Shown: positions 1 through 64,000 of the stretch, piece by piece
Layout of the letters: every line of letters starts with the position of its first letter
Numbering within the stretch: the first letter of the stretch is position 1
Assembly (NCBI RefSeq): GCF_024172085.1
Contig: NZ_JAMZDZ010000001.1
Span: 1,054,001-1,118,000 of the forward strand
DNA: 64,000 bases
Direction of reading: 5' to 3'
Source: Hamadaea flava
GTDB taxonomy: Bacteria > Actinomycetota > Actinomycetes > Mycobacteriales > Micromonosporaceae
Made by a program: the position numbers and the translations under genes
The notes under the pieces: model-generated
The model's input: the letters and a program-made list of their open reading frames with translations, nothing else
Database searches by the model: none
What the model was told of the DNA's origin: nothing

Positions 1-734
1 ACAAGGGCTCGTCGTTCCAGCACGGCTGGTGGGGCTACGTGAGCAAGGACCTGCGCTCGGTGCTCGGCCGGCCGGTCAGCGGCCCGCTCGCCGCGACCTA
101 CTGCGGCGGCGGCAGCCTGACCGCCTGCCGGTCGATGCTGCTCAGCACGTTGAGCAGCGCCTCGGCGACCCCGGCGGCGACGGTGTACCCGGCGGACAAG
201 TACTGCTCGGCGGGCGACCAGTGGTGTGCCGACAGCGTCGTGCAGTCCCCGCTCGGCGGGATCACCGACGACAAGATCAGCTGGCAGAACCGCCCGACCT
301 ACCAGCAGGTCGTCTCGTTCCCCGCGCACCGCGGCGACAACATCGCCAACCTGGCCAACGGCAGGACCGCCACCGCGTCCAGCACGCAGTTCCTCACCAG
401 CAACACTCCGGGCAAGGCGGTCGACGCCAGTGACGGCTCGCGCTGGTCCAGCTCCTACAACGACAGCAATTGGATCAAGGTCGATCTCGGCTCGGCCCAG
501 ACCGTGGGCCGGGTGTTGCTCCACTGGGAGTCGGCCTACGGGCGCGCGTACCGGATCGAGGTCTCCTCCGACAACAGCACCTGGACCACCGTCTGGTCGA
601 CCACGACCGGCAACGGCGGTCTCGACATCGACGCCTTCAGCCCAGTGACCGCGAGATACGTCCGCATGACGGGAGTCACGCGCGGCACGTCCTACGGCTA
701 CTCGCTCTGGGAGTTCGAGGTGTACGCGAAATAG
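1..734 (+). CDS. Penicillin-acylase-type secreted enzyme with C-terminal F5/8 type C domain, 5' truncated
   Basis: The gene enters from the left edge (reading frame starts at base 3) and only its last 243 codons are visible. The first part, with the stretches FQHGWWGYVSKDLR and ISWQNRPTYQQVVSFPAHR, resembles the C-terminus of actinobacterial penicillin-acylase-family (S45, N-terminal nucleophile) amidohydrolases. The last 130 or so residues form a discoidin/CBM32-like module: it opens NLANGRTATASST, continues with AVDASDGSRWSS and WIKVDLGSAQTVGRV, and ends SLWEFEVYAK, which is the classic F5/8 type C pattern. Such modules bind sugars or surfaces, so the product is probably exported. The catalytic serine region lies outside the window, so the enzyme family is less certain than the module. 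Confidence 0.7.
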   Translation, partial: KGSSFQHGWWGYVSKDLRSVLGRPVSGPLAATYCGGGSLTACRSMLLSTLSSASATPAATVYPADKYCSAGDQWCADSVVQSPLGGITDDKISWQNRPTYQQVVSFPAHRGDNIANLANGRTATASSTQFLTSNTPGKAVDASDGSRWSSSYNDSNWIKVDLGSAQTVGRVLLHWESAYGRAYRIEVSSDNSTWTTVWSTTTGNGGLDIDAFSPVTARYVRMTGVTRGTSYGYSLWEFEVYAK

Positions 735-744
735 CAGCGACACG

Positions 745-778
745 ACAGGGCGGACCCCCGTCGGGGAGTCCGCCCTGT
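745..778. terminator. Bidirectional hairpin terminator
   Basis: An 11-bp perfect inverted repeat (ACAGGGCGGAC and its complement, 745-755 and 768-778) encloses a loop with a further CCCC/GGGG pairing. It lies between the convergent acylase gene (stop at 734) and the MFS gene (stop at 793), so it can serve both. Confidence 0.8.
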
Positions 779-792
779 TCCGTGCGGTGAAG

Positions 793-2313
793 CTATCCGA
801 TGTGGACGGCAGCGCCCGCGGCGACCGAGTTGGTCTTGTCCCGGCGGATCATCACGAAGGTGATGACCGCGGAGACCGCCAGCAGGATCGCGCTGACCGT
901 GAACGCCACGTTGTAGCCGTGGATCGCGCCCAGCGCCTGGTTCTGCGGGGTCGGACCGCCATTGTCGACGATGTAGTTGGCCACCGCCGTGGTGAACACC
1001 GTGTTGAGCACGGCGACGCCGAGCGAACCGCCGACCTGCTGCGAGGTGTTGATCATCGCGCTCGCCACGCCGGCGTCGTGGTTGGCCACGCCCGACAGCG
1101 CGGTGTTACCGAGCGGCACGAAGCAGCAGGCCATGCCGACCGCCATGATGACCAGGGCGGGCAGGATCAGCTTCGGGTAGGACGAGTCCGCCTTCAGCTG
1201 AGTCAGCCACAGCATGCCGCCGGTCGCGAGCAGCGCGCCGACGGTCATCATCACGCGCGGGCCGACCTTGGGCAGGATCGCGCTGCCGAGCCCGGCGGTG
1301 AGGATGATCCCCGCCGAGAACGGCAGGTACGCCACACCGCTCTTGAGCGGCGAGTACTGCAGGGTGCCCTGGAAGTAGTAGGTCATGAACAGGAACATGC
1401 CCATCATGCCCGCGCCCAGGGTGACCGAGGTGAGGTACGAGCCGCCCCGGTTGCGCTGCAACACGACACGCATCGGCAGTAGCGGGTGCGAGCTGCGCAC
1501 CTCGACGATGACGAACGCGATGAGCAGCACCGCCGAGAGCGCGAACAGGCTCAGCGTCACGCCGGAGGTCCAGCCGTCCTCGGCGGCCTTGGTGAAGCCG
1601 TAGACGAGGGTGACCAGGCCCGCGGTGGACAGCACCGCGCCGGGGATGTCGTACTTGGTGTCGCCCTCGGCCTTGCTCTCGCGGACGATCGGGATCGCCA
1701 GGAAGATCGCGATCGCCGCGACCGGGATGTTCACCAGCAGGCACCAGCGCCAGTCGAGGTACTGGGTGAGCAGACCGCCCAGGATCAGGCCGATCGCCGC
1801 GCCGCCGCCGGAGATGGCGCCGAACACGCCGAACGCCTTGGCGCGCTCCTTGACCTCGGTGAACGTCACCGTGATCAGGGACAGCGCGGCCGGAGCGAGC
1901 AGCGCGCCGAAGACGCCCTGGAGCGCACGGGCGGCGAAGAGCATCCCGGCGTTCTGCGCCACACCGCCCAGCGCGGAGGCGAGCGCGAACCCGGCGAGGC
2001 CGATGAGCAGCATCCGCTTACGCCCGGCGAAGTCGGCGATCCGGCCGCCCAGCAGCAGCAGACCACCGAAGGCCAGCGTGTACGCCGTGACGATCCACTG
2101 CCGGTCGGCCTGCGAGATGTTCAGCGCCTCCTGGGCCGACGGCATCGCGATGTTCACGATGGTCGCGTCGAGGACCACCATGAGCTGGGCGATCGCGATG
2201 ACGGTCAGCGCCAGCCAGCGCTTGGGGTCTGGCGGGTGCGACGTCGCTTGACCGGCGTCGGCCCGGGACGGGGTGGCGACGGAGCGGCGCGCCGTCGAGG
2301 TGTCGTTAGACAT
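793..2313 (-). CDS. MFS drug exporter, DHA2 (EmrB/QacA) family
   Basis: A 506-residue proton-coupled multidrug exporter of the inner membrane. After a hydrophilic 45-residue N-terminus come about 14 hydrophobic segments, as expected for the DHA2 group. Visible family signatures are LDATIVNIAMPSAQ in TM1, the motif A loop GGRIADFAGRKRML, and a GAISGGGAAIGLILGG stretch at the motif C position. The ATG at 2313 is chosen because GGAAGAG precedes it; an open frame runs further upstream to 2406 but the extra residues look non-coding. It follows the tetR gene on the same strand with a 122-base gap, so it is probably the regulator's target. Substrate unknown. Confidence 0.88.
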   Translation of the reverse strand: MSNDTSTARRSVATPSRADAGQATSHPPDPKRWLALTVIAIAQLMVVLDATIVNIAMPSAQEALNISQADRQWIVTAYTLAFGGLLLLGGRIADFAGRKRMLLIGLAGFALASALGGVAQNAGMLFAARALQGVFGALLAPAALSLITVTFTEVKERAKAFGVFGAISGGGAAIGLILGGLLTQYLDWRWCLLVNIPVAAIAIFLAIPIVRESKAEGDTKYDIPGAVLSTAGLVTLVYGFTKAAEDGWTSGVTLSLFALSAVLLIAFVIVEVRSSHPLLPMRVVLQRNRGGSYLTSVTLGAGMMGMFLFMTYYFQGTLQYSPLKSGVAYLPFSAGIILTAGLGSAILPKVGPRVMMTVGALLATGGMLWLTQLKADSSYPKLILPALVIMAVGMACCFVPLGNTALSGVANHDAGVASAMINTSQQVGGSLGVAVLNTVFTTAVANYIVDNGGPTPQNQALGAIHGYNVAFTVSAILLAVSAVITFVMIRRDKTNSVAAGAAVHIG

Positions 2314-2435
2314 GGATGTCTCTTCCGTTGAGGTGATGAGGTGGCGGAATCTGGGCGCACGCGGCCCACCGCCGGACTCGGTCAGGCTAGAAGCCCCGTC
2401 CGACAATTAGATTTCGGTGGATTAACAGCGATATT

Positions 2436-3053
2436 TCAGCAGGGAGACCGTTTCAGCACAGGCAGCAGCACGTCATCCACGACGTGCACCGCGTACGCCT
2501 CCGCCATCGGCCCGCACTGCCACGTCTTATGGCTCACGATCATGGCGTGCATCACTTCTTGGAGCGTCCGGGCGCCGGTGCCCACCGGAACCTCGCCCCG
2601 GGCGATCGCCCGGTCCACGATGGTGGTGAACAGGAACGCCTTGGACTCCAGAATGGTGCGCTGCAACGCCTCGGCGAGGGCGGGCGTGTGACCCGCCGCG
2701 GTGATGAGGCCGGTGATGACGTCGCCGTCGGCACGGTTCGCGGCCGTGCACGCCCGGTCCATGAGGTCGAGCAGGTCGCCACGGAGCGACCCGGTGTCGA
2801 CCGGGGGTGGTTCCTCCCCGAAGTGCTGGACGATGGCGTCGACGACCATCTCCGGCTTGTCGGTCCACGTCCGGTAGATGGTGGCCTTGCTGGCGTGCGC
2901 GCGCTCCGCCACGTGGTCCATCGTCATCCGGTCGTAGCCGACCTCGGCGAGCAACTCGAAGACCGCCTCGCAGATCGCCTCGCGGCGACCCGCCCCCCGG
3001 CGCGAGACGGGTCGGCGCAGGTCGACGTCCGTGCTAGACATGGTGTCGGTCAT
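2436..3053 (-). CDS. TetR/AcrR family transcriptional regulator
   Basis: A 205-residue regulator with an N-terminal helix-turn-helix: residues about 22-65 include AICEAVFELLAEVGYDRMTMDHVAERAHASKATIYRTWTDK broken here as AICEAVFELLAEVG, MTMDHVAERA and SKATIYRTW, the TetR recognition region. The C-terminal half is the variable ligand-binding domain. The ATG at 3053 follows a strong GGGGGAGGGG ribosome site; the frame stays open upstream but loses any protein character. A 23-bp dyad lies 27 bases upstream of the start, so the gene is probably autoregulated and controls the MFS gene downstream. Confidence 0.9.
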   Translation of the reverse strand: MTDTMSSTDVDLRRPVSRRGAGRREAICEAVFELLAEVGYDRMTMDHVAERAHASKATIYRTWTDKPEMVVDAIVQHFGEEPPPVDTGSLRGDLLDLMDRACTAANRADGDVITGLITAAGHTPALAEALQRTILESKAFLFTTIVDRAIARGEVPVGTGARTLQEVMHAMIVSHKTWQCGPMAEAYAVHVVDDVLLPVLKRSPC

Positions 3054-3079
3054 GGCTTCCCCTCCCCCTTCGAGCCACT

Positions 3080-3102
3080 GTGTACGAAACCGTTCCGTAC
3101 AC
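3080..3102. promoter_or_regulatory. TetR-type operator
   Basis: A 23-bp near-perfect dyad, GTGTACG-n-AACCGTT-n-CGTACAC, with the single mismatched pair at the two n positions. It sits directly upstream of the tetR gene and matches the form of operators bound by TetR-family dimers. Binding by this tetR product is inferred from position. Confidence 0.8.
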
Positions 3103-3193
3103 CGGACTCTAATCCCAAGATCGGCGATCACCCAACGCCCGACCGAGTGATGATCGCCACGGACGCGCCGAACCGGCCGCTGGTGGGTACGAG

Positions 3194-4084
3194 TCAGCGG
3201 CGGGGCGGGAGCGGAATGCGCGTCAGATCCTCCGCGACGACGATTTCGCCCGAGAACGCTTGCGCGGCCTCCTCGGCGAAGGCGCGCGGCTCGGTGTAGC
3301 GCTGCGAGAAGTGCGTGAGGACGAGTTTGCGCACGCCGGCCTCGGCCGCGATCCAGCCGGCCTGAGCCGCCGTCAGATGGCCTGAGATAGCCGCCAGTTC
3401 GGTCTCGGTACTCAGGAAGGTGGCCTCGATGACGAGCAGGTCGGCGTCGGCAGCCAGCTCGACGGCGGCCGGGCAGAGCCCGGTGTCCATCACGAACGCC
3501 ACGATCTGGCCGGGGCGTACCTCGCTGACCTGGTCGAGCAGCGGGCCGCCGTCGCGCTGCAACCGGCCGATCGCCGCGCCGTAGATCCCCGCCGCGGCCA
3601 ACCGGTCCGGCAGCATCCGCCGCCCGTCCGGCTCGACCAGCCGGTAGCCGAAGGAGTCGACGGAATGATGCAGACGCTGGGCGTACAGGGAGCCGAAGGG
3701 CAGCGTCCCGATGAGCCCGTCGGCCTCGATCGGAGCCGCCTCCACCGGGGCATGGTCGACGAACGAGCTGGCGTGCCGCAACCGCTCGAAGTACGCCGCC
3801 CCGGTCGCCGGGAAGTGCACCGGCACCGGATGCTCGACACCGTCCAGTGACAGCCGCTGGATGACCCCGGGCAGCCCCAGACAGTGATCCCCGTGGAAGT
3901 GAGTGAGGCAAATCCGGTCGACCGCCGAGGCAGGCATCCCGGCGAGCAGCATCTGCCGTTGCGCGCCCTCACCCGGATCGAACAGCACACCGTACTCGTC
4001 GAACCGCAGCAGGTACGCGTTGTGGCTGCGCTGGCGGGTCGGCACCTGGCTAGCGGTGCCGAGGACGATCAGCTCACGGGTCAC
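3194..4084 (-). CDS. rnz: Ribonuclease Z (tRNA 3' processing endonuclease)
   Basis: A 296-residue metallo-beta-lactamase-fold nuclease that trims the 3' trailer from tRNA precursors in the cytoplasm. The diagnostic zinc motif is HFHGDHCLGLPG (about residues 62-73); further ligands are the H in QRLHHSVDSFGYRL, the D in VMDTGLCPAAVELA, and the final H in KLVLTHFSQRY. Length is typical of the bacterial short form. The start is GTG at 4084. The clamp-like gene ends... begins only 9 bases away upstream on the same strand, so the two are probably co-transcribed. Confidence 0.87.
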   Translation of the reverse strand: MTRELIVLGTASQVPTRQRSHNAYLLRFDEYGVLFDPGEGAQRQMLLAGMPASAVDRICLTHFHGDHCLGLPGVIQRLSLDGVEHPVPVHFPATGAAYFERLRHASSFVDHAPVEAAPIEADGLIGTLPFGSLYAQRLHHSVDSFGYRLVEPDGRRMLPDRLAAAGIYGAAIGRLQRDGGPLLDQVSEVRPGQIVAFVMDTGLCPAAVELAADADLLVIEATFLSTETELAAISGHLTAAQAGWIAAEAGVRKLVLTHFSQRYTEPRAFAEEAAQAFSGEIVVAEDLTRIPLPPRR

Positions 4085-4093
4085 GTGAGCAGA

Positions 4094-5206
4094 CTACGGA
4101 GACTTGCGCAGCGGTACGACGAGATATCGCAGCTCAGTGCGGTCAGTGTCGGCGGCGGTGATACTCGTGGGTTGAATGCCGGTCTGGAATCGCAGCACCA
4201 CCCGGTCGTCGCCGAAGGCCCGCAGCGAGTCCAGGAGGTATCGGCCCTGGTAGGAGGCGGTCGTCGAGCCGGTGGTCTGCGCCTTGACCTCCTCCCGGGA
4301 GTCGCCCGCGCCGTCGTCCGAGCCGCGGACCACAACCACGCCGTCAGCGGCCTCCAGTGTCACCGTCCCGATCGGACCGGCGAACGGCATCGCCCGCTCG
4401 ACCGCCGCCCGGAGCAGGTCGGCATCCACGTCCATAACACACTCTGGGCGTACGCCCAGCATCCGCTCAAGCTGCGCGTCCGGGTAGGGCAACGCGAGCG
4501 ACGACACCACGACGCCGCCCTCGGCCCAGGACAGCCCGAGCCGGTCGGCGTCGGCGAGCACGGTCACCTCCGCCGTCTCCGGCTTGGCGAGCATCCGGGC
4601 CGCCTCGGCGAGGATGCCCGCCGGGATCAGGACGTCCACCGGCCCCTCGCCGGACCAGGGCACCGACGCCACGGCCAGCCGGAACCGGTCCGTGGCGGCG
4701 AGCCGGAGCCGATCGGCGTCCGACCTGACGCGTACGCCGCTGAACAGGGGCAGTCCATCTCGGGACGCGGCACCGGCGACCGCCGCGACGGCCGCCGTGA
4801 AAGCCCCGGCCGGCGTCCGCCCCGCCACCGGCGGCGGCTCCGGTGCGGGACCGAGCGCGGCCGGATCGAGCAGCGGCAACGCGAATCGGGCCGAGCCGGT
4901 CCGGATCGCCAGCCGCGACCCCTCCACGCGTACGCGGACCTCCGACGCGTCGAGCGAGGCGAGCGTGGCGGCCAGTGCCCGGCGGCCCACTGCGACGACA
5001 CCGTCGGTGTTCACGGTCGCGGGAACATCGCCCCAGACCGCCGCCTCCTCGCCGGACGCACTCAATCGCAGCTGCCGCCCGGCGACGGCCAGCCGTACGC
5101 CGCCCGCCCGGGCCGCTCTCGGCGGCAGCAACCGGTCGGCGCGCGCGGCGGCCCGGGCGAACGGTGCGGTCGCCACGGTGAACTCCACAGTCGACTCCAT
5201 GATCAC
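4094..5206 (-). CDS. DNA polymerase III beta-clamp (DnaN) paralogue
   Basis: About 370 residues with the threefold clamp architecture. Recognisable signatures are GLPLFSGVRVRSDADRLRLAATDRFRLAVA in the middle domain (best seen as LFSGVRV and AATDRFRLAVA) and the C-terminal YQGRYLLDSLRAFGDDRV, as in PolIIIbeta. The first domain is divergent: it lacks the usual KFRVERDVLAEAV-type start and reads MESTVEFTVATAPFARAA. It therefore looks like a second, non-housekeeping sliding clamp rather than the replicative dnaN. I chose the GTG at 5206 because a TAGGCT box lies 7 bases upstream (leaderless type); the ATG at 5200 is nearly equivalent. It precedes rnz by 9 bases. Confidence 0.75.
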   Translation of the reverse strand: MIMESTVEFTVATAPFARAAARADRLLPPRAARAGGVRLAVAGRQLRLSASGEEAAVWGDVPATVNTDGVVAVGRRALAATLASLDASEVRVRVEGSRLAIRTGSARFALPLLDPAALGPAPEPPPVAGRTPAGAFTAAVAAVAGAASRDGLPLFSGVRVRSDADRLRLAATDRFRLAVASVPWSGEGPVDVLIPAGILAEAARMLAKPETAEVTVLADADRLGLSWAEGGVVVSSLALPYPDAQLERMLGVRPECVMDVDADLLRAAVERAMPFAGPIGTVTLEAADGVVVVRGSDDGAGDSREEVKAQTTGSTTASYQGRYLLDSLRAFGDDRVVLRFQTGIQPTSITAADTDRTELRYLVVPLRKSP

Positions 5207-5269
5207 GGGCGGCAGCCTATTCCCGAGGTCCGACACTTCCCCCGCGCTCGCTCCTCCGCACCCCGGTAG

Positions 5270-5340
5270 GTGCGTTGATCATGGAGTTCGCACCCCCGAC
5301 ACACCGCCGAGACCACAGTTGACTCCATGATCAACGTGGC
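5270..5340 (+). repeat. Dispersed GATCATGA-type intergenic repeat, copy A
   Basis: This copy shows GCGTTGATCATGG(A)GTT at one end, a central CGACACACCG, and CTCCATGATCAACG at the other, so CGTTGATCATGGAGT (5273-5288) can pair with its complement at 5322-5337. Four more copies (7182, 30815, 52668, 58590) share the central and right-hand words. It fills the gap between the clamp-like gene and surE. Confidence 0.65.
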
Positions 5341-5366
5341 GGACGCGCGGCGGCGGGCGGGCGGCG

Positions 5367-6143
5367 TCAGCGAGCCAGTGCGGCCGGGAGGGCGGGCAGG
5401 GTGAGCTTGATCGGAGCCTCCTGCAACGGGCGGACCGGGGTGATCGTGGCGTACCCCTGCGCCAGCAGGTCCAGGTCGGTGCCGACCTTGGGCAGCTCGG
5501 CCGTCTCCTCCAGGGTGGTCCACACCGCCCCGGCCGTGATTTCGGCGAGGCCGATCTGCACCTGTCCGAAGCCGCCGAACGGGGCCTGCCGGACTCCGGC
5601 GATCTCGGGCGCGTCTGGGACGTTGAGGTTCAGCACGACCGACCCGGGCACTTGGTCGAGCAATGGCAGCAGTTCGACGGCCAGCCGCCCCGCCGTCGAC
5701 CAGTGCAGTTCACCGTCGACCTTGCCGTGCGGGACGTCGAGCGACACCGCCATCGCGCGGATGCCCCCGATCGCGGCCGTGAACGCGGCCCCGACGGTGC
5801 CGGAGTGCAGGACGGCGTTGCCGCAGTTCGCGCCGCGGTTGATGCCGGACACCAACAGGTCGGGCGGATCGCCGAAGGCGCCCCGCGTGGCGATCATCGC
5901 GATGAACCCGGGGGTCGCCGCGACGGCGTACGCGCACACGTCGGGCAGGCCGGGCAGGTCGCGTTCCTCGGCGACGATCCGGCCGCCCTCCTCGGTCGCC
6001 GTGATACCGGCGCTGCTACCGCTGCGTTCCCGGGTCGGCGCGGCGACCACCACGTCCAGGCCGGCGGCATGCAGGCTGGCCGCGAGCTGATGCAGTCCAG
6101 GAGCGTCGATGCCGTCGTCGTTGGTCACCACCACTCTGGTCAT
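5367..6143 (-). CDS. surE: 5'/3'-nucleotidase SurE
   Basis: A 258-residue metal-dependent nucleoside monophosphate phosphatase. The N-terminal NDDGIDAPG (residues about 8-16) carries the catalytic aspartates; the S of ERSGSSAG and the N of SGINRGANCGNAVLHSGTV (the ligand asparagine and the HSGTVGAA helix) complete the site. Its start codon at 6143 overlaps the stop of the PfkB kinase at 6140 by four bases, indicating translational coupling in one operon. The protein is cytosolic; the family is tied to nucleotide salvage and stationary-phase survival. Confidence 0.92.
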   Translation of the reverse strand: MTRVVVTNDDGIDAPGLHQLAASLHAAGLDVVVAAPTRERSGSSAGITATEEGGRIVAEERDLPGLPDVCAYAVAATPGFIAMIATRGAFGDPPDLLVSGINRGANCGNAVLHSGTVGAAFTAAIGGIRAMAVSLDVPHGKVDGELHWSTAGRLAVELLPLLDQVPGSVVLNLNVPDAPEIAGVRQAPFGGFGQVQIGLAEITAGAVWTTLEETAELPKVGTDLDLLAQGYATITPVRPLQEAPIKLTLPALPAALAR

Positions 6144-7147
6144 TGCGGGCCTCCCAGCTGCATGCGATGCGCCAGTTCGTCCGGGGTGGCGTGCCCGTCC
6201 ATGGGCGGCATCGGCTCTCCGTCGTACGCCCGCAGCGACACCCGCTCGACCAGGCGCTCGACGGCGTCGGCCCGGCCGGTGCCGAGTCCGTGCCGGGTCA
6301 CGTTGAGCGCTCCGGCGGCCGCGCCGAGGCGTACGGCGGCGGGCAGATCACCGCCCTGGGCCAGCACGGTCGCGATCCCGGCCGTCATGGAGTCCCCGGC
6401 ACCGTGGTGATCGGCGGGTTCCAGCTCGGGCATGCGTACCTCGACGATCGCGTCCTCGGGATCGGGCAGCAACGCGAGCGCGGGCTTCTCGGCGCGCGTG
6501 GCGACCACGGCCGTCGCACCCCGGTCGCGGAGCCGCCGCATCGCCGCGATGAGGTCGACGGTCCGCTCGGTCGAGGCCCGGCCGTCGCGGACCAGTTCCT
6601 CGTGGGAGACCTTGGCGAGGGTGAGCCCGCCTTCCAGGACGGCGTCCAGGTACGCCCCGGACAGGTCGGCGACCACGGTCCCGCCGTTGCGCCGCAGGTC
6701 GCCGGCCAGCCGCCGGTAGACGTCGGGCGGCAGCACCTGGGTCTCGGCCATCCCGCTGAGCACGCTGACCCGAGATCGCAGCCCTTCGGTGAGGGTGAGC
6801 CCGTACAGCTCGTCCTGCTCGTGTCGGCCCAGCGACTCGCCGGGCATCACGGCGACCTCCTGCCGTTGCCCGCCGCGCCGGTCGTGCACGTACGCCCCAC
6901 TCCGGGACTGGGTCTCGACGACGCGGGTCTCGATGCCCTCGACCTCGATGAGATTGGCGAGCACCCGGCCGGCCTCGCCGCCCAGCGCGGTGCAGAACAC
7001 CACCTGCGCGCCGAGCGAGGCGATCATCCGGGCCTGCCAGACACCCTGCCCGCCAGCATGGAGGTGGATCTCGTCGGAGCCGCCCCGGCCGGGCCGCTCG
7101 ACGGTGACCGTCAGCTGCGGCGCCGGGGCGAAGACCATGACACGCAC
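6140..7147 (-). CDS. PfkB-family carbohydrate kinase
   Basis: A 335-residue ribokinase-fold sugar kinase. The ATP/substrate signature is near the C-terminus, HHGAGDSMTAGIATVLAQGG, with GAGD providing the catalytic aspartate. The N-terminal part contains LHAGGQGVWQARMIASLG, the glycine-rich sugar-binding segment that resembles 1-phosphofructokinase and tagatose-6-phosphate kinase (GG-G-N-A pattern, though the usual asparagine is W here). GTG start at 7147. It is the first gene of an operon with surE. The substrate cannot be read from the sequence; a phosphosugar is likely. Confidence 0.85.
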   Translation of the reverse strand: MRVMVFAPAPQLTVTVERPGRGGSDEIHLHAGGQGVWQARMIASLGAQVVFCTALGGEAGRVLANLIEVEGIETRVVETQSRSGAYVHDRRGGQRQEVAVMPGESLGRHEQDELYGLTLTEGLRSRVSVLSGMAETQVLPPDVYRRLAGDLRRNGGTVVADLSGAYLDAVLEGGLTLAKVSHEELVRDGRASTERTVDLIAAMRRLRDRGATAVVATRAEKPALALLPDPEDAIVEVRMPELEPADHHGAGDSMTAGIATVLAQGGDLPAAVRLGAAAGALNVTRHGLGTGRADAVERLVERVSLRAYDGEPMPPMDGHATPDELAHRMQLGGPQ

Positions 7148-7181
7148 CGCCGTTTCCTACCCGTCGCCGATCACGGGGAAA

Positions 7182-7263
7182 CGGAGTCGATCAGGGTGCT
7201 GCGACCACGCAGCACCGGCCGAACACGACCATTAGTTCATGATCGCGCGGAAAGGGCGGGTAG
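7182..7263 (+). repeat. Dispersed GATCATGA-type intergenic repeat, copy C
   Basis: Contains CGATCAGGGTGCTGCG, ACACGACCATTAGTTC and ATGATCGCGCGGAAAG, aligning with copies B and E over their right two thirds. It occupies the gap between the pfkB start (7147) and the end of the M24 peptidase gene (7271). Confidence 0.7.
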
Positions 7264-7270
7264 AGCGCGG

Positions 7271-8380
7271 CTAGCCGACGATGGCGAGGTCGCGGGTGGT
7301 GAGATTGAAGCGTTCGCCGCCGGACTCGGTGACCGTGACGATGTCTTCGATCCGGACTCCGAACCGCCCTTTGAGGTAGATACCGGGCTCGATCGAGAAG
7401 CACATCCCGGGCACGAGGGTCTGCCGCTCGCCTTCGACGAGGTAGGGCGGTTCGTGCCCGCTCATGCCGATGCCGTGCCCGGTGCGGTGGACGAACTGCT
7501 CGCCGTAGCCCGCCTCGGTGATGATCCGGCGGGCGACCCGGTCGATCTCCTCGCACGGGACGCCCGGGGCGACGGCGTCGAAGGCGGCCTGCTGCGCGAC
7601 GCGCACGACGTCGTGGACGGTCAGTTCCTCGGCGGTCGCCTCGCCCACGTGCACGGTGCGGCTGATGTCGGAGCCGTAGCCGTCGCGCAGGCCGCCGAAG
7701 TCGAGCACCACCATGTCGCCGTCCTCGATGACCCGCTCGCCCGCGTGGTGGTGCGGGTTCGCGCCGTTCGGCCCGGAGCAGACCAGCGCGAAGTCCACGC
7801 GCTCGTGGCCGAAGTCGTGCAAGAGCCGGGTCAGGTCCGCGGCCACGTCCAGCTCGCGCCGTCCGGCGAAGGCCATCGTCAGGATCGCCTCGAACGCGCG
7901 GTCCGCGGCTTCGCCCGCGCCTCGCAGCCGGTCCAGCTCCGCGGTGCCCTTCACGGCCCGGAGCATGGGCAAGACCTCGGTCATCGACTTGTACGCGATG
8001 TGCGGCGCGGTCCGCTGGAGTCCCAGGACGTGCATGGCCCAGGCGGAGTCGGAGATGGCGTACGCCGAGGCGTGGAGGACTTCTGCCGCGATCGAGTAGG
8101 GATCGACCCCGTCGGGCCAGTCCACGAGGCGGAGGTGGGTCGCGCCGGGGCACTTCTCCGCGTCGCCCCGTTCGAGCCGGGGCACCACCAGGACGGGTTC
8201 CCGGTCGGCCGCCACCACCAGCAAGGTCAGCCGCTCCGTGGTCGGCGGCTCATATCCGCACAGGTACGCCAGATCCGGGCCGGGCGTGATCAGCAGCCCG
8301 TCCTGCCCCGCACCGGCTGCCGCGCGGGCGACCCGGGTCAGACGGTCGGCGTACTCGTCGCTGGTGAACGGCGTGGCCAT
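7271..8380 (-). CDS. M24 family aminopeptidase (Xaa-Pro peptidase type)
   Basis: A 369-residue pita-bread-fold metallopeptidase. The N-terminal creatinase-like domain covers about residues 1-140; the C-terminal catalytic domain shows all expected metal ligands: D in VVLDFGGLRDGYGSDISRT (two aspartates, DFGG and SDISR), H in HRTGHGIGMSGHE, E in FSIEPGIYLKG and E in VRIEDIVTVTE. These fit cytosolic aminopeptidase P or prolidase. The ATG at 8380 follows GGGAGAG; the upstream open frame is not protein-like. Confidence 0.9.
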   Translation of the reverse strand: MATPFTSDEYADRLTRVARAAAGAGQDGLLITPGPDLAYLCGYEPPTTERLTLLVVAADREPVLVVPRLERGDAEKCPGATHLRLVDWPDGVDPYSIAAEVLHASAYAISDSAWAMHVLGLQRTAPHIAYKSMTEVLPMLRAVKGTAELDRLRGAGEAADRAFEAILTMAFAGRRELDVAADLTRLLHDFGHERVDFALVCSGPNGANPHHHAGERVIEDGDMVVLDFGGLRDGYGSDISRTVHVGEATAEELTVHDVVRVAQQAAFDAVAPGVPCEEIDRVARRIITEAGYGEQFVHRTGHGIGMSGHEPPYLVEGERQTLVPGMCFSIEPGIYLKGRFGVRIEDIVTVTESGGERFNLTTRDLAIVG

Positions 8381-8417
8381 GGCGCTCTCCCGGCTGCGTC
8401 GGCGGATGCCAGCGGGC

Positions 8418-9011
8418 TCAGCAGGCGCCGAAATCGTCCGTGTAGAGCCGCTGGACGTAGTCAGCGTAGCCCGCGATCTCCTTCCGCACGGTCGTCCCAT
8501 CGTGAAGGAACAGGTACGCCGAGTCGCCCTGCTTGACCATGATCCCCGGGTACGCGTGGCTGCCCGCCGGCGGCGTCAGCTCGACCTCGCCCGAGTACGC
8601 CCGCCGCACGGCGTCCACCGGGCTGCCTTCGCTGATGCCTTCCGGCGTACGCACCGGGGCGTGCGCCCACAGCAGCACCAGCCGGTCCTCGACGAAGACC
8701 GGGTCCACCCCGGCCAGGTCGCCGAATCGCATCACGCAGGCGCCGGGCTGTTTGGTCAGCCCGTGTTCGACGGTCAGGTCGGCCACGGTGTCGCCGAACT
8801 TGACGTCGGCGATCCCGCTGAAGGTCACGACGTCGTCCGAGCCGGACGTCCCCGGCCTGTTGTTGGCGACCGGATCGAAGACCCGGTCGGCCGTGGCGGC
8901 ACGGTCCGCACCCTCGCCGCGGAGCACCCAGGCTCCGGCGAGCACCGTCGCGGCCAGGCAGCCGACGACGATCATGGCGGCGATGGCCGCCGTGCGGCGC
9001 GTCCCCCGCAT
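8418..9011 (-). CDS. Conserved membrane-anchored hypothetical protein
   Basis: A 197-residue protein with a basic N-terminus (MRGTRRTAA) followed by one hydrophobic helix IAAMIVVGCLAATVLAGAWVL, then a soluble exported domain. The visible domain has the pattern VTFSGIADVKFGDTVADL, and PEGISEGSPVDAVRRAY, a repeating 'start of a helix after an aligned G-D/G-S' seen in small periplasm-type actinobacterial domains that monitor nothing I can name. The single cysteine pair (CVMRF and the terminal DFGAC) could form a disulfide. The ATG at 9011 has a GGGGGG ribosome site. No known family recognised. Confidence 0.65.
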   Translation of the reverse strand: MRGTRRTAAIAAMIVVGCLAATVLAGAWVLRGEGADRAATADRVFDPVANNRPGTSGSDDVVTFSGIADVKFGDTVADLTVEHGLTKQPGACVMRFGDLAGVDPVFVEDRLVLLWAHAPVRTPEGISEGSPVDAVRRAYSGEVELTPPAGSHAYPGIMVKQGDSAYLFLHDGTTVRKEIAGYADYVQRLYTDDFGAC

Positions 9012-9126
9012 AGTGCACCCCCCGTGCTCCATCGGTGACCCAAGGTAACAGGACTGGCGACCGAGCCTGGGGGGTCCGGCACGGGCTGCGAGGAACAGTC
9101 CCGATAGTCCGGTTCTAGCGGGCCGT

Positions 9127-9168
9127 GTCTCCCAGTGATCACCAGCGTGCCGGCGATCACTGGGAGAC
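9127..9168 (-). terminator. Hairpin terminator of the chitosanase gene
   Basis: A 14-bp perfect inverted repeat, GTCTCCCAGTGATC with its complement (9127-9140 and 9155-9168) and a 14-base loop, begins within 6 bases of the chitosanase stop codon. GGCC/GGCC pairs can extend the stem. Confidence 0.75.
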
Positions 9169-9173
9169 CGGGC

Positions 9174-10664
9174 CTAGTTGGCGTTGACGAAGGTGGAGGC
9201 CAGCGACTGGCCGAGGGTGATGGCGGCGCCGTGGCTCTCGATCGGAGAGACGCGCTGCGAGCCCTGGAAGACGATGTACGTGACGCCAGAGTCGGTGCCG
9301 CCGTTGCTGGGATCGGGGTTGACGCCCAGATCAGCGGCGGTCCGATAGGAGGCCTCACCGATGATCGCGGTCGGGCCGGTGTCGCCGACCACCGCGTATT
9401 CCACCTGGTTGTTGTAGATCACCGCCACGACCGTGCCGCAGCCGATCGAGTAGTTGCGGTAGTCCCATGTGCTGCTCGGACTGGGCACCACCACGTACGG
9501 CAGTTGTGCCGCGTTAAGTGGGCTGTCGGTCGAGGAGTGGCAGAACGTGTCGGGCAGGAAGCAGCAGTCGGTGTTCTCGTTGCACTGCGTCGTCCGGATG
9601 CCGTCGCAGTCGATGTCCATGTCGGCCTGCCAGAACACCGCACCGGTCTTCTGGCAGACGGGGATGGTGGCCGACGACACGTCGGAATCCGTCTTGTACT
9701 TGCCGCTGGAGATCTGGGTGCAGCCAGTCAGTTTGGCCAGCAGCTCCGCCGCTGTCGGCGCACCACCGCCGCCGCCCGAGCCGGACCGCAGCCGGTCGAC
9801 GTTCGGCCCGCCGTTGACGGTGGTCGCGGTGGCCCGGATCGTGTTCGAGCCCGCGTTCAGGTTCGCGGTGAACGCCTGGTCGGCCCAGGTGTCCCAGGTC
9901 CCGGTGCTCCCGAAGGCCAGCCCGGCCGCCACGACCGTCCCGTTGACGGCGATGTCCATCGGCCGGTTCGTCGTCGTGCCGTTGGCGTACCGGATGGTGA
10001 AGCCGGCACTGCCCGCGGCCGCCGCGGTGACTGTCCACTGCACGTAGCTGCCGGTGACATTGTCGTAGTTCACGAACCCCGTGCCGGTGAAGCCGGTGTG
10101 GTTGGCCTCCACCACGCCCTGCGAGATCGTGGCGTTCTCGGCCTGGTAGTCGGTCGTGGTCGTGGCCTGGACCTCGAAGTCCAGATAGTCCAGGTTCGGC
10201 CCGCCGTTGACGGTGGTCGCGGTGGCCCGGATCGTGTTCGAGCCCGCGCCGACCGGGGCGGTCAGGGTTTTGGTCGCCCAGGTGTCCCAGCTGCCGGTGC
10301 CGGCGAAGGCCAGTCCGGCGGACACGACCGTCCCGTTGACGGCGATGTCCATCGGCCGGTTCGTCGTCGTGCCGTTGGCGTACCGAATCACCAGGGTGGC
10401 CGTGCCCGCGGTCGCGGCGTTGACGGTGAACTGCACGTAGCTGCCGGTCACGTTGGTGTAGTCGACGAAGCCCGCGCCGGAATATCCGGTGTGGTTCGTC
10501 GCCACCGCGCCCTGCGAGATCGTGGCGTTCTCCGCCTCGTAACGGATCGGGGCAGCGGCGGCCGGCGCCGCGGACACCACCACCCCCAGGACGAGGGTGG
10601 CCGCTCCGGTCGCGGCCGCCAACAGGCGCCGCAGCCGGGGCTGGCGTAGTCGGACGTGCCCCAC
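9174..10664 (-). CDS. Secreted GH75 chitosanase with two CBM35-like modules
   Basis: A 496-residue exported endo-chitosanase. A Sec signal peptide ends at about residue 38 (AAPAAAA). Two tandem beta-sandwich modules follow (about 39-165 and 170-292), each with RYEAENATISQG or YQAENATISQG at its start and the calcium/ligand-type NGGPN near its end: CBM35/CBM6-like. After a glycine linker the catalytic domain (about 305-496) matches GH75: AVFWQADMDIDCDGIRTTQC, VVGDTGPTAIIGEAS with the acidic catalytic residues, and GVTYIVFQGSQRV. Long identical DNA blocks encode the two modules. GTG at 10664 follows GGAGAGGAG. A dyad shared with the GH18 chitinase lies upstream. Confidence 0.88.
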   Translation of the reverse strand: MGHVRLRQPRLRRLLAAATGAATLVLGVVVSAAPAAAAPIRYEAENATISQGAVATNHTGYSGAGFVDYTNVTGSYVQFTVNAATAGTATLVIRYANGTTTNRPMDIAVNGTVVSAGLAFAGTGSWDTWATKTLTAPVGAGSNTIRATATTVNGGPNLDYLDFEVQATTTTDYQAENATISQGVVEANHTGFTGTGFVNYDNVTGSYVQWTVTAAAAGSAGFTIRYANGTTTNRPMDIAVNGTVVAAGLAFGSTGTWDTWADQAFTANLNAGSNTIRATATTVNGGPNVDRLRSGSGGGGGAPTAAELLAKLTGCTQISSGKYKTDSDVSSATIPVCQKTGAVFWQADMDIDCDGIRTTQCNENTDCCFLPDTFCHSSTDSPLNAAQLPYVVVPSPSSTWDYRNYSIGCGTVVAVIYNNQVEYAVVGDTGPTAIIGEASYRTAADLGVNPDPSNGGTDSGVTYIVFQGSQRVSPIESHGAAITLGQSLASTFVNAN

Positions 10665-10683
10665 GTACGCTCCTCTCCGGAAC

Positions 10684-10708
10684 TGTCAGTTAGGTTGCCT
10701 TACTGACA
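10684..10708 (-). promoter_or_regulatory. Operator-like dyad upstream of the chitosanase gene
   Basis: TGTCAGT and ACTGACA arms flank an inner AGG/CCT pair over 25 bp. The core GTTAGGTTGCCTTACTGAC (10689-10707) aligns with GTTAGGTAATCTGACTAAC upstream of the chitinase gene, 14 of 19 positions identical. The regulator is not identified. Confidence 0.65.
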
Positions 10709-10745
10709 TACGGCGATGAATGTTAGGAGCGCGGATCGACCGAAG

Positions 10746-12302
10746 TCAAGACGTTGCGGATCCGGAGGCATTGACCGACGGCCGCTGCCCGGACCCCGGC
10801 GGCGGCGGGCGGAAGCTCGCCCGCACCACGTCGTAGAGCGACCGGTTCGGCGAGAAGTCGGCCTCGTCGGTGGCCCAGTAGACGACCAGGTCGGCCTGGG
10901 GATGACTGACGACGAGCGCGGCGGCGTGCCGTTTGCCGCCGCCCGAGTCGAAGGTGAACTCCCACTCGGCGGCGGGCAGCGACATCGACAGCGGCTTGAG
11001 ATGGACGAGCTGGTAGCCAGGCCAGGCACCCGAGTCGACCAACCGGCGTTCCTCGGCGCGGGCGCCCTCGACGGGATCCATCGTCGACGGCCGGATCGGG
11101 TCGACGGCCAGCACCCGGCCGCCGCGCGGGTCGGCGAAGCACGCCGTCGACCCCACCGACCAGGCGCGCCAGCCGATCGGTACGCCCACCCCGAAGCTGC
11201 CGGGCCGGAAGTACCAGGTGAAGCCGTTCACGAGTTTAGGCGTACCGGGCGGGCCGGGGCGGTCGGTGGGCACCGGATGCGCGTCGGCCGGGGCCGCCTG
11301 TTCGCACGCCGCCACACCTGCCTGGATCGCGGCCGACAGCCGCGACGGGTCGGTCACGTCGCCGCCGGAGCCACCGGTCCGGGCGGCCGCGACGGCAGCG
11401 CCGCTACCGGCCGCGATCGCCGCGACCAGCACAGCGGCGAGGATCAGCCGCAGCCGGCGACGGCGGCGTGCCTCGACATCGGTCGACTGCCCGTTGGCCG
11501 CGCGCACCAGCAGACGCTCCACCTCCTGCGAGGCCATCCGGGTCTTCGGATCCCGCCGCAGCAGCCCCTCGATCACCGGCTTGAGCGATCCGGCCTGCAG
11601 CAGCGGATCCGGCTCCTGCGTGGCCAGCGCCGTGAGCGTCTCGACGACGCTGGGCCGGGCATAGGGCGTACGCCCCTCGACCGCGGCGTAGAGGGTCGCG
11701 CCGAGCGACCAGAGATCGGATTCCACACTGGACAGGCCGAGCCGGGCACGTTCGGGTGCCAGGTATTGCGGAGTCGCGATCAGGCCGGGCCGGGTGATCG
11801 CTCCGTCGGTGTCCAGGGTTGCCAGGCCGAAGTCGGTCAGGACGACCCGGCCGTCGTCGCCGATGAGCACGTTGTGCGGCTTGACGTCGCGATGCAGCAC
11901 GCCCGCACCGTGCGCCGCCTGCAATGCCGCGAGCACGGCCAGGCCGACCTCGGCGGCGATCTGCGGGGGCAGCGGGCCGTCCTCCTCCAGCACCTTCTGC
12001 AGCGATCGCGACGGCACGTACTCCATCACGATCCAGGGCCACTTCTCCGAGTGCAGGACGTCGTAGATCTTGACGACGTTCGGATGGTTCAGCCGAGCCG
12101 CCGCTCGCGCCTCGCGCAGGGTCAGCTCCCGCAACTGCCCACGCTCGGACTTCGTCAGCCAGGCAGGCGGGACCACTTCCTTGATCGCCACCTGGCGATG
12201 AAGCACCTCGTCATGGGCCAGCCAGACCCGGCCCATGCCGCCCTTGCCGACCGGTTCGAGCAACTGATACCGGCCGGCGATCAGCGCAGCTGTCTCGGTC
12301 AT
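10746..12302 (-). CDS. Membrane serine/threonine protein kinase, PknB type
   Basis: A 518-residue transmembrane kinase. The cytoplasmic kinase domain (about residues 11-265) has the glycine loop GKGGMGRV, the ATP lysine in VAIKEV, the catalytic loop HRDVKPHNVLI, the DFGLA magnesium motif and ATPQYLAPERA. One membrane helix (LRLILAAVLVAAIAAGSG, about 290) leads to an external domain of about 210 residues without PASTA repeats. Its start overlaps the sortase stop by four bases, so kinase, sortase and the DUF4397 protein form one operon. The external domain is not one I can name; it has two cysteines (GVAACEQA, STACFADP). Confidence 0.92.
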   Translation of the reverse strand: MTETAALIAGRYQLLEPVGKGGMGRVWLAHDEVLHRQVAIKEVVPPAWLTKSERGQLRELTLREARAAARLNHPNVVKIYDVLHSEKWPWIVMEYVPSRSLQKVLEEDGPLPPQIAAEVGLAVLAALQAAHGAGVLHRDVKPHNVLIGDDGRVVLTDFGLATLDTDGAITRPGLIATPQYLAPERARLGLSSVESDLWSLGATLYAAVEGRTPYARPSVVETLTALATQEPDPLLQAGSLKPVIEGLLRRDPKTRMASQEVERLLVRAANGQSTDVEARRRRRLRLILAAVLVAAIAAGSGAAVAAARTGGSGGDVTDPSRLSAAIQAGVAACEQAAPADAHPVPTDRPGPPGTPKLVNGFTWYFRPGSFGVGVPIGWRAWSVGSTACFADPRGGRVLAVDPIRPSTMDPVEGARAEERRLVDSGAWPGYQLVHLKPLSMSLPAAEWEFTFDSGGGKRHAAALVVSHPQADLVVYWATDEADFSPNRSLYDVVRASFRPPPPGSGQRPSVNASGSATS

Positions 12303-12931
12303 GCCGTCTTCACCGCCGACACGACGATGTTGTCCGCATAGGACCGCACGGCCCGGTCGAAGTCCCCGCCGCAGGTGATCAGGCGCAGTTGCGCGTCCGG
12401 GGTCGGACCGTACACCTCCGCCGTCGGGAAGGCGCTCTTGGCGTACTCGTGGACGGCGGTCACCGCGAAGCTCACCCAGGATCCCCCACGTCGCACCTCG
12501 ACCCGGTCGCCCGGCCGCAGCCGGTCCAGGCGGTAGAAGACCGCCTTGCCGTGGATCGAGTCCACATGCCCGGCGATCACCGCCGGACCTGGCTCACCCG
12601 GGACGGTGCCTTCGGCGTACCAGCCGGCGATGCCGAAGGAACTCGGCGCCGTCAGCCGCCCGCGGACGTCGAGGTGCAGCGTGGCGAGGGCGCTGTCGAC
12701 GCCGATGGCGGCGATCCGCAAGCGGGTCGGCGGCAGCGACGCGGCCGTCGGCGAGACGTCCGGCGTGGGCACCCCGGCCAGCCACCCGGCGGCCGGCGAC
12801 GGGCGGGCGTCCACCCACAGCAGGCTCATCGCGCCGCTCAGCGCGCCGACCGCGACGAGCGCGAGCAGTACCGCGCCGACCGGTCCCGACGCTCGATGGC
12901 GCCGGATCGCAGACCCCGGCGCGCTCACCAC
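12299..12931 (-). CDS. Class F-type sortase
   Basis: A 210-residue membrane-anchored transpeptidase of the sortase fold. One N-terminal membrane helix (VGAVLLALVAVGALSGAMSLL) precedes the exported catalytic domain, which keeps the full triad: H in AGHVDSIHG, C in LRLITCGGDF and R in DRAVRSYADN. The compact size and the VIAGHVDS/LRLITCGG context fit the actinobacterial class E/F sortases. It overlaps the DUF4397 gene upstream by seven bases and the kinase gene downstream by four. No LPXTG substrate is encoded in the operon, so its in vivo substrate is open. Confidence 0.88.
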   Translation of the reverse strand: MVSAPGSAIRRHRASGPVGAVLLALVAVGALSGAMSLLWVDARPSPAAGWLAGVPTPDVSPTAASLPPTRLRIAAIGVDSALATLHLDVRGRLTAPSSFGIAGWYAEGTVPGEPGPAVIAGHVDSIHGKAVFYRLDRLRPGDRVEVRRGGSWVSFAVTAVHEYAKSAFPTAEVYGPTPDAQLRLITCGGDFDRAVRSYADNIVVSAVKTA

Positions 12932-13788
12932 ACCTGGGCCCGCCGACTAGCCCGGGAGGCTCTCGGCCGAGCGGCCAGGAGTGCGGTCAGTCGCCACACC
13001 GCGCCCGCCGCGACCAGCACCAGCACACCGGCCCCGGCCATCGGCCAGAGCGGCTTGGGCGCGGTGCCGCCGCCACCGGTCTCGACGCCACCCGTCGGTA
13101 CGCCGCCGTCGCGGCTCGCGTCGGTGCGCAGCTCGGCGCGCAAGCCGTTCGGACCGTCCAGGATGAGCATCGAGTAGACGTTGCCGGGCTTGAGCACACA
13201 GTCCAGTCCGCTGGGGGCACCGCCGTCGGCGGGCTTGATCACCAGTCGCCAGTCCCCCGGTTTGACCTGCTGGTACGCGGTGGCAGTGGCGAATGCGACG
13301 TTCTCGGCGACCGGGGTGCCGTCCGGCAGCGCCACTGCCAGGAGCGGAGCCTGGACCGAGGCCGAGATGACGCGGACCTTGGCCTGGCCGTTCGACGGCA
13401 GCGTGAGATCGTCGGCGAGGACGCGCAGGCCGAGATCGGCGTAGCGGCCGACTCCGGCCACTGTGTACGCCTGCCCGGCCGCGACGCTGACCTGCGTCGT
13501 CAGGACGGGCGGCTGGGACTTCGGCGCGCCGGAGGGTCGCATCGCGACGGTGTAGCCGCCGGCCGGGAGAGCCAGATAGTCCGACATCACGCCGTAGCCG
13601 ACGCCCGGAAAGATCTGCTCCTTGATCGCGCCGGTCTGCGAGGACAGGTACACGTCGACCGCCGGAGTGTCCGGCGACAGGTGTGCGAGACGCACATAGC
13701 CGTGGCCGGCGGCGTACGCCGGGGCAGTGGGCGCGGTCCCGGCGATGAGCAGCGCGACGACGGCCAGCCCCACAGCGCGTGACAGCAC
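12925..13788 (-). CDS. DUF4397 secreted, C-terminally membrane-anchored protein
   Basis: A 287-residue protein with a Sec signal peptide (VGLAVVALLIAGTAPTAPAYA), a DUF4397 domain beginning GHGYVRLAHLSPDTPAVDVY, a second similar half (AKVRVISASVQAPLLAVAL), and a C-terminal membrane helix (PMAGAGVLVLVAAGAVWRL) with a basic tail. DUF4397 proteins are commonly encoded beside class F sortases in actinobacteria. The tail ahead of the helix (TAPKPLW) does not form an LPXTG signal. I chose GTG at 13788 because GAGGGGAGG lies just upstream; a GTG at 13806 adds six residues. First gene of the sortase-kinase operon. Confidence 0.85.
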   Translation of the reverse strand: MLSRAVGLAVVALLIAGTAPTAPAYAAGHGYVRLAHLSPDTPAVDVYLSSQTGAIKEQIFPGVGYGVMSDYLALPAGGYTVAMRPSGAPKSQPPVLTTQVSVAAGQAYTVAGVGRYADLGLRVLADDLTLPSNGQAKVRVISASVQAPLLAVALPDGTPVAENVAFATATAYQQVKPGDWRLVIKPADGGAPSGLDCVLKPGNVYSMLILDGPNGLRAELRTDASRDGGVPTGGVETGGGGTAPKPLWPMAGAGVLVLVAAGAVWRLTALLAARPRASRASRRAQVW

Positions 13789-13908
13789 AATGCCTCCCCT
13801 CGACACGGTGAGAGTGCCCCGTGACGGTGATCCTCACCATTGCCCGTTTGGCCGAGCTGTGCCGCCTTTCTCCCCGCCAGTGTCGCTCTCCCGCAGGCCG
13901 GAACGTGG

Positions 13909-13942
13909 GACCGGCCGCGGTCCCAAGGGTCCGCGGCCGGTC
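13909..13942 (-). terminator. Hairpin terminator downstream of the ABC exporter operon
   Basis: GACCGGCCGCGG and its perfect complement (12 bp) enclose a 10-base loop, 28 bases past the stop codon of the second ABC gene. Confidence 0.75.
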
Positions 13943-13969
13943 GGTTAGGCGACAATACTCAGCTCGCCG

Positions 13970-16000
13970 TCAGTCCACCTCGGCCAGTGCCTGGGCGAAC
14001 TGCGCCTGGTAGAGCCGGGCGTACGCGCCGTTCTTGGCGATGAGCTCGGCGTGCGCGCCCTGCTCGACGATCCGGCCGTTCTCCATCACGAGGATGGTGT
14101 CGGCGTCGCGGATCGTGGAGAGCCGGTGCGCGATGACGAAGCTCGTGCGGCCCGCCCGCAGGCTGCTCATCGCCCGCTGGATCAGCACCTCCGTACGCGT
14201 GTCGACCGAGCTGGTCGCCTCGTCGAGGATGAGGATGGTCGGCTCGGCGAGGAACGCGCGGGCGATCGTGATCAGCTGCTTCTCGCCCATGCTGATGTTG
14301 CCGCCCTCCTCGTCGATGACGGTGTCGTAACCGTCGGGGAGCGTACGGATGAAGCGGTCGGCGTGTGCGATCTCCGCCGCCGCGATGATCTGCTCGCGCG
14401 TCGGATCGTCCGCCCCGTACGCGATGTTCTCCGCGATCGTGCCGCCGAACAGCCAGGTGTCCTGCAACACCATGCCGGTCTGCTCGCGCAGCTCGTCGCG
14501 GGACATCTCGGCGATGTCGACGCCGTCCAGGGTAATCCGGCCCTTGGACACGTCGTAGAACCGCATCAGCAGGTTGACCAGAGTGGTCTTGCCGGCTCCG
14601 GTCGGCCCGACGATCGCGACGGTGTGTCCGGGCTCGACGGCCAGCGACAGGCCCTCGATCAGCGGCCGGTCCGGCTTGTAGCTGAACGAGACGTCCTCGA
14701 AGGCCACCCGGCCCCGGACCTCGGCCGGGCGCGCGGGATGCTGCGGCTCGGGCGACTGCTCGTCGGCGTCGAGCAGCTGGAACACCCGCTCGGCCGAGGC
14801 CACGCCGGACTGGAGCAGGTTAGCCATGCTGGCGACCTGCGTCAGCGGCTGGCTGAACTGCCGGGAGTACTGGATGAACGCCTGCACGTCGCCCAGCGAC
14901 ATCGCCCCCGAGGCCACCCGCAGCCCGCCGACCACCGCGACCAGCACATAGTTCACGTTGCCGAGGAAGAACAGCGCGGGCTGGATCATGCCGGAGATGA
15001 ACTGCGCCTTGAAACTGGACGCGTACAGGGCCTCGTTGTGGTCGGCGAAGGTGCGCGAGGCCTCCTTCTGCCGCCCGAACACCTTCACCAGCGAGTGGCC
15101 GGTGAACATCTCCTCGATGTGCCCGTTGAGCTTGCCCGTGGTGGACCACTGCCGGATGAACTGCGGCTGGGACCGCTTGCCGATCCGGGCCGTCACGAAG
15201 ATCGACAGCGGCACGGTGATCAGTGCGATCACCGCGAGCAGCGGCGAGATCCAGAACATCATCCCCAGTACGCCGACGATCGTCAGCAGCGAGGTGACCA
15301 GGATGCTCAGCGTCTGCTGCAGGGTCTGGGCGATGTTGTCGGTGTCGTTGGTCGCCCGGCTGAGCACCTCGCCCCGGGGCTGGTTGTCGAAGTAGCTCAA
15401 CGGCAGCCGGGACAGCTTCAGCTCGACCTGCTCCCGCAGCCGGTAGATGGTCCGCTGGACGACCACCGTGGTCAGCCGGCCCTGGATCACGCCGAACAGC
15501 CAGGCCACCACGTAGATGCCGAGCACCCACAGCACGATCGTGCCGAGCTTGTCGAAGTCGATCGTCTGGCCCGGGGTGAAGTCCATCGCGGACAGCATCT
15601 CGGCGAGCCGGGTCTGACCGGCCGCCTGCATCTGCCCGACGACCTGCTCCTTGGTCAGGCCCGGCTGGTTGAACTGCTGGCCCATGACCCCGGCGAAGAT
15701 GACGTCGGTCGCCTTGCCGAGGATCTTCGGCCCGAGCACCGACAAGAACACGCTCACGATGCCGAAGCCCATCAGGGCGGCGACGATGAACCGCTCCGGG
15801 CTCAGCATCTTCAGCAGCCGCTTCAGCGAGCCCTTGAAGTCCAGCGGCTTCTCCGCCGGAGCGCCCATCATCCGGCCCGGGCCGAACCCGGGACCGCCGC
15901 CTTGCGGACGGCGTACCGGGGCGGCCGGTTGCTCGTCGGACGTCGCTGGTTGTCCCTGCGCCGCGGCCGGCTTGCCGTTCGGGGATTCACTGCTGGTCAC
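13970..16000 (-). CDS. ABC exporter, fused membrane and ATPase subunit (second of a pair)
   Basis: A 676-residue half-transporter. After a 75-residue proline/glycine-rich cytosolic extension there are six membrane helices (about 90-390), then an ATPase domain with GPTGAGKTTLV (Walker A), ISMGEKQLITIARA (signature, with S-M-G-E instead of LSGGQ), ILILDEATSSVD (Walker B) and HRLSTI. The start overlaps the stop of the partner gene by four bases. In heterodimeric exporters one subunit often has altered catalytic motifs; here the signature deviation is in this subunit while Walker B keeps its glutamate. Likely drug or lipid export. Confidence 0.92.
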   Translation of the reverse strand: MTSSESPNGKPAAAQGQPATSDEQPAAPVRRPQGGGPGFGPGRMMGAPAEKPLDFKGSLKRLLKMLSPERFIVAALMGFGIVSVFLSVLGPKILGKATDVIFAGVMGQQFNQPGLTKEQVVGQMQAAGQTRLAEMLSAMDFTPGQTIDFDKLGTIVLWVLGIYVVAWLFGVIQGRLTTVVVQRTIYRLREQVELKLSRLPLSYFDNQPRGEVLSRATNDTDNIAQTLQQTLSILVTSLLTIVGVLGMMFWISPLLAVIALITVPLSIFVTARIGKRSQPQFIRQWSTTGKLNGHIEEMFTGHSLVKVFGRQKEASRTFADHNEALYASSFKAQFISGMIQPALFFLGNVNYVLVAVVGGLRVASGAMSLGDVQAFIQYSRQFSQPLTQVASMANLLQSGVASAERVFQLLDADEQSPEPQHPARPAEVRGRVAFEDVSFSYKPDRPLIEGLSLAVEPGHTVAIVGPTGAGKTTLVNLLMRFYDVSKGRITLDGVDIAEMSRDELREQTGMVLQDTWLFGGTIAENIAYGADDPTREQIIAAAEIAHADRFIRTLPDGYDTVIDEEGGNISMGEKQLITIARAFLAEPTILILDEATSSVDTRTEVLIQRAMSSLRAGRTSFVIAHRLSTIRDADTILVMENGRIVEQGAHAELIAKNGAYARLYQAQFAQALAEVD

Positions 16001-17736
16001 GCGACGGCCTCCTGCTCGGTGAGCTGCGACAGCACGATCTCCCGGTAGGTCGGGTTGCCGTCCATGAGTTCGGTGTGGGTGCCCTCGCCGACGACCTCGC
16101 CCTCGTCGAGGACGAGGATGCGGTCGGCGTCCCGGATCGTGCTGACCCGCTGGGCGACGATGACGACGGTCGCGTCGGAGACCTCGGACCGCAGCGCCGA
16201 CCGCAGGCGGGCGTCGGTGGCGTAGTCCAATGCGGAGAACGAGTCGTCGAACAGGTAGATCTCGGGCCGCAGCACCAGCGCGCGAGCGATCGCGAGCCGC
16301 TGCCGCTGACCGCCGGAGACGTTCGAGCCGCCCTGGGCGATCGGCGCATCGAGCCCTTCCGGCAACTCACTGACGAAGTCCTTGGCCTGGGCGACTTCCA
16401 GCGCCTGCCACAGTTGCTCGTCGGTCGCGTCCGGGTTGCCGTAGCGCAGGTTCGACGCGATCGTCCCGGAGAACAGGTACGGCTTCTGCGGCACGTACCC
16501 GACGAGCGTCGCGAGCAGCGCCGGATCGATCTGGCGTACGTCGACGCCGTCGACCAGGACTTCGCCGCCTGTCACGTCGAACAGCCGTGGCACCAGGTTG
16601 AGCAGCGTCGACTTGCCGGCACCCGTCGACCCGATGACGGCGGTCGTCTGCCCGCGCTGGGCGGTCAGGTCGATCCGCCGCAGCACCGGCTCCTCCGCGC
16701 CCGGGTAGCGGAACTCCACCTGCCGCAGGTCGAGCCGGCCGTCCCGGCTCACCTCGGTGACCGGCTCGCTCGGTGGGACGACGCTGGACTCGGTGTCCAG
16801 CACGTCCTCGATGCGCTCGGCGCAGACCTCGGCCCGCGGGATCATCATGAACATGAAGGTCGCCATCATGACCGACATCAGGATCTGCATCAGGTAGCTC
16901 AGGAACGCGGTCAGCGCGCCGATCTCCATGTCGCCGCCGGCGATGCGGTGCCCGCCGAACCACAGCACCGCGACGCTGGAGACGTTCACGACGAGCATGA
17001 CCGTCGGGAACGCGGTCGCCATCAGCTTGCCGACCGCCAGCGAGACGTCGGTCAGCTGCTGGTTGGCGTCGCCGAACCGGGCGTGCTCCCGCTCGTCGCG
17101 CACGAAGGCCCGGATCACCCGGATGCCGGTGATCTGCTCGCGGACGACCCGGTTCACCTTGTCGATCCGCTCCTGCACCAGCCGGAAGAGCGGCCGCATC
17201 CGCACGACCAGGAACGCCACGATCGCGAACAGGATCGGCACGATGACCAGCAGCAACGAGGAGAGGGGGACGTCCTGCCGCAGGGCCAGGATCACGCCGC
17301 CGACCATCATGATCGGCGCGGCGACCATGAGGGTGAAGGTCAGCAGGACCAGCATCTGGACCTGCTGGACGTCGTTGGTGGTCCGGGTGATCAGCGACGG
17401 CGCCCCGAACTTGCCGACCTCCCGCAGCGAGAAGGACTCGACGCGGTCGAACAGCGCGCCGCGGATGTCCCGGCCGACCGCCATCGCGGTCCGCGCGCCG
17501 AAGTAGACGGCCCCGATCGAGCAGGCGATCTGGATCAGAGTGACGCCCAGCATCACCCCGCCGATCTTGACGATGTACCCGGTGTCGCCGGTGACCACGC
17601 CGTCGTCGATGATGTCGGCGTTGAGGGTGGGCAGGTAGAGCGTCGCCAGGGTGGAGACGAATTGCAGCAGCACCACCAGGGTTATGTCCCCCCGGTATGG
17701 CCGCAAGTGCTTGCGCAACAGGCGGATGAGCATCAT
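15997..17736 (-). CDS. ABC exporter, fused membrane and ATPase subunit (first of a pair)
   Basis: A 579-residue half-transporter of the multidrug type. Six membrane helices span about 15-300; the ATPase domain has GSTGAGKSTLLNL, NVSGGQRQRLAIARAL and IYLFDDSFSALD. In Walker B the usual catalytic glutamate is replaced by aspartate then serine (LFDDSFSALD), which marks this subunit's site as degenerate, as is typical for the TmrA/BmrC-type partner. Start ATG-ATG at 17736 after GGGAGA. It overlaps both the tetR gene upstream and the second ABC gene downstream by four bases, giving one translationally coupled operon. Confidence 0.92.
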   Translation of the reverse strand: MMLIRLLRKHLRPYRGDITLVVLLQFVSTLATLYLPTLNADIIDDGVVTGDTGYIVKIGGVMLGVTLIQIACSIGAVYFGARTAMAVGRDIRGALFDRVESFSLREVGKFGAPSLITRTTNDVQQVQMLVLLTFTLMVAAPIMMVGGVILALRQDVPLSSLLLVIVPILFAIVAFLVVRMRPLFRLVQERIDKVNRVVREQITGIRVIRAFVRDEREHARFGDANQQLTDVSLAVGKLMATAFPTVMLVVNVSSVAVLWFGGHRIAGGDMEIGALTAFLSYLMQILMSVMMATFMFMMIPRAEVCAERIEDVLDTESSVVPPSEPVTEVSRDGRLDLRQVEFRYPGAEEPVLRRIDLTAQRGQTTAVIGSTGAGKSTLLNLVPRLFDVTGGEVLVDGVDVRQIDPALLATLVGYVPQKPYLFSGTIASNLRYGNPDATDEQLWQALEVAQAKDFVSELPEGLDAPIAQGGSNVSGGQRQRLAIARALVLRPEIYLFDDSFSALDYATDARLRSALRSEVSDATVVIVAQRVSTIRDADRILVLDEGEVVGEGTHTELMDGNPTYREIVLSQLTEQEAVA

Positions 17737-18542
17737 TCTCCCGATCGGTTCGCTGAGTCGTTCGCGGTGTCGTTCGCGGTGTCGTTCTTGGTGCGATGCG
17801 CGGTGGCCCCGGCCGGGCCGAGGTCGTGAAGTTCGGCCTCCCAGCCGTCGAGCAGCATCCTGGCGATGTCCGGTGCCTCGCCGTCCGCCGATTCGTCGTC
17901 CGGCGCTCGGTCCTTGGTCTGATCGCGGACCAGCAGGCCGTCGAGGAGCAGACTGACGATCTGGTCGGCGTCGAGCGGCTGGAAGTCATGCGGGGTGGCC
18001 TGGCCGAGCAGCCCCTGCTGCCCCATCGCGAAGACCAGGCTCACCAGCATGTGCGAGGCAGTCTCGGTGGGGACCCGCAGCCGAAGCTGGTCAGGCTCGA
18101 TCACGTTCGCGACGGCGCGGAAGGTGCGCTCGCGCATCTCCTTCATCTTGGCGACCATCTCGCCCGCGTCGTCCTCGCCCTTGGCCGTGGTGCGGATGAG
18201 CCCGATGAGCTTGCCGCTCTCGCGCATACCTCGGACCAGGATGTGGGCGGTGTCCACCAGCCGGGCACGGAGGTCCAGTTCCGGATCGATGGCCGACAGC
18301 GCCCGCTCCAGCGGAGCGGGATCGAAGACGCTCATGATCGCCGCCCGGATGAGCGACGGCTTGTCGGGAAAGACACCGAAGAGGGTGCCTTCGGCGACGC
18401 CGGCGGCCTCTGCGATCTGCTTCGTGGTGACGAGCACCCCGTGCTCCTTGAGCAGCGGGATCGTCGCGGCGATGATCGCGGCTCGGCGGTCGTCGGGGGC
18501 CATCGCGGGCACTCGGCGCCGTCGATTCGGCTCGGTCTTCAC
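17733..18542 (-). CDS. TetR family regulator of the ABC exporter operon
   Basis: A 269-residue regulator. The helix-turn-helix lies at about residues 15-60 (AAIIAATIPLLKEHGVLV, TTKQIAEAAGVAEGTLFGVFP). The C-terminal domain ends in an odd hydrophilic tail NDTANDTANDSANRSGE encoded by a short tandem DNA repeat. An open frame extends to an ATG at 18575, but the first 11 codons would consist of the palindromic operator itself, so I prefer the GTG at 18542; an ATG 12 codons further in is also possible. First gene of the three-gene exporter operon. Confidence 0.88.
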   Translation of the reverse strand: MKTEPNRRRRVPAMAPDDRRAAIIAATIPLLKEHGVLVTTKQIAEAAGVAEGTLFGVFPDKPSLIRAAIMSVFDPAPLERALSAIDPELDLRARLVDTAHILVRGMRESGKLIGLIRTTAKGEDDAGEMVAKMKEMRERTFRAVANVIEPDQLRLRVPTETASHMLVSLVFAMGQQGLLGQATPHDFQPLDADQIVSLLLDGLLVRDQTKDRAPDDESADGEAPDIARMLLDGWEAELHDLGPAGATAHRTKNDTANDTANDSANRSGE

Positions 18543-18556
18543 GGGGCCGAGCCTAC

Positions 18557-18574
18557 TGAGTGAGCGCTCGCTCA
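18557..18574. promoter_or_regulatory. TetR-type operator of the exporter operon
   Basis: TGAGTGAGCGCTCGCTCA is an 18-bp palindrome with one mismatched pair, of the TGAGYGAGCGCTCRCTCA form bound by many AcrR/TetR regulators. It lies 15 bases upstream of the chosen GTG start of the tetR gene, where it would block the promoter of the whole operon. Confidence 0.8.
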
Positions 18575-18619
18575 TTCAAGCCCGGCTCACGGCGTTTCGC
18601 CCACAGCTGATCTCCCTGG

Positions 18620-19135
18620 TCACAGCCGGGCCAGGATCGACTCGATGAACGGCGCCTTGCCCGCCCGGTACGCCGGACGGTCGTGCCGATCCGCCGCGGC
18701 CAGGTCGGTCTTGATCCGGGCATACTCGGCCGCGTCATCGGGATGGCTGCGCAGGTGATCCCGGAACTTCAGCAGCGGCCGCCAGTCCCAGTCCTCACCG
18801 ACCACGTGCAGGTGGTGCGTACGCCAGGCGATGTCGGGATAGCAGAACGACCACTTGCGCTGGGCGTCGTCGGCCGGCTCCGGGGCATGCACCCAGCCGA
18901 TGCCGGCCAGAGCGGCGGTCAGCGACCCGGTCAGCGACGGCTCCCACTGCGGCACCCGGGCGAGCATGTCGATGATCGGCTTCGCTGGCAGGCCGGGCAC
19001 CGAGGTGCTGCCGATGTGCTCGACCGGGCCGGACAGCCACTCGCCGAGTGCCGCGGCCACCTGGTCGTGCTGCTCGGCGTACGCCGTCGGCCACCCCGGG
19101 TCGGCGGGGACGATGTCGATCGGATCACGTCGCAC
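18620..19135 (-). CDS. GrpB family protein (nucleotidyltransferase fold)
   Basis: A 171-residue cytosolic protein of the GrpB/UPF0157 group. The family block is EHIGSTSVPGLPAKPIIDML (about residues 40-59), where GSTSVPGLPAKPIID is the nucleotidyltransferase-like GS...D signature, followed by the conserved HHLHVV (about 107-112) and FRDHLRSHPDDAAEYARIK. GTG start at 19135 without a clear ribosome site. The biochemical role of the family is not firmly established; some members are fused to dephospho-CoA kinase. Confidence 0.85.
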   Translation of the reverse strand: MRRDPIDIVPADPGWPTAYAEQHDQVAAALGEWLSGPVEHIGSTSVPGLPAKPIIDMLARVPQWEPSLTGSLTAALAGIGWVHAPEPADDAQRKWSFCYPDIAWRTHHLHVVGEDWDWRPLLKFRDHLRSHPDDAAEYARIKTDLAAADRHDRPAYRAGKAPFIESILARL

Positions 19136-19233
19136 CCGAAGAGGAAACTCCGGTCATCACCGTGGGGCAACCCTATTTCGCTCACGGCGTGGGAGTGGAC
19201 CGTGCTGGGCCGGTCGACCTCCCGCGCGGACGA

Positions 19234-20202
19234 TCACCAGGTGATCCGAGCCTCGGCCGGACGGCGTTCGGGCCGCAGCCCCCGCCAGGACGGATGCCGC
19301 AGCCGCCCGTCCGGGGTCACGTTGCGATACACGATCTCCCCGACGAGGTCCGGCTCGACCCAGCGCGCCTTCCTCGCGTACATCCGGGGAACCTCCTCGT
19401 CGTAGGGCGACGTCTCGCGGAGCAGGGGCTTGAGCAGGGACATCAGCTGGTCGAGGACCTTGTCGCTGAAGCCGGTGCCGACGCGGCCGATGAACCGGAG
19501 GCGGCCGTCACCGTCGTACGCGCCGAGCAACAGCGCGCCGAGGCTGCCCGCGCGGCGGCCCTCTCCCGCGGTGTAGCCGCAGACGACGGCCTCGGCCGTG
19601 GCGAACAGCGGTGTCTTGATCCAGCCCCGCGAACGGCGGCCCGGTTCGTAGACGCCGTCGGTCCGCTTGGCCACCACCCCTTCGAGCCGCTGCTGCCGGG
19701 CGGCGGCCTGCACGTCGTCGCCGTCGCCGAGGAAATACGGCGGCACCGCCAGTGCGTTGCCCGCCAGACCGAGCCCTTCGAGCCCCTCGCGCCGCTGTGT
19801 CCAAGGTTTCGAGAGCAGCGCCGTACGCCGATAGAGCAGGTCGAACGCGAAATACCGCACCGGAACCGCCGCGACGAGGGCGGCCGACGGCCGGCTGACG
19901 TGCATCCGGCGTTGCAGCATGGCGAACGACGGCGCGCCGGTCGCCGGATCGAGCGCGACGATCTCCCCGTCGAGCGTGATCGACCGGTACGCTCCCAGCT
20001 CGGCCAGCTCCGGATAGCTGCTCGTCAGATCCAGATTGTTGCGGCTGACCAGGCGCAGCCCGCCGGTCGAGCTGGTCGACGCGACCGCCCGGATGCCGTC
20101 CCATTTGAACTCGAACGCCCAGCCGGGACCCTGCGGAATGGGTCCGGCGGTCGCCAGCATCGGGTCCACCGCCGGCGGCCAGCTCGGGCGGGAAGTGCTC
20201 AC
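19234..20202 (-). CDS. ATP-dependent DNA ligase, LigD/LigC-type
   Basis: A 322-residue ligase. The adenylation motif is FEFKWDGIRAVA with the nucleophilic lysine at about residue 33; motif III-like ITLDGEIVALD, motif IV VRYFAFDLLY, LEGVVAKRTDG and motif V RGWIKTPL follow, then an OB-fold domain with RFIGRVGTGF. This is the stand-alone catalytic unit used in bacterial non-homologous end joining or in LigC-type repair; no Ku or polymerase gene is adjacent. GTG start at 20202. Confidence 0.9.
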   Translation of the reverse strand: MSTSRPSWPPAVDPMLATAGPIPQGPGWAFEFKWDGIRAVASTSSTGGLRLVSRNNLDLTSSYPELAELGAYRSITLDGEIVALDPATGAPSFAMLQRRMHVSRPSAALVAAVPVRYFAFDLLYRRTALLSKPWTQRREGLEGLGLAGNALAVPPYFLGDGDDVQAAARQQRLEGVVAKRTDGVYEPGRRSRGWIKTPLFATAEAVVCGYTAGEGRRAGSLGALLLGAYDGDGRLRFIGRVGTGFSDKVLDQLMSLLKPLLRETSPYDEEVPRMYARKARWVEPDLVGEIVYRNVTPDGRLRHPSWRGLRPERRPAEARITW

Positions 20203-20249
20203 GCTTCGATCATCTCCGTTCCCGCGCGCGTTGGTGGGATCATCGACTG

Positions 20250-20981
20250 ATGCGCATACTGCTAATCGGGGGCGCGGGCTACGTCGGCGCGCTGCTGCTG
20301 CCGTACCTGACCCGCCGGCACGAGGTCGTCGTGTTCGACCGTAAACCGCCCGACACCCCGGCCGAGCACATCGTCGGCGACGCGACCGACCTGTCCGCCT
20401 TACGGGGCGCGATGAAGGGCGCCGACGTCCTGATTCACTGCGCCATGGGCGCGGACGATCTCGATCCGGCCGTCGGGGCGGCCCAGGCGTACGACGTGAA
20501 CGTGAAGTCGGTCCACCTCGCGCTGCTGGCCGCGCACGAGAACGGAGTGCCGCACGCCGTCCACATCAGCAGCCTGTCCGTCTATCGCGACCTGCTCGAC
20601 CGTACGCTGTCCGGCGAGGAGCCGCCGGACGCCACCGACCTCTACGGGCTGACCAAACAGCTCGGCGAACAGGTATGTCACGCGGCCGCCCGCGAATGGG
20701 GACTGACCGTGACGATCCTGCGGCTCACCTGGCCCACCGCCGACGCGGACTGGCCGGCCTGGACCCGGTGGGGCGAGCCGATCGTGCACCACACCAGCGA
20801 CGGCGTTCTCGTCGAGCCCACCGCCGCCAGCGACCTCGCGGCCGCCGTACTGTCCGCAATGGACTATCGGAGCGGTTGCGAGACGTTTCTCGTCTCGGGC
20901 GACACCTCCGCCCGGCGCTGGAGCATCGACAAGGCCCGGCGACTCCTCGGCTGGGAACCGAAGTTCGAGCCACCCGCCTGA
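20250..20981 (+). CDS. NAD-dependent epimerase/dehydratase family protein
   Basis: A 243-residue extended short-chain dehydrogenase. The nucleotide-binding GGAGYVG lies at residues 7-13, an acidic VFDRK end follows beta 2, and the catalytic pair is YGLTK (Y about 131, K 135) with S in HISSLSVY upstream. It lacks the C-terminal length of sugar-nucleotide epimerases, so a small-molecule reductase or atypical member is likely. ATG at 20250, 47 bases from the divergent ligase gene, with which it shares an intergenic promoter region. Confidence 0.85.
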   Translation: MRILLIGGAGYVGALLLPYLTRRHEVVVFDRKPPDTPAEHIVGDATDLSALRGAMKGADVLIHCAMGADDLDPAVGAAQAYDVNVKSVHLALLAAHENGVPHAVHISSLSVYRDLLDRTLSGEEPPDATDLYGLTKQLGEQVCHAAAREWGLTVTILRLTWPTADADWPAWTRWGEPIVHHTSDGVLVEPTAASDLAAAVLSAMDYRSGCETFLVSGDTSARRWSIDKARRLLGWEPKFEPPA

Positions 20982-21040
20982 GCGGCCCGGTTCGGCTCGC
21001 ATCATCCCGGATGGCGCGAGCGCCCGCCCGCCTGGAGCGC

Positions 21041-21748
21041 TCAGTTCGCCGATCGGGGCCGTACGCCCATGGCCCGGTAGCCCTCGAAGAGTGGTCCCCC
21101 GGCCGTGTCCAGCACTTCCCGCGCGAACTTCGCGGTCGCGACCGGGTCGCCGGATGCCGCCAGCCACCGCCCCGCCAGCTCCGCGTCGAGGTCGCGCAGT
21201 TCGCGCAGGAGCCATTTGCTCGTGCCGGTCCAGTGCCCGGCCAGCGCCAGAGCCTGCTGCGCCGACGCCGTCCACAACGCGGTCGCGATCACCGTGCGTT
21301 CGCCCGCGTCGACGGCATGGGCGAGGTCGTCCAGCAAGTCGGTCAGGCCGTAGCGGACGTATTCCCGGTCGGCGTCGCTGAGCCCCCGTGGCCCGGCGGC
21401 CAGCACCCGGGCGCAGCGCGCCGGCCGGTCGCCGGGATCGCCGAGAATCGGCAAACCGGTCGCGATCATCCGCTGCAGCACCGGGCGCCGCTCGGCGACG
21501 TCCTTGTCCAGGTAGTACGTCATGGTCTGCTCGTCGTGCACGAACAGTTCGACCGGCCAGCCCCGGTAATAGCGCGAATCCCGATGCGGCGCCTGTGAGT
21601 CTCCGTCCGGCAACACCACGACGATGTCCAGGTCGGAACCGGGTGTGCGGTGCGCGGTCAGGACACTGCCCGCCAGCACCGCCCATCGGGCGAGCGGAAA
21701 CAGTTCCAGGACCAGATCTCGCGCCACCGCGACCGGTTCGTCGTGCAT
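21041..21748 (-). CDS. Nucleotidyltransferase-domain protein
   Basis: A 235-residue protein. The N-terminal 60 residues show an NTP-transferase core: WAVLAGSVLTAHRTPGSDLDIVVVLPD, where GS and DLD are the magnesium-binding signature, followed by VELFVHDEQTM, the third acidic position. The rest is helical, like a helix bundle of nucleotidyltransferase-HEPN-type enzymes. Start chosen at ATG 21748 (MHDEPVAVARD); the long open frame beyond has no coding character. Could modify a nucleotide, antibiotic or RNA end; nothing in the context decides. Confidence 0.75.
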   Translation of the reverse strand: MHDEPVAVARDLVLELFPLARWAVLAGSVLTAHRTPGSDLDIVVVLPDGDSQAPHRDSRYYRGWPVELFVHDEQTMTYYLDKDVAERRPVLQRMIATGLPILGDPGDRPARCARVLAAGPRGLSDADREYVRYGLTDLLDDLAHAVDAGERTVIATALWTASAQQALALAGHWTGTSKWLLRELRDLDAELAGRWLAASGDPVATAKFAREVLDTAGGPLFEGYRAMGVRPRSAN

Positions 21749-21812
21749 CTGGTCAGCATTCCCCGCGTACGCCGAAAGTGCCAACCAGATCGTGGTGACC
21801 GGCTCCGTCCGC

Positions 21813-22298
21813 TCAGTCGTTGAGCACCCGCACCAGATCGTCCCGGAAGGACTGCTCGGCCGCGCTGACCTCGGTGCCCCCGATGCCGAGCACACCGCCG
21901 CTGGACGCCGCGGTGACGACCTCTTCGACGATGGTGACCAGCCAGTGCTTGTACGCCGACCCGTCGGCCTCGTGGCCGCGCTCGTCGAGCAGCTGTGCCG
22001 CCGCCGTGGCCCGGTCGAGCGCGTCGGCCGCCACCGCGACCGGGTCGCCGGGAGCGAAGACCGGCAGGCTCGCCTCCTCCTCGCTGTCGGGGTCACCCAG
22101 CCGGGCGACGATCTCGGTGGCGACCGACCGCACCAGTTCGCTCGCCGAATCCCGGCCGTCGGAGATCGCCGCCATCCCGGCCGCGTTCTCGGCGGCCGTC
22201 CGGCGGGCGCTGTCCTCCTCGGCCGCGCTCGCGGCGAGCAGCACCGCCTGCGGCAGGCCGACCAGCAGTCCCCATTCGGCGTCGGTGAAGCCGTTCAC
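21813..22298 (-). CDS. Conserved helical hypothetical protein
   Basis: A 161-residue, alanine- and glutamate-rich soluble protein without cysteines or membrane segments. It starts MNGFTDAEWGLLVGLPQAV, contains GMAAISDGRDSASELVRS and ends EQSFRDDLVRVLND. GTG at 22298 follows AGGGGGTAAAC. Its gene lies 35 bases after the recQ start... it is transcribed in the same direction as recQ and follows it by 35 bases (recQ ends at 22334), so the two may be co-transcribed. The pattern recalls small tellurite/TerB-type helical proteins, but I cannot assign a family. Confidence 0.6.
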   Translation of the reverse strand: MNGFTDAEWGLLVGLPQAVLLAASAAEEDSARRTAAENAAGMAAISDGRDSASELVRSVATEIVARLGDPDSEEEASLPVFAPGDPVAVAADALDRATAAAQLLDERGHEADGSAYKHWLVTIVEEVVTAASSGGVLGIGGTEVSAAEQSFRDDLVRVLND

Positions 22299-22333
22299 GT
22301 TTACCCCCTCGAATCGGTGAAGCCTGTCGTAAT

Positions 22334-23992
22334 TTAGTCGACCACGAGCAGCTGCTGCGCCCGCACCACGGGCACCGACAGCGTCTTGTAGCCGACCTCG
22401 TCGAACAGCACCGTCATCTTGTCGCCGTCGTAGCCGAGCACCAGGCCGGAGCCCCACTCGGCATGGCGTACGCCGGTGTGCACGGTGAACGGCCGGTCGT
22501 CGGAGACTCCCTCGCCCGGTCGCACGTGGCAGTTGTCGCAGTGCCCGCACTGCTTGGGAACGTGCTCGCCGAAGTACGCCAGCAGCACCTGGGCACGGCA
22601 GGACCGGCTCTGCGCGAACGCCCGCATCATGTCGCCGCGCGTCTGCCCGACCGCCTGCCGCCGCTCGAACTGGGCCAGGGCCGCCTTCGCCGCCGCGACC
22701 GGCTCCGGCGCGTAACGCGGGCTGACCACCTTGTTGTTCGCCAGCGTGTCGGCCGCGCCGACCTCTTCGAGCAGCCCGAGCAGCTGGGCGATCTTGCGGG
22801 CACTCAGTCCGCTGCGCTCCTTCAGCTGCGTCTTGGTCGCCGGTCCCCCGGTACGCAGCAGCGCCGCGAGGTCGCGCAGCTCGGCGTGGTCCGGCGAGCC
22901 GCCGTTGAAGAACCGTTGCAGCGCCTCGTCCTCCATCCGCCACAGCAACAGGGTGCGGGCGGGCTGGCCGTCGCGACCGGCCCGGCCGATCTCCTGCAGG
23001 TAGCTGTCGGGCGAGTCCGGCAACGCCACGTGGGCGATCCACCGGATGTCGGGCTTGTCGATGCCCATCCCGAACGCCGAGGTCGCCACCATGACGGGGA
23101 TCTCGCCGTCGCTGAACTCCAGGTGCCGCTTCTCCCGGACGCCCCCGGCCATGCCGCCGTGGTAGAACGCCGCCTTGAACCCGGCCGAGACGAGCCGGTC
23201 GGAAAGTTCCTCGGCAGCCCGCCGAGTCGGCACGTAGATGATGCCGGACCGGCCGTCCTCCTCCTTCAGGAAGGCCGACAGTCGCCGCCACCGATACTGC
23301 TCGTCGGAGCAGTACGCCACTTCGAGGTGCAGGTTCGGGCGGTCCAATCCGGACACGATGGTCTGGTGCCGGCGCAGGTCCAGCCGCGTCGCGATGTCCT
23401 CCCGGACCGGCGGCGAGGCGGTCGCCGTCAGCGCCACCACCGGCGGCCGCCCGAGATCGGCGATGAACCGGCCGAGCCCGAGATAGTCCGGCCGGAAGTC
23501 GTAGCCCCAGGCCGACAGGCAGTGTGCCTCGTCTACGGCGACGAGCGACGGCTTCAGCTCGCGCACCTGCCGTGCCCGCTCCGGATCGGCCAGCTGCTCC
23601 GGCGTGGTGAACAGGAACCGGGCCCGGCCCTCACGCACCTCGGCCAGGGCGGCCGCCTGCTGCGTCGGCGTCTCGGCCGAGCTGATGCGCACCGCGCGCA
23701 ACTGCGGAATCCCGCGATCGTTCAGCGACGCGAGCTGGTCCTGCTGCAACGCCAGCAGCGGCGAGATGACGATCGTCGGGCCGGGCAGCAGGGTCGCCGG
23801 AATCTGGTAGACGGCGGACTTCCCCGCCCCGGTGGGCAGCACCACGAGGGTGTCGCGGCCCGACATGATCGACCGCATCGCGGCCAGCTGCCCGTCACGC
23901 AGACGGCGCCAGCCGAACACCTGCCGCGCGGCGCGGCGCAACCGGAACGAGTGCAGCAGGTGAAACGGGGGGAACGACAGAAGTGATCTCAT
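22334..23992 (-). CDS. recQ: RecQ family ATP-dependent DNA helicase
   Basis: A 552-residue superfamily-2 3'-5' helicase. Motifs in order: LRDGQLAAMRSIMSGRDTLVV (Q-type region), PTGAGKSAVYQIP (I), VDEAHCLSAWGYDFRPDY (II), LTATASPP (III), FYHGGMAG and ATSAFGMGIDKPDIR (V), QEIGRAGRDGQP (VI). A zinc-binding module with CRAQVLLAYFGEH and CGHCDNC follows. The HRDC domain is missing; instead the last 60 residues carry HAEWGSGLVLGYDGDKMTVL and FDEVGYKTLSV, a Tudor/KOW-like fold seen at the ends of some actinobacterial RecQ and UvrD-type helicases. ATG at 23992 is chosen; no good ribosome site. Confidence 0.92.
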   Translation of the reverse strand: MRSLLSFPPFHLLHSFRLRRAARQVFGWRRLRDGQLAAMRSIMSGRDTLVVLPTGAGKSAVYQIPATLLPGPTIVISPLLALQQDQLASLNDRGIPQLRAVRISSAETPTQQAAALAEVREGRARFLFTTPEQLADPERARQVRELKPSLVAVDEAHCLSAWGYDFRPDYLGLGRFIADLGRPPVVALTATASPPVREDIATRLDLRRHQTIVSGLDRPNLHLEVAYCSDEQYRWRRLSAFLKEEDGRSGIIYVPTRRAAEELSDRLVSAGFKAAFYHGGMAGGVREKRHLEFSDGEIPVMVATSAFGMGIDKPDIRWIAHVALPDSPDSYLQEIGRAGRDGQPARTLLLWRMEDEALQRFFNGGSPDHAELRDLAALLRTGGPATKTQLKERSGLSARKIAQLLGLLEEVGAADTLANNKVVSPRYAPEPVAAAKAALAQFERRQAVGQTRGDMMRAFAQSRSCRAQVLLAYFGEHVPKQCGHCDNCHVRPGEGVSDDRPFTVHTGVRHAEWGSGLVLGYDGDKMTVLFDEVGYKTLSVPVVRAQQLLVVD

Positions 23993-24063
23993 CGGCGCTG
24001 ACGCTACCCGGTGGGTCTGACGAGCAAACCCGGACGCCGCGCGACACCGCTTAAGGTGACGGC

Positions 24064-24846
24064 ATGACGACACCACCCCCGGACCGGCCGGACGCGCCGG
24101 TCGCCGCGATAACCGGTGCGGCGCAAGGCATCGGCGCCCGGATCGCCGAAGTCCTCGAGGCGGCCGGGTTCCGGCTCGCCCTGCTGGACCGGCAGGAGAT
24201 CACCGCGTTCCCGGACGCGCTGACCCTCACCGGCGACGTCACGAACGAGGCGGACGTGGCGGCGTACGCCGGCGCGGTCAACGAGCGCTACGGCCGGATC
24301 GACGTCCTGGTCAACAACGCCGGCATCGCCTGTATCAGCCCGGCCGAGGAGACTCCGGCGGCGCTGTGGCGGCAGGTCGTCGACGTGAACCTGACCGGCC
24401 CGTTCCTGCTCTGCCAGTCGTTCGGCCGGCAGATGCTGGCCGCGGGCGCGGGGTCCATAGTGAACATCGCGTCGGTGGCGGGCCTGTTCGGCGTCGCCGA
24501 CCGGGCGGCGTACAACGCGAGCAAGCACGGGCTGATCGGGCTCACCCGGACGCTGGCCGTCGAGTGGGGCGGCCGGGGCGTACGCGTCAACGCGGTGTGT
24601 CCCGGCTGGGTGAAGACTCCGATGGACGACGCGTCGCAGGGCGAAGGCGCGTACGGCGACGGGGACATCGTCGACCACGTGCCGCTGGGCCGGTTCGCCA
24701 CCCCGGACGACGTCGCGCAGGCGGTCGCCTTCCTGGCCGATCCGCAGCGCAGCGCGTTCGTCAACGGCGTGACGCTGTCGGTGGACGGCGGCTGGGCGGC
24801 CGACGGCTCATGGCAGTCGCTGCGCCTCGACGCCCGCGCCCGATGA
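24064..24846 (+). CDS. SDR family NAD(P)-dependent oxidoreductase
   Basis: A 260-residue classical short-chain dehydrogenase. TGAAQGIGARIAE (residues about 17-29) binds the cofactor, NNAG at about 87, S in NIASVAGLFG, and YNASKHG give the S-Y-K triad; CPGWVKTPM and NGVTLSVDGGWAAD end the fold. The acidic residue after beta 2 (LLDRQ) favours NAD. ATG at 24064 lies 71 bases from the divergent recQ start. Substrate unknown. Confidence 0.9.
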   Translation: MTTPPPDRPDAPVAAITGAAQGIGARIAEVLEAAGFRLALLDRQEITAFPDALTLTGDVTNEADVAAYAGAVNERYGRIDVLVNNAGIACISPAEETPAALWRQVVDVNLTGPFLLCQSFGRQMLAAGAGSIVNIASVAGLFGVADRAAYNASKHGLIGLTRTLAVEWGGRGVRVNAVCPGWVKTPMDDASQGEGAYGDGDIVDHVPLGRFATPDDVAQAVAFLADPQRSAFVNGVTLSVDGGWAADGSWQSLRLDARAR

Positions 24847-24865
24847 CACCCCAGCAGGTCGCCCG

Positions 24866-24929
24866 CGTCCTCTCCGCTCTCCAGGCGCCCGGTAGCGCGG
24901 AACGGGGCGCCCGGAGAGCGGAGAGGACG
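24866..24929. terminator. Long hairpin terminator between convergent genes
   Basis: Two 25-base arms (24866-24890 and 24905-24929) with a single A-C mismatch and a 14-base loop, between the SDR stop (24846) and the antitoxin-like gene stop (24967). Serves both directions. Confidence 0.85.
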
Positions 24930-24966
24930 GCCCGCCGCAGCGTGCCGCCCTCCCGAACGAGACCGC

Positions 24967-25149
24967 TTACTTGTCGATGACGTCCTTGGCGGCGTCGGCT
25001 GCCTTGTCGATGCCGCCAGACGCCTTTCCGCCCGTCGCGTCGTCGGCCTTGTCTGCCGCTGTGTCGACGTGTTCCTTCAGCTTGTCGTCGCCGCCGGCCT
25101 TGTCGGAGACCTTGTCGACAGCGTCCGCGATCTTGTCCGAGATGCCCAT
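24967..25149 (-). CDS. MT0933-type antitoxin-like small protein
   Basis: A 60-residue highly charged helical protein: MGISDKIADAVDKVSDKAGG, then TAADKADDATGGKASGGIDK and the end KDVIDK. The run D-DATGGKxSGGIDKAAD matches the MT0933-like 'antitoxin protein' family of actinobacteria (PF14013 from memory), which includes small abundant stress-associated proteins. No partner toxin gene is adjacent, so a toxin-antitoxin role is not supported by context here. Confidence 0.75.
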   Translation of the reverse strand: MGISDKIADAVDKVSDKAGGDDKLKEHVDTAADKADDATGGKASGGIDKAADAAKDVIDK

Positions 25150-25305
25150 GTCAACCCCCGTACGCCCAGGTCCCCCGCGGACTCCGGGCGCTTCCGATGC
25201 TAGGGCCGCGACTGCCGCATCGGGGCGGATTCACCAGATTCCCGGCCGGCATACGCATACCCGCGCGCCGTCCGGGTAGTTGTCCGGCATGGCATAGACA
25301 ACCGG

Positions 25306-25521
25306 TCAAGCGTCACGGTCGGCGGACATCAGCCGGATCGACTCGGCCACCTCGTCGCGTTCGTATTCGCCCTCGGGCAGCGCGTCGAGTCGGCTGAGCG
25401 TCTCGGCGGGCAGGTCCGCGGCGGTGGCCCGGCGGACGATCTCGTCCCGGGTCACCCGCTCGTCGGCGACGTAGATCTCGTCGAGGAGTTCCTCGAGCCC
25501 CGGCAGCGGAACACCGCTCAT
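25306..25521 (-). CDS. DUF2795-like small protein
   Basis: A 71-residue acidic protein. VTRDEIVRRATAADLPAETL followed by LDALPEGEYERDEVAESIR matches the DUF2795 plan of a short helix, a turn and a RLDxLPExxYxxxxxV end. A longer relative with the same RLDxVPEGRYTREG core is encoded at 58712-59149. The ATG at 25521 has GGAGG nine bases upstream. It lies divergent to the SRPBCC gene with a 112-base shared promoter region. Confidence 0.7.
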   Translation of the reverse strand: MSGVPLPGLEELLDEIYVADERVTRDEIVRRATAADLPAETLSRLDALPEGEYERDEVAESIRLMSADRDA

Positions 25522-25633
25522 CGCACACACCTCCGTACTCCATGGAGCGAGCGCTGCGGTACCCGGGTTCGACGAGGCCAAACGCGTCGCCGCGAAGGTG
25601 GCCGGGCCGGTTGGACGACCGAAAGGAGTCGGC

Positions 25634-26176
25634 ATGACCAGCCAGACCGAGACCGTGGAAGTCGCGGTGCCGGTCCACACCGCGTACAACCAATGGACCC
25701 AGTTCGAACAGTTCCCCAAGTTCATGAAGCGGGTCAAGGAGGTCCGGCAGATCAACGACACGCTGACCCACTGGACGGTGGAGATCAACGGGGTACGCCG
25801 GGAGTTCGACGCGCAGATCACCGAACAGCAGCCGGACCGCCGGGTGGCCTGGATGTCGACCAGCGGCACCCGCCAGGGCGGCATGGTCACCTTCCAGCCG
25901 ATCGACGCCGACCACACCCGGGTGACGGCGCAGCTGGATCTGGAGCCGGAGGGCTTCGTCGAGACCCTCGCGGACAAGACGGGGATGGTCGGCCATCACG
26001 TCAAGGAGGACCTCGAGAACTTCAAGGAGTTCATCGAGGACCGGGGTAGCGAGACCGGTGCCTGGCGCGGCAGCGTCGAGGGCGGCCTCGTAGAGGACCG
26101 GGGCACGACCTACCAGTCCCGATCGGCTCAGCCGGGTTCGGCGCTGCCGTACGACGATCACAATCGTCCTTTGTAG
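25634..26176 (+). CDS. SRPBCC (START-like) family protein, COQ10/cyclase type
   Basis: A 180-residue soluble protein with a helix-grip fold: EVAVPVHTAYNQWTQFEQFP at the start, the central beta sheet WTVEINGVRREFDAQITEQ and RVAWMSTSG, then the C-terminal long helix ending in KEDLENFKEFIEDRG. A hydrophilic tail of 45 residues follows. The family binds hydrophobic ligands; related actinobacterial proteins are annotated cyclase/dehydrase or coenzyme Q-binding. ATG at 25634 preceded by AAAGGAG. Function unknown. Confidence 0.82.
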   Translation: MTSQTETVEVAVPVHTAYNQWTQFEQFPKFMKRVKEVRQINDTLTHWTVEINGVRREFDAQITEQQPDRRVAWMSTSGTRQGGMVTFQPIDADHTRVTAQLDLEPEGFVETLADKTGMVGHHVKEDLENFKEFIEDRGSETGAWRGSVEGGLVEDRGTTYQSRSAQPGSALPYDDHNRPL

Positions 26177-26200
26177 AACGGATGGCAGATCCGATGACCG

Positions 26201-26236
26201 CCTCGGGGCGCCCTTCCACCTGAGGGCGTCCCGAGG
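26201..26236 (+). terminator. Hairpin terminator after the SRPBCC gene
   Basis: CCTCGGGGCGCCCT pairs with AGGGCGTCCCGAGG (14 bp, one G-U) across an 8-base loop, 24 bases after the stop codon. Confidence 0.75.
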
Positions 26237-26273
26237 TGTCGTCGGCAGTGGCGGCGCTCGATACAGTGGACAG

Positions 26274-26876
26274 GTGCGCACCCGCGCCGTCCTCCTGGTT
26301 CTGCTCGCCACCCTGCTGGCGACGGCCGGTTGCGGCCTGATCGGCTCGGCGCGGCCCGATCCCAGCCCTTCGCCGGCCCCGGTCCCGCAGACGATCGTCG
26401 TCCCGGCGGTCACGGGCAAACGCTTGACCGAGGCGGCGGCGACGCTCAAGTCCCACGGATTCGACAAGGTCGCGTACCACGACTCGGTCGGCGACCGCAT
26501 CGTCCTCGAACCCAACAACTGGCTGGTCACGAAGCAGACTCCGGCCGCCGGCGCGAAAGTCGCCCGCGACACCGAGGTCACCCTCGACGTCGCCAAGCCC
26601 ACCGACGGCGTCGGCCCCGGCTCGGTGCAGGTCGGCGTGCTTCCCGACGTGCGCTGCATGGAGCTGCAAGCCGCCCAGGACAAGCTCCAGGAGGCCGGGT
26701 TCCTACTGCTCACCTCGAAGGACGCGCTGGGCGACCGGCACCAGGTCCTCGACCGCGACTGGGTGGTCATCGGCCAGAGCCCCGACCCCGGCCGGCTCAC
26801 GCTGCCCACCACCCGCGTCACCCTCACGGTGGTCAAGTACGGCGAACCCACGGGCGACTCCGGCTGCCGGAGCTGA
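26274..26876 (+). CDS. PASTA-domain lipoprotein
   Basis: A 200-residue exported lipoprotein. The signal peptide ends in the lipobox LLATAGCG (Cys about residue 21). After a proline-rich linker come two PASTA-like repeats: VVPAVTGKRLTEAAATLKSHGF (about 42-63) and LPDVRCMELQAAQDKLQEAGF (about 123-144), each of the 'P-x-V-x-G/x-A-L-x-x-x-G' form that binds peptidoglycan fragments in PknB-like kinases. Gene starts at a GTG only 6 bases after a TACAGT -10 box (26262-26267), so the transcript is probably leaderless. The membrane-protein gene follows by 15 bases. Confidence 0.82.
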   Translation: MRTRAVLLVLLATLLATAGCGLIGSARPDPSPSPAPVPQTIVVPAVTGKRLTEAAATLKSHGFDKVAYHDSVGDRIVLEPNNWLVTKQTPAAGAKVARDTEVTLDVAKPTDGVGPGSVQVGVLPDVRCMELQAAQDKLQEAGFLLLTSKDALGDRHQVLDRDWVVIGQSPDPGRLTLPTTRVTLTVVKYGEPTGDSGCRS

Positions 26877-26891
26877 CGTATCTTCGGGCGC

Positions 26892-27704
26892 ATGGTCCGC
26901 CTCCTGCAGTGGTTGCTCGCCGTGACCGCGCTCGCCACCGTCGTGGTCGAGATGCTCATCTGGTGGTACGCACAAGGCGGCGACTGGGGTCTGGCGGTGC
27001 GTACCGGCTGGGCTTTGCTCCGCTCGCTGGGTTTCCTGCTGCTGATCCGCCAGGTGCGGCTGGGCCGGGCCAGCGCCCGCCCGTTCGGGCTCATCCTCTG
27101 CGTGACGACGTTGTTCGCGGTCGCCCGGCTGATCCTGCCGAAGCAGGGGCTGCCCACCGCGCCGGGCGTACTGGGGTTCGTGGCGCTGTCGGTCCTGTGC
27201 GCCGCCGTCCTGGTGCTGCTCTATCGGTCGACGGACCTGGACACGCATCTGCGGCAGCATCCCCGGCGCATCGTGATGGATCGCAACGGGTTCTCCCTTC
27301 AGCAGGTCGCGCCGAAACGCCCGCCGGTGTCGGGGTGGCTGCTCACCGCCCGGGTCGCCGGGCTCGCGTACGGGCCGCTGATGCTGGTTCCGGCGATCGT
27401 CGCGATCGGCCTCGTCCTCGACGGCCGGGTGACCCTCGTGCCGCTGATCGTCATCTGGTTCGTCGCCGCCCTCGGGATGAGCTACCTGATGGGGATCGTG
27501 ACGTTCTTCCTGCTCCGAGGTAAGCGCTGGCCGCGCCCCGTGGTCATCCTGCTCACGGTGGCGGCGTTGGCCGTACAACTGCCGTTGTGCTGGCTGATGC
27601 TCGACGGCGACGGGCTGGTGCGGGACGGCGCGCCGCTGGTCGTGACGGCCGGGCTAGCCGTCTATGCGCTGTGGCGCGCGGATGTACCCACGAGTAACAT
27701 TTGA
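26892..27704 (+). CDS. Polytopic membrane protein
   Basis: A 270-residue inner-membrane protein with about eight hydrophobic helices, for example [66 protein letters not shown] (a cluster near 190) and [21 protein letters not shown] cytosolic loop of about 30 residues ([15 protein letters not shown] to PPVSGW) lies in the middle. I see no transporter or enzyme signature. It follows the PASTA lipoprotein by 15 bases, suggesting an operon, and ends two bases before the thiolase start. Confidence 0.75.
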
Positions 27705-27706
27705 TC

Positions 27707-28909
27707 GTGAGCCAAAACGTCTATGTCGTCGGCGTCGGGATGACGCCGTTCCGCAAGCCCGGCAGCGTCGACGCCCAGGGCGACGACGTCGACTACCCGC
27801 AGTTGGTGCGGGAGGCGGGGCGGGCGGCGCTGGCCGACGCGGGCGTCGAGTACGCGCAGATCGAGCAGGCGATCGCCGGCTATGTCTACGGCGACTCCAC
27901 CAGTGGCCAGCGGGGCCTCTACGAGCTGGGCCTGACCGGCATCCCGATCAGCAACGTCAACAACAACTGCTCGACCGGCTCGACCGCGTTGTTCCTCGGG
28001 CGGCAGCTGATCGCGGGCGGGCTCGCCGACTGCGTACTGGCGGTCGGGTTCGAGAAGATGCAGAAGGGCTCGCTGACGATGGCCTTCGGCGATCGGGAGC
28101 CCCCGCTGATGCGGCATCTGGCCGCCCAGGCCGAGCTCTACGAGCCGACGACCGCGCCGTACGCCGCCCAGCTGTTCGGCAACGCCGGACGCGAGCACAT
28201 GACCCAGTACGGCACCACGGCCGAGCAGTTCGCCCGGATCGCCGAGAAGAACCACCGGCACTCGGCGAACAATCCGTACGCTCAGTTCCAGGACGTCTAC
28301 ACGCTGGACCAGATCCTGGAGTCCAAGATGATCTCCGAGCCGCTGACGAAGCTCCAGTGCTCGCCGACCTCGGACGGGTCGGCCGCGGCCGTGCTGGCCA
28401 GCGAGCGGTTCGTCGACCAGCACGGGCTGGGCGACCGCGCCGTGCGGATCGCCGCCCAGCACATGGTGACCGACACGCCCGCCACCTTCGAAGACCGCAG
28501 CGCCATCAGCGTCGTCGGGGCGGACATGACCCGGCTGGCCGCGCGGAAGGCGTACGACACGGCCGGGTTCGGCCCGCAGGACGTGCAGGTCGTCGAGCTG
28601 CACGACTGCTTCTCCACCAACGAGCTGCTCAGCTATGAGGCGCTCGGCCTGTGCGGCGAGGGCGAAGGCGGGTCGCTGATCGACTCCGGCGCCACGACGT
28701 ACGGGGGTCGCTGGGTGGTCAACCCCTCCGGCGGGCTCATCTCGAAGGGGCATCCGCTGGGCGCGACCGGGCTGGCCCAGTGCGCTGAGCTGACCTGGCA
28801 ACTGCGCGGCCAGGCCGGTCCCCGCCAGGTCGACGGCGTACGCGCGGCGTTGCAGCACAACATCGGGCTCGGCGGCGCGGCCGTCGTCACGCTCTACACG
28901 AGGGCCTGA
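27707..28909 (+). CDS. Thiolase / lipid-transfer-type acetyl-CoA acetyltransferase
   Basis: A 400-residue thiolase-fold enzyme of the SCP2-thiolase group. The nucleophile is in [14 protein letters not shown] (Cys about 89); [10 protein letters not shown] and the [11 protein letters not shown] motif near the C-terminus (His about 345) complete the site. Such enzymes cleave 3-keto-acyl-CoA in beta-oxidation of branched or sterol side chains, or catalyse retro-aldol steps. GTG at 27707 follows a TAACAT box by six bases (leaderless). The racemase gene starts four bases after its stop, so the pair forms an acyl-CoA module. Confidence 0.88.
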
Positions 28910-28912
28910 CGC

Positions 28913-30001
28913 GTGCCGGGGCCGCTGGCCGGCGTACGCGTCGTGGAGCTGGCCGGGCTCGGTCCCGGCCCGTTCTGCGCCATGCACCTGGCCGACCTCG
29001 GGGCAGACGTCGTCCGCATCGACCGCAGTACGCCTTCCTCGCCGGTCGACCCCGATCACGACCTGCTCAACCGGGGCAAGCGGTCGATCGCGCTGGACCT
29101 CAAGGATCCGCGGGATCTCGACGTCGCGTTGCAGTTGATCGCGAAGGCCGACCTGCTCGTCGAGGGCTACCGGCCCGGCGTCGCCGAACGGCTCGGGCTC
29201 GGCCCCGACGTGTGCCTGGCCCGCCAGCCGAAACTGGTGTACGGGCGGATGACCGGCTGGGGCCAGGAGGGCCCGCGGGCGCGGACCGCGGGGCACGACC
29301 TCACCTATCTGGCGTTGACCGGGGTGCTGCACGGCATCGGCCGCGCCGGCGGCCCGCCGCAGATTCCGCTGAACCTCCTCGGCGACTTCGGCGGCGGCGC
29401 GCTCTACCTGGCGACCGGGCTGCTCGCCGCACTCTGGGAAGCCGAACGCAGCGGCCGGGGCCAGGTCGTCGACGCCGCCATCGTGGACGGCGCGGCGCAC
29501 CTGAACACGCTCACCTGGGGCTTGCTGGCCGGCGGGGCGTGGCGGGACGAGCGCGGGGTCAACCTGCTCGACTCGGGCGCGCCCTTCTACGACGTGTACG
29601 CCACGGCGGACGGCGAGTACCTGGCGGTCGGCCCGTTGGAGCCCCGATTCTTCGCCGAGTTCGCTCAGCGACTCGGGCAGCCCGACCTCGTCGACCTCCA
29701 GTACGACGCCGTTCGCTGGCCGGAACTGCGGGAACGTCTCCAGACGGCTTTCGCTGGGCGTACCAGAGCCGAATGGACGGAGATCTTCGCGGACGGCGAC
29801 TCGTGCGTGGCGCCGGTGTTGTCCCTGCGCGAGGCCGCCGAGGACGCGCACCTGGCGGCCCGGCAGACCTATGTGGACTTCGGCGGGACGACGCAGCCCG
29901 CGCCTGCGCCGCGCTTCTCGCGGACCCCGGCCGAGCTGACCCGGCCGCCCGCGAAGCCCGGCGAGCACACCGCGGAGGTCCTGCGCGACTGGTTGGGCTG
30001 A
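28913..30001 (+). CDS. Alpha-methylacyl-CoA racemase (class III CoA-transferase family)
   Basis: A 362-residue enzyme that epimerises (2R)- and (2S)-methylacyl-CoA so that beta-oxidation can proceed. Among CaiB/BaiF proteins it carries the racemase pair: H128 in AGHDLTYLALTGVLHGIG and D158 in NLLGDFGGGALYLATG, equivalent to the acid/base residues known from the mycobacterial enzyme MCR. The start GVRVVELAGLGPGPFCAM is typical. Coupled to the thiolase upstream (gap four bases), pointing to catabolism of methyl-branched lipids or sterol side chains. Confidence 0.87.
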   Translation: MPGPLAGVRVVELAGLGPGPFCAMHLADLGADVVRIDRSTPSSPVDPDHDLLNRGKRSIALDLKDPRDLDVALQLIAKADLLVEGYRPGVAERLGLGPDVCLARQPKLVYGRMTGWGQEGPRARTAGHDLTYLALTGVLHGIGRAGGPPQIPLNLLGDFGGGALYLATGLLAALWEAERSGRGQVVDAAIVDGAAHLNTLTWGLLAGGAWRDERGVNLLDSGAPFYDVYATADGEYLAVGPLEPRFFAEFAQRLGQPDLVDLQYDAVRWPELRERLQTAFAGRTRAEWTEIFADGDSCVAPVLSLREAAEDAHLAARQTYVDFGGTTQPAPAPRFSRTPAELTRPPAKPGEHTAEVLRDWLG

Positions 30002-30046
30002 CCCCCGCCGGACAGAGATCCAATATCGGACTTATGCTAGCTTTTC

Positions 30047-30790
30047 GTGCTCTTCGTCCGAATGCGAGATCTCGTGCTCAAGCTGGCAACGTGGTTCACG
30101 GCGGTGGCGGCGCTGCTCCTGGCGACCGCACCGGCGTCCGCCGCGCCCGGACAGGCCGACGCGTACGCCGTGCCCGACCGGACCTACCACTACCTGCACG
30201 TCGGCGACGTCCTGACGGCACAGCTGACCGTCCGCAACCGGGGACCGCACAGCGCGGACATCATGGTCGGTCGGCCGCGGGCGGACGGGTTCACGTTCCT
30301 GAGCTGGACCGGCTGCCCGCACATCGTCGAGGGCACCTGCCACCGCTCCCTGGCCGTCGGCTCGTCGATCCACGTCGGCGTACGCATGCGGCTGCGCAGC
30401 GACAGCCCCGCCTCGCCGCATCTGGGCTTCACGGTCGCCGACGCGGCCGACCCCAACACCGGCGACGACGGCGTGACCCTGGCGATCTGCGTCTACGAGT
30501 CGCACCAGTGCAGCCGTACGCTGTCCGGCCCCGCACCGTTCCCGGCGTCCTCCCCGTCGCCCGCCGCCACGCGGCTCGCCGTCGCCGCCGCGACCGCACC
30601 CCCGTCCGCGGCCTCGTCGTCCGCCGCCTCGTCGTCCGCCGCCTCGTCGTCCGTCGCACCGTCGTCAGCCGCAGCCAAGCTCGCCGAGACCGCCTCGCCG
30701 TTACGGGGCGCGTGGCTCGCCACACTCGCCCCCGCGCTCATCCTGCTGACCGCCGCCTTCGTCTCGACCCGTTTCCGCCGTCCCCACTGA
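30047..30790 (+). CDS. Secreted, C-terminally anchored cell-surface protein
   Basis: A 247-residue exported protein: Sec signal (LATWFTAVAALLLATAPASA), a beta-rich domain of about 120 residues with VGDVLTAQLTVRNRGPHSAD (a DUF11-like opening) and two cysteine pairs (GCPHIVEGTC, ICVYESHQC), an alanine/serine/proline stalk (SSSAASSSAASSSVAPSS), and a terminal membrane helix before RFRRPH. There is no LPXTG. Start GTG at 30047, eight bases after a TATGCT box; an ATG 15 bases on is an alternative. Confidence 0.75.
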   Translation: MLFVRMRDLVLKLATWFTAVAALLLATAPASAAPGQADAYAVPDRTYHYLHVGDVLTAQLTVRNRGPHSADIMVGRPRADGFTFLSWTGCPHIVEGTCHRSLAVGSSIHVGVRMRLRSDSPASPHLGFTVADAADPNTGDDGVTLAICVYESHQCSRTLSGPAPFPASSPSPAATRLAVAAATAPPSAASSSAASSSAASSSVAPSSAAAKLAETASPLRGAWLATLAPALILLTAAFVSTRFRRPH

Positions 30791-31375
30791 CCGCGCCCCT
30801 TCCCCCGCCTGACCCTTTCCCGTCGATCATGAACTAGCGGCCATGATCGACCGGCGTGTCGCGTCCGCAGCTCCCTGATCGTTCCCCCAGCGCCCTGATC
30901 AACTCCGTTGCCGGAGCCGCGCGACCAGACTCCGAACCAGAGCCGCGCGACCAGACCCGTCACCAGCGCCACCCGCAAAGACCCGTCATCAGAGCCCCGC
31001 GACCAGACTCCTCACCGGAGCCGCGCGGCGAGACCCGTCACCAGAGCCCCCCGACCAGACGCCTCACCGGAGCCGCGCGGCAAGACCCGTCACCAGAGCC
31101 ACCCGACCAGACTCCTCACCGGAGCCGCGCGGCAAGACCCGTCACCAGAGCCACCCGACCAGACTCCTCACCGGAGCCGCGCGGCAAGACCCGTCACCAG
31201 AGCCACCCGACCAGACTCCTCACCAGAGCCGCGCGGCAAGACCCGTCACCAGAGCCCCCCGACCAGACGCCTCACCAGAGCCGCGCGGCAAGACCCGTCA
31301 CCAGGCCCACCCGACCAGAATCCGAACCAGAGCCGCGCGGCAAGACCCGTCAGCGGAGCCGAACGAAGAGACCCG
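30791..31375. other. 585-base gene-free stretch holding repeat copy D and a 26-bp array
   Basis: Between two convergent genes. It contains one dispersed repeat (30815-30910) and 18 tandem 26-bp units (30911-31378). Open frames on either strand are artefacts of the repetitive sequence. Confidence 0.8.
30815..30910 (-). repeat. Dispersed GATCATGA-type intergenic repeat, copy D
   Basis: Read on the minus strand it has AGTTGATCAGGGCGCTG, GACGCGACACGCCGGTCG and TAGTTCATGATCGACG, matching copy E. GATCATG and CATGATC (30823-30850) form a small hairpin. It runs into the tandem array at 30911. Confidence 0.65.
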
Positions 31376-31378
31376 CTA
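30911..31378. repeat. 26-bp tandem array, 18 units, with 52-bp higher-order period
   Basis: Eighteen contiguous 26-bp units. Two alternating versions occur: one with GAGCCGCGCGGCAAGAC (containing the palindrome GCCGCGCGGC) and one with GAGCCACCCGACCAGAC, so the pattern repeats every 52 bp. Unit ends are mostly CCGTCA or TCCTCA. Central units are nearly identical, outer ones more divergent. The last unit contains the stop codon of the MaoC gene (TAG on the minus strand, 31376-31378). Confidence 0.9.
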
Positions 31379-32158
31379 GAGCCTGCCGAACTCGGCGAGG
31401 CCGTTCCGGATGACAACCGCCCCCGAGTCGGACACCGTCTCGAACTGAACGACACCGGGCGCGACCGGCCAGAACGAGTGCGTGATCTCCTGGCCCGGCA
31501 GCACCGGCTGGCTGAACCGCACGGCCAGGCGGCGCAGCGTACGCGGATCGCCGCCGCCGACCGCCATGATCGCTGCCCACGAGGTGAACGCCATCGTGCA
31601 CAGTCCGTGCGCGATGATCCCCGGCAGCCCGGCTCGCCGGGCTATCCCGTCGTCGAGGTGGATCGGCATCGGATCACCGGCGGCCTCGGCGTACCGGAAG
31701 GTCTGGTCGGGATCGATCCGGGCCGTGACCGTGGTCGCCGGACGGCTTCGGAGCGCTTCGTCGAAATCGTGTACCGGGGCGGGATCGCCGAAAGCCATGC
31801 CCGTCCAGCCTCGGATGAAGGCCGTGATGACCTGCTCGTTGACGAGGTCGTCGCCCGCATGAGTCGCCGTACGCACGACGACGCTGGTCCCGGACGCCTT
31901 CGGCCGCACCCCGACGACCGCTGCCGACGACCGGAGATCCATCCCCGGCGTGATCGGCCGATGGATGCGGATGTCCTGTTCCCCGTGCAGGATCAGGGCC
32001 AGCGCCTCGATCGGGGCCGCACCCATGACCGCCTCGACGACGACCTCCCATACCGGCACGATCGCGAAGACGGGCGGGGCCAGCTCACCCGACAGATGCT
32101 CCGGAATCGGGTCGTTCGTCGCCCTCGCGTACGCGATCGTCTGGTCGGACGTGATCAC
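31376..32158 (-). CDS. MaoC-like double hot-dog dehydratase
   Basis: A 260-residue protein with two hot-dog halves. The second half has the hydratase signature FRYAEAAGDPMPIHLDDGIARRAGLPGIIAHGL, here best seen as AAGDPMPIH and GIIAHGLCTMAF, with the Asp/His pair of (R)-specific enoyl-CoA hydratases; the first half starts TIAYARATNDPIPEHLSGE. Substrates are 2-enoyl or 3-hydroxyacyl thioesters. The GTG at 32158 has GGAGG eight bases before it and overlaps the ATP-grasp stop by four bases. Its stop codon lies inside the first... last unit of the adjacent tandem array. Confidence 0.82.
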   Translation of the reverse strand: MITSDQTIAYARATNDPIPEHLSGELAPPVFAIVPVWEVVVEAVMGAAPIEALALILHGEQDIRIHRPITPGMDLRSSAAVVGVRPKASGTSVVVRTATHAGDDLVNEQVITAFIRGWTGMAFGDPAPVHDFDEALRSRPATTVTARIDPDQTFRYAEAAGDPMPIHLDDGIARRAGLPGIIAHGLCTMAFTSWAAIMAVGGGDPRTLRRLAVRFSQPVLPGQEITHSFWPVAPGVVQFETVSDSGAVVIRNGLAEFGRL

Positions 32159-33219
32159 GGCGTACCTCCGGTCGGACGGCTGAGCAGGACGGCGTCTCGT
32201 TCCAACTCGGCGGGGTCGGAGTTCCACAGCACGACGGAGTCGATCGTGCTCCGCCGGTAGACCTCGTGCGGCGAGGTCACCGGCGGCAGCTCACCCGGCC
32301 GCCGCCACACCCACGCGGCGTCGAGATCCGTCCGATGTGGACTGTCGATCGGCAGCCCGGCCTGCAAACGCAGGTGCGCCGCCTCCAGATTGATTCCGGC
32401 GTGCCGCACCGCCATCCGGGGCACGTCACCACCCGGCGCCCGGCCGGCGACCTCCACGACGACCGGCACGCCCTCGCGCACGATCAGTTCGGTGTGGACG
32501 ACCATCTCGGCGTACCCCAGCGCCGCGACCACGCGTTCGTTCAGCTCGTGGAGACTGTCGTACCGCACGCTCATACTGCCTATCGGGAGGTCGAGCAGCG
32601 GACCCAGGTAACGGCCGACCTGCACCGGTTCTACGTGCCTTGTGCGTACAACTGAATTGACGTGATGGCCCACGCCCAGGACGAACTCCTCGGCCTCCCA
32701 GCCCGCCTCACCCTCGTGAGCCGCGAGCCAATCGCGCAGCTCAGCCACGGTGCGCAGGACGCGGACGCCGCGGGAGTTGGCCTCCTGCCGCGGCTTGACC
32801 ACCACGGGCAGCCCAACGCGAGTCAGGACCTCCGCCTCAGTCCGCGCCACCATCGGCTCGAAAGCCACGAACCGGGGCACGGTGATCCCGGCCGCGGCCA
32901 GCTCGCGCTTCATCGTGACCTTGTCCAGATAATTCAACGGGTACGCGGGAAGCCGCGCCGCCAGCCCCAGAAGCCCCCGGAGCCCGGCGCAGTCGGCGAG
33001 CGCGTATTCGTCGTTCGTGACCACCTCGTCCGGCCGGACCTCGGCGAGCACGGCCGCCCAGTCCCCGCGATCGGCCCGGATCACCGGGGGCGACTCGCCA
33101 TCCACGTCCTCCCGGACGGCCGGCTCCCCCGCCGAAATGACGACGCACTCCGCCTCGGGAAAGACCTCGCGAAGGTCGGTCGTCAACGGCTGCCGCGCGT
33201 GCAGAACCGCGATCTTCAT
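32155..33219 (-). CDS. ATP-grasp domain ligase
   Basis: A 354-residue enzyme of the ATP-grasp fold, which joins a carboxylate to an amine or thiol through an acyl-phosphate. Signatures: LNYLDKVTMKRELAAAGI (start of the fold), LPVVVKPRQEANSRGVRVL with the ATP lysine and glycine loop, EEFVLGVGHHVNSVV, and the metal site VVVEVAGRAPGGDVPRMA. The N-terminal 95 residues are a Rossmann-like domain with VVTNDEYALADCAGLRGLLG, as in carbamoyl-phosphate-type carboxylases. The gene is coupled to a MaoC dehydratase by a four-base overlap. The substrate is unknown. Confidence 0.85.
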   Translation of the reverse strand: MKIAVLHARQPLTTDLREVFPEAECVVISAGEPAVREDVDGESPPVIRADRGDWAAVLAEVRPDEVVTNDEYALADCAGLRGLLGLAARLPAYPLNYLDKVTMKRELAAAGITVPRFVAFEPMVARTEAEVLTRVGLPVVVKPRQEANSRGVRVLRTVAELRDWLAAHEGEAGWEAEEFVLGVGHHVNSVVRTRHVEPVQVGRYLGPLLDLPIGSMSVRYDSLHELNERVVAALGYAEMVVHTELIVREGVPVVVEVAGRAPGGDVPRMAVRHAGINLEAAHLRLQAGLPIDSPHRTDLDAAWVWRRPGELPPVTSPHEVYRRSTIDSVVLWNSDPAELERDAVLLSRPTGGTP

Positions 33220-33331
33220 GACGCTCCCTCGACTGCCGCGAGATCATGGTCAGTTTCACGCTGTCGTTCGAGGGCAGCGACCGGATCTGGTTCGGACATG
33301 GCCCACAGGATACGAGGACTAGGCTCGGCTG

Positions 33332-34006
33332 GTGACTGACCTGCATGTGCTGCGCGTCTTCTGCGCGCCCGGCGACACCGGCGGCAATCGGCTCGGCGTC
33401 ATCCTCGACGGCGAGCAGATCCCTGGGGAGCCCGATCGTCAGGAGGTGGCGCGGGAGCTGGGCTTCAGCGAGACCGTCTTCGTCGACGACCTCTCCGACG
33501 CCGTCCTCGACATCTACACGCCGAGCACCCGACTGCCGTTCGCGGGGCATCCGCTGGTCGGCACGGCCTGGTTGCTGCGTCGTGAAGTGCATGCGCTGGA
33601 GTTGTTGCGCCCGGCCGCCGGCGAGGTGCCGACGCGGCAGGAGGGCGAGCTGAGCTGGATCTCCAGCCAGCCGAGCTGGGCGACGGGGCGCCGTACACAG
33701 CAGTTCGGGTCGGCCGAAGAGGTCGACGCGCTGCCCACCCCACCGCTGGGCGAGGGCTGGCTGTACGCCTGGGCCTGGGCGGACGAGGCCGCCGGCGAGG
33801 TCCGGGCGCGCGGCTTCCCCCGGCGCAACGACGGCATCGTGGAGGACGAGGCGACCGGCGCGGCCGCCATCACGCTGACCGGCGAGCTGAAGCGGGATCT
33901 GACGATCCGCCAGGGCATCGGTTCCCAGATCCTGACCCGCTACCTCGATCCCGAGACGGTCGAGTTGGGCGGCCGCGTCGTCCTGGACGAGGTACGCCGC
34001 CTCTGA
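33332..34006 (+). CDS. PhzF-family isomerase-like protein
   Basis: A 224-residue DapF-fold protein of the PhzF family. FCAPGDTGGNRLGVIL, the catalytic-type glutamate in GFSETVFV, LPFAGHPLVGTAWLL and EDEATGAAAITL are family blocks. It is shorter than the usual 260-280 residues, lacking part of the central region. GTG at 33332 is six bases after a TAGGCT box (leaderless). It is divergent from the ATP-grasp/MaoC operon (112-base gap) and ends seven bases from the convergent ArsR gene. Confidence 0.82.
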   Translation: MTDLHVLRVFCAPGDTGGNRLGVILDGEQIPGEPDRQEVARELGFSETVFVDDLSDAVLDIYTPSTRLPFAGHPLVGTAWLLRREVHALELLRPAAGEVPTRQEGELSWISSQPSWATGRRTQQFGSAEEVDALPTPPLGEGWLYAWAWADEAAGEVRARGFPRRNDGIVEDEATGAAAITLTGELKRDLTIRQGIGSQILTRYLDPETVELGGRVVLDEVRRL

Positions 34007-34012
34007 CCGGCG

Positions 34013-35002
34013 TCAGCCCCGCTGGCCGCGCAGCAGGGCGCGGCCGAGCGTCGTGACCTGGTGCACCATGCGATTGCCGTCGCGGCGGCTCGTCAGCAGT
34101 CCCGCCTCGCGCAGCACGGCCGCCTGCTCGCTCGCCGACGCCACCGAGATACCGGCCCGGCGAGCGAGGTCGGTCGTGCTGCGGCCGTCGTCGGCCGTCG
34201 CGCTCAGCAACACCGAGCGCGTCTGGCCGATCAGCGCGGCCAGACCGGACCGCCGATCGTCAGCGGTGTCCGGCAACAGGTCGAAGCGGCGCTCGACCGG
34301 ATACACCAGGACCGGGTCGGCGCTCTCCTCGAACATGGTCATCGGATGGTGGATCCCGAAGTACGCCGGGACCAGCAGCAGGCCGCGGCCCCGCAACGAG
34401 ATCTCCTGATCGGGATGGCTGGGTACGCGCAGCTCCCCGTCGGAGTACTCGATCATCGGGCGCAGCCCGTCGAGCATCGCCGCCACTCCGCCGCCGGCCA
34501 TCGTCCGGATGCGGATCGAGCGGTCGTGCTCGACGGCCGCCTCGACGACGCGCCGATGGGGTGCGATGGCCAGCTGATGGAAGGTCCGGATCGTGTCGGT
34601 CAGCGAGTGCAGTGCGGCCGGTGAGCCCGCTGCGAGGTCGCGTACGCCGGGCTCCGCGTGCTGGGGAACCGTCATCCGGCGCAGATCCCGCCGCAGGACG
34701 CCGACCGGCGTCGAGCGCATCCGTTCGAGGCCGTCCTCCAGCTTGTGACCGGGCACGATCGGGTTCAGGAAGTCGGGGAAGAACCCCATGGTCGGCGTCA
34801 GCGCCGAGAGCAGACTCATCGCCGGGCTGAGACCCGCGTTCCGCAGCGCACTCGCGGTCGCCCGTCGCCAGCCGGTGAACAGCAGATCGCCTGGCTGACC
34901 TCGGAGCATGTGGATGCTCAGGATCAACTCCCACAGCGGATCAGCCGTCGGCGCGAGGCGTACGCGTGCGATGTCGGCGCTGGTGAAATAGATGCGCAGC
35001 AT
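34013..35002 (-). CDS. ArsR-type winged-helix regulator with long N-terminal domain
   Basis: A 329-residue protein. The last 80 residues form the winged helix: TRSVLLSATADDGRSTTDLA, RRAGISVASASEQAAVLREAGL and TSRRDGNRMVHQVTTLG. The first 240 residues are the domain found in actinobacterial ArsR-like proteins (a DUF5937-type region as I recall), starting MLRIYFTSADIARVRLAPTADPLWE. Such proteins often sit beside transporters, but here the neighbour is PhzF. ATG at 35002, GGGGAG upstream. Confidence 0.85.
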   Translation of the reverse strand: MLRIYFTSADIARVRLAPTADPLWELILSIHMLRGQPGDLLFTGWRRATASALRNAGLSPAMSLLSALTPTMGFFPDFLNPIVPGHKLEDGLERMRSTPVGVLRRDLRRMTVPQHAEPGVRDLAAGSPAALHSLTDTIRTFHQLAIAPHRRVVEAAVEHDRSIRIRTMAGGGVAAMLDGLRPMIEYSDGELRVPSHPDQEISLRGRGLLLVPAYFGIHHPMTMFEESADPVLVYPVERRFDLLPDTADDRRSGLAALIGQTRSVLLSATADDGRSTTDLARRAGISVASASEQAAVLREAGLLTSRRDGNRMVHQVTTLGRALLRGQRG

Positions 35003-35099
35003 GAACGAGACTCCCCGTGTCGGTCACCCTCCGATGTTCGACGCTCGCCGATCCCGCCGGGTTGCGGAAGCGAACTGTCGGTTCGACGCCTTCATTTGT

Positions 35100-35846
35100 T
35101 CAGCGGATGCCGAGCCGATGCCGATCCGATGCCGAGTCACCGTCGACCATGCCGACGAGCCACCTGGCCTCGTCGGCGGTGCCGATGGCGGCCGCGTCCT
35201 CCGGCTGGGCCACATAGTGGCCGATCGCGGCGCGCAGGAAGTCGGGATTGACGAACAGCCAGCCGAGCGGGATGTCGACGGTCTCCTGCGCCAGCCCGAA
35301 CACCGCCGACCCGGTGAGCACCAGGCGCACCGTCGCCGGCCGGTCGATCCGGCGCAGGTACGCGATCTCGTCCCAGCGCACGGTGTGCCGCCGGACGAGG
35401 TGCTGAACGGTGATCCCGGTGGGATCCAGCAGCAGTCGCGGCCGCCGGAGGAAGAACAACGCGACGGTGACCAGCAGCCCCGACACGCCCATGACCGCCG
35501 CAACCGTCCAGTCGAAGGCGTCGCGGACGATTTCCGGGTCGTCACCGAGCGAGGCGGTCGGCACCAGCTCGCCGAGCAGATTGGCGCCGAAGATCGCGAA
35601 CCCGGCCGCAGCTGGACTCGCCGGGATGATGAAGACGCCGTCGGCGACCGTGACGGTCGCCCGCCGAGTGGCCCAGGAGACGAGCAGCATGAAGGCCACG
35701 AGCGGCACGCACAACGGCACCAGGAAGCCGAGAGCGAAGCGCGGCCCCGAATCCGGCCCATACCACCCGGCCTCGTACGCGAGCCGCAGAACGAAGGCCA
35801 GCAGCGCCGACGGAACAGCGGTCCATCGAAGGGCGTTGGAGGTCAC
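35100..35846 (-). CDS. Membrane protein with PH-like domain
   Basis: A 248-residue protein with four hydrophobic helices (ALLAFVLRLAYEAGW, LGFLVPLCVPLVAFMLLVSW, AAAGFAIFGANLLGELV, AVMGVSGLLVTVALFFL) and a cytosolic C-terminal region that reads LLLDPTGITVQHLVRRHTVR, WDEIAYLRRID, a bacterial PH-like (DUF3093-type) strand order. GTG at 35846 overlaps the response-regulator stop by four bases, so it is the third gene of the two-component operon and may be part of its output. Confidence 0.75.
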   Translation of the reverse strand: MTSNALRWTAVPSALLAFVLRLAYEAGWYGPDSGPRFALGFLVPLCVPLVAFMLLVSWATRRATVTVADGVFIIPASPAAAGFAIFGANLLGELVPTASLGDDPEIVRDAFDWTVAAVMGVSGLLVTVALFFLRRPRLLLDPTGITVQHLVRRHTVRWDEIAYLRRIDRPATVRLVLTGSAVFGLAQETVDIPLGWLFVNPDFLRAAIGHYVAQPEDAAAIGTADEARWLVGMVDGDSASDRHRLGIR

Positions 35847-36484
35847 GCCCTAAGGTACGCCAGCACGGCAAGGACTCGCCGGTGCTGATCGCTGTCCTGC
35901 GGCAGTTGGAGCTTGAGGAAGATGTTCGAGACGTGCTTCTCCACCGCGCCTTCGGTGACCACCAGGCGCTTGGCGATCGCCGTGTTCGACGAGCCCTCCG
36001 CCATCAGGCCGAGCACCTCGCGTTCGCGCGGGGTCAGCTCGCCGAGCGGATCGGCCCGGCGGCGCATCATGAGCTGGGCGACGACTTGCGGATCCAGGAC
36101 GGTGCCGCCGGACGCCACCCGGTCGAGCGCGTCGAGGAAGCCGTCCACGTCGACGACCGCGTCCTTGAGGAGGTAGCCGACCGCTCCGCTCGCGTCGGCC
36201 AGCAGATCGTCGGCGTACGCGAGCTCGACGTATTGCGACAGGACGAGGATCGGCGTCTTCGGCACCTTGCGGCGTACCTCGACGGCGGCGCGCAGGCCCT
36301 CGTCGGTGTGTGACGGGGGCATCCGGACGTCGACCACGCTGATGTCCGGTTTCAGCGACAACGCCGCCTCGACGTAGGACGGGCCGTCGGCGACTGCCGC
36401 GACGACCTCGTGACCGGCCTCGGCCAAAAGCCGGACGAGGCCCTCTCGGAGGAGGACCCCGTCCTCGGCGACGATGACACGCAC
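35843..36484 (-). CDS. NarL/LuxR-family response regulator
   Basis: A 213-residue two-component regulator. The receiver domain has VAEDGVLLREGL, the phospho-acceptor Asp in ISVVDVRMPP (about residue 52), and the switch residues ILVLSQY and GYLLKD. The C-terminal LuxR helix-turn-helix is LTPREREVLGLMAEGSSNTA and VEKHVSNIFLKL. It follows the histidine kinase gene by 22 bases and overlaps the membrane-protein gene. Confidence 0.93.
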   Translation of the reverse strand: MRVIVAEDGVLLREGLVRLLAEAGHEVVAAVADGPSYVEAALSLKPDISVVDVRMPPSHTDEGLRAAVEVRRKVPKTPILVLSQYVELAYADDLLADASGAVGYLLKDAVVDVDGFLDALDRVASGGTVLDPQVVAQLMMRRRADPLGELTPREREVLGLMAEGSSNTAIAKRLVVTEGAVEKHVSNIFLKLQLPQDSDQHRRVLAVLAYLRA

Positions 36485-36506
36485 GCCGTAGAGCGTAGCG
36501 AATCGG

Positions 36507-37757
36507 TCAGACCGGCACCTCGGCGATCACCACCGTGGGCCCGCCGGCCGGCGAGTCGACCGCGAATTCGCCGTCCACTGTGGTGAGACGGTCGGCCAGC
36601 CCGGCCAGCCCGTGGCCCTTCGCGGGATGGGCGCCGCCCTGGCCGTTGTCGGAGATCATCACGTAGACGCGGCCGTCCCGCCGGGTCAGCGTGAGCCGGG
36701 CCGCCGTCGCCGTGCTGTGCTTGGCCACGTTCGCCAGCGCCTCGGCGGCGGTGAAGTAGAGCACATTCTCGATCTGGGCGGGCAGCCGCTCGGTGACCTC
36801 CAGGGTCACGTCGACCGGCACCGTCGAGCGACTGGCCAGGGTCGTCAGCGCGGCCGGCAGGCCGCGGTCGGCGAGGATGGGCGGGGCGATGCCCCGCGAC
36901 AGCGCCCGCAGCTCGTCGAGCGTCTCCTTGGCCTGGCCGAGCGCGTCGTCGATGGTGAGCGCGGCGGCCTCGGGGTCGCTGTCGAGCTGACGGCGAGCCC
37001 GGCTCAGCTCCATCGCGAGCCGGATCAACCGCTGCTGTGGCCCGTCGTGGATGTCACGCTCCAGCTTGCGCAGCGCGGTCGCCTCGGCCGACACGGCGGC
37101 CGCCCGGCTGGCGGTCAGGTCCTCGATCCGGCCCTGGATCTCGGCCAGCCGGGTCAGCAGCAACTGGGCGAACGAGGCGTGCGTGACGGCCGCGAACCGC
37201 TGCACGAAGTAGACCGTGAGCAGGCAGAAGATGCCGAGGTAGGTGTAGTAGAGGACCTCGTTGTGCCGGGTGTACTCGCCGAACAGGACCTCGACCACCG
37301 GGTTGGTGTAGTCGTCGGTGTACGGCAGGTACCGCTCCCAGTACCAGTAGGTCAGGCCACCCAGGGCCGCCGCCCACCAGGCGACCGTCAGCACGAAGGA
37401 GAAGATGGCGACCGGCAGGTTCAGGAAGCCGTGCAGCAGGTCCAGCCACGACTGTCCCGAGCGCATCGGGTTGGTGATCCGCCGGAACCAGCCGGCCCTC
37501 TCGGGGGCCTTCCGGTACACCGGTCGCGGTGTCTTATGCCCCGACCACACCTGTAGGCGTACCCGTTGGAGATCGGCGAAGCCGCGCGCGAGCAGCAACG
37601 CGAACGCGAGAATCGCGAACCCGAGGACGATCACCAGCGTGCCGATCCCCAGCCAGAAGAACGGGATCACCAGGACGAAGGTGATGACGGCGACCGGCAG
37701 CGACAGCAGGTTGTACGCGGCGTCGGAGCCGAGACGGCGGAAGATCCTCATGGCCAT
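36507..37757 (-). CDS. NarL-type sensor histidine kinase
   Basis: A 416-residue membrane histidine kinase of the HisKA_3 group. Four to five membrane helices (LSLPVAVITFVLVIPFFWLG, TLVIVLGFAILAFALLLARG, FLNLPVAIFSFVLTVAWWAA, YLGIFCLLTVYFV) sense an unknown signal. The phospho-accepting histidine is in KLERDIHDGPQQRLIRLAMEL (about residue 240), and the ATPase domain has ALANVAKHSTATAARL, ISDNGQGG and GHGLAGLADRL. The start may be the ATG at 37757 or 37751. First gene of the operon with the response regulator. Confidence 0.92.
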   Translation of the reverse strand: MAMRIFRRLGSDAAYNLLSLPVAVITFVLVIPFFWLGIGTLVIVLGFAILAFALLLARGFADLQRVRLQVWSGHKTPRPVYRKAPERAGWFRRITNPMRSGQSWLDLLHGFLNLPVAIFSFVLTVAWWAAALGGLTYWYWERYLPYTDDYTNPVVEVLFGEYTRHNEVLYYTYLGIFCLLTVYFVQRFAAVTHASFAQLLLTRLAEIQGRIEDLTASRAAAVSAEATALRKLERDIHDGPQQRLIRLAMELSRARRQLDSDPEAAALTIDDALGQAKETLDELRALSRGIAPPILADRGLPAALTTLASRSTVPVDVTLEVTERLPAQIENVLYFTAAEALANVAKHSTATAARLTLTRRDGRVYVMISDNGQGGAHPAKGHGLAGLADRLTTVDGEFAVDSPAGGPTVVIAEVPV

Positions 37758-37828
37758 AACGCTAGGGCCTGTACTAGTACGCGAGACATCCCGCCGCCCG
37801 GCGTCCTCATGGTGGGGTTATCCCTACT

Positions 37829-38800
37829 TCACTTCGCGGTCTTGCCTGCGGCGAAGCGCAGCATCTCGACCCGCTGCTGGGTCTGGCCGCCCTCGTGACC
37901 GTTGTACGGCCAGACGACGATCTCCTTCTCCGCCGCGTAATGGTTGTACGCCGCGTAGACGGTCGACGGCGGGCAGATCGCGTCCATCAGCGCGACCGAG
38001 AACAGCGCCGGCGCGGTGGCCCGCGTCGCGAAGTTGACCCCGTCGAAGTAGCTGAGCGTGGTGAAGACCTGGTCGACGTCGTGCCGGCGGGCCTTCAGGT
38101 ACGTGACGATCTCCGAGTAGGGCGCGCCGTCGGTGATCTCCGTCGCGTGGCGGTAGTGGCACAGGAACGGGACGTTGGGCATCGCGGCCACCAGTCCGTC
38201 GACGAGCCCCGCGACCGCGATCGTGATGCCGCCGCCCTGGCTGTCGCCGGTGACGACGACCCGGTCGGCGTCGACCCGCGGATGCGCCCGTACGGTGTCG
38301 ACAGCTCGGACGGCGTCGGAGAACACCCGGCGGTAGTAGTACGTCTCCGGGTCGCCGATGCCCCGCGTCATGAACCCGGGAGCCTGCGGAGCGCCCGAGG
38401 CGTCGGGGTCGGCGGTGTCGCCCGGGTACGCCGGGTTGTAGCCCTGGCCGCGGGTGTCCATGAGCAGGTGGGCGTAGCCGGCGGCGCTCCAGTGCAGCCA
38501 GTCGTGCGGCAGCCCGCGCCCGCCGCTGTAGCCGAGGTAGTTCACCACGCAGGGCAGCGGGCCCTCGATGTGCTTGGGCAGCAGGAACCAGGCCCTCACC
38601 GGCTGGCCGGCGTACCCGCTGAAGGTCACGTCGAACACGTCGACGGTCGCCAGTCCAGCGTCGTAGGGGGTGAAGACCGCGTCGGTGGCGGCCTCACGGG
38701 ACATCGTCAAAGTCTTCGCCCAGAAGGCGTCGAAGTCGGCGGGTTCGACGCGGTCGGGGCGGTATTCACGGAGGCGATCGAGAGGCCAGTCGACGAACAC
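37829..38800 (-). CDS. Acetyl xylan esterase / cephalosporin C deacetylase (CE7)
   Basis: A 323-residue cytosolic alpha/beta hydrolase of carbohydrate esterase family 7. Signatures: the RGQG of MDTRGQGYNP, the nucleophile serine in VVTGDSQGGGITIA (about residue 181), the aspartate in ALMDAICPPSTVYAAYN and the histidine in NGHEGG. These form the CE7 triad. It lacks a signal peptide, so it acts on imported acetylated sugars or small molecules. GTG at 38800 after AAAGGAG. It is divergent from the metal ABC operon, with a Nur-like box in the 111-base gap. Confidence 0.9.
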   Translation of the reverse strand: MFVDWPLDRLREYRPDRVEPADFDAFWAKTLTMSREAATDAVFTPYDAGLATVDVFDVTFSGYAGQPVRAWFLLPKHIEGPLPCVVNYLGYSGGRGLPHDWLHWSAAGYAHLLMDTRGQGYNPAYPGDTADPDASGAPQAPGFMTRGIGDPETYYYRRVFSDAVRAVDTVRAHPRVDADRVVVTGDSQGGGITIAVAGLVDGLVAAMPNVPFLCHYRHATEITDGAPYSEIVTYLKARRHDVDQVFTTLSYFDGVNFATRATAPALFSVALMDAICPPSTVYAAYNHYAAEKEIVVWPYNGHEGGQTQQRVEMLRFAAGKTAK

Positions 38801-38862
38801 GGGCCGCTCCTTTCGGGGAGAGGGGATCTTGAGACACCCTAAACCCCACGTTCAGCTGGAGT

Positions 38863-38883
38863 TATTGCAACTAACTTGCAATA
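38863..38883. promoter_or_regulatory. Nur-box-like metal regulator operator
   Basis: TATTGCAA-N5-TTGCAATA, a perfect 8-bp dyad containing TTGCAA-N5-TTGCAA. That matches the consensus I recall for the nickel-responsive Fur-family regulator Nur of Streptomyces (tTGCAA-N5-tTGCAA). It lies 28 bases upstream of the metal-binding lipoprotein start. The regulator gene is not in the window. Confidence 0.75.
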
Positions 38884-38911
38884 GCCTCCGACCCGGTTTT
38901 AGGCTGCCGTC

Positions 38912-39928
38912 ATGGTCACCTCTCGGCTCCGCCGTGTCCTCACCATTCCGACACTTGTACTACTCGCGACCGGTACCACGCTAGCCGCCTGCGGCGAGTC
39001 CGGCGACACCGGCAGCGGATCAGGTCTGCGCATCGTCACCACCGTCGCCCCGATCACCTCGATCGCCGCCGCCGTGGCAGGCGACAAGGCGCGGATCGAC
39101 GGGCTGGTCCCCGAGGGCACCAACTCCCACACCTTCGAGCCGCCGCCGAGCGCGGCGAAGGTGCTCAGCCAGGCCGACATCGTCTTCGTCAACGGCCTCA
39201 AGCTGGAGGAGCCGACCAAGGAGCTGGCCGAGACCAACCTCAAGAAGGGCGCCAAGATCGTCGAGATCGGCACGACGGTGCTGCCCGAGAGCGACTACAT
39301 CTACGACTTCTCCTTCCCGAAGGAGGACGGCAAGCCCAACCCGCACCTGTGGACCGACCCCACATACGCGATCAAGTACGCGGCCGTCATCCGCGACACC
39401 CTGGTGCAGGCCGACTCCGCCAACGCCGAGGCGTACAAGGCGAACTACACCGTCTTCGAGACCAAGGCGAAGGAGCTGGACGCCGCCCTCCGGGCCGACC
39501 AGGACACGATTCCGGGCGGCCACCGGGAACTGCTCACCTATCACGACGCGTACGCCTATTTCGCGAAGACCTACGGTTGGAAGGTGATCGGCGCGATCCA
39601 GCCGCAGAACTTCGAGGACCCCACCCCGAAGGAGGTGGCCGCGCTGATCGACCAGATCAAGGCGGAGAAGGTCCCCGTGATCTTCGGCTCCGAGGTCTTC
39701 CCGTCCGACGTGCTGGCCGAGATCGGCCGCTCGACCGGCGCCCGATACGAGGACACCCTGCGCGACGACGACCTGCCGGGCAAGCCAGGCGAGACCGACC
39801 ACTCGTGGCTGGGCCTGATGCGCTACGACTACGTCACGATGATCAAGGGGCTGGGCGGCAACCCGGCCAAGCTCCAGGCGCTCGACATCGCGATCGCCAC
39901 GCCGGACAAGGCGGACTACCCGCAATGA
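38912..39928 (+). CDS. Metal ABC transporter substrate-binding lipoprotein (ZnuA/MntA type)
   Basis: A 338-residue exported lipoprotein that captures a divalent metal. The lipobox is TTLAACGES (Cys about residue 29). Metal-ligand motifs: H in GTNSHTFEPPPSAAKVL, H in NPHLWTDPTYA, E in IFGSEVFPSDVL and D in ETDHSWLGLMRYD, the cluster 9 (A-I) pattern; no histidine-rich zinc loop is seen, so Mn, Fe or Ni/Zn cannot be told apart from sequence. First gene of a three-gene importer operon; its stop overlaps the ATPase start by four bases. Confidence 0.9.
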   Translation: MVTSRLRRVLTIPTLVLLATGTTLAACGESGDTGSGSGLRIVTTVAPITSIAAAVAGDKARIDGLVPEGTNSHTFEPPPSAAKVLSQADIVFVNGLKLEEPTKELAETNLKKGAKIVEIGTTVLPESDYIYDFSFPKEDGKPNPHLWTDPTYAIKYAAVIRDTLVQADSANAEAYKANYTVFETKAKELDAALRADQDTIPGGHRELLTYHDAYAYFAKTYGWKVIGAIQPQNFEDPTPKEVAALIDQIKAEKVPVIFGSEVFPSDVLAEIGRSTGARYEDTLRDDDLPGKPGETDHSWLGLMRYDYVTMIKGLGGNPAKLQALDIAIATPDKADYPQ

Positions 39929-40713
39929 CCGGCGTCGACGCGGCTGAGCGCGGCGAGGAACTGGTCCGCCTCGCCGGAGTGCACTTCGGCTACGACCACC
40001 ACGCCGTGCTCCGCGGCGTCGACCTGAGCGTGTGCGAGCGGGACTTCATCGGCGTCGTCGGACCGTCCGGGTCGGGCAAGACCACGCTCCTACGGCTCCT
40101 GCTCGGCACCAACAAACCGCAGCACGGGTCCATCACCCGCAAACCCGGGGTGGCCGTCGGCTACGTGCCGCAGCTCGAGACGGTGAACTGGAACTTCCCC
40201 GTCACCGTGGCCGAGTGCGTACTGATGGCCCGCAAGCAGCGCGGCCTGCCGTGGCCGAGCCGGACGGACAAGGCCGACATCGCGGCCGTCCTCGACCGGC
40301 TCGGCATCGGGCACCTGGCGAACCGCCACATCCGGGAGCTGTCCGGCGGCCAGCAGCAGCGCATGTTCATCGCCCGCGCGCTGCTGCGCCGCCCGCGCCT
40401 GCTGCTCATGGACGAGCCGACGTCCGGTGTGGACGTCGCGAGCCGCCACGACATGCTGCACCTGCTGACGGACCTGCACGCCGAGGGCGTCGCCATCCTG
40501 ATCACCACCCACGACCTCAACGGCGTGGCGTCCCACCTGCCCCGGCTCGTGGCCGTCCACGGCCGCATCGTCGCCGAGGGCACGCCGCGCGAGGTCATCA
40601 CGCCGCCGGTGCTCGAGGAGACCTTCGGCGCGCCGATGCAGGTCCTGGAACATCTCGGCATGCCCGTCGTCCTCGACGTCGAAGGCAACCTGACCCGCTC
40701 CGGGAGCTCCTGA
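39925..40713 (+). CDS. Metal ABC transporter ATP-binding protein
   Basis: A 262-residue ATPase. GPSGSGKTTLLRLLL (Walker A), the Q-loop in VGYVPQLETVNWNFPVTVAE, ELSGGQQQRMFIARAL (signature), LLLMDEPTSGVD (Walker B) and TTHDLN (H-loop) are all intact. The VNWNFP Q-loop context is characteristic of the manganese/zinc/iron family (A-I). The ATG overlaps the stop of the binding-protein gene and the permease gene overlaps this stop by one base. Confidence 0.93.
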   Translation: MTGVDAAERGEELVRLAGVHFGYDHHAVLRGVDLSVCERDFIGVVGPSGSGKTTLLRLLLGTNKPQHGSITRKPGVAVGYVPQLETVNWNFPVTVAECVLMARKQRGLPWPSRTDKADIAAVLDRLGIGHLANRHIRELSGGQQQRMFIARALLRRPRLLLMDEPTSGVDVASRHDMLHLLTDLHAEGVAILITTHDLNGVASHLPRLVAVHGRIVAEGTPREVITPPVLEETFGAPMQVLEHLGMPVVLDVEGNLTRSGSS

Positions 40714-41561
40714 TGGATGTGCTGCTCGATCCGTTCACCTATCCCTTCTTCGTCAAGGGCCTGATCGTCGCCACCATGGCCGGCGGGCTCTGCGGGCTCA
40801 TCGGCGTCTTCATCACGCTGCGCGGGATGAGCTACATCGGGCACGGACTGTCGCACGCCATCTTCGGCGGCTTCGCGGCCAGCTCGATCATCGCCGTGAA
40901 CTACTACCTCGGCGCGGGCCTGTGGGGCCTGGCGTCGGCGCTGGCGATCAACTCGGTCACCAAGCGGCGGCGCATCGGCGCGGACGCGGCGATCGGCGTC
41001 ATCACGACAGCCTCGTTCGCGCTGGGCGTGGCGTTGCTGAAGTTCTACGGCGCCAAGGGGCCGAGCTTCGACGCCGCGCTGTTCGGCAGCGTACTGGGGA
41101 TCACCTACACCGACATGTGGATCCTCGCCGGGGTCTTCCTGTTCGCCGGGCTCGTCGTCTTCCTCAACTACCGGTCGCTGCTGTTCGCGACGTTCGACCC
41201 GGACGTGGCCGACGTGAGCGGCGTACGCGTGGCGCGGGTGGATGCGCTGCTCATGCTGGTGCTGTCGATGTCCATCCTGGCCACCTTGACCGTCATCGGC
41301 GTCACCCTCGTCGCGGCCACGCTCGTAGTGCCCGCAGTCGTCGCCCGGATGCTGACCAACCGGTTCTCCCGCATGCTCGTGCTCTCCACGATCATCGGCG
41401 CGACCTGCGGCTTCGTCGGCATGTACCTGAGCTACCACCTCGACGTGCCGTCCGGAACGACCATCGTGCTGACCGGCGCGGCGGTGTTCGGCGCGGTCAT
41501 GCTGATCACCGGCGGGCGCCGGCTCCAGCGGGCCGGGCAGCTCGACACCCACACGGCCTGA
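40713..41561 (+). CDS. Metal ABC transporter permease
   Basis: A 282-residue permease with eight to nine membrane helices (for example GLIVATMAGGLCGLIGVFIT, GLWGLASALAINSV, MWILAGVFLFAGLVVFLNY, TLTVIGVTLVAATLVVPAVV). MSYIGHGLSHAIFGG is the conserved region of ABC-3 permeases for Mn/Zn/Fe. The A-I-type loop GVRVARVDALLMLVLS follows. ATG at 40713 with GGGAG upstream. Completes the importer controlled by the box at 38863. Confidence 0.92.
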   Translation: MDVLLDPFTYPFFVKGLIVATMAGGLCGLIGVFITLRGMSYIGHGLSHAIFGGFAASSIIAVNYYLGAGLWGLASALAINSVTKRRRIGADAAIGVITTASFALGVALLKFYGAKGPSFDAALFGSVLGITYTDMWILAGVFLFAGLVVFLNYRSLLFATFDPDVADVSGVRVARVDALLMLVLSMSILATLTVIGVTLVAATLVVPAVVARMLTNRFSRMLVLSTIIGATCGFVGMYLSYHLDVPSGTTIVLTGAAVFGAVMLITGGRRLQRAGQLDTHTA

Positions 41562-41694
41562 GGGCGCCTGCTCGGTCGCCCGATCGCCCTGCCGCCCGGC
41601 TCCGACGCCGGCCCGGTCGCCCTGCCGATTGGCGGCGGGCTCTCGACGGGTACGGCCCCGCGCTACGGCCTGGACGGCGTGGGGCAGCCGTAGC

Positions 41695-41771
41695 GGCTGG
41701 CGGCTGGCGGCTGGCGGCTGGCGGCTGGCGGCTGGCGGCTGGCGGCTGGCGGCTGGCGGCTGGCGGCTGGC
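41695..41771. repeat. 7-bp tandem repeat GGCTGGC, 11 copies
   Basis: Eleven perfect head-to-tail copies of GGCTGGC. The length is not a multiple of 3, so no protein frame is kept in phase; copy number is likely to vary by slippage. Confidence 0.95.
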
Positions 41772-41854
41772 GGCGGATGATCTCCGGACGGCCGAGCACC
41801 TATCTGGTTCAAGATCAGGTATCTGGGCTTCCGGAGATCCCTCCTGGAGCCACG

Positions 41855-42049
41855 GAACAGGGCGGCCGAGATCGCGCGGTCAGCCGCACCACCCGGAAAG
41901 GTCGCCCGGGCAGCCGCAGAACAGAGGCGGCCGAGGTCGCGCGGCCGGCCGCAGCACCCGGAAAGGTCGCGCGGGGCACCCGGAAAGGTCGCGCGGGGCA
42001 CCCGGAAAGGTCGCGCGGGGCGCCGCAGCACCCGGAAAGGCCGCGCGGG
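41855..42049. repeat. 22-bp repeat block (CACCCGGAAAGGTCGCGCGG core)
   Basis: Five copies of CACCCGGAAAGG begin at 41890, 41955, 41977, 41999 and 42029; the middle three are exact tandem 22-bp units. A longer segment beginning GAACAG is duplicated 64 bases apart (41855 and 41919). Lies just upstream of the serine-hydrolase gene. Confidence 0.85.
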
Positions 42050-42105
42050 CGGCGCTCCGAAAGAACGCGCGGAAACATGCTGGCGTGGCCCGGCAGAATG
42101 GGCGC

Positions 42106-43131
42106 ATGGGTGTGGCGAAGGGCTTCGAGCCGGTCGAGGCGGCGTACCGGGATCTGCTGAGCAGTGGGGCCGAGTCCGGCTCGGGTCTCGCTGTGATCTA
42201 CGACGGCCACGTGGTCGTCGACCTCGTCGGCGGAGTGGTCACTCGGGACACTCTGGTGAACACGTATTCCGTGAGCAAGCCGTTCGCCGCGTACTGCCTG
42301 CTCCTGCTCGTCGACCGGGGGCGGGCCGACCTCGACGACCCGGTACGCAAGCACTGGCCGGAGTTCCGCAGCGACGCGACTCTTCGCCACGTCCTCGCGC
42401 ACACTTCCGGGTTGCCGGTGTTCCCCGTGTCACGGACGGCCGAGGCGCTGAGGGACTGGGATCTGCTGTGCGGCGACCTGGCCTCCGCCACTCCGATGTG
42501 GACACCGGGTGAGGTGGCCGCCGAGCACGCGCTCACCTACGGCCACCTCCTCGGCGAGTTGGTACGCCGCATCGACGGGCGTACGCTCGGCGCGTTTCTG
42601 CGGCAGGAGGTCGCCGAACCCGGGGAGCTGGATCTGGGGTTCGGCCTGTCCCCCGCCGACGAGGCCCGGTGCGCCGATCTCGCGTACGGCGATCCGGACT
42701 GGCCCGTGACGATCCTCGGCGAGCCCGGTTCCCTGAAGGCGCAGGCGCTCGGCAACCCGGCGGGCTGCCTCGATCTGGCCGTGCTCAACGGAGAACTCTG
42801 GCGGAGCACCGAGGTTCCGGCGGTCAACCTCCACGCGACGGCGCTCGGCGTGGCCCGGTTCTACGCCGAGCTGATGCGCAGCACGAAGGAGGTCGTCGCC
42901 GAGGCCGTCCGGGTGCAGCACGACGGCGTCGACCGGGTGCTGGACCGGCCCGTGCGGTGGGGGCTGGGCGTACAGGTGGAGGACGACGGCAGCTGGGGCA
43001 TGGGCGGCATAGGCGGGAACTGCGGGTTCGCCGACCCCGTTCGCGGGTACGCCTTCGGCTACGTCACGAGGCACCTGGCCGGGTTCGAACGGGTCGACCG
43101 CCTGGTCGACGTCCTCAACGACTGCCTGTGA
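42106..43131 (+). CDS. Beta-lactamase-family serine hydrolase (class C-like)
   Basis: A 341-residue cytosolic hydrolase of the EstB/DD-peptidase-like family. The catalytic SxxK is in YSVSKPFAAYCLLLL (SVSK, about residue 56), the second motif is the Y of LTYGHLLGELV (Y-G-H rather than Y-x-N), and a GMGGIGGN block near the end replaces the KTG box. Such proteins act as esterases or peptidases more often than lactamases. No signal peptide. ATG at 42106; the open frame upstream only covers the repeat block. Its 3' end overlaps the convergent sortase gene by 17 bases. Confidence 0.85.
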   Translation: MGVAKGFEPVEAAYRDLLSSGAESGSGLAVIYDGHVVVDLVGGVVTRDTLVNTYSVSKPFAAYCLLLLVDRGRADLDDPVRKHWPEFRSDATLRHVLAHTSGLPVFPVSRTAEALRDWDLLCGDLASATPMWTPGEVAAEHALTYGHLLGELVRRIDGRTLGAFLRQEVAEPGELDLGFGLSPADEARCADLAYGDPDWPVTILGEPGSLKAQALGNPAGCLDLAVLNGELWRSTEVPAVNLHATALGVARFYAELMRSTKEVVAEAVRVQHDGVDRVLDRPVRWGLGVQVEDDGSWGMGGIGGNCGFADPVRGYAFGYVTRHLAGFERVDRLVDVLNDCL

Positions 43132-43972
43132 GCCGACCGCCGGTGAGCCGACTGCTCATATGACGACTCCCGGTGAGACTACTGCCGGTGAGCCGACTGC
43201 CGGTGAGACTACTGCCGGTGAGCCGACTGCCGGTGAGGCGACTGCCGGTGAGCAGACTACCGGTGAGACGGCTACTGGTGAGCCGACTGCTCATTTGACG
43301 ACTCCCGGTGGGATCGCGCTCGGTGAGACCGCTCCCGGTGAGCCGGCTGCCCGTGGGGCCACTGTCGGTAAGCGTCGCGTACACGATCACATTGTCCAAG
43401 TAGGACCGTGTCGCGGCGTCGAATCGGCCGCCGCACGTGATCAGCCGCAACAGCGCCGTCGACGCCACCCGATGCACCTCCGGCGCCGGGAACTCGTCCT
43501 TGGCGACGAGGCGTACGCCGTCCACCGTGAACACGGCAGTCGTCCCGTCTCCCCGGTCTACGAAGATGTCATCCCCTTTGCGTAGTTCGCCGAGCCGGAA
43601 GAAGACGGCCGGGCCGGACGCGCGGGAGTCGACGTGGCCGACGAGCACCGCGCTACCTGCCTCCCCCGGGCTCGGCCCGTAGCGGTACCAGCCCGCGAGG
43701 TCGGGCGTGTCCAGCGGCGGCACTTCGATCGAGCCGTTGGCCGCGACACCCGTCTCGACGATCCGCGCGTCCACCCCGATCACCGGTACGCGCACCGCCA
43801 CCGGCGAGGACCGGCTCAGCAACCGGCCCGACCCGTCGACGGTGTAGCCGCCCGGGATCTGCGCCGGGCTCGGCAGCGGCGGCCGGCCGGGCATGACGAC
43901 GAAGGCGGTGGCCAGCGTGCCGACGCCGGCGAGCGCGAACAGCAAGGCGAGCAGCGGGAGGAGCCGTCTCAT
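43115..43972 (-). CDS. Class F-type sortase with repeat-encoded C-terminal tail
   Basis: A 285-residue membrane sortase. One N-terminal helix (LLPLLALLFALAGVGTLATAF) is followed by an exported domain with the triad H in LVGHVDSRASG, C in LLRLITCGGRFD and R in AATRSYLDN. The catalytic domain ends at about residue 203 (VIVYATLT), where the sister sortase at 12299 stops. Here about 80 further residues follow, about 16 pentapeptide-like repeats of the GSRLT type, encoded by 15-bp tandem DNA. The tail runs 17 bases into the end of the convergent hydrolase gene. Start overlaps the upstream surface-protein stop by four bases. Confidence 0.85.
   Translation of the reverse strand: MRRLLPLLALLFALAGVGTLATAFVVMPGRPPLPSPAQIPGGYTVDGSGRLLSRSSPVAVRVPVIGVDARIVETGVAANGSIEVPPLDTPDLAGWYRYGPSPGEAGSAVLVGHVDSRASGPAVFFRLGELRKGDDIFVDRGDGTTAVFTVDGVRLVAKDEFPAPEVHRVASTALLRLITCGGRFDAATRSYLDNVIVYATLTDSGPTGSRLTGSGLTERDPTGSRQMSSRLTSSRLTGSLLTGSRLTGSRLTGSSLTGSRLTGSSLTGSRHMSSRLTGGRLTGSR
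43127..43366. repeat. 15-bp tandem repeats encoding the sortase tail
   Basis: About sixteen 15-bp units, mostly GGTGAGCCGACTGCC or GGTGAGACTACTGCC on the plus strand. A 30-bp pair with CATATGACGACTCCC and CATTTGACGACTCCC (43157 and 43292) is duplicated. The period keeps the minus-strand frame, so units translate as GSRLT-like pentapeptides. Confidence 0.9.
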
Positions 43973-44472
43973 CGACGGGCCAGCCGCCACACGGCCACCG
44001 ACGTCGCGAGCAGGAGGATGCCGACGATCAGCAGGGTGTCGGACGGGCCGCGCATCGCCGAACCCCCGCCGCCCATCGGGCCGAGGACGGTGGCGACGAC
44101 GACGGAGGCAGTGAAGCCGGTGCCGTCGCCGCAGGTGCCGCCGAGCGCGTACGTGCCGGGCTGGGTCTCGGCCGGGATGGTCAGGGTCACCGACCACTCC
44201 CGCGGATTCTTCGTCGAGGCGAGCATCGGCATGTTGGACGCCCCGTCGAGGGTCGTCGCCGAGATCGACGCGCTGGTGGCGGCGGCTGGGCAGGTCACGA
44301 CCACGTCGACCTGCGCGCCCGGCCGCACCGGATTCGGATCGACCTGCGCCTCCGCCGCCGACGACGCCGAGCCCGCTGAGCGGGCAGGAGAAGCGGCCGC
44401 GGGAAACGCGAACGCGAGGAACAGACCGAACAAGGCGGCCGCGACGAGCCGGAAAGGCAGCCCAGCGCTCAT
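43969..44472 (-). CDS. Exported surface protein of the second sortase operon
   Basis: A 167-residue secreted protein: Sec signal (FRLVAAALFGLFLAFAFPAAA), an Ig-like domain with VDPNPVRPGAQVDVVVTC, WSVTLTIPAETQPGTYALGG, then GTGFTASVVVATVLG, and a C-terminal membrane helix (DTLLIVGILLLATSVAVW) with a RLARR end. The two cysteines (TCPAA and GTCGDG) could form a disulfide. It is fused by a four-base overlap to the sortase gene. I chose ATG at 44472 because AAGGGGACC precedes it; ATG at 44490 is possible. Confidence 0.8.
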   Translation of the reverse strand: MSAGLPFRLVAAALFGLFLAFAFPAAASPARSAGSASSAAEAQVDPNPVRPGAQVDVVVTCPAAATSASISATTLDGASNMPMLASTKNPREWSVTLTIPAETQPGTYALGGTCGDGTGFTASVVVATVLGPMGGGGSAMRGPSDTLLIVGILLLATSVAVWRLARR

Positions 44473-44601
44473 AGCGGTCCCCTTCGCCATGGACACGTCG
44501 GCCCCGAACGAGCTGGCACATCCGACAGTAAGCGCAACAACCGCGCCAATACCGCGTTTCGCGAGAAATCCTCGACGGTGACAGCGACTACGATCATCTA
44601 C

Positions 44602-45783
44602 GTGCCCCGTACAGTGACGCTGGCCCTCCTGGACGCCGACGGCGCCCTGCTGGGCGCTCTGCCGCCGGTCGAGGTCGAGGTGCCGTGGTGGCAGGAGACC
44701 GCGAGCGTGATCGCGGCTGTCCAGGAGCGCTTCGGCATCGACGTCTCGGTCCTCCGGCTGCTGCACGCCCCGGAGCACTTCCCGGGCGGCGAGGTCACCT
44801 ATCTGGCCCAGACGACCGACCCGACGACCAGCCTGCCCGCCACCAGGGCTGTCGACGTCGATCTGAGCGATCACCCGTTGCGGCCGGACTACGCCAAGCC
44901 CGGCGGGCCGGACCGGAGCCTCGACTGGGCCGCCGAGCGGCTGCACGAGCTGGAGTTCGGGCCGATCGGCGCGGCGACCCAGATGCGTACCTGGAATCTG
45001 AGCGCGATCTGGCGGCTGGAGGCGGCCGCCGGGACGGTTTGGCTCAAGCAGGTCCCGGCGTTCTTCGCGCACGAGCCCGTGGTGCTGCGTTGGCTGGCCG
45101 CCGAGGGCTTCGGGCTGTCCGTGCCCATCCAGCTCGCCACCGACGGCAGTCGGATGCTGCTCGCCGAGCTGCCCGGGGTGGATCTCTACGCGGCCGGGCT
45201 CGGCGTCCGCGCGTCGATCGCCGCGACCCACCACCACATCCAGATCGAGGCGGCGGCGGAGGTCACGCGGCTCATCGGCCTCGGGGTCCCCGATCTCCGT
45301 GGCCCGCGCCTGACCGAGGTCGTCACCCGGGTCACCGACTGGTACGCCGAAAGCGATCCGGCGCTCGAAGCGCTCGTCGCGGGTCTGCCCGAGCGGTGGG
45401 CCGCGATCGACGAGTGCGGGCTGCCGGACACCCTCGTCCACGGGGATCTGCACCCCGGCAACGCTCGCGGCGACGAGGTCCACCAGGCGATCCTGGACTG
45501 GGGTGACTCGTTCGTCGGCCATCCGGGCTTCGACATCCTGCGGATGACCGAGCGGGTGACCGAGCCCGACGCGGCCGCGCTGGTCGAGGCGTGGGCGACG
45601 CGCTGGCAGCACGCCGTGCCCGGCTGCGACCCGGTGAAGGCGATCGACCTGCTGCGCCCGGTGGCCGCGCTGCGCAACGCCGCCACGTACGCCAGGTTCC
45701 TGGCCAACATCGAGCCGTCCGAGCACCCGTACCACGCGGGGGACGTGCCGTTCTGGCTGCGGCAGGCGGCTCTCGCGGCTTGA
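44602..45783 (+). CDS. Aminoglycoside phosphotransferase (APH)-family kinase
   Basis: A 393-residue kinase-fold protein. The first 95 residues are a NUDIX-like N-terminal region (PRTVTLALLDADGALLG to HFPGGEVTYLAQT) as in some actinobacterial phosphotransferases; the kinase part has AGTVWLKQVP (ATP lysine), VHGDLHPGN (catalytic loop, Asp about 284) and AILDWGDSFVGHPGFDI (metal site). The substrate is unknown; context gives no resistance cluster. GTG at 44602 lies seven bases after TACGAT (leaderless). Precedes the trpS leader. Confidence 0.82.
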   Translation: MPRTVTLALLDADGALLGALPPVEVEVPWWQETASVIAAVQERFGIDVSVLRLLHAPEHFPGGEVTYLAQTTDPTTSLPATRAVDVDLSDHPLRPDYAKPGGPDRSLDWAAERLHELEFGPIGAATQMRTWNLSAIWRLEAAAGTVWLKQVPAFFAHEPVVLRWLAAEGFGLSVPIQLATDGSRMLLAELPGVDLYAAGLGVRASIAATHHHIQIEAAAEVTRLIGLGVPDLRGPRLTEVVTRVTDWYAESDPALEALVAGLPERWAAIDECGLPDTLVHGDLHPGNARGDEVHQAILDWGDSFVGHPGFDILRMTERVTEPDAAALVEAWATRWQHAVPGCDPVKAIDLLRPVAALRNAATYARFLANIEPSEHPYHAGDVPFWLRQAALAA

Positions 45784-45796
45784 CCGATCCAGCTGC

Positions 45797-45802
45797 TATG
45801 GT
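45797..45802 (+). promoter_or_regulatory. -10 box of the trpS leader transcript
   Basis: TATGGT lies 7 bases before the ATG of the leader peptide at 45810, so transcription should begin at or next to that ATG. No clear -35 box is needed for this class of actinobacterial promoter. Confidence 0.6.
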
Positions 45803-45809
45803 TGATCGC

Positions 45810-45866
45810 ATGGACTCTCGCGTCCTCATTCTGTACCGATGGCGGCTGTCGACGTTCTCCAGCTGA
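45810..45866 (+). CDS. Trp-containing leader peptide of trpS
   Basis: An 18-codon open frame, MDSRVLILYRWRLSTFSS, directly after a -10 box and 80 bases before trpS. Its single Trp codon (TGG, 45840-45842) falls in the left arm of a hairpin followed by a T-rich tract. This is the layout of ribosome-mediated transcription attenuation, as reported for the auxiliary tryptophanyl-tRNA synthetase gene of Streptomyces. The leader has one Trp rather than tandem Trp codons, so the control may be weaker or different. Confidence 0.6.
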   Translation: MDSRVLILYRWRLSTFSS

Positions 45867-45900
45867 TCCGTCCGTACCACCCTTTTCTCTTTTTCCTTTC
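45833..45900 (+). terminator. Attenuator hairpin and T-rich tract upstream of trpS
   Basis: The left arm GTAC-C-GATGG-C-GGCTG (45833-45848) pairs with CAGCT-GAT-CCGTC-C-GTAC (45860-45877) in an interrupted stem with an 11-base loop. It is followed by CCCTTTTCTCTTTTTCCTTT, unusual for this GC-rich DNA. The arm covers the leader's Trp codon and the other arm its stop codon, so ribosome position would decide whether it forms. Confidence 0.55.
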
Positions 45901-45945
45901 CCGCGTGGCCCCACTGCGCCCGCGTGCCTCCGAAAGGCTTCTGCC

Positions 45946-47022
45946 ATGTCTGAGAACGTCATGCCCGAAAACGTCATGCGAGCGAACGTCATGCTCACCG
46001 GCGACCGCCCCACCGGCAAACTCCACCTCGGGCACTACGTCGGTTCCATCGCCAACCGAGTCCGCCTGCAGCACGCGTACAACAGCTTCTTCATCATCGC
46101 GGACCTGCACATGCTGACCACGAAGAACAGTCGCGCGGACATCGAGCGGTCGGCCGGCAACGCGCGGGACATGGTGCTGGACATGCTCGCGGCGGGGATC
46201 GAGCCGGAGAGCGCGACCTTCTACCTGCAGTCGGCCATTCCTGAGGTCGGTGACCTGAACACGCTGTTCCAGAACCTCGTGACGGTGCCCCGGTTGGAGC
46301 GCGTGCCGTCGCTGAAGGACATGGCGCGCGACTCCGGCAAGGACGAGATGCCCTACGGCCTGCTCGGCTACCCGGTCCTCCAGGCGGCCGACATCCTGTG
46401 CGTCAAGGCGACCGCCGTCCCGGTGGGCAAGGACAACGCGGCGCACGTCGAGGTCACCCGGGAGATCGCCCGGCGGTTCAACCACCTCTACGGCGACACG
46501 TTCCCCGTGCCGGAGTTGATCCACGCCGACGTCCCGACCCTGGTGGGCACGGACGGGCAGGCGAAGATGAGCAAGAGCATCGGCAACACGATCCTGCTCT
46601 CCGACGACGCCGCAGCGGTACGCCGCCGCGTCATGGGCATGTACACCGACCCGGATCGGGTGCGCGCCGACGTCCCGGGCAAGGTCGAGGGCAACCCGGT
46701 GTTCATCTACCACGACGCCTTCAACGACGACAAGGCGCAGGTCGAGGAGCTGAAGGAGCGTTACCGCACCGGCCGGGTGGGCGACGTGGAGGTGAAGGAG
46801 AAGCTGGCCGCCGCGCTCAACCGGTTCCTGGACCCGATGCGCGAACGCCGCGCCAAGTACGCCGCCGAACCCGGCCTGGTCGACCAGTTGATCGTCGAGG
46901 GCACCGAGCGTACGCGGGAAGTGGTGCGGCAGACCGTCTTCGACGCGCGTAAGGCGATGGGGCTGACCTCGACGTTCCAGGCGATCCGCCGCAAGGCGCA
47001 GGCGACCACGAAGTCACGGTGA
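45946..47022 (+). CDS. trpS: Tryptophanyl-tRNA synthetase
   Basis: A 358-residue class I aminoacyl-tRNA synthetase that charges tRNA-Trp. The HIGH motif reads LHLGHYVGS (in GDRPTGKLHLGHYVGS), and the KMSKS loop is GQAKMSKSIGN; MPYGLLGYPVLQAADIL is the tryptophan-binding helix region. The ATG at 45946 follows GAAAGG. Behind a Trp-codon leader and terminator, this may be an auxiliary, antibiotic-tolerant type rather than the only copy in the genome; sequence alone does not show that. Confidence 0.93.
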   Translation: MSENVMPENVMRANVMLTGDRPTGKLHLGHYVGSIANRVRLQHAYNSFFIIADLHMLTTKNSRADIERSAGNARDMVLDMLAAGIEPESATFYLQSAIPEVGDLNTLFQNLVTVPRLERVPSLKDMARDSGKDEMPYGLLGYPVLQAADILCVKATAVPVGKDNAAHVEVTREIARRFNHLYGDTFPVPELIHADVPTLVGTDGQAKMSKSIGNTILLSDDAAAVRRRVMGMYTDPDRVRADVPGKVEGNPVFIYHDAFNDDKAQVEELKERYRTGRVGDVEVKEKLAAALNRFLDPMRERRAKYAAEPGLVDQLIVEGTERTREVVRQTVFDARKAMGLTSTFQAIRRKAQATTKSR

Positions 47023-47027
47023 CCTTG

Positions 47028-47064
47028 CCGGTTCGGGGCGTGGCCGGTCCACGCCCCGAACCGG
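47028..47064 (+). terminator. Strong hairpin terminator of trpS
   Basis: A 16-bp perfect inverted repeat, CCGGTTCGGGGCGTGG and its complement, with a 5-base loop, six bases after the trpS stop. Confidence 0.88.
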
Positions 47065-47160
47065 TGGCGCGCTGTTCCCACCGTCAGCTTCACGCGCTGT
47101 TCATGTGGCTGTGAACCGTCGGTACCCCGGGTGCCGAGTCGCTGCTGGAACGTGACGGAG

Positions 47161-48549
47161 GTGACTTCCTCCGTATCCCGCCGCGGCGTACTGCGGGCCT
47201 CCGCCGCCGGCGGCCTCGGGATCGCCCTGGCCGGCAGCATCCCCGCCATCGCTGGTCCGGCCGCGGCGCACGCACCCGCCGCGGGCTATGGACCTCTCGT
47301 GCCCGACCCGGCCGGCCTGCTGGCATTGCCCGCCGGATTCGCTTACACCGTCGTCGCGTACGCCGGCCAGACGCGGCTGGAGACCGGCCAGTTCACCCCG
47401 AGCGACGCCGATGGGACGGCGTTCTTCCGGGGTCATCGGGGTGCGGGCGCGCTGGTCAACAACCACGAGATCGGCGGCAGCGAACCGTTCCGCGTACCGG
47501 CGCTGGCCGGGCTCGCCTACGACCCCGGCGCGGGCGGCGGGACGACCACCGTCGACGTCGACCACGACGGCGACCGGATCGGCGAATACGTCTCCCTCGC
47601 CGGGACGCACAACAACTGCGCCGGCGGGCGTACGCCCTGGAACACCTGGCTGACATGCGAGGAGACCGAGCAGCGCAAGGGCGGGATCTTCCTGCAGGAT
47701 CACGGTTACGTCTTCGAGGTCGACCCGTTCGACCGTGCGGCGAACTACGATCCGGTGCCGCTGAAGTTCCTCGGCCGCTACTCGCACGAGGCGGTCGCGG
47801 TGAACCCGCGCAACAATGAGATCTACCTGACCGAGGACGCCTCCGGCCCGCTCGGGCTCTACTTCCGCTGGACGCCGCCGCGCGGATTCCAGGGCCGCAA
47901 GGGCGCGCTGCGCGAGCTGGCCCTCAGCGAGGGCGGTGCGACCGCGGGTCGGCTCCAGGCGATGCGGGCCCGCCACGGCAAGACGCACATCACCGATCTC
48001 TCCGCCGCGACCAGACCCGGTACGCGATACCAGGTGGACTGGGTGGACGTGCCGGATCGCGACGCCCGCACGACCTCGGTACGCCGGCAGTTCGCCGACG
48101 ACGAGGTGACCCGCAGCCGCAAGCTGGAAGGCGCGTGGTGGGGCGACGGCGGCGCGTACTTCGTCGCGAGCTACGCCCGGGCCGCCGACGGCAGCGTCAA
48201 CGAGCACGACGGCCAGGTCTGGTTCTACGACCCCGAGAACGAGACGATCACGCTGAAGACGATCTTCGGCGTGAACCCCGATCCCAGTGCCGAGGGGAAC
48301 TTCGACGGGCCGGACAACATCACGGTCTCCCCCTACGGCGGGGTCATCCTCGCCGAGGACGGCGAAGGGCTGTCGCACCTGGTCGGGGTGGACGAGCACG
48401 GCGCCGCCTTCGCGCTAGCCCGCAACGAGCTGAACGACAGCGAGTTCACCGGGCCGACGTTCAGCCCGGACGGCCGGATCCTGTTCGCCAACATCCAGTC
48501 GCCCGGGATCGTCTTCGCCATCACCGGCCCGTGGGGGCGCGTCCGCTAA
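47161..48549 (+). CDS. PhoX-family (DUF839) phosphatase, Tat-exported
   Basis: About 462 residues. The Tat signal starts SVSRRGVLRASAAGGLGIAL (twin arginine) and ends near AAAHA. The mature part shows the PhoX order: NNHEIGGSEPF, GTHNNCAGGRTPWNTWLTCEE, GRYSHEAVAVNP, EGAWWGDGGAYFVASYA, and GPDNITVSPYGGVILAEDG, covering the calcium/iron-binding residues of alkaline phosphatase PhoX, and it lacks the final helix-rich tail. Start is uncertain: GTG codons at 47131, 47152 and 47161 are in frame, and the last gives a typical Tat leader. Its stop overlaps the next, convergent gene by four bases. Confidence 0.85.
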   Translation: MTSSVSRRGVLRASAAGGLGIALAGSIPAIAGPAAAHAPAAGYGPLVPDPAGLLALPAGFAYTVVAYAGQTRLETGQFTPSDADGTAFFRGHRGAGALVNNHEIGGSEPFRVPALAGLAYDPGAGGGTTTVDVDHDGDRIGEYVSLAGTHNNCAGGRTPWNTWLTCEETEQRKGGIFLQDHGYVFEVDPFDRAANYDPVPLKFLGRYSHEAVAVNPRNNEIYLTEDASGPLGLYFRWTPPRGFQGRKGALRELALSEGGATAGRLQAMRARHGKTHITDLSAATRPGTRYQVDWVDVPDRDARTTSVRRQFADDEVTRSRKLEGAWWGDGGAYFVASYARAADGSVNEHDGQVWFYDPENETITLKTIFGVNPDPSAEGNFDGPDNITVSPYGGVILAEDGEGLSHLVGVDEHGAAFALARNELNDSEFTGPTFSPDGRILFANIQSPGIVFAITGPWGRVR

Positions 48550-48902
48550 ACCGGCTGCTGCTCCACGCCGGCGTCGTCGGCGAGGTCGCCGAGGTCGGCG
48601 AAGGCCAGTTTGACCGGCGGACCGGGCTTCGCCGGCTGCCAACCGCGGGCCAGGGCTTCGCGGATGCTCGCGGCCACCATCGCCGGGCGTACCGCTCCGG
48701 TGGGCTGGCCGAGCCAGTTACCGGGGTGCACCCACGGCATCGACACGACGAGGAGACCGCCCGGTCCGGCGGCCGGCTCCGCCACGAAGATCAGCGGTGT
48801 CCAGCCGTTGCCTTGGCAGTAGGTGGGCCGGCGGCGAACCTTCCAGCGGAACTGGACGCCGTCGACGACGATGCGCCGGGAACCCTTGCGAGCCAACGTC
48901 AT
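48546..48902 (-). CDS. Conserved hypothetical protein
   Basis: A 118-residue soluble protein. It opens with ARKGSRRIVVDGVQFRWKVR, then CQGNGWTPLIFVAEPAAGPG, and SMPWVHPGNWLGQPTGAVRP, with AASIREALARGWQPAKPG near the end. The 'W-x-x-V-R/R, G-W-x-P-x-K-PG-P-P' layout recalls small actinobacterial proteins of unknown function associated with helical dimers. ATG at 48902 has TAGGAGG eight bases upstream. Convergent with the PhoX-type gene. Confidence 0.7.
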   Translation of the reverse strand: MTLARKGSRRIVVDGVQFRWKVRRRPTYCQGNGWTPLIFVAEPAAGPGGLLVVSMPWVHPGNWLGQPTGAVRPAMVAASIREALARGWQPAKPGPPVKLAFADLGDLADDAGVEQQPV

Positions 48903-48980
48903 TGCGCCTCCTACCAGCAGGGCCCGGTGCCGATCAGCACCGTACGTGGACTTCCTGCCGACGCGACGGATTTCCGCGGC

Positions 48981-49199
48981 CTACAGGGCGGCTTGGCAGT
49001 CGTGGCGCGGCTCGACCCGGGTGGCCAGACCTCGCAATCCGTTGGCGGCGGCCCGTCGGAGCCCGCCGAACCGAGGCTGCCGGGGGGTACGGGTCCGTTG
49101 TGGATGTTCGGGGACGACGGGCGCGTCGGGCCGCGCCGAGGCGAGGTGTTCTTCGGTCTGCTGACGGGCGAGAATGAACGCAGCGGGGAACTGCATCAT
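48981..49199 (-). CDS. Small arginine-rich protein coupled to the LacI gene
   Basis: A 72-residue protein (MMQFPAAFILARQQTEEHLA to RVEPRHDCQAAL). AGGAGGTC precedes the ATG-ATG start at 49199, which overlaps the lacI stop codon by four bases, so it should be translated with that regulator. The amino-acid content (13 Arg) could also arise from non-coding GC-rich DNA, hence moderate confidence. It fills the 290-base gap before the next gene. Confidence 0.45.
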   Translation of the reverse strand: MMQFPAAFILARQQTEEHLASARPDAPVVPEHPQRTRTPRQPRFGGLRRAAANGLRGLATRVEPRHDCQAAL

Positions 49200-50266
49200 G
49201 ACCTCCTGGAAGAGACCGGGCCGGTCGAGGCCCGGACGATCAGTTCGGTGGGCAGCACGACCTGCCCGGTGGGCGGCGCGGACTCGGGGTCGAGCAACAG
49301 CTCCCCCGCGATCCGGCCGCGGTCCGCGGCGGGCTGGCGTACGGTCGTCAGCCCGGCGGTGGCGGCCTCGGGGATGTCGTCGAACCCGATCACCGAGATG
49401 TCCCGGCCCGGCGCCAGCCCGCGCTGGGTCAGGGCGTCGAGCACCCCGAGCGCCAGCAGGTCGGTCAGCGCCACGATCGCCGTCGGCCGCTCTTCGCGAT
49501 CCAACGTGTACGCAGCCGCAGCAGCCCCGTCCGCACGGGCGTTTCCGGCCGCGTTGATCGTGATGATCTCGCCGAACGGGACCCCGGCCTGGCCGAGCGC
49601 TTCGGCGTAGCCGCGCAGGCGTTCGCGGCTGACGTAGTAGGGCACCGCATCTGGATCGGTCAAGGAAACCGGATGATTCTCCCGTTCGGGGATCAACCAG
49701 TCGCTGACCACGGCGATCCGGCGGTGGCCGAGGCGGACCAGGTGCTCGCCGGCCGCCCGGGTCGCGGCGGCCTCGTCGATGCCGACGAACAGCCGGCCCT
49801 CGTTCCGGTGCTCGCCGGTGACGATGGGCAGGCCCCGCGCCTCCGCCGCCGCCCAGGCGGCATGCCAGTCGGGGATGCAGTAGGAGCAGAAGCCGTCCAC
49901 GACCGCGCTCTGCACCATCGACGCCGCGGTCTCCTCATTGCTCGCCGACAACGGGAGCAGCAGCAGCCCGGTGTCATGGCGTTGGGCCGCAGCGGCCAAT
50001 CCGGCCAGGAACTGCACGGCGAACGGGTCGGTGAAGGCGAACCGCAGGTCGTCGGTGAACAGCACGCCGATCGCGCCCACCGTCCCGGTACGCAACGAGC
50101 GTGCGCCCGGGTGCGGGCCGGTGTACCCGAGGCGACGGGCGGTCGCCAGGATCTTGTCGCGCAGATGCGGGGACAGCTGATCCGGGCGGCTGTACGCGTT
50201 CGACACCGTGCTGCGGGAGACCCCCAGCTCGTCGGCGATCGTCTGCAACGTCGGCTTCACCTTCAC
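49196..50266 (-). CDS. LacI family transcriptional regulator
   Basis: A 356-residue regulator. The helix-turn-helix is TLQTIADELGVSRSTVSNAYS at residues 6-26 followed by the hinge LGYTGPHPGARSLRTG; the effector domain has the sugar-binding-protein fold ending VALTDLLALGVLDAL, ISVIGFDDIPEA and LTTVRQP. It ends with TRPVSSRRS-like basic residues. GTG at 50266 after AGAAGGG. A strong dyad lies 23-55 bases upstream, so it is probably autoregulated. No sugar transporter is adjacent; its other targets are elsewhere. Confidence 0.9.
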   Translation of the reverse strand: MKVKPTLQTIADELGVSRSTVSNAYSRPDQLSPHLRDKILATARRLGYTGPHPGARSLRTGTVGAIGVLFTDDLRFAFTDPFAVQFLAGLAAAAQRHDTGLLLLPLSASNEETAASMVQSAVVDGFCSYCIPDWHAAWAAAEARGLPIVTGEHRNEGRLFVGIDEAAATRAAGEHLVRLGHRRIAVVSDWLIPERENHPVSLTDPDAVPYYVSRERLRGYAEALGQAGVPFGEIITINAAGNARADGAAAAAYTLDREERPTAIVALTDLLALGVLDALTQRGLAPGRDISVIGFDDIPEAATAGLTTVRQPAADRGRIAGELLLDPESAPPTGQVVLPTELIVRASTGPVSSRRS

Positions 50267-50288
50267 GGCTGCCCTTCTACGGTGACTT

Positions 50289-50321
50289 CTGTATCGATCC
50301 AGTGGTTCTGAATCGATACAG
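50289..50321. promoter_or_regulatory. LacI-family operator
   Basis: Perfect 10-bp arms CTGTATCGAT and ATCGATACAG separated by 13 bases. It lies 23 bases upstream of the lacI start. The ATCGAT half-site is typical for LacI-family dimers; the wide spacing suggests two half-sites that are each palindromic. Confidence 0.75.
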
Positions 50322-50326
50322 TACGC

Positions 50327-52654
50327 TCACCGCCGGAGCTTGGCAACCACCCAGGTCAATGCGGCCGAGGCCGCCACGGCGCAGAGCACACCGATCCCGT
50401 CGTTGCTCAGATCGCCGACGGTCAAGGCGGCGATCTCGGCGACCGGTGGCACCAGGGCCACCAGCGCGAACGCCCCGGCCGAGGCGGCGAGCAGCCCGAT
50501 CTTCCAGCCGTTCAAGGGGCGGGCGACGAGCAGCAGCACCCACCAGGCGACCAGGAACAGCGTCAGCGTCGCCGTCGACCGGTCGGCCTCCAGCGACGTC
50601 CCGCCGACTGCCCGGGCGAGGGCGTACGCCACGAAGGTGGCCGTCGCGCAGGCGATCCCGGCCGGAATGGCGAACCGCAGTACGCGCGGCACGAAGCCGG
50701 GCCGGGCGCGTTCGCTCGACGGCGCCAGGGCCAGGAAGAAGCCGGGGATGCCGATGGTCAGCGACGCCACGAGGGTGACGTGCCGGGGCAGGAACGGAAA
50801 GGGCAGCTGAGCCACCCCGACCGCCAGCGCCAGCAGGATCGAGTACGCCGTCTTGGTGAGGAACAGGTTGGCGACGCGCTCGATGTTGGCCAGCACCCGA
50901 CGGCCCTCCCCGAGGACCGACGGCAGCACCGAGAAGTCGTCGTCGAGCAGCACCACCTTGGCGACCGCCCGGGTGGCGCCGCTGCCGGAGCCCATCCCGA
51001 TGCCGAGGTCGGCCTCCTTCAGCGCGAGCGCGTCGTTGACCCCGTCACCGGTCATCGCGACCACGTGACCCCGGCCCCGCAGCGCTTCGACGAACTCCCG
51101 CTTCTGCTGCGGCGTGACCCGGCCGAAGACCGCGTGCTGCTCGACGGCGGCCACGAGGTCGTCCCCGCCGGTCGGCAGCGTCCGGGCGTCGCACGGATCC
51201 CCCGACCCCGGTACGCCCACCTGCCCGGCGATGGCCCCGACCGCCGCCGCATTGTCCCCGGAGATGACCTTCACGGTGACGTCCTGCTCGGCGAAGTACT
51301 TCAGGGTCGCCGGGGCGGCCGCCCGCAGTTTCTGCTCCAGCACGATCAGCGCCGCCGGCGTACGCCCGTCCGAAGAGGACAGCGACGGCGCGGTGGTCAG
51401 CACGAGCACCCGCAACCCTTGCGCGGCCAGCTCGCCCGCTCGCTTCGCAGTCGAGGAACCGGCCGGGAGCAGCACCTCCGGCGCACCGAGCAACCAGGCG
51501 CCCTGACCGTCGAAGTCCGCCCCCGAATATTTTCGCGCCGACGAGAAGACCTGCTTTTCGCGTACCCGCCAGGACGGAGCTTGACCCACCGCGTCGCCGA
51601 CGGCCTGCAGTGTGGCGTTGGGCCGATCGTCGGACTGGACCAGCGCGGACAGGACGGTACGCAGCCGGCCCTCGTCCTGGCCGTCGATCGGCTCGATGGT
51701 GCGCAGGCGCATGCCGGGCTCGGTGAGCGTGCCGGTCTTGTCGAGGCAGAGGGTGTCGACGCGCGCGAGCACCTCGACGGCGGGCAGTTCCTGGACCAGG
51801 CAGCGGCGGCGGCCCAGCCGGATCACGCCGACCGCGAACGCGACGCTGGTCATCAGCACGAGGCCCTCGGGAATCATCGGCACGACCCCGGCGACCGAGC
51901 CGATGACGGCCTCGGAGACGCTCGACCCCCGGGTGAACTGCGCGATCACCAGCAGCGCGCCCACCGGGATGATCACCCAGGTCAGCAGGCGCAGGAACCG
52001 GTTGATGCCCTGATACAGCTCCGACTGAGCCAGGCTGAACCGGCCCGCATCGGCCGCGATCTTCGCGGCGTACGCGTCGTCGCCGACCTTCGTCGCCCGG
52101 AACGCGCCGGCCCCGGCGACCGCGAAGCTGCCGGACAGGACGCGATCGCCGGTCGCCTTGTCCACGGGGTCCGACTCGCCGGTGAGCAGCGATTCGTCGA
52201 TCTCCAGATGGTCGCTCTCGACCACCTCGCCGTCGACCGGGGCCTTCTCCCCCGTCGCCAGGAGCACGACGTCGTCCAGCACGACCTGCTCCGGCGGGAC
52301 CTCGGCCTCCTTGCCGTCCCGGCGCACGCGCACCGGCGCCCGGCCGACGAGGGCCAGCTGGTCGAGGGTGCGCTTGGCCCGTAGCTCCTGGATCACGCCG
52401 ACCGCGCTGTTGACCACGATGATGAGGCCGAACAGCGCGTCGATCGGCGACCCGAACACCAGCACCAACGCGCACAACGCACCGATCAACGCGTTGAACC
52501 GGGTCAGGACGTTCGCCCGGACGATCTGCCCGACCGTGCGGCTGCCGCGTCCCGCGACCCGGTTCACCCGGCCGTCAGCGGCCCGCTCGGCCACCTCCCG
52601 CCCCGTCAGCCCTGTCAGCCCACCCTGCTCACCCTGCCCACCCACACCCCCCAT
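50327..52654 (-). CDS. P-type cation ATPase, CtpE-like
   Basis: A 775-residue membrane pump. The actuator motif is LTGES, the phosphorylation site DKTGTLTEPGM (Asp about residue 306), the nucleotide domain has ARKYSGADF and GAPEVLLPAG, and the hinge motif TGDGVNDALALKEADLG binds magnesium. TM4 carries VPMIPEGLVL, the PEGL of calcium-type and related pumps. The whole order resembles mycobacterial CtpE, which imports calcium, but the ion cannot be proved here. Ten membrane helices are expected; the last six follow the hinge region. Confidence 0.88.
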   Translation of the reverse strand: MGGVGGQGEQGGLTGLTGREVAERAADGRVNRVAGRGSRTVGQIVRANVLTRFNALIGALCALVLVFGSPIDALFGLIIVVNSAVGVIQELRAKRTLDQLALVGRAPVRVRRDGKEAEVPPEQVVLDDVVLLATGEKAPVDGEVVESDHLEIDESLLTGESDPVDKATGDRVLSGSFAVAGAGAFRATKVGDDAYAAKIAADAGRFSLAQSELYQGINRFLRLLTWVIIPVGALLVIAQFTRGSSVSEAVIGSVAGVVPMIPEGLVLMTSVAFAVGVIRLGRRRCLVQELPAVEVLARVDTLCLDKTGTLTEPGMRLRTIEPIDGQDEGRLRTVLSALVQSDDRPNATLQAVGDAVGQAPSWRVREKQVFSSARKYSGADFDGQGAWLLGAPEVLLPAGSSTAKRAGELAAQGLRVLVLTTAPSLSSSDGRTPAALIVLEQKLRAAAPATLKYFAEQDVTVKVISGDNAAAVGAIAGQVGVPGSGDPCDARTLPTGGDDLVAAVEQHAVFGRVTPQQKREFVEALRGRGHVVAMTGDGVNDALALKEADLGIGMGSGSGATRAVAKVVLLDDDFSVLPSVLGEGRRVLANIERVANLFLTKTAYSILLALAVGVAQLPFPFLPRHVTLVASLTIGIPGFFLALAPSSERARPGFVPRVLRFAIPAGIACATATFVAYALARAVGGTSLEADRSTATLTLFLVAWWVLLLVARPLNGWKIGLLAASAGAFALVALVPPVAEIAALTVGDLSNDGIGVLCAVAASAALTWVVAKLRR

Positions 52655-52667
52655 CCTGCGGCATCCC

Positions 52668-52766
52668 CGTCGTTTTCCGCGATCATGAACTAACGGGCGT
52701 GATCAACCGGTGTGTCGTGTCCGCCGCACCCTGATCAACTCCGGTGGACCATGATCAACGGTAGAT
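52668..52766 (-). repeat. Dispersed GATCATGA-type intergenic repeat, copy E
   Basis: On the minus strand: CGTTGATCATGG, AGTTGATCAGGGTGCGGCGG, CGACACACCGGTTGATCACG, and TTAGTTCATGATCGCGG. It is the most complete copy. It overlaps the end of a small gene (52755) and lies between that gene and the P-type ATPase start. Confidence 0.7.
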
Positions 52767-52952
52767 CGGGTCCCCCTGCGGCTCAGCGCTCGTCCGGTAG
52801 ACCGGCTCCTCCCCGGGCTCACGGAAGATGGGCGTGGCGGCGTCGGGCGTATCCCCGTCTGGCGGGGCCAGCGCGGCGACGGGCACCTCGTCGTCCACCG
52901 CTTCCGCGGTGTTCTCGTCTTCTTCGATCGGCTCGATGGCATCGCGGCTCAT
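52755..52952 (-). CDS. Small acidic hypothetical protein
   Basis: A 65-residue strongly acidic protein: MSRDAIEPIEEDENTAEAVD, then a proline-rich half (ALAPPDGDTPDAATPIFREPG) and the end PQGDPIYR. ATG at 52952 with AGAAGGG nine bases upstream. Likely intrinsically disordered. Only the ribosome site and reading frame support it. Confidence 0.5.
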   Translation of the reverse strand: MSRDAIEPIEEDENTAEAVDDEVPVAALAPPDGDTPDAATPIFREPGEEPVYRTSAEPQGDPIYR

Positions 52953-53041
52953 GGCATACATCCCTTCTGCCGTCCTTCACCTCAATCTTGCACAGGTCCG
53001 GCCGCCTCGCGACCGACGTTGACCATGCCCGGCCGGGGTGC

Positions 53042-53072
53042 TTGACCTCAACCATGGTTGAGAAGGCAGGCT
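53042..53072 (+). promoter_or_regulatory. MerR-type promoter/operator
   Basis: TTGACC, then a 19-base spacer containing the perfect palindrome CTCAACCATGGTTGAG (53047-53062), then CAGGCT. The long 19-base spacer with the dyad in it is the mark of a MerR-family (including SoxR-like) activated promoter. Drives the quinone oxidoreductase gene, whose ATG is 9 bases on. No merR gene is in the window. Confidence 0.7.
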
Positions 53073-53080
53073 GGGGAACC

Positions 53081-53983
53081 ATGAGAGCAGTCGTCTTCGA
53101 CCAGTTCGGCCCGCCTGATGTGCTTCGTCTCGCGGAGTTGCCCGATCCGTCGGCCGGACCCGGCCAGCTACGCGTACGCGTGCAGGCCGCCGGGGTGCAG
53201 CCGTTCGACGTCGGCGTGCGTACCGGGACGATGCCCTGGGTGCAGGCCGCCTTCCCGCAGCAGATCGGCCAGGAGTACGCCGGCATCGTCGACCAGGTTG
53301 GCGAAGGGGTCACCGGCTGGGCCGAGGGAGACGAAGTCCTCGGGTCGACCATGCTCAACGCCGTCGCCGAGTACGTCGTCGTCCCGGCGGAGAACGCCGT
53401 CCGCAAGCCCGCCGAGCTGGACTTCCCCAGCGCCGCCGCACTGGTCGCCGCGTCGCAGACCGCCTCCGGGGCGCTGCTGGAACTCAAGGTCGCCGCGGGC
53501 GAGACCCTGCTCGTGCACGCCGCCGCCGGATCGGTCGGCACCATCGCCGTCCAGCTAGCCCGGCTGGCCGGGGCGACCGTGGTCGGCACCGCCGGCCCGG
53601 CCAACCACGACTATCTGCGTACGCTCGGCGCACTGCCCGTCGCGTACGGGGACGGGTTGGTGGAGCGAGTCCGGGCGGTCGCGCCGCAGGGCGTCGACGT
53701 GGCGCTCGACGCCGCCGGGCGAGGGGCGATCGCCGCCTCCGTCGAACTCGTCGCCGACCGGGACCGGATCGGCACCATCGTGGACGACGCGGCCGCGGCC
53801 GAATACGGCACCCGGGTCGTCCGGGCCGGTCGCTCCCCACAACGGCTGGCCGAGGTGGTCGCCCTCGCCGCTGCGGGCAAGATCGTGCTGCCCGTCCGCG
53901 CGTACTCAGTGGACGATGTGGTCGCCGCCCACGAAGCGGTGGAGTCCGGCCACGGCCGAGGCAAGGTCGTGGTCACCCTCTAG
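53081..53983 (+). CDS. Quinone oxidoreductase-type medium-chain dehydrogenase
   Basis: A 300-residue zinc-independent MDR enzyme that reduces quinones or enones with NADPH. VFDQFGPPDVLRLAELPDPS is the typical start; the cofactor site is LLVHAAAGSVGTIAVQLARL (AAGSVG), and the end ESGHGRGKVVVTL is the family C-terminus. No zinc-ligand cysteines are present. ATG at 53081 after GGGGAACC. The MerR-type operator directly upstream suggests induction by a reactive or toxic compound. Confidence 0.9.
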   Translation: MRAVVFDQFGPPDVLRLAELPDPSAGPGQLRVRVQAAGVQPFDVGVRTGTMPWVQAAFPQQIGQEYAGIVDQVGEGVTGWAEGDEVLGSTMLNAVAEYVVVPAENAVRKPAELDFPSAAALVAASQTASGALLELKVAAGETLLVHAAAGSVGTIAVQLARLAGATVVGTAGPANHDYLRTLGALPVAYGDGLVERVRAVAPQGVDVALDAAGRGAIAASVELVADRDRIGTIVDDAAAAEYGTRVVRAGRSPQRLAEVVALAAAGKIVLPVRAYSVDDVVAAHEAVESGHGRGKVVVTL

Positions 53984-54006
53984 AACCTGCCCCCGCGGGC
54001 CGCTCT

Positions 54007-54073
54007 TCATGCAGATCACGGTTACGCATGCCTCCGTCGCCGTAGATGGCATGCGTAACCGTGATCTGCATGA
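54007..54073. terminator. 26-bp perfect hairpin between convergent genes
   Basis: Two perfectly complementary 26-base arms (54007-54032 and 54048-54073; loop 15 bases). The arm contains TGCAGATCACGGTTACGCAT. Lies between the oxidoreductase stop (53983) and the SCO6745-like gene stop (54114). No T-tract is present. Acts as a terminator in both directions or is a mobile palindrome. Confidence 0.75.
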
Positions 54074-54113
54074 GGCCGACGGCGCGAGCCGACCAACGAG
54101 CCGACCAAGCAGG

Positions 54114-54947
54114 TCACACTCGCGGCAGGCCGATCGGGTTGATCGCCGGAATCGACCGCGCCGCCGCCCGGGCGAGCGGGGTGAGCAGTTCGACGAGCCG
54201 GCCGGTCGAGCCGAGCGCGCGCCAGGGCCGCATCGCAGCGTCGTCGGTGATCGCCTCGATCCGCCGGTACGCCTCAACCGCAGTGGTCGTAGCGGTCCCC
54301 GCCGACGTCAGCCAGCCCCGCTGATGCAGGCGGCCGATGGCGGACGCCCATTCCTCGTCGGTCCAGCCTCGGGCTGGTTGCAGCGTCTCGCGGGACAGGT
54401 CGAGCCCGGAACGCCAGGCGAGCGCCTCGCAGCCGTCGAGACCGGCCGTCACCAGGGCGGCCACGTGCCCGTCGCCCCGGTGCTCGCGCAGCACCGTCGC
54501 GGCCTGCCAGAGCCGGGCGTACGGGTCGTCCGGCATCGGCAGGGCGAGGTTGGCCGCGCCGAGAACGCGTCCAGCAGTGTCGGCTGCGAGCGCGGTCTGG
54601 CTGAGCAGCTCGGCCGCCTCGGCGATGCGCTCGGTGCCGACACCGGCCAGCAGACCCTTCAGTGCCGCGACCGCGCCGGCCTGCCGTGCCTGCAGGGCGG
54701 CGGCCGGAGTGGCCCGGCTCCAAACGTCGGGCAGAGCGCGGGCCACCGTCGCCGGGGCGAACCCGAAGAACGCCGCCACCACGGGGGCGGGGCCGACCGG
54801 GCCGAGCACGGCGGCCCGCCCGGCGAAGTAGCCCCGCCAGAATCCGCGCAGGCCGGCCGCCTCGAAGTGCTCGCGCGCCTCGGGCGCGAAGTAGGTCACC
54901 GCGTGGAGCGGTTCGAACAGTGTCCACATGCGACGCGCGAGATGCAT
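54114..54947 (-). CDS. SCO6745-family helix-turn-helix-fold protein
   Basis: A 277-residue protein of the actinobacterial SCO6745/SalK group: MHLARRMWTLFEPLHAVTYF and FEAAGLRGFWRGYFAGRAAVLGP at the start (best read as ARRMWTLFEPLHAVTYF), VVAAFFGFAPATVARALPDVW, then ARGWTDEEWASAIGRLHQRGWL, a winged-helix-like segment, near residue 215. It is soluble and its function is unproved; homologues occur beside natural-product genes and in many actinomycete cores. The start ATG at 54947 lies 10 bases after the stop of the membrane-protein gene. Confidence 0.82.
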   Translation of the reverse strand: MHLARRMWTLFEPLHAVTYFAPEAREHFEAAGLRGFWRGYFAGRAAVLGPVGPAPVVAAFFGFAPATVARALPDVWSRATPAAALQARQAGAVAALKGLLAGVGTERIAEAAELLSQTALAADTAGRVLGAANLALPMPDDPYARLWQAATVLREHRGDGHVAALVTAGLDGCEALAWRSGLDLSRETLQPARGWTDEEWASAIGRLHQRGWLTSAGTATTTAVEAYRRIEAITDDAAMRPWRALGSTGRLVELLTPLARAAARSIPAINPIGLPRV

Positions 54948-54957
54948 GGCGCCGGCC

Positions 54958-55437
54958 CTAGTCGGCGTCCAGGGCGTGCTTGCGCCGCAGGTACTTCTCC
55001 CGGAACTCCAGCGGCACGAAGACCAGAGTGATCACGACGTCGGCGACGATCGCCCACAGGATGACCGTCCACGGGTCGAGGTGCGGCAGGCCGGCGCTCT
55101 CGGCCCAGCTCGTCTTGAGTCCGAGCGGCGGGAAGCCCTCCCAGAACAGGAACCACAGCAGCGGGCCGAGACCGACGGCGAGCCCGTATGCCGTGTAGTG
55201 CCCGGCGTGCGAGAACCCGATGCCGAGCAGGACCGCCAGGATCAGGAAGACCACGACGGCGACGCGCTGGCCGCTCTGCGACGGGAAGCCGTCGGTGATC
55301 ACCTCGCCGAGCGACTTGCCGCTGTTGAGCACCTGCCGCCAGAAGACGGCCAGAAGCACGATCGCCCCGACGATGACGACGGCGAAGAGCAACCCCCGGA
55401 ATATCTTCGCGCCGCCGCTGGTCTCTGTTTCGGACAT
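54958..55437 (-). CDS. Small membrane protein
   Basis: A 159-residue protein with four hydrophobic helices: LLFAVVIVGAIVLLAVFW, VAVVVFLILAVLLGIGF, YGLAVGLGPLLWFLFW and VILWAIVADVVITLVFVPLEF. The N-terminus MSETETSGGAKIF and C-terminus EKYLRRKHALDAD are cytosolic. ATG at 55437. Its stop is 11 bases from the SCO6745-like gene start, so the two form an operon. No family recognised. Confidence 0.7.
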   Translation of the reverse strand: MSETETSGGAKIFRGLLFAVVIVGAIVLLAVFWRQVLNSGKSLGEVITDGFPSQSGQRVAVVVFLILAVLLGIGFSHAGHYTAYGLAVGLGPLLWFLFWEGFPPLGLKTSWAESAGLPHLDPWTVILWAIVADVVITLVFVPLEFREKYLRRKHALDAD

Positions 55438-55515
55438 GCCTTTGTTCTCCTCCCCTTGGGGGCCGGCACGAGGGTCCCGGCCCCGAACGCCGACACGCTA
55501 CTGGAAAGAGTCCAC

Positions 55516-56454
55516 TCAGGCAGCGCGTCGCTGAGTGCCGCCGCGGCGGGCCGCCGATGCGCCCACAGATCGTCTCATCGAAGTAGATGCGTTGCGACGC
55601 CCGGCCGAACCGAAGTCGGCGACCGAAGGGGTGACGTCGGCGTCGCACCCGGACGAGACCACATGCAGCTCATACGCGGTGTCATCGAGTTCGGCCGCGC
55701 ACTCATGCCGTGTCGCCGCGAGGTCCTCGACCTCGCCCACACCGGCCGCCGTGCGGACCGCGTACGCCGCGAGCCGCTGGGCGCTGTCGTTGATCCGATC
55801 CTGCCGGGCGCGGATCGCGGTGGCCTGGGCCGCCAGCGCCGCCCGCTCCCGGCGGCGTCCTTCCAGCCGCAGGTGCTCCGCCCGGCGACGCGCCTCGGCG
55901 GCGATGCCCCGGGCCCCGGAGACCAGGGCGGCGTCGGGGTTGATCGGCCGCGCCGCTACCTCCGCCCAGGCCGCGTGCGCGGCCCGCTGCCGCTCGTGCA
56001 TCCGCTCGCGACGGCTGGCCGCCTGCTGTGAGATGGACGCCAACAGCTGCCCGTCGGCGTCGCACCACGCGGCCAGCAGGTTGAGGACCCGCTGCTCGAC
56101 GCGAGCGGGCAGGTCGCCCGCGAGCGGCACGCCCCGCGCCGAACTGCCGTCCGGGTCGTGGTCGAGGGCGTGGACGACGTCCAGCGGAGTCCACCCGGCC
56201 TCGAAGAACCGGCTGAGGCGGCGGCGCAGCTCGGGCGGCTGCAACTCACGCAGGCTCACCAACTCGTAGAGCAGCCAGCGGACGGCCTGCTCCTGCGCGG
56301 CCCGCCCGACCGGCACCCGCGCGGGATCGATCGAGGAGTGGCCGAACGCCCAGTAGGGGTGGCACTCGGGACAGCGGCGTTCACTGTCGCCCAGGTCGAA
56401 CCTGCGCGTCTGCTGATCGCATCGGCCGCACCAAGGCGGCATCTCCATCGCCAT
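55516..56454 (-). CDS. Hypothetical protein with N-terminal zinc-ribbon-like motif
   Basis: A 312-residue soluble protein. The N-terminus has CGRC and CPEC separated by 16 residues (PPWCGRCDQQTRRFDLGD and RRCPECHPYW), a four-cysteine zinc finger. Behind it a helical region reads LLYELVSLRELQPPELRRRL, FFEAGWTPLDVVHALDHDPDG, and a long alanine/arginine-rich coil from about residue 125. The pattern of a zinc ribbon plus a LysM-free helical region recalls plasmid- or replication-linked actinomycete proteins, but I cannot assign it. ATG at 56454, GGGAG ten bases upstream. Confidence 0.65.
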   Translation of the reverse strand: MAMEMPPWCGRCDQQTRRFDLGDSERRCPECHPYWAFGHSSIDPARVPVGRAAQEQAVRWLLYELVSLRELQPPELRRRLSRFFEAGWTPLDVVHALDHDPDGSSARGVPLAGDLPARVEQRVLNLLAAWCDADGQLLASISQQAASRRERMHERQRAAHAAWAEVAARPINPDAALVSGARGIAAEARRRAEHLRLEGRRRERAALAAQATAIRARQDRINDSAQRLAAYAVRTAAGVGEVEDLAATRHECAAELDDTAYELHVVSSGCDADVTPSVADFGSAGRRNASTSMRRSVGASAARRGGTQRRAA

Positions 56455-56585
56455 GACCGGAACTCCCTGCTGTCTGTGGCAGCGGTTAGGGGTGAAGCAC
56501 CTGTCATGGCCGACGATAACGGTGAGGTACGACAAAAACTCCGAGCGTTACCCGAACACGCGTCCCAACTGGACGTTCCGGCTGG

Positions 56586-57236
56586 TCAGAGGTTCGCGAG
56601 CAGATCCGCCAAATCCGTCGGGCGGCTGTACATCGGCCAGTGGTCCCCCATCAGCTCGACCACATCGGCCCCCTGAAGCCGGGCGAAAAACGGATGGCCC
56701 GCCGCGATCATCCCGCGTACCTGATCGGCCGGGAAGGAGCAGGTGACCAAGGTCTGCGGGAGCGTCGCGTACTCCGGCGTGTAGTGGACGCCTTGTGTCA
56801 CCGAGGCGAACGGGTGCGGCCGACCTTCGGCGCGCACCGCCTCCGGCACTCCGGCGGGCACCGGCACCAGGCCGTCGACCACCGCGGCCCGGGTCTGCTC
56901 CTGCTCCTCCGGCGCGGTGGTGTCGAACTGCGACACTCCGTCCGGCAGCGGCCCACTGTCCACATAGACCACGCGGCCGATCCGGTCCGCGGCCTGCCCG
57001 GCCGCCGTCGACACCACCATGCCGCCGTAGCTGTGGCCGACCAGCACCACGTCCCGCAGATCGTTCTTCTCCAGGACCGCGATCACCTCGGCAACGTGCG
57101 CGTCCAGATCCGTGCCCGGCTCCAGGCTCAGATCCAACGGGTACGCCGAATGCCCGAGCGCGGTCAGCCGGCTCACCACGTCCCGCCAGGCCGAAGCGCC
57201 GAGCCACATGCCGGGGACCAGTACGAATGTCGTCAT
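56586..57236 (-). CDS. Alpha/beta hydrolase
   Basis: A 216-residue hydrolase of the MhpC/esterase type. LVPGMWLGASAWRDV is the oxyanion region, the nucleophile is in VVLVGHSYGGMVVS (S about residue 71), a Pro-rich lid follows, and the C-terminal H is in ELMGDHWPMYSRP (H about 204). ATG at 57236 sits seven bases after a TAGCGT box, so it is probably leaderless. Substrate unknown. Confidence 0.88.
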   Translation of the reverse strand: MTTFVLVPGMWLGASAWRDVVSRLTALGHSAYPLDLSLEPGTDLDAHVAEVIAVLEKNDLRDVVLVGHSYGGMVVSTAAGQAADRIGRVVYVDSGPLPDGVSQFDTTAPEEQEQTRAAVVDGLVPVPAGVPEAVRAEGRPHPFASVTQGVHYTPEYATLPQTLVTCSFPADQVRGMIAAGHPFFARLQGADVVELMGDHWPMYSRPTDLADLLANL

Positions 57237-57286
57237 GTCTGCCACGCTAACCCCCATTGCGGACAGCTCCTGTCCCCATTAGTCGA

Positions 57287-57359
57287 TGATCATTGCGTCA
57301 GCCATGCTGTTTGACCGGACATCTCGCCGCGCGAACCGACATGGCTGGCGCGGTGATCA
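57287..57359 (-). terminator. Hairpin overlapping the stop codon of the winged-helix gene
   Basis: TGATCA-tt-GCGTCAGCCATG (57287-57306) pairs with CATGGCTGGCGC-gg-TGATCA (57340-57359): 18 pairs with one 2x2 loop and one G-U. The right arm includes the stop codon of the 57357-58529 gene. Confidence 0.6.
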
Positions 57360-58529
57360 CGAGAGGAGGGTCCGTTCGAGGTCGCTGTGGCGACGGCCGC
57401 GCGGCGCGATCCGCAGGTCGCCGAGCCAGCCCTGCAACCGGCCGACCGCCTGCTCGATCTCGGCGATCTTGTCCGCGCCCACGTCCTCGAGGAGCCGGAA
57501 CACGATCTCGCCGTCCGCCCGCTGCGCCCAGCCGCCGACGATGCGCCCGTCGCTCCACACCGTCGGGCTGACGTTGCCCGTCCGGTCGAACACCGCCCCG
57601 GAGTGCTCGCCGAGGTACCACTCCCGGGCGGACCAGCCCATCGGCGTCGGGTCGAGCGCGGGCAGCAGCGCAACCCACGGCTCCGGATCCGCGACCGGAT
57701 CGACGTCCTCCGGCAGCACGAAACCGACCTCGCCGTCGAGGTCCACTTCGACCGCGCCGATCGCGGCCAGCGTCTTGCGGGCCTGGGTGAGCGTCCAACC
57801 GGCCCACCATTTGAGGTCGGCCGCAGGCGCCGGGCCGAACGCGGCCAGCCAGGTCCTGGCCAGCTCGGCGCGGGCTTGCTCCTCGGCCACCTCCGGTACG
57901 CCGCCCGGCAGCCATTGCTGCATGGGCGACCAGGTCCACTGCGTGTTCGTCCAGGTGCCCCCGGCGGGACGGCCCCGGACGATCCGGCCCTCGACGGCGA
58001 GCAGGAACAGGATCCACGCAGTGATCGTCTGCTTGGCCTCATACGGCTTGCCGGGCGCGACGGTGATCTGCGTACGCAGTCTCGGCTCGTCGACGGACAG
58101 CTGCGCCGCCGTCGCCTCGCCGCGCGCGGCCAGCGCCGTCTCCGCGGCCCGTTCGAGCTCCGCCAGCCAAGCGGCGTCCCCCGCGCCCGCCTCGGTGATC
58201 AGCTTGACGTAGGTCTTCCGCGACTGCGCCGCCACCGCCAGCGCACAGGCCCGCTGGATCGCCGGGACGAGGTCGACCGGGGCGACGAACAACGTACGCC
58301 GCATGCCGTGCAGGCGCAGAAGCGTGCGATCGGCGTACAACGCCTTGTCGAGGGCTTCCACGGTCGCGCCGGGATATCGGGCGAAGACCGACAGATACAC
58401 CGTCGCCGGATCGGTGGCGTGCAGTACGCCCACCGCCCGCACCGCCTCGTCGATCGACGCCGCCGGGGTGCTGAGCCGATGCCGCCGAGCCAGTCTCGCC
58501 CGCCGCTCGGCCACGGTGATCTTCCGCAT
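57357..58529 (-). CDS. Winged-helix DNA-binding (HTH_42, AlkZ-like) protein
   Basis: A 390-residue protein of the family that includes the DNA glycosylases AlkZ and AlkX (YcaQ). The N-terminal block ARLARRHRLSTPAASIDEAV, RAVGVLHATDPATVYLSVFA fits, followed by HGMRRTLFVAPVDLVPAIQ and, later, ADLKWWAGWTLTQARKTLAA and VFDRTGNVSPTVWSDGRIVGGW. In characterised members the catalytic QxQ, QxD or QxE motif follows the first helix; here the equivalent spot reads HATD, without glutamine, so glycosylase activity is doubtful or of another subtype. ATG at 58529, GGGGGC upstream. Confidence 0.82.
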   Translation of the reverse strand: MRKITVAERRARLARRHRLSTPAASIDEAVRAVGVLHATDPATVYLSVFARYPGATVEALDKALYADRTLLRLHGMRRTLFVAPVDLVPAIQRACALAVAAQSRKTYVKLITEAGAGDAAWLAELERAAETALAARGEATAAQLSVDEPRLRTQITVAPGKPYEAKQTITAWILFLLAVEGRIVRGRPAGGTWTNTQWTWSPMQQWLPGGVPEVAEEQARAELARTWLAAFGPAPAADLKWWAGWTLTQARKTLAAIGAVEVDLDGEVGFVLPEDVDPVADPEPWVALLPALDPTPMGWSAREWYLGEHSGAVFDRTGNVSPTVWSDGRIVGGWAQRADGEIVFRLLEDVGADKIAEIEQAVGRLQGWLGDLRIAPRGRRHSDLERTLLS

Positions 58530-58589
58530 GCCCCCGTTGATACCAGACCCCACCGACACCGCTCCGTCATCCGCCGTCGATCATGCCGC

Positions 58590-58680
58590 CGAGGCGTTGA
58601 TCATGGGGTTTCAGCCGCGACACACCGGTTGATCACGACCGTTAGTTCATGATCGCGCGGAAAATGGCGGGAGCGCGGCG
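58590..58680 (+). repeat. Dispersed GATCATGA-type intergenic repeat, copy B
   Basis: Plus strand: GCGTTGATCATGGGGTT, CGACACACCGGTTGATCACG, CCGTTAGTTCATGATCGCGC, GGAAAA. Lies between the divergent genes at 58529 and 58712, so it could also affect their promoters. Confidence 0.7.
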
Positions 58681-58711
58681 GGGAGGGGGCGGAAGGGGGT
58701 ATGCAGGAGGA

Positions 58712-59149
58712 ATGGCGAAGGAAGAGAAGTCCGCCGCGCTCGACCGGCTCCTCGACCGTGCGTTCCGCGACGGCGGTGAGAAGAACACGACCGAGCTGCG
58801 GGCGGAGGCGGAGCGGCAGCACGCCCCATCCGGCCTGCTGGCCCGGCTCGACCTCGTGCCGGAAGGCCGGTACACCCGGGAGGGCCTGCTCATGGCACTG
58901 CCGGAGGAGGACGCCGACCTGTGGCGCGATCCCGAGTCGTTGCCGTTGTCCGAGCTGGACCGGGCGCTCGCGACCTACTCCTCGGACGGTCAGGCCGACG
59001 ATGTGACCGGGGAGGACGCCGGGGCCGAGGAGGAGTTCGGCGAGACGCCCTGGGCGCTGCAGGATCACGAGAAGGGCGATCCCGACCCCACCTCGGTGGA
59101 GGGCCGCCGGTTGCGTCCGTCGCCGGAGGGCCGCACCGGTCCAGGCTGA
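58712..59149 (+). CDS. DUF2795-like acidic protein, long version
   Basis: A 145-residue acidic protein. Its first 80 residues match the 71-residue protein at 25306: LLDRAFRDGGEKNTTELRAE, then GLLARLDLVPEGRYTREGLL, the RLDxVPEGxYxRxx core. A hydrophilic, aspartate-rich tail of 60 residues follows (DDVTGEDAGAEEEFGETPWA). The ATG at 58712 is six bases after a TATGCA box and two after GGAGG, so a leaderless start is likelier than a Shine-Dalgarno start. The CoA-transferase gene follows 22 bases later. Confidence 0.7.
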   Translation: MAKEEKSAALDRLLDRAFRDGGEKNTTELRAEAERQHAPSGLLARLDLVPEGRYTREGLLMALPEEDADLWRDPESLPLSELDRALATYSSDGQADDVTGEDAGAEEEFGETPWALQDHEKGDPDPTSVEGRRLRPSPEGRTGPG

Positions 59150-59171
59150 TCGGGCGCATACCCTCGGACGC

Positions 59172-60458
59172 ATGCGCACAGCGTTCGAGCAGGCGTGGAC
59201 GGCGCTCGGCGGCGGGCCGGCGCCCGCGTACCGCGTAGCGGATCAGCCGGTGCTGGCGGCCGCGCTCCCAGTCGCCGACCTCGCGTTGGCGACCGTGACC
59301 GCGTGCGCCTGCGCGGCGGCCGAGTTGGCGCAAGCCCGTGGCGCGAAGACACCCGAGGTGGAGATCGACGCCGCACGCGTCGCGACCGCGTTCACCAGCG
59401 ACCGGCACCTGCGCCGCGCCGGGCACGGCTTCGAGGCGTTCGCGCCGGACTCGGCGTTCTTCCGCGCCGCCGACGGCTGGGTGCGTACCCACGCGAACTA
59501 TCCGCATCACCGCGAACGGCTCCACCGGATCCTCGGCCCCGACGTCCGCGCGGCCATCGCCGAACGGTCCGCTCAGGAGGTGGAGACGCAGGTGCTCGCC
59601 GCGGGCGGGCTCGCGTTCGCCGTGCGTACGGCCCAGGAATGGGCAGCCTCCGCGCCAGGCCAGGCCGTCGCCCGGTTGCCGCTGATCGTCCATTCCGATC
59701 CAGCTCCAGCGATACGCCGAAAGCAGCGACCGGTGCTCACCGGTGATCGCCCGGCGGCCGGATACAAGGTGCTGGATTTGACGAGGGTGATCGCCGGCCC
59801 GGTCGCCACCCGTACGCTCGCCTTCCTGGGCGCCGACGTGCTCCGGATCGATCCGCCGCAGTTGCCGGAGCTGGAAGGCCAGTGGCTCGACACCGGGCTC
59901 GGCAAACGGTCCACGCAACTCGACCTGGCCCGCCCCACCGATCACGCCGCCTTCGCGGAGTTGCTGGCCGACGCCGACGTGGTGGTGACCGGCTACCGGC
60001 CGGGTGCGCTGGACCGGTTCGGCCTGTCCCCCGCCGCCCTGCTCGATCGGCGGCCGGGCCTCGTGGTCGCGAGGCTCTCGGCCTGGGGCGGCGACGGGCC
60101 CTGGTCCGGCCGGCGCGGCTTCGACAGCCTGGTCCAGGCGGCCACCGGCATCGCGCTCATCGAGGGCACCACCGAGGGCACTGTGGACAGACCGGGGGTG
60201 CTGCCGGCGCAGGCGCTCGACCACGGCACCGGCTACCTGCTCGCCGCTGCCGTGTTGCGCGCGTTGGCCGCCCAGCTCAGCACGGACTCCGGTCACATCG
60301 CCGAGTTGTGCCTTGCGCGTACCAGTAGATGGCTCTTGGACCTGCCCCCGCGCGAACAGCTGGCGGGCCGCGAGCCGGAACCGACGCTGACCACGGTGGG
60401 TGACTTGACCGTGGCCCAGCCTGCCTTCGGTTCCGGCTCGTGGCCCGGGAGGCCCTAG
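59172..60458 (+). CDS. Class III CoA-transferase family protein
   Basis: A 428-residue CaiB/BaiF-type protein. The second half holds the family domain start VLDLTRVIAGPVATRTLAFLGADVLRID, the conserved VVVTGYRPGALDRFGLSP, and the active-site region LPAQALDHGTGYLLAAAVL, where the family's catalytic aspartate sits (about residue 360). The first 190 residues are a degenerate second domain, as in other two-domain members. ATG at 59172 follows TACCCT by seven bases (leaderless). It may move CoA between organic acids; substrate unknown. Confidence 0.82.
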   Translation: MRTAFEQAWTALGGGPAPAYRVADQPVLAAALPVADLALATVTACACAAAELAQARGAKTPEVEIDAARVATAFTSDRHLRRAGHGFEAFAPDSAFFRAADGWVRTHANYPHHRERLHRILGPDVRAAIAERSAQEVETQVLAAGGLAFAVRTAQEWAASAPGQAVARLPLIVHSDPAPAIRRKQRPVLTGDRPAAGYKVLDLTRVIAGPVATRTLAFLGADVLRIDPPQLPELEGQWLDTGLGKRSTQLDLARPTDHAAFAELLADADVVVTGYRPGALDRFGLSPAALLDRRPGLVVARLSAWGGDGPWSGRRGFDSLVQAATGIALIEGTTEGTVDRPGVLPAQALDHGTGYLLAAAVLRALAAQLSTDSGHIAELCLARTSRWLLDLPPREQLAGREPEPTLTTVGDLTVAQPAFGSGSWPGRP

Positions 60459-60467
60459 TCGGGAGAT

Positions 60468-62234
60468 CTAGCCCTGGTACTGGGCGACGATCTTGGTGAA
60501 GTCGTAGGGCTGTTGCGAGATGCCGCTGCACGCGTCGGCGTCGGTCCCGCCGCCGCAGGCGCGGTCGCGGTTGATCGACCAGTACGCGAACCGGCCCAGG
60601 TGCTTGCTCTTGGCGTAGGCGAGCATCTGCTGGAAGTCGGCGACGGTGACGGTCTCGCCGGCCTCGTCGGTCTTGCCGTTCATCGACGAGAACCCGACGT
60701 GCGAGTACGCGACCGCGTCCGAATACCCGTACGCGTTCTTGACGGCGTTCTTGAGCCCGTCGGTGGCGGCGATGGTCGCGTCGCCCATGTCGCCGGAGAA
60801 GCCGCCGTAGTCGAAGGGCATGATCGCCCACACGTCGTTGGCGAGCCCGGAGTTCGCGCCCCGCGCGATCATGTCGAGGCCGGTGCTGTCCGGGCCGGTC
60901 GGCGTGGTGCCGAAGGTGATGATCGTCTTGACGCCCGGGTTGTTCGTCTTGACGATCTTCAGCGCGTCGATCACCCGCTGCCGGACCGTCGCGCTCGACC
61001 ACTCCGTGGCCTCGATGTCGATGTCGATCGCCTTCAGCGCGTACGCGTTGATCACCTTCTGGTACGCCCCGGCGAGCGCCGACGCGCTGGTGCATTTCTC
61101 CCCGAGCTTGTCGCCGGACCAGCCGCCGATGGAGACCATGACGTCGCCGCCGTTGGCCCGGATGCGGTTGATCTGGGTCTGGTCGTTGCCGCCGGTCAGC
61201 GGCCGGCTGCCGTCCCAGGCAGGGTTGCAGGTGCCGTCGGACAGGATGAAGGCGAGGGTGAACCACTTGATCCCGGTGGTGTTCATGACGGTGACCGGAT
61301 CCTGCGGGCTGCCCCAGCCGAGGTACTCGTAGGGCGCGGCGGCCATCGGGTTCGCCGGCGGCGTCGTTCCTCCACTAGAGACGGTGATCTTGTCGAGGTT
61401 CGGTCCGCCGTTTGCCGTCGTCGCGGTGGCGCGTACGACGTTGGCTCCGGCGGTCAAGGTCACCGTCTGCGGCACGTCGGCCCAGGTGTCCCAGTTCGTC
61501 GTGGACGCGAAGGCCAGCGAGCCGTTGACGGTCGAGCCGTTCACGGCCACCGACAGCGGCCGGCCGGCCGTGGTGCCGTTGGACGCCCGGAAGGTCAGCG
61601 TGTAGGTCCCGGCGCTCGCCACGCTCACCGAGCACTCCACATAAGAACCGGTCGCGTTGTCGTAGTTCACGAACCCGGCACCGGTGTATCCGGCGTGGTT
61701 GGCCTCGACGACGCCCTGCGCGATCGTGCAGTCCTCGGCCTGGTAGACGGTCGCGATGGGGGTCGGCGTGACCTCGACGTCGAGGTAGTCGACGTTGGCG
61801 TCGCCGTTGGCGGTCGTCGCCGCCAGCTGGATCGTGTTCGACCCGGCGACGACGGGGACGGTCACGGTCTTGGTGACCCATGTCGTCCACGCGCCGGTGC
61901 CGGGGAAGGAGACGGCGGACGCCGCTGTCGCGCCGTTGACGACGACGTTCGCCGGACGGTCGGTGGTCGTGCCGTTGGCGTACCGGAGGCCGAGGGTCGC
62001 GGTGCCGGCCGCGGTGGCGGTCACCGTCCAGGTCACCGAGCCGCCGACGGCGTTGGCGGTGTTGCAGAACCCGGTCCCGGAGTAACCGGCCCAGTTGGAG
62101 TCGATCGTGCCGTCGCAGACGCCGTTCTCCGCCTCGTACCGGGTCGGGGCGGCCGACGCGCCCGGCGCCCAGATCGCGGTGGCCAGCAGCGCGGAGGTGA
62201 GGACGGCCGCCCGCACGAGGGCGTGTCTCTTCAT
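60468..62234 (-). CDS. Secreted GH18 chitinase with two CBM35-like modules
   Basis: A 588-residue exported chitinase. Sec signal to about residue 28 (APGASA). Two CBM35/CBM6-like modules (about 29-157 and 163-286) open RYEAENGVCDGTIDSN and YQAEDCTIAQGV and repeat NGTTxGRP-type loops, paralogous to those of the chitosanase at 9174. After a linker the GH18 barrel (about 295-588) has VMVSIGGWSGD and the catalytic signature AIDIDIEATEW (DxDxE with the acid E), plus WAIMPFDYGG. No fibronectin domain. ATG at 62234 after AGAAGGGAAG. A dyad like that of the chitosanase lies 20 bases upstream. Confidence 0.92.
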   Translation of the reverse strand: MKRHALVRAAVLTSALLATAIWAPGASAAPTRYEAENGVCDGTIDSNWAGYSGTGFCNTANAVGGSVTWTVTATAAGTATLGLRYANGTTTDRPANVVVNGATAASAVSFPGTGAWTTWVTKTVTVPVVAGSNTIQLAATTANGDANVDYLDVEVTPTPIATVYQAEDCTIAQGVVEANHAGYTGAGFVNYDNATGSYVECSVSVASAGTYTLTFRASNGTTAGRPLSVAVNGSTVNGSLAFASTTNWDTWADVPQTVTLTAGANVVRATATTANGGPNLDKITVSSGGTTPPANPMAAAPYEYLGWGSPQDPVTVMNTTGIKWFTLAFILSDGTCNPAWDGSRPLTGGNDQTQINRIRANGGDVMVSIGGWSGDKLGEKCTSASALAGAYQKVINAYALKAIDIDIEATEWSSATVRQRVIDALKIVKTNNPGVKTIITFGTTPTGPDSTGLDMIARGANSGLANDVWAIMPFDYGGFSGDMGDATIAATDGLKNAVKNAYGYSDAVAYSHVGFSSMNGKTDEAGETVTVADFQQMLAYAKSKHLGRFAYWSINRDRACGGGTDADACSGISQQPYDFTKIVAQYQG

Positions 62235-62254
62235 GCGCTTCCCTTCTGGTTTCT

Positions 62255-62273
62255 GTTAGGTAATCTGACTAAC
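62255..62273 (-). promoter_or_regulatory. Operator-like dyad upstream of the chitinase gene
   Basis: GTTAGGTAATCTGACTAAC: GTTAG and CTAAC arms around a 9-base centre. It aligns with the core of the dyad upstream of the chitosanase (10689-10707) at 14 of 19 positions and lies 21 bases before the chitinase start. Confidence 0.65.
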
Positions 62274-62334
62274 CGTCGCATCACGATAGAGCAGTTCCGT
62301 TTTCTTCGAAAGACCGGAATAGAGCGATGGATCG

Positions 62335-62364
62335 TTGACGTGCGCTTAACACCGTGGATATCTT
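62335..62364 (+). promoter_or_regulatory. Promoter of the sugar ABC transporter operon
   Basis: TTGACG (62335-62340), an 18-base spacer, then TATCTT (62359-62364), a sigma-70-like pair. Two ACGTGAACC words follow at 62366 and 62405 in the leader and may bind a regulator. Confidence 0.6.
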
Positions 62365-62452
62365 CACGTGAACCACGGACGCCTGAGCAACATCCGTCCA
62401 CATACGTGAACCGAATCCCGCGCCCCGAACACTTCCCCCTCAAGGAGTGACC

Positions 62453-63781
62453 GTGAAGAGACTCCGGTACGCCGTCGCGCTCCTCGCCGTGATGGCCACC
62501 GCGCTGTCGGCCACCGCGTGCGGCGGCGACGACGGCGCCCAGCAGAACGCCAAGGGAGAGCTGGAGATCTGGATCCGGCAGGCGGCCGGTTCCGACTCGG
62601 CCAAGACCGCCGAGCGCCTGGCGCAGGCGTTCACGCAGGCAAGCGGCGTCCCCACCAAGGTGGTGGCGATCTTCGACGACTTCGAGACCAAGCTTCAGCA
62701 GCAGGGCGCCCAGCACAAGCTGCCCGACATCGTCATCAACGACACCGCACAACTGGGCAACATGCAGTCGCAGGGCTGGCTGCGCCAGGTCGACAAGTCC
62801 ACTTTCGCCGGCGCAGACAAGATCTCCGAGCGAGCCTGGAAGGCGGCGACCGCCACCGACGGCAAGTACTACGGCGTACCGTTCTCGGCGCAGGCGTTCC
62901 TGCTCCTGGTCCGGGCGGACTGGCGCAAGAAGCTGAACCTGCCGGAGCCGAAGACCTGGGCCGACCTGGCCGCCCTCGGCGCGGCGTTCACGAAGAACGA
63001 CCCGGACGGCAACGGCAAGGCCGACACCGCCGGGTTCGACATCCCCGGCACCACGCAGCGCGGCTACATGTCCTGGTACGCCTCCTCGTACATCTGGGGC
63101 AACGGCGGCGACTTCGTGGCGCCGGCCGGAACCGGCAAGTGGAAGCCGGCCGTCGGCGACGCGAAGTCCGTCGAGGCCGTGAAGTGGCTGCAGGACCGGT
63201 TCTGCGTGGACAAGTCGGTGAACCCGGGCGCGGTGAACGTCAACACCACCACCGCGCACGAGGTCTTCGAGAAGAATCAGGCGGGCATCTACCTGGTCGG
63301 CCCGTACGTGCTGGCCCGGTTCGTGAAGAGCCTCGGCAGCGACAAGGTCGAGGCGATCGCGCTGCCGGCCGGCCCGTCCGGCGGTCCCGGCGCGCTGGCC
63401 GAGGGCGAGAACGTCTATCTGATGGCCGGTTCGGACAACGAGGCCGGGCAGAAGAAGTTCGCCGAGTACGCGACCTCGGTCGACGGGCAGAAGATCGGCA
63501 TGAACGCCGACGACCCCGGCGCGATCGTCCGGCTGTCCGTCAACACCGGGGTCGACATGGCCTCGGTCCGCAAGGACCCCCGGTGGCTCGCCTTCCAGAA
63601 GGTCTACGACGAGGCCGGGGTGTACAGCCCGCCGGTGCCCAACTGGGCTCCGTTCCGGCAGACCGCGGCCGACGCCATCAACGCCGTGATGGCCGACTGC
63701 GGCGCCGACGTGCAGGCGGCCATGAACAAGCTGGCCGGCCAGCTCGGTGACCTGCTCTCGAAGCAGAACGCACTCGCCTGA
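62453..63781 (+). CDS. Sugar ABC transporter substrate-binding lipoprotein
   Basis: A 442-residue exported lipoprotein of the family 1 (maltose-type) binding proteins. The lipobox is ALSATACGGDD (Cys about 24). LEIWIRQAAG opens the fold, DKISERAWKAATATDGKYYG and VPFSAQAFLLLVRADWRKKL follow the typical order, and PNWAPFRQTAADAINAVMA is the C-terminal helix region. The GTG at 62453 follows AAGGAG. Its gene overlaps the permease gene. Position next to a secreted chitinase suggests chito-oligosaccharide or other oligosaccharide uptake; that is inference. Confidence 0.9.
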   Translation: MKRLRYAVALLAVMATALSATACGGDDGAQQNAKGELEIWIRQAAGSDSAKTAERLAQAFTQASGVPTKVVAIFDDFETKLQQQGAQHKLPDIVINDTAQLGNMQSQGWLRQVDKSTFAGADKISERAWKAATATDGKYYGVPFSAQAFLLLVRADWRKKLNLPEPKTWADLAALGAAFTKNDPDGNGKADTAGFDIPGTTQRGYMSWYASSYIWGNGGDFVAPAGTGKWKPAVGDAKSVEAVKWLQDRFCVDKSVNPGAVNVNTTTAHEVFEKNQAGIYLVGPYVLARFVKSLGSDKVEAIALPAGPSGGPGALAEGENVYLMAGSDNEAGQKKFAEYATSVDGQKIGMNADDPGAIVRLSVNTGVDMASVRKDPRWLAFQKVYDEAGVYSPPVPNWAPFRQTAADAINAVMADCGADVQAAMNKLAGQLGDLLSKQNALA

Positions 63782-64000
63782 TGGTTCTTCGCACCGCGGA
63801 GTCCCGCCGCGCCATCGGGACCACCGAGGACCGCCGCACGATCCTGGGGCGCCGCCGGCCGCGGCGGCGCTCCCCCGTCGTGCCCTGGCTGTTCCTGGCT
63901 CCGGCCCTGATCCTGCTGTTCTACTTCAAGTACCTGCCGATGGCCGACGGGCTGCGGATGAGCTTCTACGAGATCCGCGGCTATCTCGGCGACCAGTGGG
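63781..64000 (+). CDS. Sugar ABC transporter permease, 3' truncated by window end
   Basis: The first 73 codons. After a basic cytosolic N-terminus (SRRAIGTTEDRRTILGRRRP) comes VVPWLFLAPALILLFYFKYL, the first membrane helix, and the MalF-type loop MADGLRMSFYEIRGYLG. The ATG overlaps the binding-protein stop (TGA at 63779-63781) by one base, so it is the second gene of the operon. Confidence 0.85.
   Translation, partial: MVLRTAESRRAIGTTEDRRTILGRRRPRRRSPVVPWLFLAPALILLFYFKYLPMADGLRMSFYEIRGYLGDQW

Follow-up and report, generated by a model that had tools for sequence, protein, structure and literature searches.

The auxiliary tryptophanyl-tRNA synthetase gene (trpS2) in the window, that is, the whole 64-kb stretch of DNA that was analyzed, is preceded by a short leader that is real and is probably a regulatory, reduced variant of a known device. 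To judge from their sequences, the leaders of related trpS2 genes carry the end of an upstream gene in which a TrpRS-like part is fused to an aminotransferase. This origin of the leader in the relatives is a more interesting finding than the element of the window itself. Leader-peptide attenuators are textbook devices and their origin is rarely visible; in the relatives, graded stages connect an intact enzyme gene, by way of eroded copies, with leaders of ca. 22 to 70 codons, in front of the same target and with the Trp codon kept. Should experiments bear out control by Trp, the end of a neighboring biosynthetic gene would here have given rise to a regulatory leader, in a form open to testing. 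It would further show how one Trp codon can suffice and how the sensor can persist while the sequence separating it from trpS2 is replaced.

The trpS2 leader and its conservation within the genus

The window (GC content, 70.5%) belongs to a genome of 8.86 Mb, and the features of the leader region are collected in Table 1. Direct reading bore out the initial annotation, which had described an 18-codon frame starting 7 nt after a TATGGT box and holding a single Trp codon. Transcription is predicted to start at or near the A of the ATG at 45810, which would make the frame leaderless; a consensus promoter scan returned no promoters. The lone TGG is codon 11 (45840 to 45842) and follows CGA, a rare Arg codon (3 of the 91 Arg codons in three genes of the window). 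From the leader stop to the start of trpS2 there are 79 nt.

Table 1. Features of the leader region, with positions in the window, and eroded gene copies at related loci
Feature	Position	Strand	Basis or remark
APH-family phosphotransferase gene upstream of the leader	44578..45783	+	Pfam APH, 8e-13
-10 box, TATGGT	45797..45802	+	Sequence; unchanged in G080
Leader ORF, 18 aa, MDSRVLILYRWRLSTFSS, stop TGA 45864-45866	45810..45866	+	Sequence; identical peptide in G080
Interrupted hairpin, GTACCGATGGCGGCTG / CAGCTGATCCGTCCGTAC	45833..45877	+	Folding; pair-preserving change at 45870 in G080
CGA-TGG, rare Arg codon and single, putatively regulatory Trp codon	45837..45842	+	Motif of relatives, codon usage
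CACCC, 5 unpaired nt as spacer between stem and U-rich tract, atypical for an intrinsic terminator	45878..45882	+	Sequence
U-rich tract TTTTCTCTTTTT	45883..45894	+	Sequence; unchanged in G080
CCTTTC, can pair with the Shine-Dalgarno sequence GAAAGG at 45932-45937	45895..45900	+	Minimum-energy structure
Shine-Dalgarno sequence of trpS2, GAAAGG	45932..45937	+	Sequence
Auxiliary trpS (TrpRS2)	45946..47022	+	TIGR00233, 292.6 bits
Eroded fusion-gene copies in L260, L261, L262, and L263	about 2600-2950	trpS orientation	Intermediates from intact enzyme to short leader

The Trp codon was also correctly placed inside the left arm (45833 to 45848) of an interrupted hairpin, whose right arm (45860 to 45877) contains the stop. 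Folding energies, which had been proposed as a check, agree with such a structure: the hairpin folded alone reaches -17.3 kcal/mol and the 136-nt leader -38.8 kcal/mol (z, -2.5; 4 of 200 shuffles equally good). The T-rich run that had been said to stand out in GC-rich DNA does so, TTTTCTCTTTTT being the sole 12-mer with at least 10 T on either strand of the 64 kb. Likewise, a folded 45-mer followed within 18 nt by 12 nt with at least 9 T was found only here when both strands of the window were scanned. Stem and U-rich tract are thus both present, 5 nt apart, and a terminator scan gave no hits; an Rfam search of the window found no family at or above its threshold.

A DNA search with the exact leader (E ≤ 0.01) matched 13 of 354 genomes of the family, of which only the own genome and that of the closest species (G080, locus L004) carry trpS at the locus; the matches in the other 11 genomes lie elsewhere. 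Between the window and G080, only 2 of 104 nt differ (45795 to 45898), against a background of 9.3% over 2,421 columns and differences of 19% and 16% at the third codon positions of two flanking genes, and the next 47 nt downstream of 45898 have 8 differences. Since as few as 2 differences recur in four other, non-overlapping windows among 2,318 sliding windows of 104 nt, the freezing of the leader is strong and not unique. The Trp codon and the stem, for which conservation among relatives had been suggested as a check, are kept in this species, as are the whole peptide and the -10 box. One of the changes, G to A at 45870 in G080, replaces U.G by U-A in the pair formed with the first base of the Trp codon (45840); the element is shared by two sequences only, so covariation rests on this one pair.

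In the same genus, genome G061 (locus L005) has a leader at the same position, MRVARSILRAQGLRFRAGARWC. In all three genomes of the genus that carry trpS2 (of four), namely, those of the window, G080, and G061, the APH-family gene stands upstream of the leader and trpS2. The 240 nt between leader stop and trpS2 in G061 (L005, 1252 to 1491) are full of predicted hairpins, an output region unlike that of the window. At its N terminus, the trpS2 of the window (45946 to 45993) has a 30-nt in-frame insertion with ENVM-type repeats (MSENVMPENVMRANVML) that is absent in G080 (MSENVML). Elsewhere in the window, at about 41629 to 41800, a repeated stretch with GGWRLAA repeats in one reading frame was seen by eye.

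Related trpS2 genes and the origin of their leaders

A second trpS, which the initial annotation had advised looking for, is present in the genome (C1:1099985, in the window, and C1:4279655). In the PDB, the window enzyme matched 6ncr (4e-113) and 2a4m (5e-92), the latter named tryptophanyl-tRNA synthetase II and presumably the Deinococcus enzyme. Relatives also occur in Spirochaetes, Chloroflexi, Chlamydiae-type, and other bacteria. Close relatives (E ≤ 1e-90) were found in 117 of the 354 family genomes and in just 3 of 44 genera, namely, three genomes of the own genus (of four), 113 of the genus that includes the Micromonospora entries, and a single Actinoplanes genome. In a list of the 80 best named loci, which may omit near relatives of the window genome, Actinobacteria from outside the family were represented by Streptomyces durbertensis, Spongiactinospora, and a metagenome genome of the Mycobacteriales. 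When 396 genomes were sampled evenly across the phylum, four had a match at E ≤ 1e-80; the own genome and one of the same family account for two of these. The enzymes of Micromonospora, Actinoplanes regularis, S. durbertensis, and Spongiactinospora form a group with that of the window. The gene had been proposed as a possible counterpart of the Streptomyces auxiliary trpS; the auxiliary TrpRS of the presumed Streptomyces genus falls in a different clade and is 39 to 43% identical. Those enzymes would be of the indolmycin-resistant type; the window enzyme and this other auxiliary class have a TGDRPTG motif in common (seen in 25 and 24 loci of that class), a region that may bear on indolmycin resistance.

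Besides the window and G080, 89 upstream regions from the 117 genomes were examined (26 were not fetched), and 87 of them contain the motif [FY]R[AD]G.RW used for selection. The other two are L009, which is masked, and L220, which the start pattern missed although a leader is visible. The Arg codon before Trp is CGA in 86 of the 87, the exception being an eroded copy (L217). By the sequence after the Trp codon, 5 of the 87 regions are like the intact enzyme, 5 have tails of 8 to 24 codons, and 77 have short tails. An in-frame ATG or GTG lies 6 nt (48 regions) or 7 nt (33 regions) past TANNNT in 81 of the 87, and 75 of the 77 short-tail leaders have a leaderless start, the other two being masked upstream. 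All 75 readable short leaders are leaderless and have exactly one Trp, so the combination that had been called unusual is the usual one in these relatives.

Among 82 distinct related regions, the maximum was 7 T in 12 nt; these relatives lack a U-tract, and that of the window is new. A stop-enclosing hairpin of at least 5 pairs after the Trp codon was found in 58 of 59 distinct segments (mean z, -1.9), and is only moderately supported, given that 72% of the shuffles form one as well. The consensus RNA fold of 26 leaders from the Micromonospora genus has 44 pairs, 8 of them changed on both sides, and 3 of these 8 lie in an early hairpin (columns 24 to 58); the four pairs AUGG (with the Trp codon):CCGU vary in one pair by G-U and hence give no covariation support. 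The leader of the Spongiactinospora trpS, which is in the clade of the window enzyme, reads MIRASNWWWPS and is followed by a GC hairpin.

Selection was measured on leaders of equal length only (75 rows, 654 pairs). Codons -22 to +1 around the Trp codon had a pS of 0.22 and a pN/pS of 0.23, against 0.29 and 0.90 for codons -36 to -25; the corresponding values were 0.37 and 0.22 for codons -22 to -13, 0.14 and 0.20 for codons -12 to +1, and 0.29 and 0.19 for trpS codons 1 to 239 (23 loci). An earlier comparison by distance from the Trp codon, which ignored gaps and can inflate early change, gave the same picture. With pN/pS low at the end and 0.90 at the start, the end appears to be conserved as a peptide and the start to drift, and by this measure the last ca. 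24 codons of the relatives' leaders are under selection at the amino acid level; the motif used to select the rows lies within the conserved end, which gives a slight bias toward peptide conservation. Arg at -7 is present in 87 of 87, and Arg -5, Gly -3, Arg -1, and Trp 0 belong to the selection motif itself (87 of 89). The low pS of the last codons would fit an overlapping RNA pairing. Alternatively, the conservation may be inherited from an enzyme, a possibility against which the drifting first part argues.

The enzyme in question is encoded directly before trpS2 in S. durbertensis, A. regularis, and some Micromonospora, where an intact gene consists of a TrpRS-like part (PDB 3a04, 5e-22, which we take to be a TrpRS of the archaeal/eukaryotic type) fused to a HisC-like aminotransferase; the C terminus of the L039 fusion contains ...RRDQVLALLRARGLRFRDGARWQLPSMIQVHL... 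Three leaders were compared singly with the fusion gene product of L038 and matched it at 65% over 34 aa (L007; E, 1e-13), 67% over 24 aa (L021; 1e-7), and 72% over 18 aa (L005, from the genus of the window; 6e-6); the remaining leaders were compared by motif. The eroded copies L260, L262, and L263 keep about residues 530 to 578 and 640 to 702, and in L261 only the second piece was detected. Their frame starts with TACGGT-GGTTCC-ATG in L260, L261, and L262; in L263, the Trp motif is out of frame with the upstream piece. At the same place, the intact copies L038, L039, L264, and L265 have TACGGT-N6-ATG, formed by codons of VYGE(Y/F)M, and a fifth, that of S. durbertensis, has TACGCC and CGC-TGG. 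With box and CGA-TGG already in intact copies, the sensor may have worked in the enzyme gene before its loss. A YG..M start is seen in several of 15 aligned leaders; the commonest box in 81 leader starts is TACCGT (44, with TACGGT in 11), so descent of the box from Tyr-Gly codons is clear in some leaders only. In a trpS2 protein tree of 38 rows, the four intact-gene rows need three changes on well supported branches, which is consistent with repeated loss of the fusion gene. In the same tree, the window and G080 fall together (97/84) with G061 and with Spongiactinospora, whose branch is long.

It seems possible, if somewhat short of probable, that the leader, its -10 box, start codon, and Trp sensor are all in-frame remains of the fusion gene rather than formed de novo. 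By this descent, the Tyr-Gly codons of the enzyme (TACGGT) would have become the -10 box, the next Met the start, and a Trp codon near the C terminus the sensor. Micromonospora relatives would keep the last ca. 24 codons as a peptide, which possibly stalls the ribosome, and the window leader would be the most reduced form, with hairpin and U-tract newly gained as output. The leader of G061 carries the aminotransferase motif; that of the window occupies the orthologous position, has a -10 box of similar kind and a leaderless start, and contains CGATGGCGG, but lacks the intervening motif. Its descent from the fusion gene is likely by position and is not proven by similarity, the peptide being too short. 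A derivation of the window peptide from the aminotransferase was not borne out by sequence: the two have nothing in common beyond CGATGGCGG, a leaderless start, and the type of box, and the peptide also resembles leaders that end in WWRLH. These (L171, L177, and L178) stand before auxiliary trpS genes of the other class in the family of the window and contain TGGCGGCTG, nine bases that recur unchanged in the leader of the window.

The fusion gene is also part of a small cluster in L037 (100 to 6112) and L038 (149 to 6007), with a nucleotidyltransferase-like gene, the fusion gene, trpS2, an APH-family kinase, and a luciferase-like (F420-type) oxidoreductase, assigned by Pfam/NCBIfam for one or two members per kind and by position or appearance for the rest; in L039, the analysis covered the fusion gene and trpS2. 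It is a candidate biosynthetic cluster with trpS2 as self-protection.

How the leader may act

On balance, we lean toward a ribosome-mediated transcription attenuator that would induce the auxiliary TrpRS when charged tRNA-Trp is scarce, and from the arrangement of the parts we infer its start point, translation, termination, and Trp response as follows. Transcription would start at the leader AUG, and a 70S ribosome would translate behind RNA polymerase. When Trp-tRNA is short, because cells starve for Trp or their main TrpRS is inhibited, the ribosome would wait at codon 11 and cover the left arm, so that the hairpin would be open while the U-tract is made and polymerase would continue into trpS2. 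When Trp-tRNA is plentiful, the ribosome would reach the stop and leave, the hairpin would form, and polymerase would pause or terminate near the U-rich tract. The rare CGA before Trp may help to align the ribosome with polymerase.

The design of ribosome-mediated attenuation recognized in the initial annotation stands in its parts and in the Trp codon within the hairpin, but the classical pair of terminator and antiterminator is missing and the 5-nt spacing is poor. No alternation of antiterminator and terminator was seen in the folds of the window or G080, and neither a second terminator hairpin nor a complementary segment was found before trpS2. In the predicted fold, a ribosome on the stop also blocks the right arm, so termination needs fast release. 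These points and the empty terminator scan keep our preference for attenuation slight.

The alternative closest to it is translational attenuation, in which CCTTTC would mask the Shine-Dalgarno sequence of trpS2 and stalling would free it. The two do pair in the predicted fold, and a comparable pairing is predicted in G080, beside a changed small hairpin. However, the unpaired probability of the Shine-Dalgarno sequence hardly responds to a ribosome on the Trp codon (window, 0.23 free, 0.24 on the Trp codon, and 0.27 on the stop; G080, 0.19, 0.14, and 0.31), while the same mask abolishes the hairpin. A stall that removes the hairpin and does not raise Shine-Dalgarno exposure fits read-through in starvation and speaks against a translational switch, which we consider unlikely.

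The leader peptide, and not the codon alone, might hold the ribosome at Trp. Such peptide-assisted stalling would explain the contrast in pN/pS between the two parts of the relatives' leaders and the invariant Arg at -7, yet the window peptide retains only RW(R) of their motif, RNA pairing may add to the constraint (pS, 0.14 at -12 to +1 versus 0.37 at -22 to -13), and the conservation may partly be enzyme inheritance; we think it improbable. Equally improbable is an ordinary 5' region in which hairpin and T-tract are incidental. The scan tools found no consensus sites, as would be expected of such a region, but the freezing relative to the background, the uniqueness of the arrangement in the window, and the Trp leaders that recur before trpS2 relatives argue otherwise. 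Lower still we place control by Rho or another pyrimidine tract-dependent factor, with the 28-nt G-free stretch at 45875 to 45902 as loading site: this C/U-rich stretch follows right after the stop, but a stall at Trp would expose it and reduce expression during starvation, the opposite of what a synthetase gene needs. A trp attenuator of the classical type, with four segments and its own 3:4 terminator, as other auxiliary trpS leaders seem to have, is very improbable, because the right arm, once freed, is predicted to pair within the trpS2 coding region and no complementary segment was seen before the gene.

Comparison with known systems

An attenuator is reportedly part of the regulation of the auxiliary, indolmycin-resistant trpS of Streptomyces, as said to have been described by Vecchione and Sello in 2010. 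We compared the window with 53 loci of the other auxiliary class, 27 from the presumed Streptomyces genus and 26 from the family of the window (Actinoplanes and other Micromonosporaceae). A leaderless Trp leader was present in 48 of the 53, with a hairpin that starts at or next to the last Trp codon; 9 of the 48 have one Trp, 17 have a run of at least 4 T downstream, and second GC hairpins of the GGCCGTCC/GGACGGCC type were seen by eye downstream. No leaderless arrangement with a near-terminal Trp codon was seen by eye before the main trpS and trpE; before trpE, another reading frame reaches up to the gene.

In the presumed Streptomyces genus (one of whose enzymes has named plasmid matches in Embleya and Streptomyces at 72 to 79%), the leaders of 24 of the 27 loci resemble that of the window in being leaderless frames that end in (W/R)WR.., with a hairpin that runs from the Trp codon and encloses the stop. 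Unlike the window, 22 of these 24 have two Trp codons, the remaining two having one (MTSVPCRNRWRSS and MTSVLCLNRWRSS); they lie about 250 to 400 nt before the matched part of trpS, and in 14 of the 24, a run of at least 4 T lies 51 to 59 nt past the leader stop.

An auxiliary TrpRS1 is given as indolmycin resistant (PMC9437257), and a 2005 study predicted attenuators upstream of Streptomyces trpS (PMC1262725). The trp operon attenuators of Streptomyces and Corynebacterium described there likewise place Trp codons in a short leader ahead of a Trp-related gene, but have two or three such codons and complementary triple segments, neither of which the leader in the window has. The actinobacterial ilvB leaders (PMC1262725) are like that of the window in placing regulatory codons inside a terminator-like hairpin and differ in the amino acids. 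Within the openly licensed literature, searched by title and start of the abstract, and with subscription journals mostly outside its scope, we found no Micromonospora trpS leader and no leader peptide derived from an enzyme remnant. A published case is TrpL2 before trpS in Streptomyces lividans TK24, which is leaderless by RNA-seq and 13 aa long, with one Trp (MMTRTCTQLWRAA) and hairpins downstream (PMC8079986). With this leader and the 9 of 48 single-Trp leaders of the other class, the different sensing rule that had been suggested for a leaderless frame with one Trp is not needed. TrpL2 has two hairpins and no U-rich tract, whereas the leader in the window has one hairpin and a U-rich tract (PMC8079986).
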